From a bacterium (lineage in GTDB: Bacteria > SZUA-79 > Acidulodesulfobacterales > Acidulodesulfobacteraceae): a DNA stretch of 64,000 nt. The stretch lies in contig JAJYQS010000055.1 in NCBI GenBank assembly GCA_021794475.1, positions 1-64,000 on the forward strand, read 5' to 3'. The translations under genes were made by a program, and so were the position numbers. This document shows positions 1 through 64,000 of the stretch, one piece after another; positions within the stretch are counted from its first letter, which is position 1; every line of letters starts with the position of its first letter. Under the pieces are notes generated by a model that was given only the letters and a program-made list of their open reading frames with translations, searched no databases and was not told where the DNA came from.

Positions 1-1
1 A

Positions 2-469
2 ACGGATGCAGCTATTGCTTCTAAAATTTATAGATTTGTTAATTATAAGGGTATTTGCTATAAAGGCAATGAAGCGGCAGAACTGCTGCTTGAAAAGCAG
101 CTGGAAGGCATAAGAACCGCTGTTTCGGAGGGGCTTATCGTTAAAATAAATTCGGTATTAATACCTGGAATTAACGATAAGCATATAAGAGAAATGTCTG
201 AAAGCATTAAAAAAATGGGAGTATATCTTTTTAATGTAATGCCTATGATACCGGCAGATAAGTCATTTTTTCAAAAAATAGGTGTTCCGGCTGCCACAAG
301 GCAAGATATAGCTAATGTAACAGGCGGCATAACAGGAATTAACATCATGAAGCATTGCCGGCAATGCAGATCGGATGCCGCGGGTCTGCTTGGAAACGAT
401 ATAAGCAGCAAGTTGAATAATAATAAGGAGAAAGATCATGATAACAGAAAATGCTGTTCAGGGGTGTAA
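2..469 (+). CDS. nifB: NifB, FeMo-co biosynthesis radical SAM protein (3' part)
   Basis: NifB builds the 8Fe-9S-C core (NifB-co) of the nitrogenase cofactor from [4Fe-4S] clusters and SAM. Only the last 155 codons are present; the reading frame is open from base 2 and the radical-SAM CxxxCxxC part lies upstream of the window. The visible part carries the typical NSVLIPGIND segment, FNVMPMIPADKSFF and the C-terminal HCRQCRSDAAGLLG motif. The protein stops about 35 residues after that motif, so this is the short NifB form without a fused NifX-like domain. The stop overlaps the next gene by 32 bases. Family assignment is secure; the N-terminal half is unseen. Confidence 0.93.
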   Translation, partial: TDAAIASKIYRFVNYKGICYKGNEAAELLLEKQLEGIRTAVSEGLIVKINSVLIPGINDKHIREMSESIKKMGVYLFNVMPMIPADKSFFQKIGVPAATRQDIANVTGGITGINIMKHCRQCRSDAAGLLGNDISSKLNNNKEKDHDNRKCCSGV

Positions 470-1298
470 GCTGCAGAAAAGTTTAAATTTTTCACAGGAT
501 GAAGAATTATATATAGCAACTTCCGATACTAAAGGGAAAATGGAAAATGACTATAAACCGTTTGTGAATAAAATTTTGAACAGCATTTCCTTTGTACCTG
601 ATTCGGTACTTGATCTTGGCTGCGGTCCCGGTTATATAGCGCGGAGATTTAGCGAAGTTCTTCCCAATGCTAATATTGTAGGCGTTGATATTTCGGAGAT
701 TATGATTAGTCATGCTTTAAAAAGTTCTGCTAAGATCACAGATGAAGCAAATCCAAATTTTAGCAGAAGAGATATGCAGGCTGCAGGCGCGAGATTTGCA
801 AACAATTATTATGATAATTATGATAATAAAATTAAAAACAATATGTATGATGCAAAAGTTGCTGAACAAATGGCGGCTGCAGGCAATCTGGATGTCAATG
901 TCTATGATTTAAACGACGGTTATTTTCATCAAAAGCTGCGGTATTTGATTGCTAACAGCGAATGTCTGCCTTTTAACGACAATTATTTTGACGCTATTAT
1001 TTTAAAAGGAACATTTAAATGTCTGGAAAAAAAAGCTGAATCCCTAGAAGAAATGCACAGGATATTGAGCAGCCGCGGGGAGATATTAATATTCGAATTT
1101 AGAAAGGATATACCTGAAGACGAGTTTTTGATTCTAACAAAAGACATGCAGCCTCAAAAAGTTAGGTCATTAAGAAATAAATTGAATTGTTCTCCCGATT
1201 TGGCAGAATATAAATATTGTCTGTCTAAATCAAATCTGTCAAAATTTGCCGAAATAACGAGCGACGGACTTGATTTAAAAATACGCATAATTAAATAA
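438..1298 (+). CDS. Class I SAM-dependent methyltransferase embedded in the nif cluster
   Basis: A 286-residue Rossmann-fold methyltransferase. Motif I is visible as LDLGCGPGYIARRF (about residues 53-66), followed by the acidic residue in VGVDIS. After a gap, ANSECLPFNDNYFDAI is the usual post-motif strand. Between them lies an extra stretch of about 60 residues, rich in Asn, Tyr and Asp (NNYYDNYDNKIKNN). The ATG lies inside the end of nifB with an AAGGAGAAAGATC ribosome site, so translation is probably coupled to nifB. The substrate cannot be read from the sequence. It is not one of the standard nif genes; its place between nifB and the nif ferredoxin suggests a role tied to nitrogenase maturation or control, which is inference. 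Confidence 0.8.
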   Translation: MITENAVQGCKLQKSLNFSQDEELYIATSDTKGKMENDYKPFVNKILNSISFVPDSVLDLGCGPGYIARRFSEVLPNANIVGVDISEIMISHALKSSAKITDEANPNFSRRDMQAAGARFANNYYDNYDNKIKNNMYDAKVAEQMAAAGNLDVNVYDLNDGYFHQKLRYLIANSECLPFNDNYFDAIILKGTFKCLEKKAESLEEMHRILSSRGEILIFEFRKDIPEDEFLILTKDMQPQKVRSLRNKLNCSPDLAEYKYCLSKSNLSKFAEITSDGLDLKIRIIK

Positions 1299-1469
1299 TT
1301 TACTTGTTAAATTGTTAAATAGTTAGATAGCTAATAGTTAATTATTTAGTTAATTATTTCAATAAAAAAATAGATATATCAAAACATATAAATATATATA
1401 AATATGGAATAAATAAATAAAAAAAATAAAGCAGATATAATAAAAATTAAAAAACAGGAGAAAATTTTT

Positions 1470-1769
1470 ATGAGTATTATGGACGGTTTTAGCGGAAATA
1501 TTGAAGAATATATAGTAGCTCCGAGAAAATCAGGTTCAAAATGGGTACCGCATTTTTTAGTAGCTTTTGACCAGGAAAGCTGCATTTCATGCGGCAGATG
1601 CATCAAGGTGTGTCCCGGAGGAGTTTACGTCTTTGAGGATGAAGGCGACAAGATGGTGGTTAGAATTGAAAATATGGATGATTGTCTCGGAGATATGTCA
1701 TGCGAAAAGGTTTGTCCTAAGAACAAGACGATGCATCTGCATAAATTTGAACCGCTGCAAAAACTGTAA
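1470..1769 (+). CDS. nif-associated 2[4Fe-4S]-type ferredoxin (ferredoxin III-like)
   Basis: A 99-residue ferredoxin resembling nif-specific ferredoxin III, which supplies electrons for nitrogenase or its maturation. The first cluster motif is a normal CISCGRCIKVCP (about residues 36-47). The second, DCLGDMSCEKVCPK, has spacing C-x5-C-x3-CP, so the usual second cysteine is replaced and one cluster may have only three cysteine ligands from this motif. An AACAGGAG ribosome site precedes the ATG. It lies directly upstream of nifD, in the same direction, which supports a nitrogenase-linked role. Confidence 0.85.
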   Translation: MSIMDGFSGNIEEYIVAPRKSGSKWVPHFLVAFDQESCISCGRCIKVCPGGVYVFEDEGDKMVVRIENMDDCLGDMSCEKVCPKNKTMHLHKFEPLQKL

Positions 1770-1852
1770 ATTGTGAACTGTAAAACGATGCGATGTTAAT
1801 TTAGTTAACTTTAACTGCATATAAGCAAGCATAAATCTATGGAGGAATTAAA

Positions 1853-3289
1853 ATGGCTATTAATATTAAAGAAAGCGAAGAGATAGTTGAAGATGTACTG
1901 AACATCTATCCCGAAAAACCGAGAAAAAACAGACAGGAACATATAGGCGTCAACAAAAAAGATGCCTGCGGGTCTTGCGTAGCTAAATCTAATTTAAAAT
2001 CCCTGCCGGGCGTTATGACTCCCAGAGGCTGTGCATATGCCGGTTCTAAAGGTGTTGTGTGGGGTCCTGTAAAAGATGTTATTAATATCAGCCACGGTCC
2101 TATAGGATGCGGACATTACAGCTGGGGAACAAGAAGGAATTTAGCCAATGGAGTCCCGGGCGTGGAAAATTTTATGCCTTTTCAGTTTACTACCGATTTC
2201 AGGGAGCGCGATATTGTTTTTGGCGGCGATAAAAAATTGGAACAGGCGATACATGAATTAAAAGGACTTTTTCCCACTACCAAAGGATTTGTTGTGGAAT
2301 CGGAATGTCCCATAGGTCTTATAGGTGATGATATTGAGGCTGTAGCTAAAAAGACATCCGCTGACTTAAACACAACGGTAATTCCTGTAAGATGCGAGGG
2401 TTTCAGAGGCGTCAGCCAATCTTTAGGACATCATATCGCCAATGATTCAATAAGGGATTATGTTGTCGGTACGGGCAAATTAGACGACAGTCAAAAAACT
2501 AAGTATGATGTTGCAATTTTAGGCGATTATAATATAGGAGGAGATGTCTGGGCTTCAATGAAGGTTATTACAGAAATGGGTTTGAATGTAATTGCCCACT
2601 GGAGCGGCGACGGTTCAATAGAAGAGATGAGAATTACGCACGAAGTTAATTATATACTTCTTCATTGCTATCGTTCGATGAACTATATTTCAAATTACTA
2701 TAATGAGAAATACGGGATTCCGTGGATTGAATACAATTTCTTCGGTCCCACGAAAATAAAGGAAAGCATCCGGAAAATAGCCGCTTTATTTGACGAACAT
2801 ATACAGGAGCAGTCAGAAAAAGTAATTGAAAAGTACGAACCTAAAATGCAGGCGGTTATAGACAAATATAGACCGAGATTAGAAGGCAAAAAGGTTATGA
2901 TACTTGTTGGAGGACTTAGACCGAGGCATATAGTCGGAGCGTATGAAGACCTAGGAATGCAGGTTGTTACCGCCGCTTATGAGTTTGCTCATAGCGATGA
3001 TTATGAAAGAACGACCAAAGAATTAGAAGACGGAGCTATTGTAGCAGATGATTTAAACGAACATGAGTTTATCGAACTTGCGCACAGATTAAAACCGGAT
3101 TTAGTTGCATCGGGGATAAAAGAAAAATATGTTTTTCAGAAAATGGGCATACCTTTCAGGCAGATGCATTCATGGGATTATTCCGGCCCTTATCACGGAT
3201 ATGACGGCTTTGAAATATTTGCAAAAGATATGGACCTTGCAATTAACAGCCCGTCATGGAAATTTGTAAAACCGTCATGGAAAAAATAA
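1853..3289 (+). CDS. nifD: Nitrogenase MoFe protein alpha chain
   Basis: Alpha subunit of dinitrogenase, carrying FeMo-co and half of the P-cluster. It is 478 residues, the usual length for NifD. P-cluster cysteines are C60 (RGCAYAG), C86 ([10 protein letters not shown]) and C152 (SECPIG). The FeMo-co ligands are C272 (LLHCYRSMN) and H439 (QMHSWDYSG). Gln189 and His193 in [11 protein letters not shown], which line the active site, are present, as is the Val of AGSKGVVWG (Av alpha-Val70). The stretch [10 protein letters not shown] differs from Azotobacter NifD and is, from memory, more like non-proteobacterial NifD and VnfD. The clustered nifE and nifN support a molybdenum enzyme. A GGAGGAATTAAA ribosome site precedes the ATG. 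Confidence 0.97.
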
Positions 3290-3403
3290 AGAAATAAATA
3301 GTATTGCAGTTATAGTAAGTAATTATAATAAGTTGTATATTATTTGCGGCTGTAATGCCGGCATTATTTATAAATACAAATAAAATTTGAGGAGGCTATT
3401 CAA

Positions 3404-4831
3404 ATGGCTAAGATGACTAAAGAAGAAGTCCGGCAAACTAAAGACTGGATGAAAACCGAGGAATATAAAGAATTAAATTTTAAAAGAAAATCTATTGTAA
3501 TTAATCCTGAAAGAGCTTGCCAGCCTCTAGGAGCCGTTCTATGTTCCGCAGGATTTGAAGGGACTATGCCATTTGTCCACGGTTCGCACGGCTGTGTTGC
3601 TTATTATAGAAATAATTTGTCAAGACATTTCAGAGAGCCGATTGCGGCGGTTTCTACCTCTCTTACAGAAGACGGAGCAGTGTTCGGGGGGCAGGCAAAC
3701 GGGTTTGAAGGTTTTAAAAATTGTTTGAATCTTTATAAACCTAAAATGTTTGCAATATCTACAACCTGTATGACGGAGGTTATAGGCGATGATTTGGGGG
3801 CGATAGTAAATAATGCCAGAGCAAAAGGATTTTTGCCTGAAGATGTGCCTGCGCCTTATGCGAACACTCCGAGTTTTGTCGGTTCGCATATAGACGGATA
3901 CGATAATATGCTTGCTGCAATTATAGATACGTTAGGGGTCAAAGGCGAATCCGTTTCAGATGTTATAAATATAATACCCGGTTTCGATACGACTACCGGC
4001 AATATTAATGAAATAAAAAGACTTTTAACAATTATGAAGGTACCATACCTTGTTATTGCGGATTACTCTAATACGCTGGATTCTCCGCTGAACGGCGAAT
4101 ATAAGCTATACAATGAGGGCGCAACTACCTTAGAAGATACAAAAAATTGCGTTAATAACAAAGCGACTATTGCGCTTCAGAAATTCAGCACTAAAAAGAC
4201 GATAGCTTTATTAGCGGATAAGTTTAAACAGGAAGCAAAAGCTGTTAAAAGTCCGGTTGGAATAAAATTTACAGACGAATTTCTGATGGCCGTTTCTGAA
4301 ATTACCGGAAAAGAAATTCCAAAAGAAATTGAAGACGAAAGAGGCAGAGCGGTTGACTCAATGACGGATGCGCAGCAGTATATTCACGGCAAAAAATTTG
4401 CAATATTCGGCGACCCAGATATATTAACGGGACTGACAAGCTATTTGCTGGAAATGGGCGGTATTCCTAAATACGTGCTGTGTTCTAACGGTAATGAAGA
4501 ATTCAAAAATGATGTTGAAGCATTGCTGAAAGAATACGGATGCGATGAAGGGGAGGTTTATATAGATAAAGACCTGTGGCACCTGCACTCTCTTGTAATG
4601 ACCGGACCTGTCGATATGCTTATAGGACCGAGCCACGGAAAATTTGTAGCAAGAGAAGCCGGCGTTCCTCATATCAGATTAGGATATCCTATTTTTGACA
4701 GGGTCAATATTCATCGTTATCCTTTTTACGCCTATTCAGGAGTAATTAATTTAACGACATGGATAGTTAATAAATTCATTGAGATTGTAGATGATACATC
4801 CGATGATGCACATTTTGAGCTTTTAAGATGA
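3404..4831 (+). CDS. nifK: Nitrogenase MoFe protein beta chain
   Basis: Beta subunit of dinitrogenase. P-cluster cysteines are visible at C39 (ERACQPLGA), C64 (GSHGCVAYY) and C122 (STTCMTEVIGDD). TPSFVGSHIDGYDNM is also typical. At 475 residues it lacks the N-terminal extension of the Azotobacter and Klebsiella proteins (about 520 residues), as in many anaerobes. It follows nifD after a 114-base AT-rich gap and has a strong GAGGAGGC ribosome site. Confidence 0.97.
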   Translation: MAKMTKEEVRQTKDWMKTEEYKELNFKRKSIVINPERACQPLGAVLCSAGFEGTMPFVHGSHGCVAYYRNNLSRHFREPIAAVSTSLTEDGAVFGGQANGFEGFKNCLNLYKPKMFAISTTCMTEVIGDDLGAIVNNARAKGFLPEDVPAPYANTPSFVGSHIDGYDNMLAAIIDTLGVKGESVSDVINIIPGFDTTTGNINEIKRLLTIMKVPYLVIADYSNTLDSPLNGEYKLYNEGATTLEDTKNCVNNKATIALQKFSTKKTIALLADKFKQEAKAVKSPVGIKFTDEFLMAVSEITGKEIPKEIEDERGRAVDSMTDAQQYIHGKKFAIFGDPDILTGLTSYLLEMGGIPKYVLCSNGNEEFKNDVEALLKEYGCDEGEVYIDKDLWHLHSLVMTGPVDMLIGPSHGKFVAREAGVPHIRLGYPIFDRVNIHRYPFYAYSGVINLTTWIVNKFIEIVDDTSDDAHFELLR

Positions 4832-4888
4832 AAAATTTATAAAATAAAATTTATACAGTATAAAACTTAAAAAAAGGAGGCGATTAAA

Positions 4889-6241
4889 ATGCAGCTTAAG
4901 GTTAAAGAAGAGTTGTTTGATGAGCCTACATGCGAGCATAATATACAGAAGAAAGAAAAAAAAGCATGCAAAACAGCTGTTCCCGGTTCTTCAACCGGAG
5001 GATGCGCTCTTGACGGCGCATATATTGTGCTGAGTCCGATACGCGATGCTCTTCATGTTGTTCATGGGCCTATTAATTGCCTCGGCAACAGCTATAATCA
5101 GAGAACATCGGAATCAAAGGGCAATGAAACATTTTATATGTACGGAATGACATCTTCAATTAATGAAAATGACCTGATTTTCGGTTCTGAAGATAAATTA
5201 AAAAAAGGAATTATTTATGCGGTAAACAAATTTAATCCGAAAGGTGTTTTTATCTATAATACCTGTGTACCTGCATTAACAGGGGAAGATATAGGTGGAG
5301 TCGCAAGAGAATTGACCGAAAAACTTAATATTCCCGTAGTTCCTGTGCAAAGTCAGGGATTTTCCGGCGGTAAAAATCTTGGAAATAAGATTGCCGGGGA
5401 TGTGCTTTTTGAATATGTTATAGGAAAAAAAGAACCCAATATTGATATTTTGACCGATTATAATATTAATTTAATAGGCGAATACAACATAAAAGGCGAA
5501 TTGTTTTTAATTAAAAAAGCGCTTAGCGACAACGGCATTAATTTACTTTCAAATATAACAGGCAACGCAACTATGGAAGAAATAATGTATTCGCATAAAG
5601 CAGGGTTAAATGTTGTTGTATGTTCCAAAGCTTTAGTATATTTAGCAAGAAAAATGGAAGAAAAATATGGGATACCTTTTATAGAAGAATCATTTTTTGG
5701 ATTGTCTTCGACGAATAATGCAATGCTGCACATAGCAGAAAGTTTTAAGGATGCTAAACTGATAGAAAAGGTTAAAAAAAATATTGAATCAAAGACTAAA
5801 ATAATACGGAAAGAGATTGAACCGTATAAAAAATTTTTAACAGGCAAAAGAGTTCTTTTATATACAGGCGGCGTCAAAAGCTGGTCTTTAATCTCCGCAC
5901 TGAATGACCTTGGCATGAAAGTTATAGCGACGGGGGTTAAAAAAAGTACGGAAGAAGATAAAAACAGAATCAAGGAATTTGACGCAAACGGAAATATTAT
6001 AATGTTAGATAACGGAAACCCTGTTAATTTGATAAAAATGATAAAAGATGAGCAAGCCGATATCCTGCTTGCAGGGGGGAGAAATCAGTATACGGCTATT
6101 AAATCTTTAATACCGTTTTTAGATGTTAATCAAGAGAGAAGTAGCTCTTATACGTCTTATGAAGGCATAGTTCATCTCGGAAGGCAGATTTATCTTGAAT
6201 TAAACAGCCCGGTTTATGACGTTATCAGAAAAGCAAATTAA
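4889..6241 (+). CDS. nifE: FeMo-co assembly scaffold NifE
   Basis: NifE pairs with NifN to form the scaffold on which NifB-co is matured to FeMo-co. The 450-residue protein is a NifD paralogue. Conserved cysteines are seen at C39 (TGGCALDGAY), C64 (HGPINCLGNS) and C126 (YNTCVPALTGEDI). It contains VPVQSQGFSGGKNLGNKIAGD, the equivalent of the NifD region around His195. It is preceded by an AAAAAAGGAGGCG ribosome site, 57 bases after nifK, and is followed by nifN after 42 bases. Confidence 0.95.
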   Translation: MQLKVKEELFDEPTCEHNIQKKEKKACKTAVPGSSTGGCALDGAYIVLSPIRDALHVVHGPINCLGNSYNQRTSESKGNETFYMYGMTSSINENDLIFGSEDKLKKGIIYAVNKFNPKGVFIYNTCVPALTGEDIGGVARELTEKLNIPVVPVQSQGFSGGKNLGNKIAGDVLFEYVIGKKEPNIDILTDYNINLIGEYNIKGELFLIKKALSDNGINLLSNITGNATMEEIMYSHKAGLNVVVCSKALVYLARKMEEKYGIPFIEESFFGLSSTNNAMLHIAESFKDAKLIEKVKKNIESKTKIIRKEIEPYKKFLTGKRVLLYTGGVKSWSLISALNDLGMKVIATGVKKSTEEDKNRIKEFDANGNIIMLDNGNPVNLIKMIKDEQADILLAGGRNQYTAIKSLIPFLDVNQERSSSYTSYEGIVHLGRQIYLELNSPVYDVIRKAN

Positions 6242-6283
6242 AGTTAAGATAAATTAAACCTATTTTAACAAAACAAAAATATC

Positions 6284-7669
6284 ATGGAAAATCTAAAAAA
6301 CATTGAGATAAATCCGTTAAAAACAAGTTCATCACTCGGCGCGGTCATTGTTTTCCTCGGTATTAAAAATGCAGTTGTTCTTATGCACGGGTCTCAGGGA
6401 TGCGCCAGTTTTGACAAAGTCACTTTGACAAAGCATTATAGAGAAAACATACCTGTTTATACGACTGCCTTAAATGAACTTGGAGCAATTTTAGGAGGAA
6501 GCAGCTATTTAAAAGCGGGGGTTAAAAATATCGCCGATAAAATTAACCCCACTTTTATAGGTATTACATCTACAGGTTTAAGCGAAGTAAACGGCGAGGA
6601 TATTCATGCGACTTTTAATGAGTTAAAAAAAGAATTAAAAGAAAGCGGAGACTATGACAATTTAAGTTTGGCTTATGTCAGCACTCCGGATTACGACGGA
6701 AATTTTGAAGAGGGTTATAAAAATGCTATCCTTTCATTATTGCAGACATTTTGCATAGACGATAAAAATAATATCAGAAATATTAGCGATTATAAAAATA
6801 ACGATAAAAATAAAGATAACGGCGCGAAAGATGTTAACAATGTACGCGCTAATGTGTTTTGTCCGTTTTCCTTTACCGCTATGGATTTCTTAGAGCTGAG
6901 AGACTTGCTAGAAGATTTCGGCATAACGCCTGTTATGATACCTGATTTGGGAACTTCAATGGACGGACATCTTGATGAAAACGGCTACTTGCAGACGACA
7001 TCCGGCGGGACTGATATTGAAGATTTAAAAAAGGCAGGTTTAAATAATTTAAATATAATTATAGGCAGCAGTTTAAAAAGTTTAATCGCGCCCGTCAAAA
7101 AAATTACCGGATTAGATACTTATTATTTTTCCAATGTCAGCGGGTTAAAAAATACAGATTTATTTTTTAAATTTCTTGAAGAAATTTCTTTAAGAAAGAC
7201 TCCTGAAAGATATAAAAGACAGAAAAGACAATTAATGGATGCATATTTAGATACGCATTTTTACTTTTTAGGTAAAAATATTGCAATAGCAGAGGGAATT
7301 GATATATTAGATTCATTTTCTGAAGTGTTGAGCGAAGTCGGAGCGAATATTAAAATAGGGGTGACAACATCAAAAGCTTATGAAAATTTGAAAAACAGAT
7401 TTGAAATTTTAACGGAAGGCGATATTGATTTATTTGGCGAACTTATTGAAAGTGACGGCAATGAAATAGACCTTGTAATTTCAAACTCTAATGCCGAATA
7501 CACTGCTGAAAAAATAGGCGTGCCTATTCTAAAAGCCGGTTTCCCGCTAATAGACCGGATAGGGCATAATTTTAAACACTATATACTTTATAAGGGCAGC
7601 GCTAATCTGGTATATGAAGCTGCAAATCTGTTAATGTCTGTTAATGAAAAACTCATGAAGGAGGTATAA
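6284..7669 (+). CDS. nifN: FeMo-co assembly scaffold NifN
   Basis: Partner of NifE, 461 residues. It begins with the NifK/NifN-like INPLKTSSSLGAVIVFLGI, then LMHGSQGCASF and TKHYRENIPVYTTALNE. ITSTGLSEVNGEDI corresponds to the NifK cysteine-153 region but carries Gly in place of Cys, as NifN proteins often do. A low-complexity insert (NDKNKDNGAKDVNNV, about residues 173-187) lies in a variable loop. No strong ribosome site is visible before the ATG. The stop is one base before the nifX start. Confidence 0.93.
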   Translation: MENLKNIEINPLKTSSSLGAVIVFLGIKNAVVLMHGSQGCASFDKVTLTKHYRENIPVYTTALNELGAILGGSSYLKAGVKNIADKINPTFIGITSTGLSEVNGEDIHATFNELKKELKESGDYDNLSLAYVSTPDYDGNFEEGYKNAILSLLQTFCIDDKNNIRNISDYKNNDKNKDNGAKDVNNVRANVFCPFSFTAMDFLELRDLLEDFGITPVMIPDLGTSMDGHLDENGYLQTTSGGTDIEDLKKAGLNNLNIIIGSSLKSLIAPVKKITGLDTYYFSNVSGLKNTDLFFKFLEEISLRKTPERYKRQKRQLMDAYLDTHFYFLGKNIAIAEGIDILDSFSEVLSEVGANIKIGVTTSKAYENLKNRFEILTEGDIDLFGELIESDGNEIDLVISNSNAEYTAEKIGVPILKAGFPLIDRIGHNFKHYILYKGSANLVYEAANLLMSVNEKLMKEV

Positions 7670-7670
7670 T

Positions 7671-8048
7671 ATGAAAGTAGGGTTTACGACAACCGACAAT
7701 GTTTTTATCAATGACCATTTTGGATGGGCAAAAAAAATTGCAATTTATGATGTCACAGAATCAGGTTTTGATTTTATTGAATTAAGGGAATTTGAGGCAG
7801 AAGAAGATGAGATTGAAAAAATAGAAAAAAAAATTGCAAAATTGAGAGATTTAAAAATAATATTTGTTGAAAGTATAGGCGGTACGGCTGCTGCAAAAGT
7901 AGTCAGTTCAGGTATTCATCCGGTTAAATCAAAACCTGATGATAAAATAGTAAATGTTCTTGAAAATTTAAAAGGGGTTCTATCAACGAATCCGCCGCCA
8001 TGGCTAAAAAAAATTATGATGAAAGATAAAATGGCAAATATTGTATAG
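7671..8048 (+). CDS. nifX: NifX-type FeMo-co/NifB-co binding protein
   Basis: A 125-residue protein of the dinitrogenase iron-molybdenum cofactor family, which carries cofactor intermediates between NifB, NifEN and dinitrogenase. The N-terminus KVGFTTTDNVFINDHFGWAK and the ESIGGTAAAKVVSSGIHPVK segment are typical of NifX. It starts one base after nifN with a GAAGGAGGTATA ribosome site, so the two are transcribed together. Confidence 0.9.
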   Translation: MKVGFTTTDNVFINDHFGWAKKIAIYDVTESGFDFIELREFEAEEDEIEKIEKKIAKLRDLKIIFVESIGGTAAAKVVSSGIHPVKSKPDDKIVNVLENLKGVLSTNPPPWLKKIMMKDKMANIV

Positions 8049-8136
8049 CTGCATAATCACTGTTTATTCTTAATAAGAGCAATTAGAATACATTTTAATA
8101 ATGATTTAATAACAATTTAAGAAGGAGAAGAAAATT

Positions 8137-8463
8137 ATGGAATCTATGGAAATGATTAGAGCAATAATCAGACCTGAAAAAGAGAAAGATGTTTTAAAAG
8201 GGCTTGAAGCGGGCGGTTTTATATCGGTCACCAAGATGCATGTTTTTGGAAGGGGTAAACAAAAAGGCATAAAGGTAGGGCAGGTTGTTTATGATGAGCT
8301 GCCTAAACTTGAGCTTATGATGGTTGTAAGTAAAAATGATGCAGAAAAAGTATGCGATATTATACAAGAAAATGCATATACAGGCAATATAGGCGACGGT
8401 AAAATATTCGTGGTGCCTGTCAGCCATACTTATACTGTGAGAACAGGCGCGGAGGGACTTTAA
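8137..8463 (+). CDS. nifI1: Nitrogenase-regulating PII protein NifI1
   Basis: GlnB-family protein of 108 residues. With NifI2 it inhibits dinitrogenase in response to nitrogen status, as known from methanogens. The NifI1 signature is strong: EMIRAIIRPEKEKDVLKGL, then TKMHVFGRGKQKGIKVG in the T-loop region, YDELPKLELMMVV and NAYTGNIGDGKIFVVPV near the end. It has a GAAGGAGAAG ribosome site and is followed by nifI2 after one base. In most genomes with these genes they lie between nifH and nifD; here they follow nifX. Confidence 0.93.
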   Translation: MESMEMIRAIIRPEKEKDVLKGLEAGGFISVTKMHVFGRGKQKGIKVGQVVYDELPKLELMMVVSKNDAEKVCDIIQENAYTGNIGDGKIFVVPVSHTYTVRTGAEGL

Positions 8464-8464
8464 T

Positions 8465-8881
8465 ATGGAATCAAAATTTGAAGAAAAAGCGGTTGAGGTA
8501 CTGGCAGTAATCAGAAGACATAAATTTCAGGAAACAAAAGAAATGCTCGCAAATGCCGGTTATGTCCAGATGACATTTTATTCTATACACGGGAGAGGCA
8601 AACAAAAAGGACACGGCGGTTTAGCCAATGAGCTGGACCCGGGATTAGATGCAATAAGCAAAAATAAAAATAATATGGAAGCGGCAGATAACGATTATCA
8701 TTTTTTGCCGAAAAGAATGCTTTCTATAGTAGTACCGGAAAGCGAAATGCCAAAAGTAGTAAAGATAATAATGGATATTAATAAGACAGGATTTTACGGA
8801 GATGGAAAAATATTCGTCATACCTGTCGGATTTGTAGAAAGGATAAGAACTTCAGAAGAGGGATTATACGCTCTGGCATAA
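8465..8881 (+). CDS. nifI2: Nitrogenase-regulating PII protein NifI2
   Basis: The second NifI subunit, 138 residues. EVLAVIRRHKFQETKEMLANAG and the motif IHGRGKQKGHGG are followed by a longer T-loop, about residues 57-78, containing DAISKNKNNMEAADNDYHFL. The C-terminal part LPKRMLSIVVPESEMPKVV and TGFYGDGKIFVIPV is typical. It is the last gene of the visible nif cluster and is probably co-translated with nifI1. Confidence 0.92.
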   Translation: MESKFEEKAVEVLAVIRRHKFQETKEMLANAGYVQMTFYSIHGRGKQKGHGGLANELDPGLDAISKNKNNMEAADNDYHFLPKRMLSIVVPESEMPKVVKIIMDINKTGFYGDGKIFVIPVGFVERIRTSEEGLYALA

Positions 8882-8897
8882 ATTTTAAAATTTTTTA

Positions 8898-9058
8898 AAA
8901 GTTCCTTAATTCTGTATATAATTTTAATTATAATTATTTACAATTAGTCGGTAATCAAAAATAATGTTTTGCCGATTTGCAATTTACAAAATTGATTTAA
9001 TCAATTAAAGTATTTAATAATTATTTTTTTAATTCTACTGCAGTATTAAGGAACTCTT
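8898..9058. repeat. Imperfect inverted repeat pair in the spacer behind the nif cluster
   Basis: AGTTCCTTAATTCTGTA at about 8900-8916 is matched in reverse complement by TGCAGTATTAAGGAACT at about 9039-9055 (15 of 17 positions). About 120 bases of AT-rich DNA without an ORF lie between. The arms could be the ends of a small non-autonomous element or a structured 3' region of the nif transcript. No direct target-site duplication is evident. Confidence 0.4.
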
Positions 9059-9060
9059 AG

Positions 9061-9117
9061 TTATTTCTTTTTTGTTGACGGTTTTTTAGTTTCTTTTTTT
9101 ATCGGTTTATTTGCCAT
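9061..9117 (-). CDS. Tiny Lys-rich ORF (18 residues)
   Basis: An 18-codon ORF, MANKPIKKETKKPSTKKK, with 9 lysines. It is preceded on the minus strand by a very strong GGAGGAGGTGAG ribosome site at the right spacing (about 9125-9136), better than those of most real genes nearby. It lies 123 bases downstream of the fmdB-like gene in the same direction. No family is recognised. The strong ribosome site is the main reason to call it; without that it would be dismissed as chance. Confidence 0.45.
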   Translation of the reverse strand: MANKPIKKETKKPSTKKK

Positions 9118-9240
9118 AATTAAACTCACCTCCTCCATTTTTTAAACGCCGTACGATATACTTTTCACTATCAGCATTATGTCATATTATATATAAAATT
9201 AAAATAATAAATGACAGAGCTAAATTATTTAGTTTAATAT

Positions 9241-9561
9241 TTATTTTTTTGTAGAATCTGAGGCGCAAGACCCGCCCATTCCGCAGGAACATGACGGAGC
9301 CGCCGCTGTTGAAACTGCCGCATCGCTCTTCTCCGTATTATGATCGTGATGATGAGCAGCTGCAGGCGACGACGATTGGCTGCCGCTTCCATAGTCGGTT
9401 TTATACCATCCTGACCCTTTTAGAACAAAACTGGAATTTGAAATTAATTTTTCAAGTTTTCCTCCGCATTTAGAGCATGTTTCCAACGGTTTTTCATTTA
9501 TTTTTTGGATTACTTCCGTGGTATCCCCGCATTTAGTGCATTTATATTCTCTTATAGGCAT
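9241..9561 (-). CDS. FmdB-family zinc-ribbon protein
   Basis: A 106-residue small zinc ribbon of the FmdB/CxxC_CxxC_SSSS regulatory family. [19 protein letters not shown], then [15 protein letters not shown], give two CxxC pairs that would hold one zinc. The typical [14 protein letters not shown] follows. The C-terminal 45 residues are low complexity with a His cluster (AAAHHHDHN) and a Cys-rich end ([10 protein letters not shown]), a plausible extra metal site. The function of the family is poorly known. Confidence 0.85.
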
Positions 9562-9833
9562 ATTAGAACCTCCGTTAATATATTTTTATATAACATATAT
9601 ATGTAATTATATACAGTTATTATATCATAAATTAAATTAAAAATAAAATATTTCAGGCATCATCATAATGTATTTAAAAAAATCTAAAAATATCTTATAA
9701 TACTTATTTCGTTTATATTATAATAGGTTTATCTTATAATTAAAATAAATAATTATAGTGCGGTTCAAGTATGAATGAAAGATATTAAAAAAATATACGA
9801 AAGATATCAAGATAAAAATTGGGGTATGTTAAT

Positions 9834-11180
9834 ATGACAACAGACGGCGTTAAGGTTAAAAACGATAAACAATCCGATAGCATTAAGGACACCGGCGGCA
9901 AATGGCTTAGCAGCAATGTTCTTTTTATATCATTATCCGCTTTTTTTGCCGATTTGGGCTATCAGGCCGTTCTGGTTATGTTTCCTATTTTTTTAGTTCT
10001 GGACTTGCATAGTTCCATTATTTATTTTGGTATAGCCTCAGCAATAAGCTACGGAATAGGCGCTTTTTTTGGCTACTTCGGGGGGCGCGCAGGAGACAGG
10101 TTTGGACATAAAAAAATTGCGATTATAGGAAATCTTTTAATACCGCTGCTTTCATTCACGGGTTTCAGCATATATCCGGCAGAGGCTGTCGCATTTTTTT
10201 CAACAGGATGGTGGTCGAGAAATTTTAGGTCGCCTTCAAGAAGGGTTCTGCTTTCAAGGTCTGTTTTTAAAGAATTTTATGGGAAAGCTTTCGGTTTTTT
10301 GCATGCCCTTGATGAAGGCGGCGGTTTTTTTGCCGGTATTTACGCGTTGATTCTTTTTGCCTATCATGTGCAGACAAAATTTATTTTGCTCGTAACCGTT
10401 GTGCCTCTATTAATTTCTACATTTTTTCTCACGCTTATATCCAAAAAAAAATTGATTAACAATCCGGTCGATAATCCGGAAAAAATCAGTAGTAAAGATA
10501 ATATAATTAAAAATAACACGGTGTATAATAATAATGCTGCCGGCAATAATAATTCTGCTAATAATGCAGCTGATAATATCGTTAATGTTAAGCTTGATAC
10601 CATAAGTTTGACGAAATCCAAAGATGCCGATTTAAATGAAAATTTATTTAAAAGAATATTAATCGCTACTTCTCTATACGGTTTCAGTTCTTTCAGTTTT
10701 GGATTTCCTATTTTAACAATTGCCCAGTCTTCAAAAAACGATGAATTAGGCATCTTGTCGTATATTTTATTTTTTGCTTTTACTTCTCTTACAGGTTTAA
10801 TAGCCGGAAAAACAATACTTAAAACCGTAAAAAAATTGGGATTCGGTTATTTTCTCACGTTTATTGGTTCGTCGGGAATGGCTGCAGTATTTTTCTTCTC
10901 TCTGAATCCGTTATTGTATTATGTTGCGGTAGCTTTTCTGGGTATTTCTTTAGGGATTATAGAAACGTTAGAGCCTACGGCCGTGAGTATAATCTCCAAA
11001 AACGACAAGAGAGGGAAAGGCATGGGCGCTTTAACGGCGGCGAGAAGCATTGGAATATTCGGCGGCAATATTATTATGGGGCTTTTGTACTCCGTCGGAG
11101 CCGACTATTCTTATTTATATGCCGGTCTTTTAAGTCTTGCAGCGGCTATGATAGTGTACACGTCAAAATCTGAAATTTAA
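9834..11180 (+). CDS. Major facilitator superfamily transporter
   Basis: An integral membrane protein of 448 residues with about 12 hydrophobic segments in two halves. The first half has a GRAGDRFGHKKIAIIGN motif in the loop after segment 2, typical of MFS carriers. The halves are joined by a central cytoplasmic loop of about 70 residues that is strongly Asn-rich (KNNTVYNNNAAGNNNSANN). An in-frame TTG at 9819 would add five residues, but GGGG at 9821-9824 favours the ATG at 9834. The substrate cannot be assigned. Confidence 0.8.
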   Translation: MTTDGVKVKNDKQSDSIKDTGGKWLSSNVLFISLSAFFADLGYQAVLVMFPIFLVLDLHSSIIYFGIASAISYGIGAFFGYFGGRAGDRFGHKKIAIIGNLLIPLLSFTGFSIYPAEAVAFFSTGWWSRNFRSPSRRVLLSRSVFKEFYGKAFGFLHALDEGGGFFAGIYALILFAYHVQTKFILLVTVVPLLISTFFLTLISKKKLINNPVDNPEKISSKDNIIKNNTVYNNNAAGNNNSANNAADNIVNVKLDTISLTKSKDADLNENLFKRILIATSLYGFSSFSFGFPILTIAQSSKNDELGILSYILFFAFTSLTGLIAGKTILKTVKKLGFGYFLTFIGSSGMAAVFFFSLNPLLYYVAVAFLGISLGIIETLEPTAVSIISKNDKRGKGMGALTAARSIGIFGGNIIMGLLYSVGADYSYLYAGLLSLAAAMIVYTSKSEI

Positions 11181-11296
11181 AAAATAAAAGCTTTAGCATA
11201 AAAGGTACGAAATAAAAGCTCCATTATTATATTAGGCAAAAACCTAAGATGTAGACTATTTGAAAAATTTATAATTTTATAATAATATTTATAAAT

Positions 11297-11941
11297 ATGA
11301 ACAATTTTGAAGAAATAAAAAACATAGAATACTTTAAAACATTAAGCGAAGTTCAAATCGCTGACGTAGCAGGTGTTTTAAAAGAAGAAAATTATGAAGC
11401 GGAAGAAAATTTATTTATTGAAGGCGAAAGATCCAAGGGCATCTACTTTGTTAAAAGCGGTACGATAAAAATTTATAAATCTTCAAAAGACGGAAAAGAG
11501 CAAATTTTAAAATTATGTTATACGGGAGAGTCATTTAACGACGTAACGGTGTTCAGCGCAAATATAAATCCGGCTTCTGCCGATGCTGTTAACAAATCTT
11601 CCGTTTTCCTGCTTTCGAAAGAAAACTTGGAAAATTTAATATTTAAATATCCAGAAATATCGTTAAATATAATAAGAAGCTTGACAGATAAACTCAGGTT
11701 TCTGACAAGCAGGATTGAAGACCTTTCCTTAAAGCATACACAGGAAAGAATAGGCAAGATACTGCTGCTTTTTGAAGGACAGAAACTAAGTCAAAAAATG
11801 ATAGCGGATATTGCCGGCACTGCAAGAGAGGTAGTGTCACGCGCCTTAAGAGAATTTTCCAATCAGGATATCATCAGATTAAACAAAAGAGAAATAGAAA
11901 TAATCGATAAAAGCAAATTAAAAAAATTAGTAGACAGATGA
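11297..11941 (+). CDS. Crp/Fnr-family transcription regulator
   Basis: A 214-residue regulator. An N-terminal cyclic-nucleotide-binding-like barrel (about residues 12-125, with IEGERSKGIYFVKSGTIKIY) is joined by a long helix to a C-terminal winged helix. The recognition region is QKMIADIAGTAREVVSRALREF. No FNR-type N-terminal cysteine cluster is seen, so it is not an iron-sulfur oxygen sensor. It follows the MFS gene by 116 bases in the same direction. The effector is unknown. Confidence 0.88.
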   Translation: MNNFEEIKNIEYFKTLSEVQIADVAGVLKEENYEAEENLFIEGERSKGIYFVKSGTIKIYKSSKDGKEQILKLCYTGESFNDVTVFSANINPASADAVNKSSVFLLSKENLENLIFKYPEISLNIIRSLTDKLRFLTSRIEDLSLKHTQERIGKILLLFEGQKLSQKMIADIAGTAREVVSRALREFSNQDIIRLNKREIEIIDKSKLKKLVDR

Positions 11942-12030
11942 AATCAATAGGAGTAATAATAGCAGCTAGATTAGACGGAAAGAAAATTAACAAATTAACA
12001 AATAGTCAAAGACAAATAATCAAATAAATC

Positions 12031-12594
12031 GTGAGAATAATAAGCGGTACTCTCAAAGGCAGAAAAATTCCAAATGTGTTTAACGTCAAAGATGTAAACC
12101 CTTCATCTGATATGATAAAAGGCGCCATGTTCAGCATTTTAGGCGATGAAATAAATAATAAAATTTTTTGCGATTTATATGCAGGCACAGGCAATATTGG
12201 ATTTGAAGCATTGTCAAGGGGAGCCGATACATGTATTTTTGTGGAAAGTTTTAAAAAAATGGCATTATTTATAGGTAAGATAGCTAACGAATTTAAAATC
12301 AAGGATAAAGTTAAAACAATTTGCGGCGATGCTATAAACTTAATTAATAAAAATCTTTTGGAAACATATATGCCAGATATTATTTTTCTCGATCCGCCCT
12401 ACGAATTAGGAATTAGCGGAAAAACTTTAGAAGCTATCGCAAGTGCCGTTTTTTGCCGCTCATGCGATTATCGTCCGCTGTTGATTGTCCAGCACGATAA
12501 AAAAGAAATCCTGCAAAATAGATATGAGGATTATGTTTTAACGAAAGAAAAAATATACGGCAGGTCCGCACTGTCTTTTTATGAAAAAATTTAG
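12031..12594 (+). CDS. rsmD: 16S rRNA (guanine966-N2)-methyltransferase RsmD
   Basis: A 187-residue methyltransferase. The N-terminus RIISGTLKGRKI is typical of RsmD. The SAM motif CDLYAGTGNIGFEALSRGA follows, and the catalytic motif is FLDPPYELG, the N6/N2-type DPPY. It starts with GTG at 12031 because the conserved start of the family begins there. It precedes coaD, a common arrangement. Confidence 0.92.
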   Translation: MRIISGTLKGRKIPNVFNVKDVNPSSDMIKGAMFSILGDEINNKIFCDLYAGTGNIGFEALSRGADTCIFVESFKKMALFIGKIANEFKIKDKVKTICGDAINLINKNLLETYMPDIIFLDPPYELGISGKTLEAIASAVFCRSCDYRPLLIVQHDKKEILQNRYEDYVLTKEKIYGRSALSFYEKI

Positions 12595-12882
12595 AATACT
12601 AAAAGACGGATAAAGACGATTTATAAATTATAAATTACAATATAATTAAATTACCGCAAGGTGTCTCGGTAATCCGCTATTTTCTTTACAATCCATTTTA
12701 TAGTTCACTATTAGATGCACCCGTCGAACAGCCTAATGTTAATGTTTTATTGCTTTTTTTTGCTGTTTATGATAAAAATATAGCTTGCAGTATATACAAA
12801 ATCTATGGGCAGATTAATTAGCAGAGATGCCTTTTTTATATTTTATATCGTGATTTATAATAATAATTCTCAAGCAGGTCCG

Positions 12883-13416
12883 ATGACTATGGCTGAAAAA
12901 AATATAGCTGTTTATCCGGGTTCGTTTGACCCTGTTACTTTCGGTCATATAGACATTTTAAAAAGAAGTCTTAACATATTCGATAAGGTTATAATCGCTG
13001 TTGCATGCAATAGGAAAAAAGGATATCTTTTTGGTCAAAAAGAAAGGGTTAAGCTTATTAAAGACACGATAAAAGGCATAGACGAAATCGAAGATGACAG
13101 GGTTGAAATTGTTGCACTCAGCGGTTTATTGGTAAAATTTGTAGAAAGTATAAATGCGCGTGTTATAATAAGAGGGCTCAGGGCAGTATCAGATTTCGAA
13201 TACGAACTGCAGCTTGCGACTACAAATAGAACATTAAACCCGGATATAGAAACTATTTTTATGATGACGGCGGAAAAGTACTCATTTTTAAGCTCGACTA
13301 TCGTGAGGGAAATATCCCGCCTCGGAGGCGATGTTTCTACCATGGTGCCGCTTTTAATATCCGAAGAACTTCAAAAATTATATTCTAAAGGAGATAGAGA
13401 TGAAACTCTCATGTAG
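12883..13416 (+). CDS. coaD: Phosphopantetheine adenylyltransferase CoaD
   Basis: Makes dephospho-CoA from 4'-phosphopantetheine and ATP, the fourth step of CoA synthesis. The nucleotidyltransferase motif AVYPGSFDPVTFGHIDIL is near the N-terminus, IIRGLRAVSDFEYELQLA lies in the middle, and EKYSFLSSTIVREISRLGG contains the ISSTxxR-like motif. A longer frame opens at 12805, but the family start fits the ATG at 12883 (or 12889), giving about 177 residues. The 3' end overlaps the aminotransferase gene by 17 bases. coaBC is also in this window. Confidence 0.93.
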   Translation: MTMAEKNIAVYPGSFDPVTFGHIDILKRSLNIFDKVIIAVACNRKKGYLFGQKERVKLIKDTIKGIDEIEDDRVEIVALSGLLVKFVESINARVIIRGLRAVSDFEYELQLATTNRTLNPDIETIFMMTAEKYSFLSSTIVREISRLGGDVSTMVPLLISEELQKLYSKGDRDETLM

Positions 13417-14617
13417 GGCATCGCTGATTAAACCTTCTGCAACGCTTGCAATAACGGCAAAAGCTAAAAAACTTAAATCGGAAGGCAAGGACGTCGTCGG
13501 TTTCGGCGCAGGAGAACCGGATTTTGATACGCCTTCTTATATAAAAGACGCTGTAAAAGATGCATTAGACAAAGGTTTAACAAAATATACGCCTGTATCC
13601 GGCATAGATGAACTTAAAAGTGCCGTTAGTGATAAATTTTTGACGGACTACGGCGTTCATTATGAAAATAACGAGATTTTAGTTTCATGCGGAGGCAAAC
13701 ATAGTCTATATAATTTATTTATGGTTTTGCTTGATGAAGGCGATGAAGTCATTATACCCTCGCCTTACTGGGTTTCTTATACCGAAATAGTAAAACTTGC
13801 AGGAGGCGTGCCGGTTCTTGTAGATACTTCATCAAATGATTTTAAGTTTAATCTTGATATGCTCAAAGAAAGCTATAGTCCCAGAACTAAAGCCGTAATT
13901 ATAAACAGTCCTTCAAATCCCACAGGTGTGATGATGAATGATAAAGACCTGATAGACATTGCCATGTTTGCGGTTGAAAAAGATTTGCTTATTGTTACCG
14001 ACGATATATACGAAAAAATAATATTTGACGATAAGAAATTTTTTAATGTATTAATGGTTGATAAATCATTAAAAGAAAATACCGTTGCAGTCAATGCCGT
14101 TTCTAAAACATATTCTATGACCGGTTTTAGGATAGGATATGCCGCAGGAAAAAAGGAAATAATTTCGGCCATGAATAATCTGCAATCGCAAAGTACATCA
14201 AATCCTACATCGTTTGCTCAATACGGAGCACTTGCTGCTTTAAGGGGAAATCTTGATTTTACGGTAAAAATGAAAGAGGAATTTGAAAAAAGACGCAATT
14301 ATATGCTGGAATTTTTTGCAACCGAAATTAAAAGCATAAATCCTGTAAAACCGGACGGAGCTTTTTATATTTTTGCCGATGTATCTGCAGTACTAAAAAG
14401 CAGCAGCGGCGCTATAGATTCATCTGCTAAGTTTTGCTCCTATCTGTTGGATTCGTATTTAGTCGCAGCCGTTCCCGGCATAGAATTCGGAAACGATAAT
14501 TTTATACGGCTTTCATTTGCTACAAGTTTTGATGTAATAAAAGAAGGGCTTCGCAGAATAAAAGAAGCGTCAAAGCCAGAAAACTTGAATAAAATAAATT
14601 TAAATAAATTGAAATAA
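13400..14617 (+). CDS. Class I pyridoxal-phosphate aminotransferase (aspartate aminotransferase type)
   Basis: A 405-residue fold-type I aminotransferase of the AspC/AatA group, transferring amino groups between aspartate and 2-oxoglutarate or similar. Visible motifs are FGAGEPDFDTPSYIK near the N-terminus, NSPSNPTGVMM with the conserved Asn and Pro, VTDDIYEKI, and VNAVSKTYSMTGFRIGYAAG with the PLP lysine. The C-terminal FIRLSFATS holds the carboxylate-binding Arg. It overlaps the end of coaD, with a TAAAGGAGATAGAG ribosome site. The exact substrate is inferred. Confidence 0.88.
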   Translation: MKLSCRASLIKPSATLAITAKAKKLKSEGKDVVGFGAGEPDFDTPSYIKDAVKDALDKGLTKYTPVSGIDELKSAVSDKFLTDYGVHYENNEILVSCGGKHSLYNLFMVLLDEGDEVIIPSPYWVSYTEIVKLAGGVPVLVDTSSNDFKFNLDMLKESYSPRTKAVIINSPSNPTGVMMNDKDLIDIAMFAVEKDLLIVTDDIYEKIIFDDKKFFNVLMVDKSLKENTVAVNAVSKTYSMTGFRIGYAAGKKEIISAMNNLQSQSTSNPTSFAQYGALAALRGNLDFTVKMKEEFEKRRNYMLEFFATEIKSINPVKPDGAFYIFADVSAVLKSSSGAIDSSAKFCSYLLDSYLVAAVPGIEFGNDNFIRLSFATSFDVIKEGLRRIKEASKPENLNKINLNKLK

Positions 14618-14707
14618 ATTTAAATTAAATTATATCAACTAAATATGAAGTTAAACGAAAATTAATTTAATTTAAAAACATTATACTTGACCTTAGAGGA
14701 GATTTGC

Positions 14708-16179
14708 ATGTCAGATTTAGAACGAAGAATATTAAAATTTCTTAAAAACAGTAAAGAAAATACCTCAAGTAAAAAGAACGGCGCTTCCGGCAGCGGAACT
14801 TTAAACTTTATAAAGAATATTCTAAAATTACCATTATTTATAATTTCATATATTGTTATCGTTTTTACAAAAATTAAAAGGTTCATGTACGCCAATAATA
14901 TTCTTTTTAAGTCAAAAGACCCGGGTATTTTTACTGTAAGCATAGGCAATATCAATATGGGCGGGTCAGGCAAAACGCCGCTTGTTTATTCGCTTGCTTC
15001 TTATTTATACAATAAAGGTTTTAAACCTTGCATAGTTAGCCGCGGATATGGGGCTAACTTAAAAAAAAAATCTATATTGCCGGATGGGAATACGACAATA
15101 AACATCTACTCTCCGACGAAACCCTCCTTTTTATAGAAAAATTTAAATCTTTAAATCAAGAAATACCTGTAGTGGTGTCAAAAAACAGATTTAAGGCTTC
15201 TGCGCTATGTCTTCAAGAGACTGCTTATGTAAATTTACGCGATCTCTACGAAGCAGAGCCATTTGATTTTGATAGCATAGGCAACGGCGGCGCTTCGGTA
15301 AACTCCGAAAATGAAAATGCAACCGCAACCGATGCTGATCCTGTCAGAGATTCTGTTCATGCCGCAGCAGGCGGTATCAATATTGATAACAGCCATTATG
15401 ATGATGGCGGATTTTCGTCTCACTGCGCATACGGCGATGTTCACGATAAGTATGAAAAATATAAAAGGATAAGTATTATAGATGACGGATTTACTGCATT
15501 GAATGTTAAGAAAGATTTAAATATTATTCTTATAGACGGAACTGAAAATTTATTCGGACAGTTTGTTATTCCGGCAGGGGTTTTAAGAGAGCCGGTATCT
15601 TCCGTAAGATATGCAAATTGTATTATAATTTCTAAAACGGCAGAGCACGATTTGCCATTAGAAGCAGAGATAAGAAAATATAACAAATCATGTCCGATAT
15701 TCTATTCTTATTACGTACCGTCAAATATCAAAGGCGGATTAGGCGGAAGAGAGACAATCCCGTGCGGACAGGCACTTAACGGCAATGAAAGAGCAGCAAA
15801 AAAAGCAGCAGTTATTTGCGGTATAGGCAATTCCGAATATTTTTATAAAAATATAAAAAGCTGCGGATTTGATATATCAGATACGCTTGAGTATGGCGAT
15901 CATCATAATTATAAATATGAAGATATATTAAAGTTAAAATCAATAACAGATAGTCATGAAGATATAACAATTATTACTACGTTAAAAGATTATGTGAAGC
16001 TGAAAAATTTCAGGCTGAAGTTTCCAGATATTATAGATAAATTATATTATTTAGATTTTGAAGTAAAAATAGATGGCGAATTTTATGATTTTATTATAGA
16101 AAAATATTTTGATTATATAGGAAATATAAAATCGGAATTAGTTGATAAAGTTAAAAATTCGTTAACAATAAATCAATAA
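14708..16179 (+). CDS. lpxK: Tetraacyldisaccharide 4'-kinase LpxK, frame broken at an A10 run
   Basis: LpxK phosphorylates the lipid A disaccharide at the 4' position on the inner membrane. The first part has the P-loop [20 protein letters not shown] and VSRGYGA. The rest, in another frame, has [20 protein letters not shown] and [18 protein letters not shown], all typical of LpxK. The two frames meet at ten A residues (15061-15070); an eleventh A would join them, giving [11 protein letters not shown] and [10 protein letters not shown] with no stop. So the gene is either a recent -1 mutation, a sequencing error, or read by slippage. A low-complexity insert of about 75 residues sits before IDDGF, which explains a total of about 490 residues against the usual 330-350. 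Confidence 0.85.
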
Positions 16180-16221
16180 AACCAAAAACACTCAAACCAT
16201 TAAACAATAAATAAATTATAG

Positions 16222-17220
16222 ATGAAAAAAAATCTAATTATAGGGAAAGCGGAATATTTTTTGGTAAAAAGCCTTTATATAGTTATAAATATTTTGCCTA
16301 TAAATTGCGCATTAGCTTTTGGCAGATTTTTGGGCATAACATTTTACAGATTAGATAAAAAACATGCAAAAAGCGTTATGAATAATTTAAAGATAGCTTT
16401 TGGGGCAAGTGAAAAAAATGGCGGTGAACATAAAAACGATGAAGAATTAAAGAAAATAGCCGTAAATTTTTATAAAAATCTCGGTATGGTTTTTATCGAG
16501 ATTTTCAGGTTAAATAAATATAATAAAGAAAACATAGATAATTTTGTAGAAACCGATTTTGGCAATATTAAAGATATATACGGTAAAGAGCCGATTCTTT
16601 TATTGACTGCGCATTTCGGAAATTGGGAGCTATTGGCAAAAACATTCAGTCTTAAGGGGTATGAGGGAAATGTTCTTGCAAGACCTTTAGATAATGAATA
16701 TATAGAGCAGATACTCTACAGATTAAGAACTGCTTCAGGCAATAAGGTAATTTATAACAGAGAAAATGCTGTTAAAGAAATATTGACGGCAATTAACAAC
16801 AAGGAGATTGTCGGATTTTTGCCTGATGAAAATGCGTCTAAAAGAATAGGCGTTTTTGTAGATTTTTTCGGAAAATCCGCATGTACAATGCCGGGCATCG
16901 CAAATATTGCCGCTAAAACAAGAGCGACTATTGTGCCGGCATTCATTATCAGACAAACCGAATATAGCACCGCCGCGCATTTAAACAACAATGTACTTGC
17001 CGATAGCGGCAAAAATGCAGACGTGAAAAATAAGATTAATTATTGCAGGCATAAATTAATTATAGGAAAACCGCTGAAAATTAACTATACCGGCAACAGA
17101 AAAGAAGATGTAATAAATATTTTAAATATTTTTCACAGAACGATAGAAGATATCGTTAAGGAATATCCAGAACAATGGTTCTGGATCCACAACAGATGGA
17201 AAACAAGACCTGATAAGTAG
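16222..17220 (+). CDS. Lipid A biosynthesis acyltransferase (LpxL/HtrB family)
   Basis: Adds a secondary acyl chain to the lipid A precursor at the inner membrane. The 332-residue protein has an N-terminal hydrophobic segment and the catalytic HxxxxD/E motif as LLTAHFGNWELLAKTF. The C-terminal EYPEQWFWIHNRWKTRPDK is the family hallmark. It directly follows lpxK, so the two probably form one lipid A operon. Which acyl position it modifies cannot be told. Confidence 0.9.
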   Translation: MKKNLIIGKAEYFLVKSLYIVINILPINCALAFGRFLGITFYRLDKKHAKSVMNNLKIAFGASEKNGGEHKNDEELKKIAVNFYKNLGMVFIEIFRLNKYNKENIDNFVETDFGNIKDIYGKEPILLLTAHFGNWELLAKTFSLKGYEGNVLARPLDNEYIEQILYRLRTASGNKVIYNRENAVKEILTAINNKEIVGFLPDENASKRIGVFVDFFGKSACTMPGIANIAAKTRATIVPAFIIRQTEYSTAAHLNNNVLADSGKNADVKNKINYCRHKLIIGKPLKINYTGNRKEDVINILNIFHRTIEDIVKEYPEQWFWIHNRWKTRPDK

Positions 17221-17247
17221 AAAAAATATAATCATATTATTTACTAT

Positions 17248-17275
17248 TTGACAATTTATGATAAAATGATATGAT
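17248..17275 (+). promoter_or_regulatory. Sigma-70-like promoter for the outer-membrane protein gene
   Basis: TTGACA at 17248-17253 and TATGAT at 17270-17275 with a 16-base spacer, about 85 bases upstream of the ATG. It is among the best consensus matches I noticed in the window and fits strong expression of an outer-membrane protein. Confidence 0.6.
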
Positions 17276-17319
17276 GGCGAAAATTATAATAAGAAAATAT
17301 AAAAAATAAGTATAAAAAA

Positions 17320-17339
17320 CTGCATAACGTATTATGCAG
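17320..17339 (+). other. Perfect 8-bp hairpin in the 5' leader of the outer-membrane protein gene
   Basis: CTGCATAA, loop CGTA, TTATGCAG. It sits between the promoter at 17248-17275 and the GGGGCGATAATG start, about 12 bases before the ribosome site. It is followed by CTTTAAAAAAA and not by a T run, so it looks more like an mRNA-stabilising or regulatory hairpin than a terminator. Confidence 0.5.
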
Positions 17340-17360
17340 CTTTAAAAAAAAGGGGCGATA

Positions 17361-18662
17361 ATGCTGCTAAAAAAACTTATTAAAATTATTAAGAAAAATT
17401 TTAATTTTAGCGGAAAAAATTGTATTAAATTCTCGTTTGTTGTTTTATTATCTCTATTCATTACGGTTGCAGCTCCAATTGGCGTCGCAGAAGCGAGCGG
17501 GACAATAACCGGCATTACACCGTCAAATAATTATAATCAAAGCTCAGGCAGCGCAGGAAATGTTACCGGTGTGCAGCCGCCTATTAACGACGGCAATCCG
17601 GGTGGTATGTTTAATTCTAAATCTTATTTCTCCGCCGGTCGCGCAGATTCAAGCAGTCCTTTCAAATGGTGGGGCGTTAATTTGGATTTATCGCCGTTTG
17701 TGAGTCAAAATTACTCAAATCCCATAAGCCAGCTTGACAATATTTCCGATACGATAACCGGAATTAACAATGAATCTGTTATTGTTCCATTAAATTACAG
17801 TTTAAATAATTCAAATTTTAACGGTAACGGATTGGCATTGAGATATCATTCGTTTAATCATATTATTTCAGTGGGCGATTTTTTGCCTCCTCCTATTTCA
17901 TGGATTTTATTTTTTATTCCAAGCATTAAAGATAAATATTATTATTCAAGTTCAAATTTTAATTTAAGTTATGTTGACAGTTCTAATTTGACTATGAACA
18001 CAACAGATGCAACTATAACAGGTAAAATGCAGGAGGTATTTTTAAGATATTACTGGAATCCGTTAGGCGTGGACTATCCGGTTAGTTTAGATAATCATAA
18101 GATAACTTTGGTTCCATATGCAGATCTGGGAATCGGCGGCTTTACAGATTTTTTCTATGCGCATGATTTTACTTCAACTAACCCGAATGACCTTCTGTAC
18201 GCCGCTTTAACAAATCCGCAGGCAGCTAATGATGAATATGCTCAAGGGTTGTATGGATTAGGAATGCGATATGGCGCGGGAGTTCAGGTATTTGCTAAAC
18301 ATCTTTCCGGTCAAGTGTCTTTCCATGTATTACCTTATAATTTTAAAAGAGGTTTTGCAGCGCCGGGTTTTATAGCCGCAAATCAGGGCGCGTCGCTGCC
18401 TTCTCCAAGTATGACCGAAGATATTTTTGATGCCGGCGTTCACTATAATTTCATATCTAACTGGTATGTCGGTTTAAATTATGAATACGATTCTTTTCAT
18501 GTAGGCTCAATAGGGCAAACGCCTATAAGTTTGTCTAATGTGAATGTGACGCAGCAGAATAGCGGTACTTTAGCTAATTCAAATTTGACCGCCGATAATT
18601 TTTATAACGGCGGAACAATGAAAAATAACTATTTGTATTTAACTATAGGATACAATTTTTAA
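17361..18662 (+). CDS. Predicted outer-membrane beta-barrel protein
   Basis: A 433-residue protein with an N-terminal signal peptide: a basic start LLKKLIKIIKKNF, a hydrophobic core FVVLLSLFITVAAPIGV, then a likely cut after VAEAS. The body has alternating hydrophobic and polar strands rich in Tyr, Asn, Ser and Gly. It ends in NNYLYLTIGYNF, with the terminal Phe that the BAM complex recognises. It could be a porin-like or OmpW-like barrel; no exact family is recognised. It has its own promoter and leader hairpin. Confidence 0.75.
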   Translation: MLLKKLIKIIKKNFNFSGKNCIKFSFVVLLSLFITVAAPIGVAEASGTITGITPSNNYNQSSGSAGNVTGVQPPINDGNPGGMFNSKSYFSAGRADSSSPFKWWGVNLDLSPFVSQNYSNPISQLDNISDTITGINNESVIVPLNYSLNNSNFNGNGLALRYHSFNHIISVGDFLPPPISWILFFIPSIKDKYYYSSSNFNLSYVDSSNLTMNTTDATITGKMQEVFLRYYWNPLGVDYPVSLDNHKITLVPYADLGIGGFTDFFYAHDFTSTNPNDLLYAALTNPQAANDEYAQGLYGLGMRYGAGVQVFAKHLSGQVSFHVLPYNFKRGFAAPGFIAANQGASLPSPSMTEDIFDAGVHYNFISNWYVGLNYEYDSFHVGSIGQTPISLSNVNVTQQNSGTLANSNLTADNFYNGGTMKNNYLYLTIGYNF

Positions 18663-18760
18663 CAATATAATAATATTATATTTGTTATAGATGTTATTTA
18701 TATGTATTATTTATATTTATTTAACCGCAGGATATATTTTGAGGATATATTTGAGAAAAA

Positions 18761-19309
18761 ATGATACCGCCGAATCAAAAAAAAGTAGATGAACTTATTC
18801 AGCTTGACTTAGGCTATATTCCAGATGTCAGCGTTGACGATTACAGACTTACTATAAACGGACTGGTAGATAATCCGTTAGTGTTAACCTATCAAGATAT
18901 CGTGAATATGGCAAAAGATAAAGTTATAGACGACTTTCATTGTGTTACTGGATGGACTAAGGAATCTGCAGAATGGGAAGGTGTGTTGACAAAAAATATT
19001 ATTGCTCAAGTAAAACCCGATAAAAATGCAAAGTATGTTCTTGTAGGCTCTTACGACGGTTATACTACAAACGTAGGGATTGATTTTTTTATTAAAGATA
19101 ATTCAATACTTGCGATTAAATACGGCGGAGAAACGTTGAGCCGAGAACATGGTTATCCGCTGCGCCTGGTCATTTCCGATAAGTATGCATATAAAAGTGC
19201 TAAATGGGTGAAAGTTATTACGTTTTTAGATAAGGAAGAGCTTGGGTACTGGGAAAAAAGAGGATATTCTAACGGCGCAGACCCTTTCAAAGAAGAAAGA
19301 TATGCTTAG
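18761..19309 (+). CDS. Molybdopterin-dependent oxidoreductase, sulfite-oxidase fold
   Basis: A 182-residue protein consisting only of the oxidoreductase molybdopterin-binding domain seen in sulfite oxidase and YedY/MsrP. YRLTINGLVDNPLVLTYQDI is typical. DFHCVTGWTKESAEWEG contains the cysteine that would bind Mo, and GYPLRLVISDKYAYKSAKWV is the later conserved block. No signal peptide or Tat motif is visible, so it may be cytoplasmic. The substrate is unknown. Confidence 0.85.
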   Translation: MIPPNQKKVDELIQLDLGYIPDVSVDDYRLTINGLVDNPLVLTYQDIVNMAKDKVIDDFHCVTGWTKESAEWEGVLTKNIIAQVKPDKNAKYVLVGSYDGYTTNVGIDFFIKDNSILAIKYGGETLSREHGYPLRLVISDKYAYKSAKWVKVITFLDKEELGYWEKRGYSNGADPFKEERYA

Positions 19310-19333
19310 TAATTTAAATAAAATAAAAACAAT

Positions 19334-19744
19334 ATGCTAAATACAAAAAGAATTTATAAAGAACCGTCGGATGAAGACGGAATAAGAATATTAGTTGACA
19401 GGCTATGGCCGAGAGGAATGAGCAAAGAAAAAGCCAGAATAGATTTTTGGTTTAAAGATATTGCCCCTTCTAACGAAATAAGAAAATTGTATCATGCAGC
19501 AGCAATTGATTTTAATGAATTTAAAAGAAGGTATTTGCAGGAACTTTCGGAATACAGCCATAATAACGATATGACAAAAGGCACCGAATCAGAAAATTCA
19601 TTGGAGCACATATTGACATTTGTCAAAAACGGCGGCAAAAATATAACATTGCTGTACGGTCTAAAAGATGAAATAAACAATAACGCCTCAGTATTAAAAG
19701 AATTTATCAAAAAGATAAGCAAGAATATGCACGCCTCTTATTAG
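19334..19744 (+). CDS. DUF488 family protein
   Basis: A 136-residue YeaO-like DUF488 protein. The hallmark is RILVDRLWPRGMSKEKARID followed by FWFKDIAPSNEIRKLYHAA and FNEFKRRYLQEL, then a C-terminal LLYGLKDEINNNASVLKEF. Members bind metal or take part in poorly known stress functions; no specific role can be given. It follows the molybdopterin enzyme by 24 bases and may be in its operon. Confidence 0.85.
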   Translation: MLNTKRIYKEPSDEDGIRILVDRLWPRGMSKEKARIDFWFKDIAPSNEIRKLYHAAAIDFNEFKRRYLQELSEYSHNNDMTKGTESENSLEHILTFVKNGGKNITLLYGLKDEINNNASVLKEFIKKISKNMHASY

Positions 19745-20005
19745 ACTGGAGACTGGAGCAGTTCACTAAAAACCATATGCCATTGTCTATCGTCCGCCGT
19801 TATAATGAAATTTGAAACCATCGGGGTTAAGCAATAAAAAGATTCCTATTGATATTCGTGAAAAATATTGTAATATTATTAATATTCCAAGAACGAGGAT
19901 GCGGCTGAAATAAAATAATTTGCACATAGCATTAGACCTGTTATAAATACTTGAAAATGGAGAGCTTAAAAATTAAAAAAACAAAGAGGTAAAGAGGGCA
20001 GGATT

Positions 20006-20575
20006 TTGGAAAATAAAAAAAATAAATGCGTATTTTTAGATAGAGACGGGGTTTTAAATAAAGACATAGGCTATCTTAAATCTACTGATCAATTAATTAT
20101 TCTTCCCGGGGTAATAGAAGCCTTAAAAAAACTTAAAGAAGCTGAATTTTTACTAATTATAGTAACCAATCAATCAGGAATTGCAAAAGGTTTTTTTTAT
20201 GAAGACGATCTGAAAAAAGTGCATAATGCGCTTTTAGCAATTTTTAAGAAAAACAATGTTTATATTGATGATATATTTTATTGTCCCCATCATAAAGACG
20301 GAACGGTAAAGCCGTACAATATACCCTGCAATTGCCGCAAACCTGATACAAAAATGATAAAAGACAGCGTAATAAAATATAATATAGATTTGAGAAAATC
20401 TTACTTGGTGGGAGATAAAGATACCGATATTCAGCTTGCGATTAACGCAGGTCTTAAATCTTTTTATGTAAAAAACGATATGTATGAATATGACAAAAAT
20501 GTGGTTTCGGATTATACTGTCGACAATTTGGCGGAGGCTGCAGAGATAATTATTGAGATTTCAAATAATATATAG
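20006..20575 (+). CDS. gmhB: D-glycero-D-manno-heptose-1,7-bisphosphate 7-phosphatase GmhB
   Basis: A 189-residue HAD phosphatase of the histidinol-P/heptose-bisphosphate group, used in making ADP-heptose for the LPS core. The catalytic motif is VFLDRDGVLNKDIGYL, then VTNQSGIAKGFF. The zinc loop shows YCPHHKDG and NIPCNCRKPD with its Cys/His ligands, and LVGDKDTDIQLAINAGL is motif IV. The start is taken as TTG at 20006, with AGAGGGCAGGA just upstream. It belongs with the other LPS genes in the window. Confidence 0.87.
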   Translation: MENKKNKCVFLDRDGVLNKDIGYLKSTDQLIILPGVIEALKKLKEAEFLLIIVTNQSGIAKGFFYEDDLKKVHNALLAIFKKNNVYIDDIFYCPHHKDGTVKPYNIPCNCRKPDTKMIKDSVIKYNIDLRKSYLVGDKDTDIQLAINAGLKSFYVKNDMYEYDKNVVSDYTVDNLAEAAEIIIEISNNI

Positions 20576-20651
20576 CGGATATTAAATTAAAGATACAATT
20601 AGTCTCTAAGATATAAATAAAAATTAAATCGGAGTTTGCCCCTATAACATT

Positions 20652-22082
20652 ATGTCTACGTCAATTTTATACAGCTATCTTTGGTTGTCAACGACCATGC
20701 CTGTTTTAATCATAATTTTACTTGTCATTAACATTTATTTTATTTTTTTTAAAAGCAAAAAAAACGAAAAAGACATTGAAGAAAATATTAAGCTATTAGA
20801 CAGATCGTTGTCGGCGCTTTCCGAAGTAAATATAAATTTACTAAGATTAAAAGATGCGGTTGAAAAATCCGATTCAAATATAAGAAATGAAATAAAAACA
20901 GAGTTTAAAAACAGCCGCGATGAAACTTTATCTTTATTAGCAAAAATAAGAGAGGAACTTGCTAATTCTTTTAAAAGTTCAAGAGAAGAACTTTCCAGCT
21001 CATTTAAAAATTCAAACGATGCAGTTTTGAATTTTTTAAATACGACAGGCGAAAAACTTGAGCAGATAAGAAAAACAGTTGAAATCAGCGTAAAAAATCT
21101 TCAGGATGAAAATACAAAAAAATTAGATGAAATGCGTGCGACGGTTGATGAAAAACTTCATGCCACTTTAGAAAAAAGATTGGCTGAGTCATTCAGTCAA
21201 GTATCTGAAAGATTAGAATCCGTGCATAAAGGTTTAGGAGAAATGCAAACGCTTGCCGCAGGAGTAGGCGATTTAAAAAAAGTTCTGTCAAATGTAAAAA
21301 CAAGAGGAATATTAGGAGAAGTTCAGCTTGAAAATTTATTAAATGATATTTTATCGACGGGACATTTTGAAAAACAGTTCGATATTACAAAAAACGGTCT
21401 AAAGCAGAGGGTCGATTTTGCGATAAAAATTCCGCAGGATAATAATTTTAATTCCTATAATTATTTACCGGTTGATTCAAAATTTCCTGTAGAAGCGTAT
21501 CTATTTCTTCTGAATGCCTACGAAACAGGTGATAAAAGCGAGATAGAAAAAGCATCTAACGGTTTAAAAAGCGTAATCAAAAAGCATGCGGGAGATATCA
21601 AGAATAAATATATTTCTCCGCCGCAAACTACGGATTACGCAATAATGTTTTTGCCTACAGAAGGTCTTTATGCTGAAATCTCAAGACAGCAAGGTCTCAT
21701 AGAAAATCTTTATAGAGATTACAAGATAATTATTGCCGGACCTAATACGTTAGTCTCTATTTTAAGCAGTTTTTTAATGGTTTTCAGGGCTATTAATATT
21801 GAGAAACATGCAGGTGAGGTTCAAAATGTGCTTTCGGCAGTTAAAACAGAATTCAATAAATTTGGCGATATATTAAAAAATGCTCAGGATAAAATTAATA
21901 AGGCAAGCGACGATATAGATAAATTAATCGGAACAAGAACGAGGAAGATGCAGTCTGTTTTAAAGAATATTCAAGAACTTCCTGAAAAAGAAGTTGCAAA
22001 TATATTAGATGTTCAGGCAAACACCAAGGCAGATACAGATATAGAGGCAGAAGAGCAGGTTAATCAAGAGAAAAGTATTTAA
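20652..22082 (+). CDS. rmuC: RmuC-family protein
   Basis: A 476-residue protein of the RmuC family, linked to limiting DNA inversions and recombination. An N-terminal membrane anchor (VLIIILLVINIYFIFF, about residues 18-33) is followed by a long coiled coil (about residues 40-195). The nuclease-like RmuC domain comes next, with KTRGILGEVQLENLL, DFAIKIPQ, PVDSKFPVEAY and the segment DYAIMFLPTEGLYAE. The C-terminus is another helix. Confidence 0.9.
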   Translation: MSTSILYSYLWLSTTMPVLIIILLVINIYFIFFKSKKNEKDIEENIKLLDRSLSALSEVNINLLRLKDAVEKSDSNIRNEIKTEFKNSRDETLSLLAKIREELANSFKSSREELSSSFKNSNDAVLNFLNTTGEKLEQIRKTVEISVKNLQDENTKKLDEMRATVDEKLHATLEKRLAESFSQVSERLESVHKGLGEMQTLAAGVGDLKKVLSNVKTRGILGEVQLENLLNDILSTGHFEKQFDITKNGLKQRVDFAIKIPQDNNFNSYNYLPVDSKFPVEAYLFLLNAYETGDKSEIEKASNGLKSVIKKHAGDIKNKYISPPQTTDYAIMFLPTEGLYAEISRQQGLIENLYRDYKIIIAGPNTLVSILSSFLMVFRAINIEKHAGEVQNVLSAVKTEFNKFGDILKNAQDKINKASDDIDKLIGTRTRKMQSVLKNIQELPEKEVANILDVQANTKADTDIEAEEQVNQEKSI

Positions 22083-22243
22083 ATATTGGGAACAGTTGTT
22101 GTTGTTGTGTTATTTTTCCTTGACTTTGCAAAATTTATATGGCAAAATTTCTTAATTATTGATACAATAATGCAAATAGAAATAGATAGTTTTTTAATAA
22201 AATAAATCAAATATAAAAATAAAATAGGGAGTCAACAAAATTT

Positions 22244-22510
22244 ATGCCTAATCATAAATCTGCAATTAAAAGAGTAAAACAGACAAAAAAAAGAAATCTC
22301 CGTAATACCAGCAATGTTTCTGCAATGAAAACATTTATGAAGAGATTTATAAGCGCTGCCGAAAACAAAGATATGGACAATGTTGAGAAATTTTTTAAAA
22401 TTAACGTGTCTTTTATAATGAAATTAGCTTCTAAACATGTTATTCATAAAAACAACGCAGCTAGAAAGGTTTCTAAGATAACTAAACTTTATAATTCTGT
22501 AAAGGCATAG
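22244..22510 (+). CDS. rpsT: 30S ribosomal protein S20
   Basis: An 88-residue basic helical protein. The start NHKSAIKRVKQTKKRNLRN and the end HKNNAARKVSKITKLYNS are typical of S20. It is monocistronic in appearance, with a GGGAGTCAACAAAATTT leader before the ATG. Confidence 0.95.
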   Translation: MPNHKSAIKRVKQTKKRNLRNTSNVSAMKTFMKRFISAAENKDMDNVEKFFKINVSFIMKLASKHVIHKNNAARKVSKITKLYNSVKA

Positions 22511-22668
22511 GCATATAAAGACTTATAAACAAAACATATAAGGCAAAGTTAAAACAAAGAAGATAAGGCATAAATAACAATAATTATAAGAAGAAGCATA
22601 TAAAGATAAAGCAAAACATACACAGCAGCAAAAAATAAAATTGTTGTCTTGATTGTTTAGTTTTTTGT

Positions 22669-23793
22669 TTAACTATATTGCTTAACTGCAAGATTTGTTT
22701 TAAATATCAGCTCCTCAAATATCAGATTGTCTGGAAAACCGGATGTTTTCAGCTTAATATCGGTTTCTTCTATTATTTCTATGATAGCTGATAGATTTTT
22801 TAGATTGTAAGAATTAATTCTTGAGAGGAACTTATTTTTTAGAAATGGCGGAATATTATTTGCTACCAGTATAGTATTCAAATCAATGCCGGATTTGTCC
22901 ATTAGTTTTCCTTTATGAATTTTCTTTATTTCTGTGTATAGTATGGAAATTATTTTGACTGGTTCTTCGCCCTCCTCATATATCAGGCTAAAAATATTGT
23001 AGGCTTTTTTAAAATCTTTGTCTATTATAGCGTCTATAAAATCAAAAACAGTAAAAGCGCGGGATACGGAAATTAAGGATTTTATGTCTTTAACGGTTAT
23101 ATATTGTTTTATGTTTTTTGCATTATCATGCGCAATATTATTAATCTCGGTAAGATAGCTGTCTGCCGCAGCATCAGCATCGTTACCGCCGATATTTGGA
23201 ATAGCCGTATTGTCAGTATTGCCGCAGCTGCCGGACGTGCCGCTTTCTTTGCCGGTTAGTTTTTTGAAATTATTTGATATCTTATCCAGTTCGTTATTTA
23301 TGTTGGAAAGATTATTGCCGATGATTCTTAAAAAGTAATAAATAGTTTCATCATTCATAACTATATTTTTTTCTTGGCACATTTCAGATATATATTTTGG
23401 TAATTCAGAATCATAAAGCGGTTTTATTTTAATGAACTTAAAATATTTTTTAGACTTTAATGTTTTGAAAAAATTGTTGTTTTCGTTTATTTTCGCTGCA
23501 TTTTTATAAAAAATCATTACAGAAGTCGGTGATGGATTATTAATATATCTTATTAAATCTTTATCGTTCAAAATAGCTTCTTCAAAATCATATATAAGTA
23601 TTATTCTTTTGTCGGCAATAACCGGATAGCTGTCGGCGATATTTAAGATTTGGGATGCGGATTGATTTGATAATTTATCAAAATTAAAGTCAAACTGTTC
23701 TTTATTTAAATACGTAAGCTTTATCTTTTCTATTTCTTTATTTATCCTGAATTCATCTTCTCCGTAAAAAAAATATATAAGTGTTTCTTCCAT
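22669..23793 (-). CDS. holA: DNA polymerase III delta subunit HolA
   Basis: Clamp-loader delta subunit that opens the sliding clamp. The 374-residue protein starts with IYFFYGEDEFRINKEIEKI and has the HolA-type blocks YPVIADKRIILIYDFEEAI and IKPLYDSELPKYISEMC. A low-complexity stretch of about 45 residues rich in Gly, Asn, Asp and Ala (about residues 197-235) interrupts the middle domain. lptE follows upstream on the same strand; in many bacteria lptE, holA and leuS lie together, as here. Confidence 0.88.
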   Translation of the reverse strand: MEETLIYFFYGEDEFRINKEIEKIKLTYLNKEQFDFNFDKLSNQSASQILNIADSYPVIADKRIILIYDFEEAILNDKDLIRYINNPSPTSVMIFYKNAAKINENNNFFKTLKSKKYFKFIKIKPLYDSELPKYISEMCQEKNIVMNDETIYYFLRIIGNNLSNINNELDKISNNFKKLTGKESGTSGSCGNTDNTAIPNIGGNDADAAADSYLTEINNIAHDNAKNIKQYITVKDIKSLISVSRAFTVFDFIDAIIDKDFKKAYNIFSLIYEEGEEPVKIISILYTEIKKIHKGKLMDKSGIDLNTILVANNIPPFLKNKFLSRINSYNLKNLSAIIEIIEETDIKLKTSGFPDNLIFEELIFKTNLAVKQYS

Positions 23794-23883
23794 GGTAAAT
23801 TAACTGATTTATAAATTCAATTTAAAATAAAGGCAGAGATAAAAGTTAAGATATAAAAAGCGTTGCTTCTCTTATTATTAATA

Positions 23884-24495
23884 CTATTTGTGAATTATTG
23901 CTTTTGTTTCTATTAAAAGAATAATTTTTTTTGCTATTCTTTTTGAAACAATATCTAACGCTGTTTTTTCCTGTTTATGCCCTACTAACGGATTTTCATA
24001 GTTAAAATAGTTTGCGCTGGATGTCAGCGTAACATTATGAAATAAAATTTTGCCGCTCGTTTTATACAAATTTATTGATACTGTTGCCGAAATTGAATAC
24101 TGGACGGCTGCTGCAACGCCTGTGTATGATATAACAGAATTATTAATAGAAATTATTCTGCCGGTTAGATAATATTGTGCGTTGTTTTTATTTGAACTGA
24201 ACATTCCGGCAGAAGAGTTCAGATAATAAGCTATATTGTCTGAAAAGTAAACGCCGATACCGCTTTTATATGTCAGATTTTTAAAAGGTTTAATATAAAT
24301 GTTTTTTATACTTAAATAATTCCCGTAAACAGGCGAATAAATATCGGTATTATTATTTGAACTTATTGACGTACCATCGGTTCCGAGAGCGCCTGCCGTT
24401 CCGTTTGTCTGTTTAAGCAGCGAATATCCGCAGGCAGACAGGAGCAGCGGAGGGATGAGAATAAATATTAAAATAATAAGTCTTTTTAAAAACAT
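23884..24495 (-). CDS. lptE: LPS-assembly lipoprotein LptE
   Basis: A 203-residue lipoprotein that plugs LptD in LPS export. The signal peptide RLIILIFILIPPLLLSAC has a lipobox LLSAC with the lipidated Cys at about residue 22, and GYSL follows, as usual for LptE. A Gly/Asn/Ser-rich spacer (about residues 31-50) comes before the conserved IKNIYIKPFKNLTYKSG segment. Its place between leuS and holA agrees. Confidence 0.85.
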   Translation of the reverse strand: MFLKRLIILIFILIPPLLLSACGYSLLKQTNGTAGALGTDGTSISSNNNTDIYSPVYGNYLSIKNIYIKPFKNLTYKSGIGVYFSDNIAYYLNSSAGMFSSNKNNAQYYLTGRIISINNSVISYTGVAAAVQYSISATVSINLYKTSGKILFHNVTLTSSANYFNYENPLVGHKQEKTALDIVSKRIAKKIILLIETKAIIHK

Positions 24496-24583
24496 AGTTA
24501 ATTTTTTAAATAATAATTTTTTAATTAACGGTTTAGCTTTATCTGCTTCATATTTATATCAGTGAATATTTTAAATGATTTGG

Positions 24584-27316
24584 TTAAATAATAATATTAA
24601 TCAGTTTATTTTTTATATATATAGATTTTTTAACCAAAGAAATATCGGAGATGTTTTTCTTAATTTTTTCGTCTTCCAATGATAAATTAAGAATATCTTG
24701 CTGCTCTGAATCTATATTCGCCGTTATTTGAGACCTCAGTTTGCCGTTTATCTGCACTGCAATATTACATGTATCAATTTTATAACCTGTTTCCATAATT
24801 TTAGGCCATCCTGCATATTCGATATCTGTATTGCCGCCTAAAATTTCAAAACACTCTGAACAAACATGCGGAATGAATGGATACAATATTATTAAAATAG
24901 AATTCAAAATATGTTTCAATAAATATGCATCGCTTTTATTTAAATCATTTTGGTTTTTATTTTTATTATATTCATAAATTTTATTGACTAATTCCATGCA
25001 GGAGCTTATGACTGTATTAAAATGAAATCTCCCCTCCATTTCAGTTTCAGATTTTTTTATTATACCATTCAATTCATTATTAATCTTTTTTAATTCAGTA
25101 TCTGCTTCTTTAAAAAAATTCCCGTCTAATATCGCCGAGGGCAGCAGCTCTTTAAGCTCTTTCATCCCTTTATTTTCTTCAATTTCTTGAAATTTTTCAA
25201 GCTCATTAAATTCTTTCGGTTCTTTTATTGCCGTATTAGTTAAATAATGTTCATATAATATTATAATTTTATATATTTTAATAATGAATCTGTAAGAGCC
25301 CTCAACCCCTTTATTATTCCATTCGAGGTCTTTTTCCGGAGGAGCTGCAAAAAGTGAAAAAAGTCTGACGGTGTCTGAGCCGTATTTATTTATGAGGTCG
25401 TCAGGGTCAACTACGTTACCTTTTGATTTTGACATTTTAGAACCGTCTTTTACGACCATACCCTGTGTTAATAAATTTTTAAAGGGTTCATTTACATTCA
25501 GATATCCTAAATCTCTTAAAACTTTAATAAAAAATCTTGCATATAAAAGGTGCATTACAGCATGTTCAACCCCTCCTATATACTGGTCAACCGGAAGCCA
25601 GTAATTTGCAGCCTTTTTGTCAAAAGGAGATTGACTAACAGCGGAATCGCAATCACAATTATTAATAGAATGTAAATTCGAATTGCTATCCAAATTAAAC
25701 GGCAAACCCGATTTTGTAGTATATTTTGCATAATACCATGAAGATTCTACAAAAGTGTCCATAGTATCGGTTTCTCTTTTAGCTTGTCCTCCGCATACTG
25801 GACAGCACGCATCAATAAATGATTCCAATTTTGCGAGCGGAGATTCGCCTTTGCCTGTAAATGTTACATTTTCAGGCAATTCTAACGGTAAATCCTCTTC
25901 ATTCAGCGGTACGGCGCCGCACTTTTCGCAATATACAATCGGAATAGGGCATCCCCAGTATCTCTGTCTAGAAATTCCCCAGTCTTTCAGTCTATAATTT
26001 ATTACACGTTTGCCGATGCCTGTTTTTTCTGCTTCTAAGGATATAGCCTTTTTAGCTTCTTCGGATGTTAAACCGGTAAATATAGATGAGTTAATTAAAA
26101 TACCGTCTTCAAGGAACGGGCTCGTGAGTTCCTGAATTTCGTCTTCTTTAATGCCGTCGTTAATTTCGTTCTTTTTGATATTTAAAGAAGCTTTTTCATT
26201 GTTTTTATTTTCAATAACCTGTTTTATTTCAATATTATATTTTTTTGCAAACTCAAAATCTCTTTCATCATGAGCAGGAACAGACATTATCGCACCTGTT
26301 CCGTAATCCATTAGAACGAAATTTGCGATATAAATAGGAAGTTTTTGCCCGTTAAACGGATTAATAGCATAAGAGCCGGTAAAAACACCTTCTTTTTCGC
26401 TAAGTTCTTTTGAAATCAAGCTTTTTCGAATTAATTCTTCAGTTTTAATCCTGGCATCCTCAGTTTTTAATAAATCTTTAGCGAGCGGATGCAGCGGCGA
26501 AATAGCAAGATACGTTGCGCCAAAAATAGTATCAGGTCTCGTTGTGAATATTTCCAGATGCGTCGGTTCAGCAGATATTTTAAAAAGTAAACTTAGCCCC
26601 TCACTCTTCCCTATCCAATTTTTTTGCATGAGCTTTACTTTATCCGGCCAGCCGCTTAGATTATCTAATTCTGAAAGAAGTTCTTCGGCATAGTCTGTGA
26701 TTTTAAAAAACCACTGTTCCATGTTTTTGATAGTGATTTCACTTCCGCACCGCCAGCATTTTCCGCTTTCAACCTGTTCGTTGGCAAGGGTAGTATGACA
26801 TGATTCACACCAATTAACGCGTGAAAGTTTTTTATATGCAAGACCTTTTTTATACATTTGAATAAAAAAGAGCTGTTCCCATTTATAATACGAACTGTCG
26901 GATGTTATAATTTTTCTGTCCCAATCGTAAGAAAGTCCAAGTTTTTTAAGCTGCACTTCCATTGTTTCAATGTTTTTAAGTGTCCACTCCTTCGGATTGG
27001 TGTTATTTTTTATCGCCGCATTTTCGGCAGGCAGTCCAAAACTGTCGAAACCTATCGGGTGCAGGACATAATAGCCTTTTAATCTTTTATATCTGGCTAT
27101 AGCATCACCTATGGAATAATTCCTGACGTGTCCCATATGAATCCTTCCGGAAGGATAAGGAAACATCTCAAGACAATAAAATTTTTGCTTATTTTTACCA
27201 TTGACATTGACATTGTCAAGCGGCATATCTTCGACGGAATATGTTTTTTCGTTATACCACTTATTCTGCCATTTTTTCTCTATTGAATAAAAATCATAAT
27301 TTTTTTCCTGTTCCAT
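24584..27316 (-). CDS. leuS: Leucyl-tRNA synthetase
   Basis: A class I synthetase of 910 residues. The HIGH-like motif is HMGHVRNYSIGDAI in PSGRIHMGHVRN, and KMSKS is present as DGSKMSKSKGNVVDP. A zinc site is seen in CESCHTTL and CWRCGSEI, with a second knuckle at CEKCGAVP and CCPVCGG. The editing domain lies at about 225-430. It is longer than usual (about 810-860) because of low-complexity inserts, for example SNSNLHSINNCDCDSAVSQS before the HIGH-distal core and a Glu-rich segment near residue 690-720. It heads the leuS-lptE-holA group. Confidence 0.97.
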   Translation of the reverse strand: MEQEKNYDFYSIEKKWQNKWYNEKTYSVEDMPLDNVNVNGKNKQKFYCLEMFPYPSGRIHMGHVRNYSIGDAIARYKRLKGYYVLHPIGFDSFGLPAENAAIKNNTNPKEWTLKNIETMEVQLKKLGLSYDWDRKIITSDSSYYKWEQLFFIQMYKKGLAYKKLSRVNWCESCHTTLANEQVESGKCWRCGSEITIKNMEQWFFKITDYAEELLSELDNLSGWPDKVKLMQKNWIGKSEGLSLLFKISAEPTHLEIFTTRPDTIFGATYLAISPLHPLAKDLLKTEDARIKTEELIRKSLISKELSEKEGVFTGSYAINPFNGQKLPIYIANFVLMDYGTGAIMSVPAHDERDFEFAKKYNIEIKQVIENKNNEKASLNIKKNEINDGIKEDEIQELTSPFLEDGILINSSIFTGLTSEEAKKAISLEAEKTGIGKRVINYRLKDWGISRQRYWGCPIPIVYCEKCGAVPLNEEDLPLELPENVTFTGKGESPLAKLESFIDACCPVCGGQAKRETDTMDTFVESSWYYAKYTTKSGLPFNLDSNSNLHSINNCDCDSAVSQSPFDKKAANYWLPVDQYIGGVEHAVMHLLYARFFIKVLRDLGYLNVNEPFKNLLTQGMVVKDGSKMSKSKGNVVDPDDLINKYGSDTVRLFSLFAAPPEKDLEWNNKGVEGSYRFIIKIYKIIILYEHYLTNTAIKEPKEFNELEKFQEIEENKGMKELKELLPSAILDGNFFKEADTELKKINNELNGIIKKSETEMEGRFHFNTVISSCMELVNKIYEYNKNKNQNDLNKSDAYLLKHILNSILIILYPFIPHVCSECFEILGGNTDIEYAGWPKIMETGYKIDTCNIAVQINGKLRSQITANIDSEQQDILNLSLEDEKIKKNISDISLVKKSIYIKNKLINIII

Positions 27317-27363
27317 AGGTAGTATCTGCTATTTTTTTGTAGGTTTAATTGATTTAAACAATA

Positions 27364-27423
27364 ATTAAAATTAAAATTAAAATTAAAATTAAAAATAAAA
27401 ATAAAAATAAAAATAAAAATAAT
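27364..27423. repeat. Six-base AT tandem repeat upstream of leuS
   Basis: About five copies of AAAATT merge into about five copies of AAAAAT, all with a six-base period. It lies in the spacer between leuS and the phosphoketolase terminator, on the leuS promoter side. Such simple repeats can vary in length by slippage. Confidence 0.8.
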
Positions 27424-27455
27424 AAAATCAAATAAATTGTGAAATAGTTATTAAT

Positions 27456-27493
27456 AAAAAAAACTCCCTATTATAAAATATAGCAGGGAGTTT
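27456..27493 (-). terminator. Intrinsic terminator of the phosphoketolase gene
   Basis: Read on the minus strand, a nine-base stem AAACTCCCT / AGGGAGTTT (27485-27493 with 27461-27469) encloses a 15-base loop and is followed by a run of T (27456-27463). It lies 70 bases past the phosphoketolase stop. Confidence 0.85.
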
Positions 27494-27564
27494 CAAAATT
27501 TTATAATTAATAATATTATCATAAAAAAGGATATAAATAAATATAGACTTTTTTATGAATAATT

Positions 27565-29922
27565 TTACGATAACGTCCAGTTTTCAATTTTATCCATATC
27601 TTTAAGATTTGTTTTAACGTATACTTTGTTGTCGCTTATTTTTTCTTCTAATTTAGCAATCAAATCTATATATTTTGACTCAAAGTCGGGAACATTTTTT
27701 AAAGCAAGAATAGCCAAATCAAATCTGCTCATTTTATTTCTTATCACCATATCAAACGGTGTCGTCGTGGCGCCTTCTTCCATATAGCCTCTAACATGAA
27801 AGCGTTCAGGGTCGGGTCTTCCGTGGACGAGGTCGTGAATTATCCTGATATATCCATGGAATGCAAATACAACAGGGGTATGTTCAAGAAAAAGATTGAG
27901 AAAAACATCCGGGTCTATTCCGTGAGGATGATATTCCGCCGGACTCAATGTCATTAAATCTACTATATTTATTACCCTTGTTTTAAGTTCAGGAGCATAT
28001 TCTTTCAACAAAGATGCGGCGGCAATAGTTTCTAAAGTCGGAACGTCGCCGGCGCAGGCAAAAATTATATCGGGATTGCCATCATCTTTATTGCCCGCCC
28101 AGTCGAACACAGAAATTCCTTTCTGACAGTGTTTTTTTGCCGATTCCATATCAAGCCACTGAAGCTCAGGCTGTTTGCCTGCAATAATAACATTTACGTA
28201 GTTTTTAGAACGCAGGCAATGGTCCATGACTGCCAATAGCGTATTTGCGTCAGGCGGAAAATAAATTCTGGCGACCGATGACCTTTTATTTATTATATTA
28301 TCGATAAAGCCCGGTCCTTGATGTGAAAATCCGTTATGGTCCTGTCTCCATACATGAGAAGAAAGTATAATATTGAGGGAAGCTATCGGTTTTCTCCATG
28401 GAAATTCCTGAGCTATTTCAACCCATTTTGCAAACTGAGTGACCATAGAATCAACAACGGTTGCAAAGGCTTCATAAGTGATAAAAATGCCGTGCCTGCC
28501 GGTTAGCAGATATCCTTCAAGCCATCCTTCGCATAAATGTTCCGACAGAACTTCCATTAATCTCCCGTTTGCGGATACATGGTCGTCAATTTTTATGACA
28601 GGATTGACCGAGCATCTGTCTGTAACCTCAAAAACTCCGTAAAGCCGGTTGGATGCGGTTTCATCAGGACTTGTTAAACGGAAATTTTTAGGATTTTTTT
28701 TATAGATATCTCTTACATATTCACCGAGTCTTCTCGTGGATTCTAAAGTTATTGTTCCTGGAGTTTTTACGTCCACCGCATATTGCGTAAAATCGGGAAG
28801 ATTTAAATCTTCAAGAAGAAATCCGCCGTTAGCATAGGGGCTTGCTCCGATTCTTTTATTTTTCTTCGGAATAAAATCGGCTAGTTCTTTTATTAATACG
28901 CCATTTTCATCAAAAAGTTCATTATGTTTATAACTGCGCATCCATTCCTCAAGCAGTTTTAGATGAGAAGGATTTTGTACGGCATCCGTTATAGGCACCT
29001 GATGAGCCCTGAACGTGCCTTCTAAAGGTAAACCGTCAAGTTCTTTGGGACATGTCCAGCCTTTTAAAGTTCTCAATATTATCATAGGCCACGCAGGTTT
29101 TGTTTTAAATCCATTTTCTCTGGCGTCTTTTTGTATTGCAATTATATTTTTATAGCAGTTCTCAAGGGTTTCAGACATTTTTTTATGCATTTCAAACGGG
29201 TCATCGCCTTCTACAAAAAATACGTTGTAGCCATAACCCGAAAACAAATTTTTTAAGTGTTCGTCATCCGTTCTGCCTAACACGGTAGGACCGGCTATTT
29301 TATATCCGTTTAAATGCAAAATAGGAAGGACGGCGCCGTCTCTTTCGGGATTCAAAAAATCAACGGATTTCCAGCTTCCTTCTAAGGGCCCCGTTTCCGC
29401 TTCTCCGTCTCCTACTACGCATACCGTGATAAGCTGCGGATTATCGAATGCCGCTCCGAAAGCATGGACTAATGAATATCCTAACTCACCGCCTTCGTGC
29501 ATTGAACCTGGAATATGGGGACCGACGTGACTCGGAAAACCGTACGGTGTTGAAAATTTTCTGAACAGCTGATTCATTCCATAGACGTTCTGCGCAATTT
29601 CGGTGTGATGCTCGGATAAAGTGCCTTCTAAATAGGTATTTGCAAGTATTGCCGGAGCTCCATGCCCTGGACCTATTATCAAAAGGATATCGGCATCGGT
29701 ATGGTTTATAAGATTATTTAAATGCGTATAAATAAAGTTTAAACCGGGCGTAGTTCCCCAGTGTCCGAGCAGTCTAGGTTTTATATGCTCGGGACTCAGC
29801 GGCGCCTTTAACATTGCGTTATCTTTGAGATAGATAGCGCAGCAGGCTAAATAATTTGCAGCTCTCCAGAACGAATTTATAGTTTCTAATTCTTTTTCAT
29901 TCATTATTGCTTGTTCTGTCAT
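27565..29922 (-). CDS. xfp: Xylulose-5-phosphate/fructose-6-phosphate phosphoketolase
   Basis: A thiamine-diphosphate enzyme of 785 residues that cleaves xylulose-5-P (and often fructose-6-P) with phosphate to acetyl-phosphate. Typical segments are LLGHWGTTPGLNFIYTHLN, IGPGHGAPAILANTYLEGT, VVGDGEAETGPLEGSW for ThDP binding, GRTDDEHLKNLF, SSHVWRQDHNGFSHQGPGF and NVIIAGKQPELQWL. The length is normal. The gene stands alone, with a GGAGGTTAACTG-type leader and its own terminator. Acetyl-P could be turned into acetyl-CoA or ATP; partner genes are not in view. Confidence 0.95.
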   Translation of the reverse strand: MTEQAIMNEKELETINSFWRAANYLACCAIYLKDNAMLKAPLSPEHIKPRLLGHWGTTPGLNFIYTHLNNLINHTDADILLIIGPGHGAPAILANTYLEGTLSEHHTEIAQNVYGMNQLFRKFSTPYGFPSHVGPHIPGSMHEGGELGYSLVHAFGAAFDNPQLITVCVVGDGEAETGPLEGSWKSVDFLNPERDGAVLPILHLNGYKIAGPTVLGRTDDEHLKNLFSGYGYNVFFVEGDDPFEMHKKMSETLENCYKNIIAIQKDARENGFKTKPAWPMIILRTLKGWTCPKELDGLPLEGTFRAHQVPITDAVQNPSHLKLLEEWMRSYKHNELFDENGVLIKELADFIPKKNKRIGASPYANGGFLLEDLNLPDFTQYAVDVKTPGTITLESTRRLGEYVRDIYKKNPKNFRLTSPDETASNRLYGVFEVTDRCSVNPVIKIDDHVSANGRLMEVLSEHLCEGWLEGYLLTGRHGIFITYEAFATVVDSMVTQFAKWVEIAQEFPWRKPIASLNIILSSHVWRQDHNGFSHQGPGFIDNIINKRSSVARIYFPPDANTLLAVMDHCLRSKNYVNVIIAGKQPELQWLDMESAKKHCQKGISVFDWAGNKDDGNPDIIFACAGDVPTLETIAAASLLKEYAPELKTRVINIVDLMTLSPAEYHPHGIDPDVFLNLFLEHTPVVFAFHGYIRIIHDLVHGRPDPERFHVRGYMEEGATTTPFDMVIRNKMSRFDLAILALKNVPDFESKYIDLIAKLEEKISDNKVYVKTNLKDMDKIENWTLS

Positions 29923-30067
29923 CAGCAGTTAACCTCCTTAATTTATTTAGATTTATTTAACAATATTATTATTAAATAAATAACAGACAGTTAAATATAA
30001 TTTATTAATTTATAAAGAATAAAACAACAGTCAACCTGCTTTTTTGTATTATTCTAATTAACTAAAT

Positions 30068-30673
30068 TTAACTAAATCCATATTGTTCCAGTTCTTTTTT
30101 TGTCGTATCGTAGCTGATATGGCGGAAGGCGTTAATGCCCAGATTAGCGGCTGTTTCAACGTTAAAATATCTGTCATCTATAAAAATACATTCTTCAGGT
30201 TTTGAAAATGCAAGATTTAAGGCAAGTTTATATATATTTTCATCAGGTTTTCGCAAATGCACAAAACACGATGTTACAAAAAAGTCGAATAATTTGTCTA
30301 AGTTAAATGTTTTAACACGGTAGAGAGAAAGTTCAAGTCCTTCGTTGTTAAGAGCGGCAAGTTTAAATTTATGACGGGATTTTAATGCATGAAACAAGCT
30401 TATCATATTCGGAATATCGCGCGACTGACTGAACATAAAATTTTTAAAATCAGTTTTAGAAAACTCCCGTTCAGTATAAAATATTGATTTGTCAAGATAA
30501 TTATCTAATGTAATTTTTCCTTCTTCATAAAGCGAAAATAAATAACCATGTCTTTCAGAAAAATCATTATAATCTAAATTAAATTTTTCAGCCGCAAATT
30601 TTCTTGAATTGGTGTCCCAGCCGTTGGTCAACAAAACACTGCCTATATCTAAAAAAATTGTTTTTATTTCCAT
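30068..30673 (-). CDS. HAD-superfamily hydrolase
   Basis: A 201-residue HAD hydrolase. Motif I is IFLDIGSVLLTNGWD, where the second Asp is replaced by Gly-Ser, as in several YihX-like or epoxide-hydrolase-related members. Motif II is AALNNEGLELS, with Asn in place of the usual Ser/Thr, the Lys is in HLRKPDENIYKLAL, and motif III/IV is CIFIDDRYFNVETAANLGI. It probably acts on a small phosphorylated compound; without the second Asp in motif I, phosphatase activity is less certain. Confidence 0.82.
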   Translation of the reverse strand: MEIKTIFLDIGSVLLTNGWDTNSRKFAAEKFNLDYNDFSERHGYLFSLYEEGKITLDNYLDKSIFYTEREFSKTDFKNFMFSQSRDIPNMISLFHALKSRHKFKLAALNNEGLELSLYRVKTFNLDKLFDFFVTSCFVHLRKPDENIYKLALNLAFSKPEECIFIDDRYFNVETAANLGINAFRHISYDTTKKELEQYGFS

Positions 30674-30725
30674 TTTGTTTTCATTGTTAATAAGCAGATT
30701 TTCTTAAAATTATTTGATACAATAT

Positions 30726-30739
30726 ATCGATATATCGAT
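30726..30739. promoter_or_regulatory. 14-bp perfect palindrome, possible operator
   Basis: ATCGATATATCGAT reads the same on both strands. It lies in the spacer between the divergent HAD and AcuC-like genes, beside the start of a 46-codon ORF. Dimeric regulators often bind such sites; no protein can be named. Confidence 0.35.
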
Positions 30740-30878
30740 GTTTAACGTATTATATAATAATTATATCACAATTTATTCAAATAACAATTTAAGAGAAGCG
30801 GCATCTTCTCTTTTAGTAGGCAGAGTTAGACTGATACGTTCCGAATTTGCCGTAGATACCGCATATGTGAAAAAATAA
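30738..30878 (+). CDS. Possible 46-residue ORF ahead of the AcuC-like gene
   Basis: An ORF of 46 codons, beginning MFNVLYNNYITIYS and ending VDTAYVKK, whose TAA is one base before the ATG of the AcuC-like gene. The close join would allow translational coupling, and the downstream gene has no clear ribosome site of its own. No family is recognised and its own ribosome site is weak. A stem AAGAGAAG/CTTCTCTT lies within it at 30791-30812. It could be a leader ORF or chance. Confidence 0.3.
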   Translation: MFNVLYNNYITIYSNNNLREAASSLLVGRVRLIRSEFAVDTAYVKK

Positions 30879-30879
30879 T

Positions 30880-31935
30880 ATGAAAAAAATAGCCTTGTTA
30901 TATAATCAGGAATTAGAAAAATATAAATATGCCGAGTATCATCCTTTAAAAAGAGAACGCATTATTTATACTATGCAAAAAATTAAAAAATATTCAAAAG
31001 GCGTATACGAAAATTTTATTGCAGAACCTGCTTCGCTCGAAGAAATGAGTTTATATCATGGCGAAGACTACATCAGATATCTTTATGAAATAGAAAATGA
31101 TAAAACAAAATATATACCCAATAAATATGGAATAGGCACCACGGACAATCCTTACTTTAAAGGTATTTTTTCTACATCCGCCATTCATATAGGCGCAGTG
31201 AATTTAGCTGCCGATTTAATTGTAAAAGAAAATTATTCCGATGTTTTTTATTTTCCTGGCGGACTTCATCATGCAAAAAAAAATCAGGCATGGGGATTCT
31301 GTTTTGTAAACGACCCTGTTTATGCAATATTGAGATTATTAAATTATAAGAAAAAGGTGTTGTATGTAGATATAGATGCGCATTTTTGCGATGGAGTTGC
31401 ATGCGCTTTCAAAAACAATCCAGTAAACAAAAAAGATTTATTAATAATGTCGTTTCATGAAAGCGGCGACTTTTTGTTTCCGGGTACAGGCTACATTGAA
31501 GAAAATGATTCAATTAATTTTCCGCTCTACCCCGGCACCGATGACCATACTTATTTATTAAATTTTAAAAAAGTTTTCGATACAGTATTTGATGAATTTC
31601 AACCTGATGTTATAATTGCGCAAATAGGGGCAGATTCATCAAAATTTGATATATTATCGCATTTAGATTTATCTTTGAAAGGTTATTTAAATATCATTAA
31701 AATTATTAGTGAAAAAAACGTAAATAAAATATGGCTGGGCGGTGGCGGATATAATAATAAATTTACTTCATGCGCATGGTCATCGGCTTTCAGATTGGTT
31801 TTAGGAGATATAAAGGCCGGTGATATTAAACATAATATTAAAGACCTGAAAGCGTTTAATTATGCAGAAAAAAATTATGACTTTCTCGCAAAAAATATTC
31901 TTTTAAAGCCTAAATTAAGTGAGCATCTTGACTGA
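30880..31935 (+). CDS. Histone-deacetylase/AcuC-family deacetylase
   Basis: A 351-residue zinc-dependent deacetylase of the arginase/HDAC fold. The His pair is in FPGGLHHAKKNQAWGFCFVND, the metal ligands in LYVDIDAHFCDGVACAF (usual DxDxHHGDG, here with Phe-Cys for His-Gly), and IAQIGADSSKFDILSHLDLS carries the later Asp. The C-terminal IWLGGGGYN holds the conserved Gly-Gly-Tyr loop. Members remove acetyl groups from proteins, polyamines or acetoin-related compounds; the substrate is not known here. Confidence 0.88.
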   Translation: MKKIALLYNQELEKYKYAEYHPLKRERIIYTMQKIKKYSKGVYENFIAEPASLEEMSLYHGEDYIRYLYEIENDKTKYIPNKYGIGTTDNPYFKGIFSTSAIHIGAVNLAADLIVKENYSDVFYFPGGLHHAKKNQAWGFCFVNDPVYAILRLLNYKKKVLYVDIDAHFCDGVACAFKNNPVNKKDLLIMSFHESGDFLFPGTGYIEENDSINFPLYPGTDDHTYLLNFKKVFDTVFDEFQPDVIIAQIGADSSKFDILSHLDLSLKGYLNIIKIISEKNVNKIWLGGGGYNNKFTSCAWSSAFRLVLGDIKAGDIKHNIKDLKAFNYAEKNYDFLAKNILLKPKLSEHLD

Positions 31936-31948
31936 TTTGAACATATCA

Positions 31949-32410
31949 TTAGATATATTTAATTATTGATAGGAAAAAAAGTATTGTCCCTACTACCACG
32001 CAACTGTCGGCAACGTTAAAACTCGGCCAGTGATACTGGTATATATGGATATCTATAAAATCGACCACAAATCCCTGTACAATCCTGTTGATTAAATTAG
32101 AAAAAGCGCCTGATATAATTAATGCGGAAGAAATTATAAAAAGATTTGTACCTATTTTAACTTTGAATAAAATATAAATTAGCGCAATTATAATGGCAAA
32201 CGTGAAAAATATTATGATATATTTAGATGCGCTTCCCATAATACCGAAAGCTATGCCTGTATTATTGACATGCACTATATTGAAATAGTGCTTTATAACT
32301 GTAATTTTTCCGTAAAAAGAAATATTTTTAGCTATTATATACTTTGTGAGCTGGTCAATAATAAAAACCGGAATGAATATAGCAATTAAAACTAATAATT
32401 TTTTTTTCAT
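31949..32410 (-). CDS. lspA: Lipoprotein signal peptidase (signal peptidase II)
   Basis: A 153-residue inner-membrane aspartic protease that removes lipoprotein signal peptides. It has four hydrophobic segments. The catalytic Asp residues are in GFVVDFIDIH and FNVADSCVVVG, and GAFSNLINRIVQG and VNNTGIAFGI are the other conserved blocks. The final residues are hydrophobic. It sits 77 bases past pgk on the same strand, so gap-pgk-lspA may be transcribed together. Confidence 0.95.
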   Translation of the reverse strand: MKKKLLVLIAIFIPVFIIDQLTKYIIAKNISFYGKITVIKHYFNIVHVNNTGIAFGIMGSASKYIIIFFTFAIIIALIYILFKVKIGTNLFIISSALIISGAFSNLINRIVQGFVVDFIDIHIYQYHWPSFNVADSCVVVGTILFFLSIIKYI

Positions 32411-32487
32411 ATATGATTATTTATTTTTTTACGAAAAATTTATGTATTTTATATATTTTATTGTATAGCAATTTTTATATCGTAATT

Positions 32488-33714
32488 TTACAATTGCTGA
32501 TTAGGCATCAATTTATTTTTTTTAGAACATTCTATAAGGGCCTGTATCCCAGGCAAAACTTTACCCTCAAGCAGTTCAAGAAACGCTCCTCCTCCCGTGG
32601 AAACATAAGACATTTTGGCAAATTCGCCTGCTCTGTGCAGAGCGACGTCTGTATCCCCTCCGCCGACTATTGTAAGTGCGTACGCGTTTGCAACATTTGA
32701 TACCATGGCATATGTACCCCTGCTGAATGCATCAAACTCGAACACGCCCATCGGACCGTTCCATACGATTGTTTTTGCATTTTGAATTGCTTCTGAAAAT
32801 AAGGTTACGGTAGCAGGTCCAATGTCTAATGCAAGCCAATCTTTCGGAATTTCCTGAACCGTTGTAACTTTGGATTCTGCATCCGGTGTAAACTTATCGG
32901 CTACTACAACATCGACAGGCAGATAAAGTTTAATTTTTTTTTCCTTTATTTTATTCAATGTGTTTTTAGCATAGTCAACCATATCGTTTTCGACTAAGGA
33001 AGCCCCAATGTCGTGGCCTAAAGCCTTTAAAAACGTATTTGCCATAGCCCCGCCTATAACTAATTTATCGACTTTTTCAGCTAAATTGGAGAGCACTTCT
33101 ATCTTTCCTGAGACTTTTGCTCCGCCTATAATTGCCACAAACGGTCTCATCGGGTTTTCTACCGCTCTTCTGAAGTAATTGAGCTCTTTTCTGATAAGAA
33201 AACCGGCTGCGCAAGTGCTGACATATTTCGTCACTGCAACATTTGAAGCATGCGAGCGGTGTGCCGTTGCGAAAGCATCGTTGACGTATATATCGCACAA
33301 TGACGCAAGCTCTTTACCGAAATTATCGTCATTGGCAGTTTCTTCAGAATGAAACCGTAAATTTTCCAGAAGCAGAATATCCCCGTAAGAACTGGACTTT
33401 ACGGCATTTTCAGCCAACTCCCCTATGCAATCGTTAACAAACTTGACTTCTTTATCTAAAAGCCTGCTGAGCCGTTTAGCTACGACGAGAAGAGAAAGTT
33501 CGGGAACCGGTTTTCCTTTAGGGCGTCCCATATGGGACATGAGAACAATTTTTGCTTTTTCATCGAGGCAGTAATTTATTGTCGGTAAGACTGCCCTGAT
33601 TCTGGAATCATCTGTTATATTCCCGTTTGAGTCCAAAGGCACATTGAAGTCAACCCTTATTAAAAGAGTTTTATTTTTTATTTCAATTTCATCTATATAT
33701 ACAATATTATCCAT
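32488..33714 (-). CDS. pgk: Phosphoglycerate kinase
   Basis: Glycolytic enzyme making ATP from 1,3-bisphosphoglycerate. The 408-residue protein has LLIRVDFNVPLDSNGNITDDSR, the substrate-binding LMSHMGRPKG and LLENLRFHSEE, the middle VAIIGGAKVSGKIEVL, and the C-terminal VGGGDTDVALHRAG / STGGGAFLELLEGK. Length is normal. It follows gap by 189 bases on the same strand. Confidence 0.97.
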   Translation of the reverse strand: MDNIVYIDEIEIKNKTLLIRVDFNVPLDSNGNITDDSRIRAVLPTINYCLDEKAKIVLMSHMGRPKGKPVPELSLLVVAKRLSRLLDKEVKFVNDCIGELAENAVKSSSYGDILLLENLRFHSEETANDDNFGKELASLCDIYVNDAFATAHRSHASNVAVTKYVSTCAAGFLIRKELNYFRRAVENPMRPFVAIIGGAKVSGKIEVLSNLAEKVDKLVIGGAMANTFLKALGHDIGASLVENDMVDYAKNTLNKIKEKKIKLYLPVDVVVADKFTPDAESKVTTVQEIPKDWLALDIGPATVTLFSEAIQNAKTIVWNGPMGVFEFDAFSRGTYAMVSNVANAYALTIVGGGDTDVALHRAGEFAKMSYVSTGGGAFLELLEGKVLPGIQALIECSKKNKLMPNQQL

Positions 33715-33903
33715 GAATAATAGTCAGGCAGTTTTATAAATTTATCATTATTTTATTATTATAGCGTTAAGATATCAAGTTTAATTCTCAGGCGTATATA
33801 AAAACCGAACCGAAAGCCGTACAATCTTAAAGTTCCAAATTTATTATAAACTCAATAAATCAGTTAGCGATAATTAATAGGTTGATAATTATTTAATATT
33901 TAA

Positions 33904-34917
33904 TTATCTGAACATAAAAGTGCTTAAATCAGTAATTCTTGTTGAATAACCCCACTCATTATCGTACCATGCGAGAACTTTAACCAAATTATTCTGTATA
34001 ACTTTTGTCGTTAAAGAATCCACAATAGATGAATGAGGGTCGCCCCTATAATCTATTGAAACTAACGGCTCCTCGCTGTAAGCCAGAATTCCTTTCATAG
34101 AATTTTCCGAAGCCTCTAGAAATTTTTCATTTACTTCTTCGACTGTCGTATTTTTTTTGACCAAACATACTAAATCGTTTATTGACACGTCCGGAGTAGG
34201 AACCCTTAAAGACATACCGTCCAATTTTCCTTCTAATTCAGGCAAGACTTCACAAATTGCTTTTGCAGCCCCGGTCGTAGTAGGTATTATAGAAACAGCT
34301 GCGGCTCTCATTCTTCTGAAATCTTTATGCGGAAGATCCAGAATTCTTTGGTCATTGGTGTAGGAATGCGCCGTTGTCATATTGCCTTTTTCTATAATAA
34401 AATTATCATTAAGCACTTTTGCAACCGGAGCAAGACAGTTTGTTGTGCATGACGCCATGGAAACTATCGTATGTTTGTTTTTGTCATATATATTTTGATT
34501 TACGCCAAGCACAATAGTAGCGTCCGGATTGTGCGCAGGAGCTGAAATTAAGACTTTTTTCGCTCCGGCTGCAAGGTGTTTTGATGCATTTTCCCTGTCT
34601 GTAAACAATCCTGTAGATTCAACAACTAAATCTACGTTAAGTTTTTTCCACGGCAGCCCGGAGGGGTCTTTAATAGCCGTGATTAATGAATCTCTTTTGT
34701 TAGCATAAATATTTGTATCGTCATACCCTATTTCGAAATTTGCTTTGCCATGGACAGAATCAAATTTTAGCAGAAAAGCAAGCGCTTTAGGTGTAGTTAT
34801 ATCATTTATTGCGACGATTTCAATGTCTTCGCCGGCCTCTATTTTAGATTGAAAAATTCTGAAAACATTTCTGCCTATGCGGCCAAAACCGTTAATTGCA
34901 ATTCTTAAAGAAGCCAT
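33904..34917 (-). CDS. gap: Glyceraldehyde-3-phosphate dehydrogenase
   Basis: A 337-residue enzyme converting glyceraldehyde-3-P to 1,3-bisphosphoglycerate. The NAD-binding start RIAINGFGRIGRNVFRI and the catalytic SMASCTTNCLAPVAKVL with Cys are clear. TAHSYTNDQRILDLPHKD follows, and LAWYDNEWGYSTRI closes the protein. It has a strong GGAGGTAACAG leader and precedes pgk. Confidence 0.97.
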   Translation of the reverse strand: MASLRIAINGFGRIGRNVFRIFQSKIEAGEDIEIVAINDITTPKALAFLLKFDSVHGKANFEIGYDDTNIYANKRDSLITAIKDPSGLPWKKLNVDLVVESTGLFTDRENASKHLAAGAKKVLISAPAHNPDATIVLGVNQNIYDKNKHTIVSMASCTTNCLAPVAKVLNDNFIIEKGNMTTAHSYTNDQRILDLPHKDFRRMRAAAVSIIPTTTGAAKAICEVLPELEGKLDGMSLRVPTPDVSINDLVCLVKKNTTVEEVNEKFLEASENSMKGILAYSEEPLVSIDYRGDPHSSIVDSLTTKVIQNNLVKVLAWYDNEWGYSTRITDLSTFMFR

Positions 34918-35504
34918 TCTGTTACCTCCGTGTTGAAATAAAATTAAATAAAGACATATTATGTAATAACGCAGTATATCAGATTGAATTTTAGCACATT
35001 TGTTCCGGAAAATATATCAATAATTATTATAAATATTATATCTTATTAATATAATCATAAAATACAAATTATAATGTTAATTATCTTTGTTATTTTATTG
35101 TAATATTTGATATAATATCGTATTATATGACATACATTTATAACTTGTTTATAATTTCATGGATAATTGCATATAATTTATATAATTATTAATATTTTTA
35201 GTGCGTTTATATTATATATTACATATTTTTCAGCAGGTGATAAATTGAATGAATAAAATAGGCTACTGCAGATTATTAATTAACCGGTTAATGAATAAAC
35301 GTTAATAAACGGTTAATAACCCTGCTGCCAGATTAAATTATACCACAATTATATCCATATATAATATAATAATTGATAAAAATATAATTCATTACAGATT
35401 CGTTATAGTGCTATAATGTTATAATCTCAAATTTTTAAATTGGATTATTGGATTATTTTGTTTAATATAATCTTAATATAACTAAAAAATAAGGAGATAT
35501 TTTA
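34918..35504. other. 587-base AT-rich divergent spacer with short repeats
   Basis: This stretch holds the start regions of gap (minus) and the MBL hydrolase (plus). No ORF or RNA is recognised. It contains a perfect palindrome ATTAACCGGTTAAT at 35279-35292 and three copies of CGGTTAATAA or near forms beginning at 35285, 35300 and 35310. It also contains CAGCAGG at 35231-35237 with its complement CCTGCTG at 35321-35327. These could be operator sites for either gene. Confidence 0.5.
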
Positions 35505-36170
35505 ATGTATACCTATAAAGATATTACTATAAAAAGAATTGCTCATGACTGTTTTTTAGTTTCAAACGGTAAAATTAATCTTTATTTTGACCCATTTAGA
35601 ATAGAAGAAAACCTTCCGAAGGCTGATTATATTCTTATAACGCATGAACATTTTGACCATTTTTCAATAGACGACATAAGGAAAATAATCAAAGAATCTA
35701 CTGTTTTATTTATGAATGAAATGACAGAGAAGGCATTGGGAAACCAGTTAGCAAATAAAGTTGTGACCGTTAACCCCGGAGACTCGATTGATTATGACGG
35801 AATTCACATAAAAGGAGTTCCTGCTTATAATGTCAATAAATTTAGAGAACGCGGCATCGTATATCATCCTAAAGAAGATAAAAAATTAGGGTTTATAGTA
35901 CTTATTAACAATGTAAAAATTTATCATGTCGGAGATTCGGACAATATTCCTGAAATGAAAAATTTAAAGGATGAAAATATTGATATTTTGCTAATTCCGG
36001 TAAGCGGAACTTATGTAATGACCCCTAAAGAGGCTCTTGACGCTACATTAACTATTAATCCAAAAGTTGCTATCCCTATGCATTACGGGGCTATAGTCGG
36101 TTCTGAAACCGATGCGCAAGATTTCGCAGAAGCAGTCAAGAACAAAGGGTTAGATGCCGTTTTAATTTGA
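35505..36170 (+). CDS. UPF0173-type metal-dependent hydrolase (MBL fold)
   Basis: A 221-residue metallo-beta-lactamase-fold protein. The metal motif is ILITHEHFDHFS, KIYHVGDSDNIPEM contributes the later Asp and IPMHYGAIVGSE the final His. Members of this short family lack extra domains; the biochemical function is largely unknown. It has an ATAAGGAGATATTTT leader. Confidence 0.87.
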   Translation: MYTYKDITIKRIAHDCFLVSNGKINLYFDPFRIEENLPKADYILITHEHFDHFSIDDIRKIIKESTVLFMNEMTEKALGNQLANKVVTVNPGDSIDYDGIHIKGVPAYNVNKFRERGIVYHPKEDKKLGFIVLINNVKIYHVGDSDNIPEMKNLKDENIDILLIPVSGTYVMTPKEALDATLTINPKVAIPMHYGAIVGSETDAQDFAEAVKNKGLDAVLI

Positions 36171-36313
36171 TGTTATTTATGTACTGTATTTAAGCGGTTT
36201 ATTTATTTACATGATTAATAATATAAAAAATGACAAAAACGATACCGAGTGTATTTAATCGGTTTATTTTTTATTTATACATAGTTGTATTCTGTCAAAT
36301 TATATAAAACTAT

Positions 36314-37297
36314 ATGCAAAAAGAAAATTATCTGCCGATAATAATAGAAAGTCTCGTATTCGGTAAAAATTCTGATTATCCGCTGTATATTAAAACAGGC
36401 GACAGATATGTTTTATACAGGTCAAAAGCTCTGATATTCTCGCATAACGATGTTTTACGGCTGAAAAATAACGGAGTCTGCAATCTGTATATTAAACAGG
36501 AAGATAAAAAAAAATATGATGAAGACATGATAGAGCATATGAAGAACATTACATCTGCCGACAATAAAAGTTTTGAAGATAAAGCCGTGAATATTTACAA
36601 TTATTCAAAAATATATGCACAATATATAATGACTACCGGAAACATAAAAGATGTCAAAGAACAGCTGAAGCAGGTCATTGAAACTATGGTGGAATATATT
36701 TTAATGAGCGAACTTGCTTTGGTTAATATTATTCATATGTCTCAGCACGATGCCGGCGAAGTTGGACATGGAATGAACGTCAGCATTTATGCTATGACTC
36801 TTGCAGGCAGATTAGGATTCTCCAACAAAGTATCATTGTACGAAATAGGGTTAGCCGGATTAGTGCATGATATAGGAAAAATAAAAATTTCGCAGCAATT
36901 ACTGCAGAAACAAAATTTGACCGAAGAAGAATTAAATGAAATAAAGAAGCATCCTATTTATTCAAAAGAAATTTTAATAGAGAATGAGGTTGATAGCGAT
37001 AATATAATAAACGCCGTTATTGAACATCACGAAGCGTCAAACGGGACAGGTTATCCATACGGTAAAATGGAAGAAAATATTTCCGCTTTCGGCAAAATAC
37101 TTATCATTGTCAATGTGTTTGATTCGCTTATGAGAGACTTGCCTTATAGAATCAAATTAGAAAAAAAAGACGCGTTAAATAATATGATTTTACACAGAGA
37201 ACTATATAATAATGCATTTTTAAAAGAATTTGTGCTGCTTATGAAAGAATCAGGCGAAAAAAACAAATTTATCGCAAATACCAAATTTATTGCTTGA
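36314..37297 (+). CDS. HD-GYP domain protein, probable cyclic-di-GMP phosphodiesterase
   Basis: A 327-residue protein with an N-terminal domain of about 95 residues (QKENYLPIIIESLVFGKNS, KTGDRYVLYRSKALIF) resembling the accessory domains that precede HD-GYP proteins. The HD-GYP core follows: GHGMNVSIYAMTLA, VHDIGKIKISQQLL, EIKKHPIYSKEILIE, VIEHHEASNGTGYPYG and ILIIVNVFDSLMRDLPYR. The HD dyad and the GYP are intact, so cyclic-di-GMP breakdown is likely. No signal-receiver domain is present. Confidence 0.88.
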   Translation: MQKENYLPIIIESLVFGKNSDYPLYIKTGDRYVLYRSKALIFSHNDVLRLKNNGVCNLYIKQEDKKKYDEDMIEHMKNITSADNKSFEDKAVNIYNYSKIYAQYIMTTGNIKDVKEQLKQVIETMVEYILMSELALVNIIHMSQHDAGEVGHGMNVSIYAMTLAGRLGFSNKVSLYEIGLAGLVHDIGKIKISQQLLQKQNLTEEELNEIKKHPIYSKEILIENEVDSDNIINAVIEHHEASNGTGYPYGKMEENISAFGKILIIVNVFDSLMRDLPYRIKLEKKDALNNMILHRELYNNAFLKEFVLLMKESGEKNKFIANTKFIA

Positions 37298-37310
37298 CCA
37301 AGTTCCGGTT

Positions 37311-38024
37311 TTAGTCCCTCTGCTGACCAAATAAATTTAAAAGCATCAGGAAAAGATTTATAAAATCTAAATAAAGGGTTAATGCGCCCATGACCGTCTC
37401 TTTTCTTTCGTCAAAAGAACCGCTCAGGTAAATTTGTTTTAATTTTTGCATATCGTAGGCCGTCAAACCTAAAAATATCACAACTCCCAGTACAGAAATG
37501 ATATACATTAATGCGCTGCTGTGCAGAAAAAAGTTAACAAACATGGCTACTATTATCGCAATTAAACCTACGAACATAAAATTACCCATGGATGTCAAAT
37601 CTTTTTTGGTGGTATAACCTATAAACGCAAGCAAACCAAATGAAAATGCGGTTAGAAAAAATACTAATCCTATGGATTGCGATGTGTAAATTAGAAAAAT
37701 TGTTGAAAATGTAATGCCGGTGAGGGCTGCATATAAAACAAAAATGGTCTCGCTCATAACGGCAGGCAATTTATTGATACCGAATGAAAGTCCTAAAACT
37801 GCTGCAAGCTGCAATCCTATAAGTATATAAAATAACAGGACATGAGTACTAAGGAATATCACCATCGGCTTATCCGAAGACACTAACTCTGCAATAACGC
37901 CTGTAATAGCCAGTCCGAAAAGCATCCATGTGAAAATACCCCTGAAAAAATCCGACAAACCTTCTCTTTCGCCTGTGCCGTAAGCCGCCCTCACGCCACT
38001 ATTTGAATTATTTCCTAAATACAT
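37311..38024 (-). CDS. BAX-inhibitor-1/YccA-family membrane protein
   Basis: A 237-residue membrane protein with seven hydrophobic segments. Typical segments are GVRAAYGTGEREGLSDFFRG, FVLYAALTGITFSTIFLIY, YTTKKDLTSMGNFMFVGL and GLTAYDMQKLKQIYLSG, with DFINLFLMLLNLFGQQRD at the C-terminus. The family includes YccA/YbhL and calcium-leak channels; the role in this cell is not known. It converges on the HD-GYP gene with a 13-base gap. Confidence 0.9.
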   Translation of the reverse strand: MYLGNNSNSGVRAAYGTGEREGLSDFFRGIFTWMLFGLAITGVIAELVSSDKPMVIFLSTHVLLFYILIGLQLAAVLGLSFGINKLPAVMSETIFVLYAALTGITFSTIFLIYTSQSIGLVFFLTAFSFGLLAFIGYTTKKDLTSMGNFMFVGLIAIIVAMFVNFFLHSSALMYIISVLGVVIFLGLTAYDMQKLKQIYLSGSFDERKETVMGALTLYLDFINLFLMLLNLFGQQRD

Positions 38025-38156
38025 TATGCACCTCTTGAAAATTAGATTATTTTATTAATATGCAATATATGCAATACATGTAATGAGCCATATAAAAAAA
38101 ATAAACTAAAATTATCAACTTTAAAAATACATTATAATAAAATTCAGTTCTGAAAA

Positions 38157-39212
38157 TCAATCTAATTTGAGCATATGTCCGTTATCTTTGAGCCATTTTA
38201 TGCGGATTTTGTAATCAGGCATTATTGAACCGACATAATTCCAAAAATTTTTAGAATGATTTTTATGGACAGTATGCGACAGTTCGTGAATTATTACATA
38301 ATCAATGATATCTGCCGGAGCCATTATTAGTCTCCAGTTTATTCTTATGCAGTCGTTATATGAACACGAACCCCACCGTTTTCCTGCGGAAGTTAAGCTG
38401 ATTTTTTTATATTTAAAACCGTGAGCATCCGAGATAACTTTAATCCTTTGCGATATTACGGCCGATGCTTTATATTTATAAAAATTTTCAAAAAATGACC
38501 TATAATCTTCAGCAATATAAAGAGTATGGCGGTTTGCAAAATAATTTACATTTTTGCTGTCTGTTTTTTTGCCGATATGTTCGTATTTATAATTTTTATT
38601 TTTGGGTATAATCTCTATCTTTAGGCAGCTATTCTTTACTGTCTGCATAAAGTATTCTGTTTGGACGAGAGATATATTAAAAATATAGAAAAATTGAGAA
38701 TTTTCATTATGCAACAGACAAAAATTATCCAATATCGATAAAGAGCGGTACGCAGCAGGGATACCTTCCGAACCCGCAGCTAATTTTAAAAAATTTTCAT
38801 TGTCGTCAATAATTTTTAAGGTATATTTTTTTCCGAGAAGCAGAAATTTTTCGCCGGAGACAAATGATTTTTGCCCGCCTGCGGTACTTTTTTTATACTC
38901 CATTAGTTCAAATTTTTTATTTAGCCATTTTTTATTTTTTTTTAACAGATTATAAATGCCGGATTCAGTATAATTTAACGGCAATCTTATAATAAGGGTT
39001 GCAGAAGGGGTGACTTCCAGTGTTACGCTCTTCCTTCCGGTTTTTATTATTTTTTCTATCTTATCCGGATTAATAATGGAATGTATATCCGGCATGTTTT
39101 TTATTACATCTATGCTTATCAATTTTTTTTTGTATTTATCATTACGACAGCGCAATGCATTATTTTTCATATTAATTTTTTTGCCGATTATATTAAAAAT
39201 TTTTTCAAGCAT
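38157..39212 (-). CDS. YgjP-like (DUF45) zinc metalloprotease
   Basis: A 351-residue member of the M48-related DUF45 family. The zinc motif is VIIHELSHTVHKNHSKNFWNYV near residue 310, and KRWGSCSYNDCIRINWRLIMAP precedes it, both hallmarks. Members usually run to about 240 residues; this one has a longer, Asn- and Lys-rich middle of about 100 residues. The substrate is unknown. Confidence 0.85.
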   Translation of the reverse strand: MLEKIFNIIGKKINMKNNALRCRNDKYKKKLISIDVIKNMPDIHSIINPDKIEKIIKTGRKSVTLEVTPSATLIIRLPLNYTESGIYNLLKKNKKWLNKKFELMEYKKSTAGGQKSFVSGEKFLLLGKKYTLKIIDDNENFLKLAAGSEGIPAAYRSLSILDNFCLLHNENSQFFYIFNISLVQTEYFMQTVKNSCLKIEIIPKNKNYKYEHIGKKTDSKNVNYFANRHTLYIAEDYRSFFENFYKYKASAVISQRIKVISDAHGFKYKKISLTSAGKRWGSCSYNDCIRINWRLIMAPADIIDYVIIHELSHTVHKNHSKNFWNYVGSIMPDYKIRIKWLKDNGHMLKLD

Positions 39213-39366
39213 AATTTATTGTAGAAAAGACAGAGACAAAATTTTAAAGTACCCTTTTGTTTTATAAAATAATTGCCAATTAAATTATTTACGATATAAT
39301 AACATTATATTATGATTGGTGTTAAAAATAAATTAAATAAGTTTAAATCTGGAGGTTTTATCTGCT

Positions 39367-39795
39367 ATGGCGAAAACATTAGCTGGAACAAAGAGTTTAG
39401 AAAATTTAAAAACCGGATTTGCAGGCGAATCAGAAGCGAACAGAAGATATTTGTATTTTGGAAAAGAAGCCGATATTCAGGGCGAGCCGGATATTGCAAA
39501 TAATTTCAGAGAGACCGGAGAAGGGGAAACAGGGCATGCTTTCGGACATCTCGATTATTTAAGAAAATACGAAGGCGGCGATCCGGCTACCGGCAAACCG
39601 CTTGGTGATTTAAAAGAAATGCTTGAGTCGTCTTTTGCGGGTGAAACATATGAGTATACCGAAATGTATCCGGGTTTTGCCAAAACTGCAAGAGAAGAAG
39701 GTTTTGACGACTTGGCCTTGTGGTTTGAAACACTTGCGAAAGCGGAAAAATCTCATGCAGGAAGATTTCAAAAATTACTTGAAAATTTTAAATAA
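39367..39795 (+). CDS. Rubrerythrin-family diiron protein without rubredoxin domain
   Basis: A 142-residue four-helix diiron protein, probably a peroxidase for hydrogen peroxide in anaerobes. Ligand motifs are [43 protein letters not shown] and [15 protein letters not shown]. The C-terminal rubredoxin-like CxxC pair of normal rubrerythrin is absent, so it must receive electrons from another carrier. It starts an operon with an Fe-S protein and a DUF3501 protein, a recurring grouping in anaerobes. Confidence 0.92.
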
Positions 39796-39812
39796 AGTAT
39801 ATTTATCGAACT

Positions 39813-39844
39813 AATCGGCCGGAAAAGTTAATTTCGGCCGGTTT
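39813..39844 (+). terminator. Intrinsic terminator or attenuator after the rubrerythrin gene
   Basis: A stem built on CGGCCG (39816-39821) and CGGCCG (39835-39840), with inner AAA/TTT pairs and a short loop, followed by GTTTATAAAA. It lies between the rubrerythrin and the Fe-S protein genes, so it may reduce expression of the downstream pair. Confidence 0.6.
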
Positions 39845-39878
39845 ATAAAAATTTTAAAAAATTAATCAGGAGCATCAA

Positions 39879-41177
39879 TTGTACAAAACAGGCGCCGACC
39901 CGAAAGAAGCTCAGAACTTCGATATAAAGGACGCAAATTTTTTCAGTGAAGATAATCTTTTTGAAGAAATAAAAAGGGTATATCTTAAATGCATCAATTG
40001 CCGGCTATGTGTCGGGTTTTGTCCTTCTTTTCCCGCAATATTCAACGTTGTAGATAAAAAAGACGGCGATGTCGGAGCCATGACGAAAGCAGAATTAATA
40101 AAACCGCTTGATTTATGTTTTTACTGCAAGCAGTGCTATTTTAAATGTCCGTTTACTCCCCCTCATGAATGGAAAATTGATTTTCCGCATTTAGCGCTCA
40201 GATTTAAGGCGTTCAGGTTTAAAAAAGAAGGAGCAAAAATTCAGGACAAGCTGCTTGTCGATACCGACAGCATGGGTAAAAAATCGGTTCCTATAGCTTC
40301 TATAGTCAATAAAATTAATACGTCAAAAGCTGTGCGCTCCATAATGGAACCTTTTATGGGCTTAGACAAAAGAGCCAAATTGCCGGTATTTAATAAAATA
40401 ACATTTGAAAAATGGTTTCGTAATAATTATAAGCCGGATAAAAAACCTGTAGAACAGTTTAGCGGAAAAGTTGTCCTTTTTTATACCTGTATGCTTAATT
40501 ATAATTTTTTAGAAAGAGGGATAGCTTTAATCAAAGTTTTGGAAAAAAATAATATATATATTGAGCTGCCTGATATACAGTGCTGCGGCATACCTTTTTA
40601 CGATACCGGCGACATTAATAATTCAATAAAAAAAGCCGAATACAATGTCAAGAATTTAAAAGGGTATATCAAAGAAGGTTTTGATGTAATAGTTCCCGTG
40701 CCGACATGCGCTATGCAGATTAAGCACGAGTATCCGCTGCTGCTTCCTGACGATAAAGACGTACAGTTAATTTCAGCGAAAACGTATGAAATAAATGAGT
40801 ACCTGTTTAATCTATATAAAAATGACAAATTCAATATTGATTTCAAAAAATCTATGGGCAATATCGTCTATCATATTAATTGCCATTTAAAATCTCTTAA
40901 TGTTGGATATAAGGCGATAAATTTATTAAAACTGATTCCTGATACTAAGGTTAAAATTATAGAAAAATGTTCAGGACATGACGGCACATTCGGAGTAAAG
41001 AAAAAAACCTTTGACTACGCGCTGGATGTAGGCAAAAGCTTATTTGAAGATGTAACTGAAATGCAGGCGGATTATTATATTTCGGATTGCCCGCTGGCCT
41101 CAGACCAGATTGAAATGGCAACAGGCAAAAAAGTCAAACATCCGGTTGAAATTTTATATAAAGCTTATTCGGGTTAA
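39879..41177 (+). CDS. Fe-S oxidoreductase, GlpC/HdrD-like
   Basis: A 432-residue protein with two N-terminal [4Fe-4S] motifs (CINCRLCVGFCPSFP and CFYCKQCYFKCP, about residues 36-90) and a C-terminal cysteine-rich region with two CCG-type parts. The first is clear, IQCCGIPFYDTG; the second is altered, EKCSGHDGTFGV. It is probably the electron donor to the rubrerythrin upstream. The start is TTG at 39879, chosen because of the CAGGAG just upstream and because no ATG fits. Confidence 0.85.
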   Translation: MYKTGADPKEAQNFDIKDANFFSEDNLFEEIKRVYLKCINCRLCVGFCPSFPAIFNVVDKKDGDVGAMTKAELIKPLDLCFYCKQCYFKCPFTPPHEWKIDFPHLALRFKAFRFKKEGAKIQDKLLVDTDSMGKKSVPIASIVNKINTSKAVRSIMEPFMGLDKRAKLPVFNKITFEKWFRNNYKPDKKPVEQFSGKVVLFYTCMLNYNFLERGIALIKVLEKNNIYIELPDIQCCGIPFYDTGDINNSIKKAEYNVKNLKGYIKEGFDVIVPVPTCAMQIKHEYPLLLPDDKDVQLISAKTYEINEYLFNLYKNDKFNIDFKKSMGNIVYHINCHLKSLNVGYKAINLLKLIPDTKVKIIEKCSGHDGTFGVKKKTFDYALDVGKSLFEDVTEMQADYYISDCPLASDQIEMATGKKVKHPVEILYKAYSG

Positions 41178-41185
41178 CATAAATT

Positions 41186-41845
41186 ATGAGAAAAATTGAG
41201 CTTAAAGATATTGTAAACATTTATGAATATGAAAAACAAAGAGAGCAGCGGATAAAAGATATGCTGCAGTTAAAAGAGAGAAGAAGAATTCATATAGGCG
41301 ACAAGCTCTTAATAACGTTTGAAAATTTTAAAACGTTATTGTTTCAGATTCAAGAAATGCTCAGGGCGGAACGGATTGTTTCTGAAGAAAAGATACAGGA
41401 AGAAATTGATGTATATAATGAATTGATGCCGCAAAAAAATGAACTTTCTTTTACTTTATTTATAGAAATACCGGACGATGAAGAAAGAAAAAAGCTGATA
41501 CCAAAATTGGTCGGTATTCATGACTTTGTTGCGCTTCATATAATGGGGGTTAATCATGGCAATAGTCGGTATGATGAGCTAAATAAGGATATAAATAATG
41601 ACCTGAATAATGACATAGCCCGGCGGGTTGTAGTTATTAAAGGCACTGCCGATAAACAGAGCGCATTAGATTATAAAACGAACCGTACCCAAATGGTGCA
41701 TTTTTTAAAATTTCATTTTAACGAAGACGAGATAAAACAATTTGAGTTTGGCGAAAGCTTAATCGTTGTCAATCATCCGGAATATAATGATAGCGCTGTT
41801 ATAGAATCGCAATTGAAGCGAGAGTTGTTAGATGACTTACTGTAA
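41186..41845 (+). CDS. DUF3501 family protein
   Basis: A 219-residue member of DUF3501. Typical features are ELKDIVNIYEYEKQREQRIK near the N-terminus and RRIHIGDKLLITFENFKTLL, followed by IQEMLRAERIVSEEKIQEE. It follows the Fe-S protein by eight bases and completes the rubrerythrin/Fe-S/DUF3501 operon. Its function is unknown; the link to oxidative-stress defence is by neighbourhood. An insert rich in Asn and Asp (DELNKDINNDLNNDIARR) lies in the middle. Confidence 0.85.
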   Translation: MRKIELKDIVNIYEYEKQREQRIKDMLQLKERRRIHIGDKLLITFENFKTLLFQIQEMLRAERIVSEEKIQEEIDVYNELMPQKNELSFTLFIEIPDDEERKKLIPKLVGIHDFVALHIMGVNHGNSRYDELNKDINNDLNNDIARRVVVIKGTADKQSALDYKTNRTQMVHFLKFHFNEDEIKQFEFGESLIVVNHPEYNDSAVIESQLKRELLDDLL

Positions 41846-41971
41846 TAAAAAATATATTTGCACTATAAGTAATTTTTTTGTTTTAACTAATGAAACTACT
41901 AGCGAACAATAAAAAATAATACTAAAATAATACTAATAAAATAATAATAAAATAATATACAGAGAGATGAC

Positions 41972-42418
41972 ATGGCTTATTTGTTGGAATCAGAACAAAG
42001 TTTTGTGTTAGAAATATTGATTGACACAACAATTTCGGAGTATAAAAGAATAAGGAAAGATTTAAAATTTTCAGAGAATATAACGTCTATCGACTACTTA
42101 AGTCTTTTATATATTAAACTTAACGCACCTGCAATAGACGGCAGTATTTTTAAAAGTATACTCGGCTCGCTGAGGACTGCGGATTCTATGATTGTCAAGG
42201 GCAAAGAAATTATTGTATTTTTGCCCGGAACAGATAAAGAAGGCGTTTTACACTTAGAAGCCGGTATAAGAGAATTTTTAGACGATCTTTATGAAGGATA
42301 TGTAAGCGTGTCATACCCTGAAGACGGCAATGACAAAATAGGATTAATTAATAATTTTAAAAAATATATAAGATTAAAATTTAATGAAGATTCAGAGCTT
42401 TTGAAAAAGGTTGATTAA
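41972..42418 (+). CDS. Small protein, possibly a degenerate GGDEF-like fold
   Basis: A 148-residue protein with no secure family. Residues about 57-112 (LRTADSMIVKGKEIIVFLPG, then TDKEGVLHLEAGIREFLDD, then VSVSYPEDG) read like the second half of a GGDEF domain, where the active loop would stand at VKGKEI. The GG(D/E)EF residues are missing, so it could not make cyclic-di-GMP; it might bind a ligand or partner. The match is by eye only. It follows the DUF3501 gene by 126 bases. Confidence 0.5.
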   Translation: MAYLLESEQSFVLEILIDTTISEYKRIRKDLKFSENITSIDYLSLLYIKLNAPAIDGSIFKSILGSLRTADSMIVKGKEIIVFLPGTDKEGVLHLEAGIREFLDDLYEGYVSVSYPEDGNDKIGLINNFKKYIRLKFNEDSELLKKVD

Positions 42419-42445
42419 ATTTTTCGTTAATTGAAATTTCAAAGA

Positions 42446-42531
42446 TGGTGCCGAAGGCCGGAATCGAACCGGCACGGATATTATCCACCACCCCCTCAAG
42501 ATGGCGTGTCTACCAGTTCCACCACTTCGGC
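42446..42531 (-). tRNA. tRNA-Leu (GAG)
   Basis: An 86-base tRNA. The acceptor stem GCCGAAG pairs with CTTCGGC, followed by A and an encoded CCA. The anticodon stem CCATC/GGTGG closes the loop TTGAGGG, giving anticodon GAG. The T arm contains GGTTCGAATCC, and the long variable arm is as expected for tRNA-Leu. Confidence 0.95.
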
Positions 42532-42620
42532 AGTTTTACTACTTTAAATCATAATGCAATGAAATTTTAATGCATTCTTTTGCACTTTACAAATTTATAT
42601 ATTATAATTCAGTTCTTTAA

Positions 42621-43076
42621 CTATTTTTTTGCTCTCTCGCTTGCCTTATTGACAGCCGTGCTGTTTTTTACAGGCGTTTTAACAAGAGCGCTATCATTAT
42701 TGGCGGCTTTACTATTATGATTTGCCGCAATTTTTTTGGCTGCAATCTTCTTAGAAATATTTAGACTGCCGGTTTTTTTTACTGCATTTTTGCCTGCTGC
42801 AGATGTTTTTTTAGCAGAAAGATAGTGTTTTATGGATATTGGCGCAACCTGTTTTGCCGCTATATAGCTTATTAAAAATGCCGAACCGAGAAAAATTACC
42901 GCAAGCACGGCGGTGGTTTTGGTTAAAAAATTTCCGGCTCCGGAAGCCCCGAACACTGTTTGAGAACTCCCGCCGAAGACGGCGCCCATTTCCTGACCCT
43001 TACCCTGCTGCATTAAGATTACGATAATAAGAAAAATAGCCGAAACTATAAGAACAACCGTTAAAAAAGCAATCAT
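42621..43076 (-). CDS. secG: Protein-export membrane protein SecG
   Basis: SecG assists the SecYEG channel. The start IAFLTVVLIVSAIFLIIVIL is the first membrane span, QQGKGQEMGAVFGGSSQTVF is the conserved cytoplasmic loop, and FLTKTTAVLAVIFLGSAFL is the second span. At 151 residues it is longer than most (75-120) because of an Ala/Lys/Asn-rich tail from about residue 90. The tRNA-Leu lies downstream on the same strand. Confidence 0.93.
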   Translation of the reverse strand: MIAFLTVVLIVSAIFLIIVILMQQGKGQEMGAVFGGSSQTVFGASGAGNFLTKTTAVLAVIFLGSAFLISYIAAKQVAPISIKHYLSAKKTSAAGKNAVKKTGSLNISKKIAAKKIAANHNSKAANNDSALVKTPVKNSTAVNKASERAKK

Positions 43077-43389
43077 GGTATAATTATTAATTATTTATTA
43101 AAATTAGTTAAATTAGCTTACAAAGGATCTATTTATTTTTATTTTATTATTTTATTATGCACAAAACAATAAAAAACTGTTTTCTCATATATTAAAATGC
43201 GAAGCGGCTTTATTTTTTATTACTAAAATTATGTATTACGTATTATTTTTGATTTATATCTGTATAAAATAAAATTCTCTATAATAGAATAACAAAGTAT
43301 ATAGTATGAAAAATAAATAATTATAGAAGATTGATAATTAAATACAGGTTAATTGTTAATAGTATAAAATTACGGATAAAAAGTCAATT

Positions 43390-43974
43390 TTAATTTTTTT
43401 CAAAATTATATCCGTTTATTTTTGTAATTCTTTTATAAATTATTAATGTAAGTTTAGCAAAACCGTATCCTAAAATGCCTCCTGCAATTACATCAAGAGG
43501 ATAATGTTCGCCGTCATACACCCTTGAAAACGCGACGATTGCGGCTAATATATAAAATAGTTTGTAATGTTTAGGAAAAAAATAAGCAAGGGCAACGGCT
43601 AATGAAAAAGCTGTTGTTGAATGGCCCGAAGGGAAAGAGTATTCGGTAAGATGTCTTCCCAACAGGTCGATATGCACCAAACCCTGTTCTATCAATTTAT
43701 GCATTGCGACGATGGGTCTCGGTCTGTTTACTAATCTTTTTAAGATAATATCGAATATGCCCGGAACCAATTGAGTAATAATTAATAAAAAGAAAGATTT
43801 TTTAAAATTTTGTCTGTTATAAATATAAACAAATAATAAGACAAGCCAGTATACAACCCAGCCGTTTCCTAAGAACGTGACCGCCCTCATATTTTCGTTA
43901 AGCATTGAAAAATGAAAATTATTATTTATAAATAAGAACAGCAGCGTATCTAAATGCAATATGTATTTAAGCAT
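43390..43974 (-). CDS. PAP2-family membrane phosphatase
   Basis: A 194-residue membrane protein with the three acid-phosphatase motifs: KRLVNRPRPIV, SFPSGHSTTAFS and SRVYDGEHYPLDVIAGG. It could dephosphorylate undecaprenyl-diphosphate or phosphatidate at the outer face of the inner membrane. The exact lipid substrate cannot be told from sequence. Confidence 0.88.
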   Translation of the reverse strand: MLKYILHLDTLLFLFINNNFHFSMLNENMRAVTFLGNGWVVYWLVLLFVYIYNRQNFKKSFFLLIITQLVPGIFDIILKRLVNRPRPIVAMHKLIEQGLVHIDLLGRHLTEYSFPSGHSTTAFSLAVALAYFFPKHYKLFYILAAIVAFSRVYDGEHYPLDVIAGGILGYGFAKLTLIIYKRITKINGYNFEKN

Positions 43975-44314
43975 AATTTTTTTATTAAAATTTTTAAAAT
44001 TTATTATTTTTTTAAATAATTTAAGATATAATTAAAATATAGGTGTATTAAATGCCGATTTATAGTTTAATATTTAACGTACATTAAATATTAACGATAG
44101 CCGGTTATAATAATTATTTTATGTACGATGGCTGCGCTTAAATATACTATGTATTTTTAATGCTGATTTCGCTTTCGCGTTTTGTACAACTTCATCTATC
44201 TACCTTATCATATTTAGTTCGTTAATTAAATAGATAATTAACATGTCTATATTGATTAATATAATTAATGATACTTTTATCATAAAAAAGCATAAAAAGG
44301 AGGAAAATTAATCT
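43975..44314. other. 340-base AT-rich divergent spacer, nothing recognised
   Basis: It lies between the PAP2 gene (minus) and the sugar-nucleotide gene (plus). I see no ORF, RNA or clear repeat. The only defined site is the AAAAAGGAGGAAAATTAATCT leader of the gene at 44315. Confidence 0.5.
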
Positions 44315-46834
44315 ATGCAAGCTGTTATTATGGCAGGAGGTTTTGGAACAAGACTTAAGCCGTTGACGAATAATACTCCTAAACCGATGATACATGTCGC
44401 CAACAAACCTATGATGGAACATGTAATAAATTTATTAAAAAAATATTCGATTAAAGATCTTATCGTTTTGCTTTATGTTCAGCCTGAAGTCATTACAAGC
44501 TATTTCAAAGACGGAAGCCAATTCGGAGTCAATATTAAATACATTCTTGCCGACGAAGATTATGGTACTGCCGGAAGTGTTAAAAATGTTGAAAAATTTA
44601 TTGAAGAAGACAGTTTTATGGTTATAAGCGCCGATATTATTACAGATTTCAATCTTCAAAAACCTGTTGACTTTCACAGAGAAAAAAATGCTGATGCAAC
44701 CATAGTTCTGACAAGGGTTGAAAATCCGCTCCCTTATGGAATAGTTATTACCGACAATGAAGGTAAAATTAATAAATTTCTTGAAAAACCGTCATGGTCT
44801 GAGGTTTTTAGCGATACTATAAATACCGGTATTTATATTTTAAATAAAAATATATTTAAATTTATCCCCGAAAAAAAAGAATTTGATTTTTCTAAAGAGC
44901 TTTTTCCTTCCATTATGAAAAACAATATGGAGCTGTACGGTTTTATTTCCGACGGATATTGGAAAGACGTAGGCACGCTTTCTGAATACAGACAAAGCCA
45001 CCTTGATATTATTGCAGGTAAGGTTGATATCGATATAGATGGAGGACATTTAACAAAAAAAAATATACGTATTGCGGAAGGTACAATAATTGATATAACT
45101 TCTGATGTTGAAAATTCTATATTCGGTAAAAATATTAAAATAATGCAGCAATGCAAAATCAAAAACTGCGTTATAGGCGACAATGTAATTATACAAGGGA
45201 ATACATCGATAAGCGGCTCTGTTGTCGGAAAGAATTCGCATATCGGCAGCTCATGCGAATTACAAGAAACTATATTAGGATATAGAACGCAGGTAGGGAA
45301 TAATGTCTTTGTCGGTACGGGCGGAATTATTTCAGATGCATGCATAATAGGAAATGACGCGGTTATAAATCCCAATGTGAAAATATGGCCGTTTAAAAAT
45401 GTAGAAGACGGCGCTATACTTTCCGAAAGTTTAATCTGGTCTGATAAATGGAGCGCAAGAATTTTTGGTCAGTATGGAGTTACAGGGCTCGCTAATTATG
45501 AAATAACGCCGGAATTTTGTTCAAAATTGGGCGCCGCTTTTGGTGCATCGATAGGCAAGTCTAAAACAATATCCATTTCAAGAGACAGCCATAAAGCATC
45601 AAGACTTTTCTCAAGGGCTATGATGTCCGGCGTTCTTTCCGTCGGCGTTAATGTAAACGATTTTAGCGATACTCCTATACCTATTGCGAGATATCAGGCG
45701 CGGCAATATAAAACATTCGGCGGTATTCATGTAAGAAAACATCCCTTTGACAGAAAACTGATAAATATCAAATTTTTTGATTCGGAAGGATTAGACCTTT
45801 CTCTTGCGAGTGAACAAAAGATAGAGAGGTTGTTTTTTAGAGAAGATTTCACAAGGGTGGGCTCTGAAGACACAGGAGAGATTTTTTATCCAACACACGG
45901 CACGGAATATTATACCGACGGATTTTTAAAAACAATAGATGTCTATAAAATTGCTAAAAGGAATTTTAAGATAGTCATAGATTATTCTTACGGATCTTCC
46001 AGCAAAATATTTCCGGCGATAATAGGCAAATTGGGCGTTGAATCCGTTCATCTCAATGCCAATCTTGACCAGACTAAAATAACCAAAAGCGACGAAGAAT
46101 TTAAAAAATCGCTAAAAGATCTTTCCGGTATTGTAAGGTCAATTAACGCTGATATAGGTATCTTTATGGATAACGGCGGAGAAAAAATTTTTATATGTGA
46201 TGAAAACGGCGATGTAATTGACGGAAATACAGCCCTTTCGCTCATGAGTCTTTTAGTTATGAAAACGGAAAATCAGAATAAAATTATTTCCGTGCCTGTA
46301 AATTCTTCATTTAATATAAGCAAATTAGCAAAAGAATACGCTTTCGAAGTAATTCCGGCAAAAAATTTTTCAAGCGCTCTGATGGAAAAGGCGGCAAATT
46401 CTCAAATATGTTTTGCGGGGGACAATGAAGGCGGATATATACATCCGGTATTTCAGCCTGCATTTGACGGAATGTATTCGGCAATAAAACTTTTGGAAAT
46501 GCTGGCAACGTTAAACACTTCTATTAAAAATGAATTGAGATATATAGAGCCCAGTTATTTTGAATATACAACCGTACCGTGTCCAACAGAATTAAAAGGT
46601 TTCATTATGAGAAAATTTATAGAAACGTATAAAGAAGAAGATGCATTGTTTGTCGATGGAATAAAACTTTTTAAAACAGACGGATGGGTTTTATCCACCC
46701 CTGCATCGGAGGGAGCATATTTTGAAATTTATTCCGAAGGTAAAACTAAGGGCGAAGCGGTTGAGTTTTTAGAACAGTTTAAGAACAATATTGAAGAATG
46801 GAAAAATGAAAGAACATTCAGTTTTCAATCTTAG
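44315..46834 (+). CDS. Mannose-1-phosphate guanylyltransferase fused to a degenerate phosphohexomutase domain
   Basis: An 839-residue fusion. Residues 1-230 are a nucleotidyltransferase (MAGGFGTRLKPLTNNTPKPM, with the pyrophosphorylase signature) and about 250-370 a left-handed beta-helix of hexapeptide repeats (KIKNCVIGDNVIIQGNT). From about 385 to the end comes a phosphoglucomutase/phosphomannomutase domain. The usual catalytic TASHNP loop is replaced by HVRKHPFDR (about 472-480), and the metal loop DGDADR by DNGGEK (619-624), so the mutase half is probably not active as an enzyme. Related fusions occur in cyanobacteria and other bacteria. A true mutase follows downstream. Confidence 0.87.
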   Translation: MQAVIMAGGFGTRLKPLTNNTPKPMIHVANKPMMEHVINLLKKYSIKDLIVLLYVQPEVITSYFKDGSQFGVNIKYILADEDYGTAGSVKNVEKFIEEDSFMVISADIITDFNLQKPVDFHREKNADATIVLTRVENPLPYGIVITDNEGKINKFLEKPSWSEVFSDTINTGIYILNKNIFKFIPEKKEFDFSKELFPSIMKNNMELYGFISDGYWKDVGTLSEYRQSHLDIIAGKVDIDIDGGHLTKKNIRIAEGTIIDITSDVENSIFGKNIKIMQQCKIKNCVIGDNVIIQGNTSISGSVVGKNSHIGSSCELQETILGYRTQVGNNVFVGTGGIISDACIIGNDAVINPNVKIWPFKNVEDGAILSESLIWSDKWSARIFGQYGVTGLANYEITPEFCSKLGAAFGASIGKSKTISISRDSHKASRLFSRAMMSGVLSVGVNVNDFSDTPIPIARYQARQYKTFGGIHVRKHPFDRKLINIKFFDSEGLDLSLASEQKIERLFFREDFTRVGSEDTGEIFYPTHGTEYYTDGFLKTIDVYKIAKRNFKIVIDYSYGSSSKIFPAIIGKLGVESVHLNANLDQTKITKSDEEFKKSLKDLSGIVRSINADIGIFMDNGGEKIFICDENGDVIDGNTALSLMSLLVMKTENQNKIISVPVNSSFNISKLAKEYAFEVIPAKNFSSALMEKAANSQICFAGDNEGGYIHPVFQPAFDGMYSAIKLLEMLATLNTSIKNELRYIEPSYFEYTTVPCPTELKGFIMRKFIETYKEEDALFVDGIKLFKTDGWVLSTPASEGAYFEIYSEGKTKGEAVEFLEQFKNNIEEWKNERTFSFQS

Positions 46835-46958
46835 GACTGACGCAGTGTAAATGAAATTATGAATCTTGTACGGCATGTACGGCATGAGGCCGAATGTTAA
46901 ACGGATGGCAGTATTTAGATTATATGATTGCAATAAGTTAATTTAATGGAGATTAAAT

Positions 46959-48452
46959 ATGGAGATTGAATTTGGCACGTCCGGCTGGAGAGGGAAAATA
47001 GCCGATGATTTTACTTACGAAAATGTAAAGATAGTTTCTCAGGCAATATGTAATTTTTTAAATGAAAAAAAAGTAAATGTTATAACAGATAGCGAAAATA
47101 CTGAAAAAACTATAATTGTAGGATATGATACACGTTTTTTATCTGAAGAATTTGCAAAATGCGCAAGCGGTGTTTTTTGCGCTAACGGCTTTAAAGTATT
47201 GTACTGCGAAACTTTTACGCCTACTCCGGTTCTTGCAGCGGCAATATTAAAAGAAAAAGCGCTGGGAGCTATTAATATTACCGCAAGCCATAATCCGTAC
47301 AATTATAACGGGGTTAAATTTTCACCTGACTGGGGAGGGCCAGCCCTTCCTGAAGATACCGAAATTATTACCGATAAATCAAATGAGCTGCTCAAAAATC
47401 CGCATTATAAATTTACTGAATTTGATGAAGCAAAGGATAAATCTCTATTAAAAGAAGTAAGTTTTATTGATTATTATATAGGTCTTATAGAAGATAAAAT
47501 CAATTTTAATCTGATAAAATCTAACGGCAGCAATATTTATATTATTGTGAATCCCATGCATGGTACTTCCAGCGGCGTAATAGATAAGGTGCTAAAAAAA
47601 AACGGCATAGATTTTGACATATTGAATGCGCAAAGAGATGCCTTTTTTGGAGCGGGAAAAGCGCCTGACCCTTCAGATAAAAATTTAGCCGACCTTAAAG
47701 CAGGAATTAAAGAATATAACGATAAAAAAAATAATAATATCGGAGGCGATAAGAATCAAAAAATAGCATTTGGACTTGCTACGGACGGTGACGCAGACAG
47801 ATACGGGATAATTGACGAAGAAGGCAGATTTGTCGAACCTAATATTATTTTACCTATGCTTTATAATTACTATATTTCAGGGAAGAATATAAAAGGCGAT
47901 GCTGCAAGAAGTGTGGCTACCTCCGCGCTTATCGACAGAGTTGCGAGAAAATACGGTTTTAAAATTCATGAGACCCCTGTCGGGTTTAAATATCTCGGAA
48001 AGTTAATTTCCGAAAAAAAGGTTATAATGGCCGGCGAAGAATCGTCAGGGCTTACCGTTATAAACCATACGCCTGATAAAGACGGCATATTCACATGCCT
48101 GTTAGTTCTTGAGATGCTCTCTTTCTATAAGAAACCGCTAAACAGTTTAGTTAAAGAATTCATGGAAGAATTCGGTCCTATTTTTACTAAGCGTATTAAT
48201 GAACCTGTTAACAGAGAGAAGTTTAAAGCGAATATAGACAGCAAAATGGCGGCATTTCCTTCAATTTTTGAAGGAAAAAAGGTAATAAATAAAAGTGTTG
48301 TCGATGGATATAAAATCTTTTTTGAAGATGATGCGTGGCTGCTGGCAAGACTTTCCGGAACAGAAGAGGTCATGAGAATATACGGAGAAGCAGACACGTC
48401 TGAGGCATTAAATTTATTAATTGAGTCATTTAAGACCTATTTAAATAAATAA
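46959..48452 (+). CDS. Phosphoglucomutase/phosphomannomutase
   Basis: A 497-residue alpha-D-phosphohexomutase. The phosphoserine loop is NITASHNPYNYNGVKFSP, the metal loop LATDGDADRYGII, the sugar-binding loop AGEESSGLTVI and the phosphate-binding RLSGTEEVMRIYGE. It probably interconverts glucose or mannose 1- and 6-phosphates for envelope sugars. It is intact, unlike the mutase domain in the gene before it. A short insert NDKKNNNIGGDKNQK lies in domain 3. Confidence 0.92.
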   Translation: MEIEFGTSGWRGKIADDFTYENVKIVSQAICNFLNEKKVNVITDSENTEKTIIVGYDTRFLSEEFAKCASGVFCANGFKVLYCETFTPTPVLAAAILKEKALGAINITASHNPYNYNGVKFSPDWGGPALPEDTEIITDKSNELLKNPHYKFTEFDEAKDKSLLKEVSFIDYYIGLIEDKINFNLIKSNGSNIYIIVNPMHGTSSGVIDKVLKKNGIDFDILNAQRDAFFGAGKAPDPSDKNLADLKAGIKEYNDKKNNNIGGDKNQKIAFGLATDGDADRYGIIDEEGRFVEPNIILPMLYNYYISGKNIKGDAARSVATSALIDRVARKYGFKIHETPVGFKYLGKLISEKKVIMAGEESSGLTVINHTPDKDGIFTCLLVLEMLSFYKKPLNSLVKEFMEEFGPIFTKRINEPVNREKFKANIDSKMAAFPSIFEGKKVINKSVVDGYKIFFEDDAWLLARLSGTEEVMRIYGEADTSEALNLLIESFKTYLNK

Positions 48453-48525
48453 AAAATGCTATAATATAAAAAGTTTTACAAATTTATCTTTTAAAATTTT
48501 AATTATTTATAAGGAGATTAAAATA

Positions 48526-49164
48526 TTGTCCGTAAAATATTTTATAATACCTTCAGGACCTTTTGAGGTAAACACTTATCTTGTTTATGACGATGAAAAC
48601 AGTGAAAGACCCGGATTTATTATTGACCCTGGAGGGCAGGAAGCTAAAATTGATAATTTAATTAAAGAAAATGATATTAACCTGAAATTTATATTAAATA
48701 CTCATTGCCATATTGACCATGTAGCTATGGTTAATTATTTTAAAAAAAAATATAATATTTCGCTTTATGCAAATGAGAATGAACAGTCTATTATTGACAA
48801 TTTAAAAGAACAGGCAGATTATTTAGGATTTGATTTTTCAGGCGAGAGTATTTCAATAGATAAAAAATTAGATGAAAATGAAGTGATAAATATCGGCGGC
48901 ATTAATATCAGAACAATCTTCACGCCTGGTCATTCCCCCGGAAGCACGTCGTTTCTGGTAAATAATCGATTTCTTTTCAGCGGAGATACTTTATTTAGAC
49001 AAACGATAGGAAGAACCGATCTTTTCGGCGGAGATTCCGACAAAATAATAAGCTCCATTAAAAATAAGCTTTTTAAATTAAATGACGATGTTAATGTATT
49101 TCCGGGTCATGGCAGAGAGACGACTATAGGATATGAGAAAAAAAATAATCCTTATTTTTTATGA
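48526..49164 (+). CDS. MBL-fold hydrolase, glyoxalase II-like
   Basis: A 212-residue metallo-beta-lactamase protein of the glyoxalase II/YcbL group. The metal motif is NTHCHIDHVAMV, then TPGHSPGSTSFLV, FSGDTLFRQTIGRTDLFGG and FPGHGRETTIGYEKKNNPY. The start is TTG at 48526 with AAGGAGATTAAAATA ahead. It may hydrolyse a thioester; the substrate is not known. Confidence 0.88.
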   Translation: MSVKYFIIPSGPFEVNTYLVYDDENSERPGFIIDPGGQEAKIDNLIKENDINLKFILNTHCHIDHVAMVNYFKKKYNISLYANENEQSIIDNLKEQADYLGFDFSGESISIDKKLDENEVINIGGINIRTIFTPGHSPGSTSFLVNNRFLFSGDTLFRQTIGRTDLFGGDSDKIISSIKNKLFKLNDDVNVFPGHGRETTIGYEKKNNPYFL

Positions 49165-49209
49165 ACTTTCTGTTATGAATCCGGCAATGGCAGCAGCGTA
49201 TAAAAAAAT

Positions 49210-50487
49210 ATGGTATTAAAAAACAAAAAAATTATTCTGTGCATAACAGGTTCAATAGCAAGCTATAAAGCAGTTGAACTATACAGGGTTTTAAAAAAAG
49301 AAGGCGCCTCAGTTGTTATAATCCTCAGTTCATCGGCTTCAAAGTTTATTTCTCCGTATATATTTAAATCCTTCGGAGAAGAAGTATATAGCGATGACGC
49401 TTTTGAAATTCCTCTTGCGCATATAGAACTTGCAAAAACGGCAGATGCCATAGTTATTGCCCCCGCTACATATAATACGATAAATAAGATTGCCTGCGGT
49501 ATAGCAGATTCTTTAATAACGCTCACTGTTTCAGCTTCCGGCGACAAGCCGTGTGTGTTCATTCCTGCAATGAACGGCAAAATGTATTCAAACGAAATTT
49601 TACAGAAAAATATAAAAGAAATGTCTCCGGAAAAATATTTTTTTGTATCTCCTGCTTCGGGAGAGCTGGCCTGCGGCGATTTTGGAGAAGGGAAATTTCC
49701 TGAAATTGCGGATATTATTTTCGAACTTGAAAGCGTATTTAAAAATAATAGATTAAAGGGCAGAAAAATATTGATTACGGCAGGCGGTACAAGAGAATAT
49801 ATAGACCCTGTAAGATTTATATCTAACGCTTCAAGCGGAAAAATGGGGGTTGCTATCGCAAACGAAGCGGCTAAGGAAGGAGCTGACGTTACGCTGATAG
49901 CATGTAATATAGATTTTTCATGTTTATATATAAACAAAAAAATAAAACTGATTAGAAAACAAAGTTTCCGAGATTTAAAGGACAGCATTCTGAAAGAATT
50001 TTCAGATAATAATATATTAATTATGGCGGCGGCAGTTTCTGATTTCGGTGTAAAAGAAAAAAGCGTTTTTAAGATTAAAAAAGAGGATATAAGTCCTAAA
50101 GGCACTGTAGATATGAGGTTAAACCTTATTAAAAACGAAGATATTCTTAAACTTATCGCAAAAAATAAACAAGACGGTCAGATAGTTTTTGGATTTGCTG
50201 CTGAAACCGATAATATAATTGAAAATGCACAAAAAAAACTTAAAGAAAAATCATTAGATTATATTTTTGTAAATGATGTTTCAAAAAATATAATAGGAAG
50301 CGATGAAAACGAAGGATATCTGATAAAAAAAACATCGGAATTCAGCGCGGCAGCAGCTGCTAATAAGAGTAGCAATGAAATCAGCGAAAAATCAATTGAA
50401 AATTACGAGCAGTCCCTTGAAATAAAAAAATTTGAAAGGATGGACAAAACTGAACTTGCCGCATTGCTGCTGGCAGAGTTGGCATAG
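49210..50487 (+). CDS. coaBC: Bifunctional phosphopantothenoylcysteine decarboxylase/phosphopantothenate-cysteine ligase
   Basis: Catalyses two steps of CoA synthesis, from 4'-phosphopantothenate and cysteine to 4'-phosphopantetheine. The CoaC half starts with IILCITGSIASYKAVELYR, with ADAIVIAPATYNTINKIACG, IPAMNGKMY and ASGELACGDFGEGKFPE. The CoaB half has LITAGGTREYIDPVRFISNA and FGFAAETDNI. The 425-residue length is normal apart from a short Ala/Ser/Asn-rich insert near residue 380. coaD is elsewhere in the window. Confidence 0.95.
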   Translation: MVLKNKKIILCITGSIASYKAVELYRVLKKEGASVVIILSSSASKFISPYIFKSFGEEVYSDDAFEIPLAHIELAKTADAIVIAPATYNTINKIACGIADSLITLTVSASGDKPCVFIPAMNGKMYSNEILQKNIKEMSPEKYFFVSPASGELACGDFGEGKFPEIADIIFELESVFKNNRLKGRKILITAGGTREYIDPVRFISNASSGKMGVAIANEAAKEGADVTLIACNIDFSCLYINKKIKLIRKQSFRDLKDSILKEFSDNNILIMAAAVSDFGVKEKSVFKIKKEDISPKGTVDMRLNLIKNEDILKLIAKNKQDGQIVFGFAAETDNIIENAQKKLKEKSLDYIFVNDVSKNIIGSDENEGYLIKKTSEFSAAAAANKSSNEISEKSIENYEQSLEIKKFERMDKTELAALLLAELA

Positions 50488-50611
50488 TATAGTAATATTA
50501 TTTTATTGATAATAATATAACATAATAAGCTCGTTTCGTTTATAATATTTAATCTTATTATTCCACCGGCTGACGGCATAAACATAAACATATTTATATT
50601 TATATTTATGT

Positions 50612-51046
50612 TTATTCTGTAATAATTATTTCCTCAATAATCGGCTTGTTAATTTTATCGGGCATCAAATAATTTTTAATATCGGCGACATCTTCTAATT
50701 TGTTGCCTTTTATGGAAACGATTGTATAAGAATAATATGGCCATGAAGCGCCGATATCGGTATTTGAAGGAACAGCCGGATGATTAGGGTGGGAATGGTA
50801 GAACCCTATTACTTCTATATTTTCTTTTCTTGAAAGCTTATCTATTTCAAGCATATCCTTAGGTTCAATTTCAAATGCATCCCATGCTATTTTTCTGTAT
50901 TTATTCTGGGCCGGAAATATTTTTGTTATTTTCTTATTATCGCCGTCAAAGATGCCAAGCATAGCTCCGCATGCTTCATAAGGAAAAATTTCGGCAACAT
51001 GTTTTTTAATTATAGTTAAATTTTCTTTAGAAATTATTAGCGGCAT
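50612..51046 (-). CDS. JAMM/MPN+ metalloprotease (M67 family)
   Basis: A 144-residue zinc metalloprotease of the Mec+/Mov34 type. Glu24 lies in YEACGAMLG, the zinc ligands are H84 and H86 in YHSHPNHPAVPSNTDIGAS and Asp97 follows. In bacteria such enzymes release residues from the C-terminus of ThiS-like sulfur-carrier proteins. That fits the ThiS/MoaD-type genes 5-8 kb away in this window, although it is not in the same operon. It follows the ArsR gene by 108 bases on the same strand. Confidence 0.9.
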   Translation of the reverse strand: MPLIISKENLTIIKKHVAEIFPYEACGAMLGIFDGDNKKITKIFPAQNKYRKIAWDAFEIEPKDMLEIDKLSRKENIEVIGFYHSHPNHPAVPSNTDIGASWPYYSYTIVSIKGNKLEDVADIKNYLMPDKINKPIIEEIIITE

Positions 51047-51154
51047 GTTTTGTTATTATTATAATTTACGCTTTGATTATATTTATTTTTTGAATTTTTT
51101 TATAATTATACAATACATACACATTGTACGTTTGTATATAAATAAGTTTATATT

Positions 51155-51607
51155 TTATTTCGCATCGCAATCGCATAGCAGATTTTTCAAACAGTTTTCA
51201 TTTTCATTATTATTATTTTTGTCGTCATCGCTCATATTTTTTATCGTGGAAAACAAAATATTAATAATAAAATTTTCTTTATTAAGCTTATAAAACGTCC
51301 ATGTGCCTTTTTTTCTGGTATTAACTAATTTGGCTTTTCTGAGTATGCTGAGATGAAAGGAAAGATTCGGCTGCGGAAGTTTGAAAATTTCCTGAAACTT
51401 ACAAACGCAAATCTCTTCATTTTCCGTCAATAATTTTATTATTTTCAATCTAATTTTATCAGAAAGTGCGTAAAAAATCTCCCTGACATCGTCAATATTA
51501 CTGCCGTCTGAATCATCGGATAAACCGGTCTGTACAACAGGCTCAATAAGCTGTTCATGCTCTGCTGATTTGTTTTTAACCTTTTTTTTTGCTATTAGAC
51601 TCGGCAT
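51155..51607 (-). CDS. ArsR-family metalloregulator
   Basis: A 150-residue winged-helix repressor. The metal-binding helix shows EEICVCKFQEIF, close to the ELCVCDL motif of arsenic/antimony sensors. LPQPNLSFHLSILRKAKLVNTRKKGTWTFYKL is the recognition part. The C-terminus has two more Cys (LLCDCDAK). It probably represses its own operon until As(III) or a similar metal binds. It follows the Cys-rich protein gene. Confidence 0.88.
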   Translation of the reverse strand: MPSLIAKKKVKNKSAEHEQLIEPVVQTGLSDDSDGSNIDDVREIFYALSDKIRLKIIKLLTENEEICVCKFQEIFKLPQPNLSFHLSILRKAKLVNTRKKGTWTFYKLNKENFIINILFSTIKNMSDDDKNNNNENENCLKNLLCDCDAK

Positions 51608-51743
51608 TTTAGCCTTTTAAGTTTTTTTATGCTATTCTTATTAGTTTAATTTATACACGATTATATCATAAAATTTCCCAAAAAGCCAAAACACCGTGAG
51701 ATTTGTTTATATTAAATTAATTGATTATTTATTTATTGCTATT

Positions 51744-52073
51744 TTAACAACTTTGATTTCTCATTGCTTTTTCCATCGTTGTTCTTATTTCGTCCTTAGT
51801 GACATCCCCTTTAATTTCTATAGACAATTTGCCGTCCGAATCTTCTTTGAGAGAAATAGATTCTATTCTTTCTTTTTGAGATTTGCTTAAACAATCGCAT
51901 TTACCGGTATTACAGCTTTCTATACTTTTCTCCATATCGCTTTTTTTAATTTCTGAAGAATTCAGTTCGATAAGAACACCGCCGTCTAAATCTTTTATTG
52001 AAGCAGCAGCATCTTTAACTGTTTTATTCTCGCCAAAATTGCAGCAGCTTGAACCGATAGATTTTTCATTCAT
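51744..52073 (-). CDS. Cys-rich protein with an internal duplication, unknown function
   Basis: A 109-residue protein with six cysteines, at 10, 11, 54, 59, 61 and 109. Two halves resemble each other: about 26-54 (DGGVLIELNSSEIKKSDMEK) and about 73-109 (DGKLSIEIKGDVTKDEI), each ending in a Cys. No family is recognised. It lies directly upstream of the ArsR gene in the same direction, with AAGGAGAATTATT ahead of the ATG, so it may be a metal-binding partner of that regulator. It has no signal peptide. Confidence 0.65.
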   Translation of the reverse strand: MNEKSIGSSCCNFGENKTVKDAAASIKDLDGGVLIELNSSEIKKSDMEKSIESCNTGKCDCLSKSQKERIESISLKEDSDGKLSIEIKGDVTKDEIRTTMEKAMRNQSC

Positions 52074-52403
52074 AATAATAATTCTCCTTATTTCATTAAA
52101 TTTTAAATTAAATTAATTAAATTGTAATATCATTGCACAGCTGACAGGCTTAATCTATTGATTAAGCTGTTAATTTAAGTATATAAAATTATGGTTATAA
52201 ACTTGATTATAACTTGCTGCTATTTCTATATTTATGTTTGTCTTTAATTTAAGTATATAAAATTATTTTTATATAGTCAAGTTATATATAAAATTTTTTT
52301 TATAAATCTGATTATAATTTATTACCCTTTTTATATTTTTGCCATATTTTATATAGGTTATAAAGAATATAAATCAGAAAAAATAAATTATAATTTTTTT
52401 TTG

Positions 52404-52432
52404 TTGACAAAGTTTTAAAAAACATTTAATAT
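52404..52432 (+). promoter_or_regulatory. Promoter of the DUF134/NifX-like pair
   Basis: TTGACA at 52404-52409 and TAATAT at 52427-52432 with a 17-base spacer. It lies about 120 bases upstream of the DUF134 ATG and just before the palindrome at 52435-52458. Confidence 0.55.
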
Positions 52433-52434
52433 AT

Positions 52435-52458
52435 AATTATTAGCATATGCCAATAATT
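52435..52458. promoter_or_regulatory. 24-base near-perfect palindrome, probable operator
   Basis: Centred on GCATATGC, the arms AATTATT and AATAATT match with one mispaired position on each side. It overlaps the expected transcription start of the promoter at 52404-52432, so a bound protein would block transcription. The DUF134 protein, which has a helix-turn-helix, is an obvious candidate for self-control. Confidence 0.5.
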
Positions 52459-52459
52459 A

Positions 52460-52492
52460 TTTTTTGATGTATAGTTGTTACACATCAAAAAA
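52460..52492 (+). other. 11-bp AT-rich hairpin in the leader of the DUF134 gene
   Basis: TTTTTTGATGT (52460-52470) pairs with ACATCAAAAAA (52482-52492) around an 11-base loop. The 3' side is an A run and not a T run, so on the plus strand it is not an intrinsic terminator. It may affect mRNA stability. Confidence 0.45.
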
Positions 52493-52552
52493 AATAAATG
52501 ATAATTAAATAATAATTAATGCAGTTAACTTAATAATAAATAGCGCAAAAAT

Positions 52553-53002
52553 ATGAGACCGTTAAAATGCAGAACAGTTGAAGGCGAACCCGTTATTACC
52601 TATTTTAAGCCAAACGGTATTCCTGCAAAATTATTAGAAGAAATAATATTAACTGTTGACGAGTTAGAGGCCGTCAGACTAGGTGATTTTGAAGGTTTAT
52701 ATCAGGAAGATGCCGCCGGGAAAATGGGCATTTCACGTCAGACGTTCGGTAATATTATAACGTCTGCTCATAAAAAAATTGCTGATTGTATAGTTAACGG
52801 CAAAGCGCTAAAAATTGAAGGAGGTATGGTTGAAATGAAAAGACGTTTTCTATGTTCAGGGTGCAAAAACGAATGGGAAGAATCTTTTGGAACCGGCAGG
52901 CCTGCGGAATGTCCAAAATGCGGTTCGAAAAAGTTTCAGAGAGCAAATAAAGACAGCGGAGAATGCGGCGGCAGAGGAAGGCGTTCGAGATGTTCTAAGT
53001 AA
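52553..53002 (+). CDS. DUF134-family DNA-binding protein with zinc ribbon
   Basis: A 149-residue protein. The DUF134/UPF0251 domain shows RPLKCRTVEGEPVITYFKP, then LTVDELEAVRLGDFEGLYQ and a helix-turn-helix AAGKMGISRQTFGNIITSAH. A C-terminal zinc ribbon follows (LCSGCKNEW, ECPKCGSKKF). Genes of this family commonly sit next to NifX-like genes, as here. It starts with ATG and no strong ribosome site, and is preceded by a promoter and palindrome. Confidence 0.88.
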   Translation: MRPLKCRTVEGEPVITYFKPNGIPAKLLEEIILTVDELEAVRLGDFEGLYQEDAAGKMGISRQTFGNIITSAHKKIADCIVNGKALKIEGGMVEMKRRFLCSGCKNEWEESFGTGRPAECPKCGSKKFQRANKDSGECGGRGRRSRCSK

Positions 53003-53071
53003 ATATAATTTTAATATCAAACATTAAATTAAAAATTAATAAAAATTAATCAACAATCAAGGAGAAAAATT

Positions 53072-53464
53072 ATGAAATTATGTATTCCGACGGTAAGCTT
53101 TGAAGGTGTCAAGGTAAGTAAACATTTTGGAAATGCGCCATATTTTTTTATTTATGATACGGAAAATGAAACATCTGAAGTAATTTCTAATTCTAATAAG
53201 ATTCATGAGCACAATATGTGTAATCCAATCGGTGTGATTGCAGATAAAAATGTCGATGCCGTAGTATGCTTCGGTATCGGCGAAGGCGCGATAAGAAATC
53301 TCAAGAGAGGCGGAATTGATGTTTTTAAAACTGATAGAAATTTAGTTTCCGAAGTGCTGCAGGATAGTAAAGATAATAAATTCAGCAATTTTGACGAAGG
53401 TCACATATGCAGCGAACATGACAATCATCATGGAAATGGCAATGATATTCATGCATGTCATTAG
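53072..53464 (+). CDS. NifX/NifB-type dinitrogenase-cofactor domain protein
   Basis: A 130-residue protein of the dinitrogenase iron-molybdenum cofactor family, of the stand-alone type that accompanies DUF134. Typical parts are LCIPTVSFEGVKVSKHFGNA, YDTENETSEVISN, HMCNP-like HNMCNPIGV and VVCFGIGEGAIRNLKRGGI. The last 20 residues are rich in His, Cys and Asn (CSEHDNHHGNGNDIHACH), a likely metal-binding tail. It may carry an Fe-S or metal cluster, and it is distinct from the nifX in the nif cluster. Confidence 0.85.
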   Translation: MKLCIPTVSFEGVKVSKHFGNAPYFFIYDTENETSEVISNSNKIHEHNMCNPIGVIADKNVDAVVCFGIGEGAIRNLKRGGIDVFKTDRNLVSEVLQDSKDNKFSNFDEGHICSEHDNHHGNGNDIHACH

Positions 53465-53471
53465 TATCATT

Positions 53472-53631
53472 TATAACTGAAAAGTTTGCAGCAATAGAAG
53501 AGGACATAATTTGGCAATTAGCGCTGTTCACACAGTTTTTTCGATAAAATAAAAGGCAAATGTCTTTAAAATTTAATCGGCGCTAAAAGATAAAATAAAT
53601 CAGTCCTCTTTTATTGCTGAATATAGTTATA
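53472..53631. repeat. Long inverted repeat between the NifX-like and cofH genes
   Basis: CAGCAATAGAAGAGGAC at 53489-53505 is matched by GTCCTCTTTTATTGCTG at 53603-53619 (16 of 17 positions). TATAACT continues the left arm (about 53471-53477) and AGTTATA the right arm (about 53625-53631). Inside, GCGCT-containing blocks near 53520 and 53580 also face each other. The right arm includes the last codons of cofH. It may be a bidirectional 3' structure or a small mobile relic. Confidence 0.5.
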
Positions 53632-54717
53632 AAGCGTATCTCTTCTGACCGGATTTTTTCCGGCTGATTTTATAAGAGATATTATATCTTTTTCACCGAG
53701 ATACTCGCCAAAATTGCCTCCGGCGCTTTTTGTAATATTTTCTTCCATGAGTGTTCCGCCGAAATCGTTAATTCCGCATGAAAGGGATTGAACAGCAAGT
53801 TCCGTGCCTATTTTAGGCCAACTTGTCTGAATATTTTTAAAATTGTTTAGATATAATCTTAATATAGCGTAAAATTTTAGTATTTTTTGACTGTCAGCAC
53901 TGATACCTGTTTTAATCTGATGTTTTAATGAAGTTTTTGATGCAATAAAAGGCAAAGCAATAAATTCTGTAAAACCGTTTGTTGAATCCTGAATTTTTCT
54001 TATTAAATCAAGATGGTAAACTATATCGGCGTTTGACTCAATGTGTCCGAGCAGAATAGTAGCCGAAGATTTTATATCCATTTTATGCGCAGTTTTAATG
54101 ATTTCAGTCCACTGGAGCGCGGATATCTTGTCTTTGCATATTGCTTTTCTTGTTTCAGGCGCTAAGATTTCGGCAGCTGTTCCAGGCATTGAATTAAGTC
54201 CGTTTTCTTTTAAAATTTCAAAAATTTTCTCAAACGAGAAGCCTGTTTTAGCAGAAAGTTCAAAAATCTCCTGCGGAGAGAATGCGTGTATATGCAGTTC
54301 CGGAAAAGCGGCTCTTATAGATTTAATTAAATTAAAATAAAAATCAGGATTAAAATCCGGATTTATGCCTCCGGTTACGCAAACTTCATTTATACCGATA
54401 TTATAACCTTCATTTATTTTTTCAATAATTTTGTCGATTGTTAAAACAAATGAGTCCTTTGAATTGGCAGTTCTTTTATATCCGCAAAATTTGCAATTCA
54501 GATAACAGATATTTGTAAAATTAATATTTCTATTGACCACATATGAAACGTTATCGCCGTTGACAGATTTATTAATATAAGCTGCGTATTGTATAATTTC
54601 GTTAAAATTTTCGCTATCATCAAGCAGATTTAGAAGCTCATCGCTGTTTATCCGTTCTGATTTATTAATCTTATCAAATATATTGCCTAAATTGTGATGT
54701 TTGTTTATGTTTATCAT
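53611..54717 (-). CDS. cofH: CofH-family radical SAM protein
   Basis: A 368-residue radical SAM enzyme most like CofH, which joins tyrosine and 5-amino-6-ribitylaminouracil on the way to F0/F420. YVVNRNINFTNICYLNCKFC carries the cluster motif CxxxCxxC, followed by GYKR. EVCVTGGINPDF, HIHAFSPQEI, NSMPGTAAEILAPETRKAIC, LLGHIESNADIVYHLDL and FGGTLMEENITKSAG match CofH better than ThiH or MqnC. It lies 44 bases past thiG on the same strand, where thiH is often found. It might make F420 precursor, or give dehydroglycine from tyrosine for ThiG. Confidence 0.85.
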   Translation of the reverse strand: MININKHHNLGNIFDKINKSERINSDELLNLLDDSENFNEIIQYAAYINKSVNGDNVSYVVNRNINFTNICYLNCKFCGYKRTANSKDSFVLTIDKIIEKINEGYNIGINEVCVTGGINPDFNPDFYFNLIKSIRAAFPELHIHAFSPQEIFELSAKTGFSFEKIFEILKENGLNSMPGTAAEILAPETRKAICKDKISALQWTEIIKTAHKMDIKSSATILLGHIESNADIVYHLDLIRKIQDSTNGFTEFIALPFIASKTSLKHQIKTGISADSQKILKFYAILRLYLNNFKNIQTSWPKIGTELAVQSLSCGINDFGGTLMEENITKSAGGNFGEYLGEKDIISLIKSAGKNPVRRDTLYNYIQQ

Positions 54718-54761
54718 ATTTTTATATATTAAGGTTATAAAAATATAAAAATTTATTTATA

Positions 54762-55571
54762 TTAAAACACGATTCCTTCCATTTGCGTGGAAGCAGATGC
54801 GTATAGTTTCATAGGAATTCTCCCCGATAAAAAGGCCAGCCTTCCGGCTTTTACCGCATAATTCATCGCCAGAGCCATATTTAGAGGATCTGTAGCTCCG
54901 GCTATTGCCGTATTCATTAAAATTCCGTCAACTCCCAGCTCCATAGTTTTTGCAGCATCGGATGCGGTACCCACCCCTGCATCGACTATTACCGGAATAG
55001 AAACAGTTTCTTTTATTATTTTTAAGTTATATGGATTTCTTATTCCCAAACCGGAACCTATCGGCGAAGCAAGAGGCATTACAACAGGACAGCCTATGTC
55101 CTCAAGTTTTTTTGCGACAATAGGGTCGTCAATTATATAAGGCATAACAGTAAACCCTTCCTTTACCAGAATCTTCGCAGCTTTTAATAGTTCTTCGTTA
55201 TCAGGATAAAGAGTCTTGGGGTCGCCTATAACTTCCAATTTTACAAGGTCTGTTTTAAATATGCCGAGTTCGCGGGATAATCTTATCGTGCTGACAGCAT
55301 CTTCGGCTGTAAAACATCCTGCGGTATTTGGCAGAAGGGTGTATTTATCCTGGTCTATAAATGATAGCATATTTTCTTTCTGTTCAAAATCGATACGTCT
55401 TATTGCAACCGTTATAATTTCTGCGCCGGAAAGTTCTATCGCTTTTTGCATAGTGACAAAATCCGGATACTTGCCAGTCCCGACTATTAAACGCGACTTG
55501 AAAGAATATTTGCCTATTTTTAATTTGTCTTCAAAATTGGTTGTCAGATGATTATTGGGTATTATAGCCAT
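54762..55571 (-). CDS. thiG: Thiazole synthase ThiG
   Basis: Forms the thiazole of thiamine from 1-deoxyxylulose-5-P, dehydroglycine and ThiS thiocarboxylate. The 269-residue TIM-barrel protein has [62 protein letters not shown] and [20 protein letters not shown]. It follows thiS and lies under the TPP riboswitch. Confidence 0.96.
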
Positions 55572-55626
55572 GTATTCTCCTCTTTGATATTATCGGTAAA
55601 ATGTTTTATTTTATAATTAAATAAAA

Positions 55627-55827
55627 TTATCCGCCCGGTGCGATTGTCACGAGGTCTAATCTATCTTTATCTTTCAGGATAAATTCTGCATATTTAGCCT
55701 TTGGTACGATTTCTTTATTAACTGCTGCCGCCGTACTTTCAATATTGAGATTAAGACTGTCTATGAGCTGAGTTATAGTCAAGTTTTCATTTAAATTGAT
55801 TTCTTTATCGTTTACGTAAATGAGCAT
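55627..55827 (-). CDS. thiS: Sulfur carrier protein ThiS
   Basis: A 66-residue ubiquitin-fold sulfur carrier ending in the required Gly-Gly (VTIAPGG), so no processing is needed before activation. The start LIYVNDKEINLNENLTITQL and the middle AAAVNKEIVPKAKYAE are typical. The MoeB/ThiF-like enzyme further upstream in the same block could be its activator. Confidence 0.95.
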   Translation of the reverse strand: MLIYVNDKEINLNENLTITQLIDSLNLNIESTAAAVNKEIVPKAKYAEFILKDKDRLDLVTIAPGG

Positions 55828-55952
55828 AATTTATTTTTTTATAATTAAAGCCGTTAAATTTTATTATTTATTTTACAGATTTATATCATGCGATAGTTAT
55901 TGTTTACTTAAGATTAAATGATTAATTAAGAACTAATTTGTAAAAAAGCAAA

Positions 55953-56008
55953 CAAAATAAAAAAAGTCCTTAAAGCTGCTGTATGAAAATTTCAGCTTTA
56001 AGGACCGC
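55953..56008 (-). terminator. Terminator of the TPP riboswitch
   Basis: On the minus strand a perfect 13-base stem GTCCTTAAAGCTG (56005-55993 complement) and CAGCTTTAAGGAC encloses a 14-base loop and is followed by TTTTTTTATTTTG. It lies between the TPP aptamer and thiS, as expected for an expression platform that stops transcription when TPP is bound. Confidence 0.85.
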
Positions 56009-56180
56009 TTTTATATTTACTTAATAAATTTAAATTAATTCAGAACCTGTCTATTGTCTGCCGTATTTCTTAAGAGTTATATTATACCGATTAAATTGGT
56101 TTATATAAATAAGAATAATACAACATAATGTAATTTAAAAATTGTTCTGAACTATTGTTATGTAAATAAGTTTATAAGCT

Positions 56181-56310
56181 TTCCTTCGCTGGTATTGTCC
56201 ATATCAGGTTCAGAGGGTTCCGGATATAATAAATAAATCCAATCTCAGCCTTTTATGTATATTTTCAACCGTGCAATCGAAACTGCACAGTCAAAACAGG
56301 CACCCCTAGC
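56181..56310 (-). promoter_or_regulatory. TPP riboswitch (THI element) upstream of thiS-thiG
   Basis: On the minus strand the conserved parts occur in order: GGGGTGCC near 56306, GGCTGAGATTGG near 56250, then ACCCTCTGAACCTGATATGG and ACAATACCAGCGAAGG near 56183. The P3 arm is extended (AGTTTCGATTGCACGG region). It is followed 175 bases later by an intrinsic terminator and then thiS. It is a clear member of the class. Confidence 0.95.
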
Positions 56311-56393
56311 ATTTATATCTTAAATATATATTATCATATTGTTATTAGTTAGTCAACAACGTGCAACGAGCAATTAATTTTATCATTCTAAAA

Positions 56394-57350
56394 TTAAAAC
56401 ATATCTTTAAAGACGATTGTTGATAAATATCTGGAACCCGTATCCGGCAAAACCGTAACATAGTTTCCCTTATATTTTTGAGAAAGTTTATATATCCCGT
56501 ATAAATTAGCGCCTGAAGAAAAACCGCATAAAAGCCCTTCTTTTTTTATAAGCTTTTTCAGCATTAAATAACTGCCTTCCGTGTCAACTTTCACGTAATC
56601 ATCTATAATATTATTATGGTCAAAACCTTTAAAATTAAATGAATAGTTATATTTCCAGCCCTCTATGCCATGCATCGGACTGTCAGGTATCACCGCTATA
56701 ATTTTAATATTTTTGTTATATTCTTTTAATCTTTTTCCGGTGCCGAGAATTGTTCCGCCTGTTCCTATGCCGGTCACAAAATAATCAATATTGCCGCCTG
56801 TTTGTTCAATAATTTCTGCTGCCGTAGTTTCATAATGCGATATGGCATTATTCGGGTTGTTATATTGGTCAGGCATATAATAGATATCAGTTCCGCCGGT
56901 TTTATATTCTTCAATGGATTTTTTTATAGCTCCGTCATGACTTTCTTCGGCAGGGGTCAGAATTAATTCTGCACCGTAAAGTTTTATAAGCTGTTTACGT
57001 TCTTCGCTCATATTAGAAGGGGCATATATCTTTACTTTAAGGTTTAAAAATGAACCTATCATAGCATAGGAAATACCGGTATTGCCGGAAGAAGAATCGA
57101 TTATAGTCATATTTTGTTTAAGAATATTTTTATTTATTGCATCCTTGAGCATATAAAATGCAGGTCTGTCCTTAATTGAACCGCCGGGATTCTGAGATTC
57201 CGTTTTAGCGTAAACTTTAGCACCGTCAGAACTGTTAAATAAATTATCCAATAAACAAATATTCGTTCTGCCTATAGAATTAAATATATTTAAACTTAAA
57301 AAATTTAATTTATATTTTAAATCGTTTTCAGTTATTTCTTCTTTTGCCAT
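56394..57350 (-). CDS. Cysteine-synthase-family protein (CysK/CysM type)
   Basis: A 318-residue fold-type II PLP enzyme that would join sulfide or a protein thiocarboxylate to an activated serine. The PLP lysine is in ESQNPGGSIKDRPAFYML, the substrate loop in SSSGNTGISYAM and the phosphate-binding loop in TGIGTGGTILGTGKRL. IPDSPMHGIEGWKYN is the later conserved segment. It follows the TusA-like gene by ten bases, so it belongs to the SAM-riboswitch operon. A thiocarboxylate sulfur source like that of mycobacterial CysM is possible but not shown. Confidence 0.9.
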   Translation of the reverse strand: MAKEEITENDLKYKLNFLSLNIFNSIGRTNICLLDNLFNSSDGAKVYAKTESQNPGGSIKDRPAFYMLKDAINKNILKQNMTIIDSSSGNTGISYAMIGSFLNLKVKIYAPSNMSEERKQLIKLYGAELILTPAEESHDGAIKKSIEEYKTGGTDIYYMPDQYNNPNNAISHYETTAAEIIEQTGGNIDYFVTGIGTGGTILGTGKRLKEYNKNIKIIAVIPDSPMHGIEGWKYNYSFNFKGFDHNNIIDDYVKVDTEGSYLMLKKLIKKEGLLCGFSSGANLYGIYKLSQKYKGNYVTVLPDTGSRYLSTIVFKDMF

Positions 57351-57360
57351 TATGATTTGT

Positions 57361-57606
57361 TTATTTTTTTAAACCGTTTTTTTCGACTATTATTTCATAA
57401 TCGGTATCGTTTATTTTATTTATGGAAACCACCTTGTGTCCTTGTTCCTCCATAGAGCGGGGAACATTTCTTATGGCGGGCTCATAATCTACTATTATTC
57501 TCAGTATTTCGCCTTGATTTATTTTTTCTAATGCAAGTTTGGATCTGACAAAAGTAAAAGGGCATATTTCGCCTTTAATGTCTAATTCGCTATTGTATTC
57601 AGCCAT
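57361..57606 (-). CDS. TusA-family sulfurtransferase
   Basis: An 81-residue TusA-like protein. The sulfur-carrying cysteine is in IKGEICPFTFVRSKLALEKI, and LRIIVDYEPAIRNVPRSMEE and VSINKINDTDYEIIVEKN follow as usual. It probably passes persulfide sulfur within this operon, for example to the MoeB-activated carrier. It is 111 bases past moeB. Confidence 0.9.
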   Translation of the reverse strand: MAEYNSELDIKGEICPFTFVRSKLALEKINQGEILRIIVDYEPAIRNVPRSMEEQGHKVVSINKINDTDYEIIVEKNGLKK

Positions 57607-57717
57607 TATAATACGCTCTCCGACAAATTTTATTTTATATTATTGTATATTTTTATTTAATTAAAAAATGTTCATTGCAGTTAAATAGTAAAAATGGCTC
57701 ACTGTATTGCAATTGCA

Positions 57718-58521
57718 TCAAGCTTTAAATTCGCATAATTCTTCATATTCTATTAGATCAACCACTGTCGGATTTTCCCCGCAAAGCGGGCAAGTCTTGT
57801 CTTGTCTCAGTTTCATTTCTGTAAATTTCATATCTAAGGCATCATATATTAATAATCTGCCGTTTAATGTCGTTCCAATACCCAGTATTATTTTTATGGC
57901 TTCGTTTGCCTGTATTGCTCCGATGACGCCAGATAAGACGCCCAAAACGCCGGCTTCTTGGCAGCTTGGAACTAATCCTGCCGGCGGAGGCGAAGGGAAT
58001 AAACACCTGTAGCAAGGACCATTGTCGGGCAGAAACACTGTCGCCTGTCCGTCAAATCTGAAAATAGAACCGTAAACAAGGGGTTTTCCGTAAAAATGAC
58101 ATGCATCGTTAATCAGATACCGTGTAGGAAAATTATCGGTAGCATCTATTATTACGTCATAATCTTTAATAAGTTCCTGTATATTGTCGGAAGATATTTT
58201 TTCTTTATATGTTATAACCTTGACATCTGGGGTAATCCTTTCAATAGAATCTTTTGCCGAGTCGACTTTATATCTTCCTACGTCTTTATTGCCGTGCCAT
58301 ATCTGTCTTTGCAGGTTTGAAAGGTCAACAGTGTCAAAATCGGCTATGCCGAGTGTCCCTATTCCTGCAGCTCCGAGATATAAACCGCACGGAGCTCCTA
58401 AACCGCCTGCGCCTATCAAAAGGACTTTAGAAGATAATAATTTTTCCTGACCTTCTCCGCCGACTTCGGGCAATATTATATGCCTAGCGTATCTTTTAAT
58501 CTGTTCTTCCGTAAAATCCAA
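57718..58521 (-). CDS. MoeB/ThiF-family adenylyltransferase
   Basis: A 267-residue E1-like enzyme that adenylates the C-terminal Gly of a ubiquitin-fold sulfur carrier. RYARHIILPEVGGEGQEKLL begins the protein, VLLIGAGGLGAPCGLYLGAA binds ATP and DLSNLQRQIWH is the conserved R/Q block. ATDNFPTRYLINDAC follows. Zinc cysteines are in CYRCLFPSPP and CPLCGENP, with a further Cys in VPSCQEAGVLG. It sits between the MoaD-NIL fusion and the TusA-like gene, so it probably serves that fusion and perhaps ThiS. Confidence 0.93.
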   Translation of the reverse strand: MDFTEEQIKRYARHIILPEVGGEGQEKLLSSKVLLIGAGGLGAPCGLYLGAAGIGTLGIADFDTVDLSNLQRQIWHGNKDVGRYKVDSAKDSIERITPDVKVITYKEKISSDNIQELIKDYDVIIDATDNFPTRYLINDACHFYGKPLVYGSIFRFDGQATVFLPDNGPCYRCLFPSPPPAGLVPSCQEAGVLGVLSGVIGAIQANEAIKIILGIGTTLNGRLLIYDALDMKFTEMKLRQDKTCPLCGENPTVVDLIEYEELCEFKA

Positions 58522-58562
58522 AATGACCTCCGCTCATAAAATAACGTAAATAAAATTTTAAT

Positions 58563-59078
58563 TTATTCAATGATATCCAATACGATAGGCTCAACGCTCA
58601 CGCCTTTAGATTCTAAGAATTTTATTGCTTTTTCTATATCTGCCTGTTCACCTTCGACTTCGAGGGCAATTATGCCTATATCGTTAGAAATACTGGCACT
58701 TCTAATATTAGTTATTACATTGTAATTTTTACCTATTAAATATATCAGCGGGTCTTTAATTACTTCCTGAGGATAATTTAAATAAAATTTTTTTTTTTCG
58801 GAAGTTCCTCCCGCAATTGCAGGTATTATAGAAATTGTATCTCCGTCTTTTACCTTTGAATCGTTATTGTCTATAAATCTTATATCTTCGTCGTTTAAAT
58901 AAACATTAACGAATCTTCTGACCTGGTCATTTTTTTCGCATATCCGTTCTTTTATTCCTGGATAAGCCTTTTCAAGGTCGTTAATAATTTCTAAAATATT
59001 AGTTCCCGCAGCATCAACTTCCGATTTTCCGCCGGTTAAGGTTCTTAAAGGCGTCGGTATTCTAACAATTATAGCCAT
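58563..59078 (-). CDS. MoaD/ThiS-type sulfur carrier fused to a NIL domain
   Basis: A 171-residue fusion. Residues 1-91 are a MoaD-like ubiquitin fold (IIVRIPTPLRTLTGGKSEVD; ISIIPAIAGG), ending in Gly90-Gly91. From about residue 97 follows a NIL domain (KFYLNYPQEVIKDPLIYLIG; SNDIGIIALEVEGEQADI), a ligand-binding fold also seen beside methionine transport and in proteins of methanogen homocysteine synthesis. Because the Gly-Gly is internal, a protease would have to cut behind it before thiocarboxylate formation; alternatively the carrier works in another way. It lies between thrC and moeB. Confidence 0.9.
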   Translation of the reverse strand: MAIIVRIPTPLRTLTGGKSEVDAAGTNILEIINDLEKAYPGIKERICEKNDQVRRFVNVYLNDEDIRFIDNNDSKVKDGDTISIIPAIAGGTSEKKKFYLNYPQEVIKDPLIYLIGKNYNVITNIRSASISNDIGIIALEVEGEQADIEKAIKFLESKGVSVEPIVLDIIE

Positions 59079-59134
59079 ATTTCCTCCAGACTATTATTAA
59101 TTAAATAAATTGTTTAATTTGTTTTTTTATTATT

Positions 59135-60388
59135 TCATTTTTTGTTTTTTTCTTTCTCCCGTACTTTTTTTAGAACGTCTTCAAATTCTTCCAAATTAGG
59201 TTTTATAACAGGCGCGTCATCTAATCTGCCGTTAAGCGCCTCTAATGTCTTTAAACCGTTACCTGTAATTGCAAGTACGGTTGTTTCATTTTTATTGATA
59301 TACCCCTTTTCAATAAGCTTTTTAGCAACTGCTACCGTAACGCCCCCGGCCGTTTCTGTAAATATGCCCTCGGTAGATGCCAGCAGTTTCATGCCCTCCA
59401 CTATTTCATCGTCTGTAGCATCTTCACCGAATCCGCCGCTTTTATGCATTAAGTCTGCAGCATAATAACCGTCGGCAGGATTGCCTATTGCAAGAGATTT
59501 TGCAATGGTATCCGGTGTTTTTACAGGTTTAATAAATTCCCTTTTCTCTTTTACCGTTGAAGTAATCGGGTTACATCCGGTAGCCTGTGCTCCGAAAATT
59601 TTAGTATTATGCTTTTCTATTAATCCGCAGTATTCAAATTCTTCAATTGATTTTCCGACTTTTGTAATGAGCGAACCTCCAGCCATTGGAACAACAACGT
59701 TATCCGGAGCTTTAAAACCCAATTGTTCAAGCATTTCAAAAGTAAGAGTTTTGGAACCTTCGGCATAGTAAGGTCTTAAGTTTATATTTACAAATGCCCA
59801 GTTATGCTTGCCTGCAATTTCAGTGCACAGTCTATTCACTTTATCGTAACTCCCTTCAATTTTGACTAAATTAGTGCCGTATATTAACGTTCCGAGAACC
59901 TTGCCGGTTTCTAAATTTGAAGGAATAAACACAAAACATTCGAAACCGGAAGCGGCGGAACATGCGGCAGTCGCATTTGCAAGATTTCCGGTTGAGGCGC
60001 ACGCAATTACCTTAAAACCAAATTCTTTTGCTTTGGCTATAGCAACGGAAACAACTCTATCTTTAAAAGAAAGGGTGGGAAAGTTGACTGCATCATTTTT
60101 TATGTATAAATGTTTAATCCCTAAAACTTTGGCAAGATTATCCGCCTTAACTAAAGGGGTAAATCCCACATCTTTGCCTATTTCTATATCGCCTTTAATG
60201 GGAAGCAATTCTCTGTATCTCCACATATTCGGCTGCCTTGACTTAATTTTCTCGACGCTTATATTTTTTTTGATTTTATCATAATCGTAATCCACCTCTA
60301 ATGGACCAAAGCAATAATCGCAGACATAAAGAGCGCTATCAGGATATTCCTTGCCGCATTCCCTGCATTTTAATCCTTTTACAAACAT
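59135..60388 (-). CDS. thrC: Threonine-synthase-like PLP enzyme under SAM-I control
   Basis: A 417-residue fold-type II PLP enzyme. It starts with a zinc ribbon (KCRECGKEYP, YVCDYCFGPLEVDYDY), then PTLSFKDRVVSVAIAKAKEF with the PLP lysine and ACASTGNLANATAACSAASG with the phosphate loop. QATGCNPI and TAGGVTVAVAKKL follow, then TVLAITGNGLKT. It is normally annotated as threonine synthase, acting on O-phosphohomoserine. But it is the first gene behind a SAM-I riboswitch and is followed by a sulfur-carrier set, so a role as homocysteine-forming enzyme, using a sulfur carrier in place of water, is possible. That is inference. Confidence 0.87.
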   Translation of the reverse strand: MFVKGLKCRECGKEYPDSALYVCDYCFGPLEVDYDYDKIKKNISVEKIKSRQPNMWRYRELLPIKGDIEIGKDVGFTPLVKADNLAKVLGIKHLYIKNDAVNFPTLSFKDRVVSVAIAKAKEFGFKVIACASTGNLANATAACSAASGFECFVFIPSNLETGKVLGTLIYGTNLVKIEGSYDKVNRLCTEIAGKHNWAFVNINLRPYYAEGSKTLTFEMLEQLGFKAPDNVVVPMAGGSLITKVGKSIEEFEYCGLIEKHNTKIFGAQATGCNPITSTVKEKREFIKPVKTPDTIAKSLAIGNPADGYYAADLMHKSGGFGEDATDDEIVEGMKLLASTEGIFTETAGGVTVAVAKKLIEKGYINKNETTVLAITGNGLKTLEALNGRLDDAPVIKPNLEEFEDVLKKVREKEKNKK

Positions 60389-60527
60389 TTTGTCTCCTTG
60401 TATGAATATAAATACATATGTTATTTTATTTAATTTGGTTTATTTAGTGTTGATTTAGTTACCTTAATTAATTTTTTAATTGATTTAATTAAAATTATAG
60501 ATTTTTATAAAATAATAAAAAAATACA

Positions 60528-60572
60528 GCAAAAAAAAAGCCCCTTCTTCCGGTAAAATATGAAGAAAAGGCT
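60528..60572 (-). terminator. Terminator of the SAM-I riboswitch
   Basis: On the minus strand AGCCTTTTCTTC (60572-60561) pairs with GAAGAAGGGGCT (60549-60538), allowing two G-U pairs, around an 11-base loop and is followed by TTTTTTTTT. It lies between the aptamer and thrC, the usual expression platform for S-box control. Confidence 0.85.
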
Positions 60573-60587
60573 TTTAACGCTTATCTT

Positions 60588-60748
60588 CTTATCTTCCAGG
60601 TATAATCATTGTTTAATCCGACGATGTTATTATGACGTTATATACATAAACGCCACATCCCTGCGGGAATTAGCACCGAAATTTAACTTTCACATTTTCG
60701 GTTGCTGCGGTTTCAAACGGGCCCGTCCCTTCACCGCTCTTGATAAGA
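60588..60748 (-). promoter_or_regulatory. SAM-I (S-box) riboswitch upstream of the thrC-like gene
   Basis: On the minus strand the class signature appears in order: CTTATCAAGAGCGGTGAAGG, GACGGGCCCGTTTGAAACCG, CAGCAACCG, CGGTGCTAATTCC, and finally GGAAGATAAG, which pairs with the first block to close P1. It is followed by an intrinsic terminator 16 bases on. SAM-I riboswitches control sulfur and methionine genes and switch them off when SAM is abundant. Confidence 0.95.
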
Positions 60749-60772
60749 AATATCAAATTATTTTTTAAATTT

Positions 60773-61007
60773 AAAAGAGCAATAATATTAATTATTAAAT
60801 TAAAATAATAAAATAATTAACTGACTATAGTAAACTATATATCGTTTTAGAATTATATATTATAATTTAATTTATGTCAAATTATTTATTCGCTTCCGTC
60901 GGCAAGAGCCGAATCTTTTTTGTTGTTGCCTAAAAATGATGTCTGCCCCTGATAAATATAATAAAAAAATAGTGTTTATCCCTAATAAAAATTGCCGGTC
61001 GAAAAGG
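60773..61007. other. Spacer between the SAM riboswitch and ybjQ
   Basis: AT-rich and without an ORF. It must hold the promoter of the riboswitch operon on the minus strand. A small TCGGC/GCCGA hairpin at 60899-60912 with ATCTTTTTT after it looks like a terminator on the plus strand, but no plus-strand gene precedes it. Confidence 0.4.
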
Positions 61008-61340
61008 CTAAATCTTTTCTGCCACTACTGCAGTGCCGTAAGCAACTACTTCGCTCATTGATTGACCCTGCCCTGAATCAAACTCGTTGCTGTCGAAGCG
61101 CATCATCGTGACAGCGGTTGCGTTAAGGTTTTGCGCTTCCTGAATCATTGTCTGAATCGCCTCGTCCCTTGTCTGAATTACCAATTTTATGTATCCGTCC
61201 TGATTTCCGCCAAACATTGCCTTTAGATTTCCAAACATATTGCCGAACACCGTTCTTGATTTAATTGATGCTCCCTGCACAAGCCCTTTTACTTCAGTAA
61301 TTTTATAACCTGGGATATTTTCAGACGTAACTACCAGCAT
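61008..61340 (-). CDS. YbjQ-family (UPF0145) protein
   Basis: A 110-residue protein of the YbjQ/heavy-metal-binding-like family. VVTSENIPGYKITEVKGLVQ at the start, ASIKSRTVFGNMFGN, and NLNATAVTMMRFDSNEF then VVAYGTAVVAEKI at the end are typical. Proteins of this family form pentameric or larger rings of unknown role. The strong AAGGAGGCAAAA site precedes the ATG. Confidence 0.92.
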   Translation of the reverse strand: MLVVTSENIPGYKITEVKGLVQGASIKSRTVFGNMFGNLKAMFGGNQDGYIKLVIQTRDEAIQTMIQEAQNLNATAVTMMRFDSNEFDSGQGQSMSEVVAYGTAVVAEKI

Positions 61341-61675
61341 TTTTGCCTCCTTGAATTTATTTTATTTGTTATTGAATTTTAATTTCATGAAACTGTGCGG
61401 CGTCTTTCCTTATCCTATTTACAGCTATGAGTTATTTTAATTGTTTGCGGTATGCGCGGCTCATAACCGTATATTATTAATACAATCAATAATGTATATA
61501 TGATAGCACATAATAATATATAATCAATCATGAAGCAAAAAATGTTTTTAATTAATATAGATTGTGCTAATATAAAATATTAGTTCCGGCGATATTGCCA
61601 AAATCAAAATGTTTCAAAAATTATAATTTTATGTTTGCACCGTTGCTTAATATAATATATATATGTTGATATACA
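61341..61675. other. 335-base AT-rich divergent spacer, nothing recognised
   Basis: Between ybjQ (minus) and rlpA (plus). I see no ORF or RNA. It holds the two start regions; the ribosome site for rlpA is weak. Confidence 0.4.
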
Positions 61676-62470
61676 ATGTCATTAAAAAAGTTATCGTTGC
61701 AAAGTAATCCGCTAAAAAAAATTAAAGCGGTAAAAATAGGCATAGCGCTATTATTTGTTATGGTTTTCGCATCATTTTTTTTATCAGGCTGCGTTCCGTA
61801 TATAATTGGAGGCTCTTATCCCCAACCTAACGCAAGCGCCGCCGCTCACCGATATTACGCTCCGCAATTTTTGCCCCATAATACAGAAGAAGGTATAGCG
61901 TCATGGTATGGACCCGGATTTCAAGGAAGACCTACGGCAAGCGGGCAAATTTATAATATGTACGACTTAACCGCTGCTTCGAGGACTTTGCCTCTTGATA
62001 CATATGCTTATGTTACCGATTTGCAGAACGGCAGAAGCGTTGAGGTGTATGTTAACGACAGAGGACCTTACTACGGCGGAAGAATAATGGATCTTTCGTA
62101 TGCCGCCGCCCGCGCCTTAAACATACTCGGACCGGGCACAGCTCTTGTCAAAATTCAATATTTAGGACCGAATCCTTCTGCTGCAAGAATTGAACAAAAC
62201 GAAATAAACGGGTTTGGAACTAAGTATCTTCCGCCTCTCACTGGGTACACGCTGCAATTTGCAGCTTATACATCCAGGGTTAAGGCCGTCAATAAAGAAA
62301 AAGAAATTGCGAAGTTAGTGCCGGGTGTGCATATTATAATAAAAACAGTGCGCAATACCGCTTATTATTGCGTGGTATTAGGAAGATTCAACAGTTTAAA
62401 TAAAGCATATACTTTTGCGAAAGTTATTGCAAAGTATGGCAAGGATATATATATTACCAGAAGAGGATAA
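61676..62470 (+). CDS. rlpA: RlpA septal lytic transglycosylase lipoprotein
   Basis: A 264-residue protein. The signal segment IGIALLFVMVFASFFLSGC ends in a lipobox with a Cys near residue 39. The double-psi beta-barrel shows EGIASWYGPGFQGRPTASGQ, YDLTAASRTLPLDTYAYV and VEVYVNDRGPYYGGRIMDLS. The C-terminus is a SPOR domain (TLQFAAYTSRVKAVNKEKEI), which binds denuded peptidoglycan at the septum. It is probably a transglycosylase acting in daughter-cell separation. Confidence 0.92.
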   Translation: MSLKKLSLQSNPLKKIKAVKIGIALLFVMVFASFFLSGCVPYIIGGSYPQPNASAAAHRYYAPQFLPHNTEEGIASWYGPGFQGRPTASGQIYNMYDLTAASRTLPLDTYAYVTDLQNGRSVEVYVNDRGPYYGGRIMDLSYAAARALNILGPGTALVKIQYLGPNPSAARIEQNEINGFGTKYLPPLTGYTLQFAAYTSRVKAVNKEKEIAKLVPGVHIIIKTVRNTAYYCVVLGRFNSLNKAYTFAKVIAKYGKDIYITRRG

Positions 62471-62490
62471 ATAAAAAGGAGGAAAGATAA

Positions 62491-63291
62491 ATGAAAATAG
62501 CAGCTTTAATACCTGCAAGGTTTGCTTCTACAAGATTTGAAGGGAAGCCTCTTGCAAAAATTATGGGCAAACCTATGATACAGCACGTATGGGAAGGCGT
62601 ATCTAAATCTGCCGTAATATCTGAAATAATTGTCGCTACCGAAGATAAAAGAGTTTTTGATGCCGTTATCAATTTTGGAGGCAATGCTGTTATGACTAAA
62701 AATACGCACGCATCGGGTACCGACAGAATAATTGAGGCATCTGAAAATCTTGATGCCGATATTATATTAAATATTCAGGGTGACGAACCTTTGGTGAATA
62801 ATGAAATAATAGATGCCTTAATAGAACCTTTTAAAGAAGATGAAAGCATAGTTTTTACAAGCGTTAAAACTCCTATTTATTCATTTGAAGAATTTATGGA
62901 TATTAATAGTGTAAAAGTTGTGACGGATAATAGCGACTATGGAATTTATTTTTCAAGAAGTCCTATACCTTTTGACAGAAACCGCTACGATTTAAAATTT
63001 AATTTAATAGATAACAATATAAGCAAATTAAAAGATAAAAATAATAAAGAGAGCAAAAAACCGTTCGGATTTAAGCACTTAGGTTTTTATGGGTATAGAA
63101 AAGATTTTCTCAGAACTTTCGGGCTATTGCCATCTTCATATTTAGAACAGAAAGAAATGCTCGAACAGTTGAGAGCAATTGAAAACGGTTATAAAATTAA
63201 GGTAAGAACGGTCAGTATTTCAACAATACCTGTTGATGTACCTGCCGATATAAAAAAAGTTGAAAGTTATTTATTAAAATTATATAATTAA
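62491..63291 (+). CDS. kdsB: 3-deoxy-manno-octulosonate cytidylyltransferase KdsB
   Basis: Activates KDO as CMP-KDO for the LPS inner core. The 266-residue protein begins with ALIPARFASTRFEGKPLAKI, then PMIQHVWEGV, VATEDKRVFDAV, HASGTDRIIEASENL and NIQGDEPLV. YFSRSPIPFDR and KHLGFYGYRKDFL are also typical. An insert NNISKLKDKNNKESKKP replaces a loop near residue 175. It has an AAAAGGAGGAAAGA leader and follows rlpA. Confidence 0.95.
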   Translation: MKIAALIPARFASTRFEGKPLAKIMGKPMIQHVWEGVSKSAVISEIIVATEDKRVFDAVINFGGNAVMTKNTHASGTDRIIEASENLDADIILNIQGDEPLVNNEIIDALIEPFKEDESIVFTSVKTPIYSFEEFMDINSVKVVTDNSDYGIYFSRSPIPFDRNRYDLKFNLIDNNISKLKDKNNKESKKPFGFKHLGFYGYRKDFLRTFGLLPSSYLEQKEMLEQLRAIENGYKIKVRTVSISTIPVDVPADIKKVESYLLKLYN

Positions 63292-63356
63292 CATCTTATA
63301 ATTAATGTTTGTTTTTCATAAAAATTAAATTTCAAAAAAAGAGGTATTAAACAGAA

Positions 63357-63566
63357 ATGAAAAAGGGAATCCATCCGGAATATCTTGAAACAAAAGTAAG
63401 GTGTGCATGCGGAAATGAATTTGTTACAGGAAGCACCGTAAAAGAAATTCATATAGACATTTGCTCCCAGTGTCATCCGTTTTATACCGGCAAACAAAAA
63501 TTTGTCGATAGCGCAGGCAGAATAGAAAAGTTTAATAAAAAGTATAATATAGAAAAAAAGAAATAA
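63357..63566 (+). CDS. rpmE: 50S ribosomal protein L31
   Basis: A 69-residue ribosomal protein of the zinc-containing type. [20 protein letters not shown], then [20 protein letters not shown] and [10 protein letters not shown] are diagnostic. It has the zinc Cys residues (CAC and CSQC). Confidence 0.96.
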
Positions 63567-63580
63567 AATAATTTTAACCT

Positions 63581-63645
63581 ATTCGCCTGAACGTCCCGTT
63601 CCGCGAGATATAAACGCACGTCGTATACGGGATGAAAGGCGGAAT
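63581..63645 (+). other. Structured element upstream of thyX, unassigned
   Basis: A stretch of relatively high GC in an AT-rich spacer, with two nested stems: ATTCGCCT (63581-63588) with AGGCGGAAT (63637-63645, one bulge), and CGTCCCGT (63592-63599) with ACGGGATG (63627-63634, one G-U). The 27-base apical region could hold a short GCG/CGC stem. It does not match an RNA class that I know. It may be the rpmE 3' end, a thyX leader or a small RNA. Confidence 0.45.
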
Positions 63646-63806
63646 GGTTTTCAAACATTGTCCGTAAAGCAATATCTCAGCAGGAACTGCGGAAAAAAGT
63701 TTACTTTATCTTACGTGTTTTGTCTTAATTTATTCCAATTAATTTACTTAATTAACAGCTGCCGATGAACCGGCTAACAGACCGAGATAGCGAGATAGCT
63801 AGATAG

Positions 63807-64000
63807 ATGGTTAAACTAATAAATTATACGACTAATCCTGAAATTACTGTTGCAATAGCTGCAAGGCTGTGTTACAGCGCTTCAGATATAATAAAAATAG
63901 AGTATGATTTTAAAGAAGCTGAAGACGGTTTAGAAAAAGCGAGAAAGTTAATAAAAAAAATTAGAACTTCAGGACATGAATCAGTGCTTGAACACGCTAA
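63807..64000 (+). CDS. thyX: FAD-dependent thymidylate synthase ThyX (5' part)
   Basis: The first 64 codons of ThyX, which makes dTMP from dUMP with methylene-THF, FAD and NADPH. The start VKLINYTTNPEITVAIAARL and the conserved KIRTSGHESVLEHA, in which His and Glu are part of the family pattern, are visible. The gene runs off the window before the RHRxxS motif. The structured element at 63581-63645 lies upstream. Confidence 0.92.
   Translation, partial: MVKLINYTTNPEITVAIAARLCYSASDIIKIEYDFKEAEDGLEKARKLIKKIRTSGHESVLEHA

Follow-up and report, generated by a model that had tools for sequence, protein, structure and literature searches.

Small sulfur carrier proteins work only when the active tail is free. 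In Wolinella, Krishnamoorthy and Begley reportedly described in 2011 a system (HcyS/HcyF/HcyD/MetY) in which a metalloprotease is said to trim the residue(s) past the carrier Gly and also to free homocysteine. This route is further said to use MetY (PF01053) with O-acetylhomoserine. Carriers with an internal Gly-Gly are also on record, as MoaX of M. tuberculosis is a MoaD fused via an internal Gly-Gly and cleavage is needed (PMC4326299), and a JAMM protease cuts the Deinococcus MoaD-MoaE protein after its internal Gly-Gly (PMC8832034).

A homocysteine route that uses the MetM and MetO proteins was reported in Streptomyces in 2024 (Hasebe et al., as cited in PMC12172450). According to PMC12172450, O-phosphohomoserine is the substrate and a SAM riboswitch is located upstream in S. 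albulus, whereas it is absent in Microcystis, hence the riboswitch is not universal. The NIL domain has been described in methionine uptake, as the C2 domain of MetN, and in methionine synthesis, in the NIL/ferredoxin protein of the DUF39 route (PMC5764234, PMC8416018).

The locus examined here lies in a window of 64,000 nucleotides, which is the whole stretch of DNA that was analysed. It resembles the MetM/MetO system, as described in PMC12172450, in that a thrC-like gene and a sulfur carrier gene are neighbours and are preceded by a SAM riboswitch. It differs in that the carrier is fused to a NIL domain and the operon is shared with moeB, tusA and cysM, and in sister genera also with a gene for a JAMM protease. 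From the gene context and the description of MetM/MetO, the fusion is most readily interpreted as a MetO-type carrier that carries NIL.

The fusion gene and its operon

The fusion gene (coordinates 58563 to 59078, minus strand) encodes a MetO/CysO-like carrier joined to a NIL domain in a single protein of 171 aa. Pfam placed a ThiS domain at residues 5–91 (E 3e-16) and a NIL domain at residues 100–163 (E 3e-12), both above the gathering score. The codons for Gly90-Gly91 (58806 to 58811, minus strand) are followed in the encoded chain by 80 residues, which are the linker and NIL domain (residues 92–171; 58566 to 58805, minus strand), and there is no free C-terminal Gly-Gly before any cut. Both the coordinates and the Pfam matches agree with the first-pass annotation, which had described a MoaD/ThiS-NIL protein with Gly90-Gly91 buried and about 80 residues behind it. 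The carrier half is a beta-grasp domain terminating in Gly-Gly, as in ThiS/MoaD carriers, and was matched by Foldseek to CysO (4n6e_B, 3dwg_C), the closest relative among solved structures, while the NIL half was matched to the C2 domain of MetN. An AlphaFold model of the fusion has two folded domains, and residues 88–92 have pLDDT values below 50.

Of 30 genomes searched from the family of Candidatus Acididesulfobacter and its relatives, to which the window belongs, 28 had full-length fusions with the same layout, as did seven genomes from five other families, indicating that the open reading frame is neither a chance read-through nor an assembly error. Parsimony requires about 5–6 changes in the history of the fusion, though well-supported branches force only one. 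A literature search for MoaD with a NIL domain gave no match.

The operon is also encoded on the minus strand, in the order thrC-like, moaD-NIL, moeB, tusA and cysM. The thrC-like gene (59135 to 60388), here called thrC2, encodes a MetM-like protein of 417 aa whose N-terminal region carries a four-Cys motif, and the fusion gene is followed by genes for a MoeB/ThiF-type E1 enzyme (57718 to 58521), a TusA-type sulfurtransferase (57361 to 57606) and a CysM/CysK-like PLP enzyme (56394 to 57350). A SAM riboswitch (RF00162; 60652 to 60749, minus strand) was detected upstream of the operon with a score of 56.1 bits (gathering score 44.4). Upstream of this is a candidate sigma-70-like promoter (TTGACA-17-TATAAT; 60852 to 60880, minus strand), predicted from its 12/12 match to the consensus. 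The four-Cys motif of ThrC2 is invariant, and an invariant Cys272 is missing from the aligned canonical ThrC (2zsj).

Every fusion found, across six families, retains the Gly-Gly, though the linker that follows differs between them in both sequence and length. Loss of the Gly-Gly in related fusions, which had been put forward as grounds for doubting that the pair is used, was seen in none of the sequences aligned. If the NIL domain stayed attached and the Gly-Gly went unused, the protein could be a methionine sensor or a scaffold, and the solved MoaD-related chain from Thermus (1v8c), a full-length fusion with an internal Gly-Gly, would fit this. However, conservation of the Gly-Gly despite a drifting linker and retention of the E1 enzyme in the operon argue against it, as does a search of the genome in which no second carrier of this type was found for MoeB and ThrC2, and a permanently joined protein of this kind is very improbable.

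The genome of the window includes its own ThiS, and a MoaD encoded beside MoaE, so that neither thiamine nor Moco synthesis requires the fusion carrier, and its use for either is unlikely. A TPP riboswitch is present ahead of thiS and thiG in the window (56164 to 56317 and 55627 to 55827), and downstream of thiS/thiG a gene for a CofH-like radical SAM protein (53611 to 54717) is found in place of a clear thiH.

Split forms, tails and the JAMM protease

In many other lineages, the chain of the carrier stops at the Gly-Gly or shortly past it, and NIL is encoded by the next gene, which at times overlaps the carrier stop codon. In a comparison of 32 unfused carriers, the Gly-Gly was the exact C-terminus of 9, and the other 23 carry between 1 and 24 extra residues. 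A tail behind the Gly-Gly is common in these carriers, and the fused NIL domain is the extreme form of it. The buried Gly-Gly had been considered unusual in the first-pass annotation, but it is less so given these tails and the frequent occurrence of NIL as a separate gene. One of the tails (L096; 8006 to 8365), of 24 residues, itself terminates in AVAGG, and in two genomes a direct MoaD-MoeB fusion likewise has its Gly-Gly inside the chain (L090, 3297 to 4454; L091, 7323 to 8429).

As tails are common and split forms exist, a precursor that is cut is favoured, for which MoaX and the Deinococcus MoaD-MoaE protein are precedents. The location of NIL in a separate neighbouring gene in many genomes indicates that carrier and NIL are evidently able to work apart, and comparison of the split with the fused forms offers a natural way to test whether a free Gly-Gly is needed. 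A free carrier could also arise with no protease, by slippage at the run of 11 A bases that follows GGAGGA in the window. However, relatives break this run with AAG codons and do not keep the GGA codons, and slippage, which was rejected because the run is not conserved, is considered extremely improbable.

A JAMM metalloprotease is encoded at 50612 to 51046 (minus strand), identified from a match to the Prok-JAB profile (6.5e-18) and an intact HxHPx(6)SxxD motif (HSHPNHPAVPSNTD). In the genus to which the window belongs, this gene is about 5 kb from the operon, with the thiamine cluster and other genes in between. In sister genera it is the last gene in an unbroken operon of thrC2, moaD-NIL, moeB, tusA, cysM and JAMM, and in two other families it immediately precedes the fusion gene. 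These positions make the JAMM the right candidate for the cut, and give substance to an earlier proposal that it was a natural one. The JAMM gene was found in 34 of the 36 genomes that have the fusion. However, it is equally common in genomes that encode the two parts separately (outside the family, 36 of 38 genomes with thrC2 have it), and a role for it as a fusion-specific partner was rejected. Co-occurrence alone therefore does not show that the JAMM cuts the fusion, and its conserved task may be only the release of the product amino acid.

The NIL domain may have a part in the timing of the cut. An Asn at position 124 is invariant among 22 aligned NIL domains, and lines up with E. coli MetN Asn295, which we take to be a residue that contacts methionine. 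Methionine bound to NIL could then change the rate at which the fusion is cut, and so gate sulfur flow. This would suit the regulatory fold that NIL shares with MetN, the aligned Asn and the place of the operon in a methionine circuit with a SAM riboswitch, as well as the binding of methionine to the C2 domain of E. coli MetN, which inhibits transport (PMC8416018). However, in many lineages NIL is a protein of its own and the neighbouring carrier has a Gly-Gly end that is almost free, suggesting that control of release by tethering is not the conserved task, and an effect of methionine on cutting is unlikely. That the ligand state of NIL sets when the JAMM frees the carrier, with methionine gating its own sulfur supply and one carrier shared between cysteine and homocysteine synthesis, is rather improbable. 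NIL has now been seen in three methionine settings, namely MetN, the DUF39 route and the thrC2/carrier operon.

Methionine context of the operon

The fusion and the JAMM candidate were correctly recognised in the first-pass annotation, which overlooked the SAM riboswitch and with it the methionine setting. A SAM riboswitch was also found before thrC2 at six loci from the same family (L004, L006, L007, L020, L024 and L103) and in six unrelated lineages, which are five other families of the genome set and Nonomuraea. Most other lineages scanned had no SAM riboswitch at the gathering score. The thrC-like gene in the window is a second copy, as the true thrC is located elsewhere, beside genes for homoserine dehydrogenase and a proposed homoserine kinase, and almost all thrC2 genomes tested have another thrC. 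Scans of four thrC loci of the type that includes homoserine dehydrogenase and the proposed homoserine kinase detected no SAM riboswitch.

Neither a PF01053 enzyme (MetB, MetC, MetY or MetZ) nor HcyBio (PF01837, DUF39) was found in any of 30 genomes from the same family. Outside the family, both were absent from 24 of 38 genomes with thrC2 compared with 42 of 217 without it (Fisher p 1.3e-7, a test that counts genomes as independent, which they are not), and a PF01053 enzyme is retained in ten of the 38. The family genomes that were tested encode a MetH-type protein (PF02574).

The operon, the second thrC, the SAM riboswitch and the absence of the homocysteine synthases searched for agree with a route of the MetM/MetO type. 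The carrier could instead serve cysteine synthesis only, as in the CysO/CysM/Mec system, with the thrC-like gene encoding an ordinary threonine synthase. CysO is the nearest solved relative of the carrier half, and the CysM-like gene and, in sister genera, the JAMM gene belong to the operon. However, the SAM riboswitch upstream, the true thrC in the threonine operon and the lack of any known homocysteine synthase among those looked for in the genome are not explained by this role, and it is not a likely one. In Nonomuraea gerenzanensis (L127, L128) the SAM riboswitch, thrC2 and a carrier gene are at one locus and JAMM, carrier and CysM genes are at another, so that the two routes are separate there.

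The fusion is probably a precursor, cut after Gly91 and most likely by the JAMM, from which the carrier of a thiocarboxylate route to homocysteine and methionine is released. In such a route the MetO-like carrier, of the CysO type, would be synthesised with NIL behind the Gly-Gly, and a protease, for which the JAMM is the best candidate, would cut after Gly91 to generate a free Gly-Gly end. MoeB would adenylate the freed end, sulfur would be passed onto the carrier from TusA or another donor, and the MetM-like ThrC2 would use the thiocarboxylate and O-phosphohomoserine to form homocysteine. The JAMM may additionally detach the amino acid from the carrier, and CysM may be supplied by this carrier too. 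Once freed, the NIL domain would act as in genomes that encode NIL separately, probably by binding methionine or a partner.

This route suggests how acid-loving bacteria that lack the homocysteine synthases searched for may make methionine. According to a 2018 paper, Aquifex has none of the known homocysteine routes (PMC5764234). In an Aquificaceae genome, thrC2 was found beside a carrier gene, with a separate NIL gene elsewhere (L109, 4017 to 4936; L028, 522 to 764); the layout thus extends to this family, which bears on the homocysteine route in Aquifex.

Relationship to described carrier systems

ThrC2 of Nonomuraea, which is accompanied by a SAM riboswitch and a carrier and was the nearest proxy for Streptomyces MetM, is 51% identical to ThrC2 from the window. 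Like the CysO/CysM/Mec system of Mycobacterium, the window includes a CysO-like carrier, a CysM-like enzyme and, about 5 kb away, a JAMM, but the ThrC-like enzyme, the SAM riboswitch and NIL are additional. The window also differs from the Wolinella HcyS route, as its genome lacks a PF01053 enzyme.

In MoaX and the Deinococcus MoaD-MoaE protein, MoaD is joined to MoaE and molybdopterin is made, whereas here the partner is NIL. The Thermus 1v8c chain shares with the fusion a MoaD domain, an internal Gly-Gly and a C-terminal domain, but this last domain has no clear match to NIL by sequence. In MetN and in the DUF39 route, NIL is not fused to a sulfur carrier, and HcyBio (DUF39) is absent from the genome of the window.
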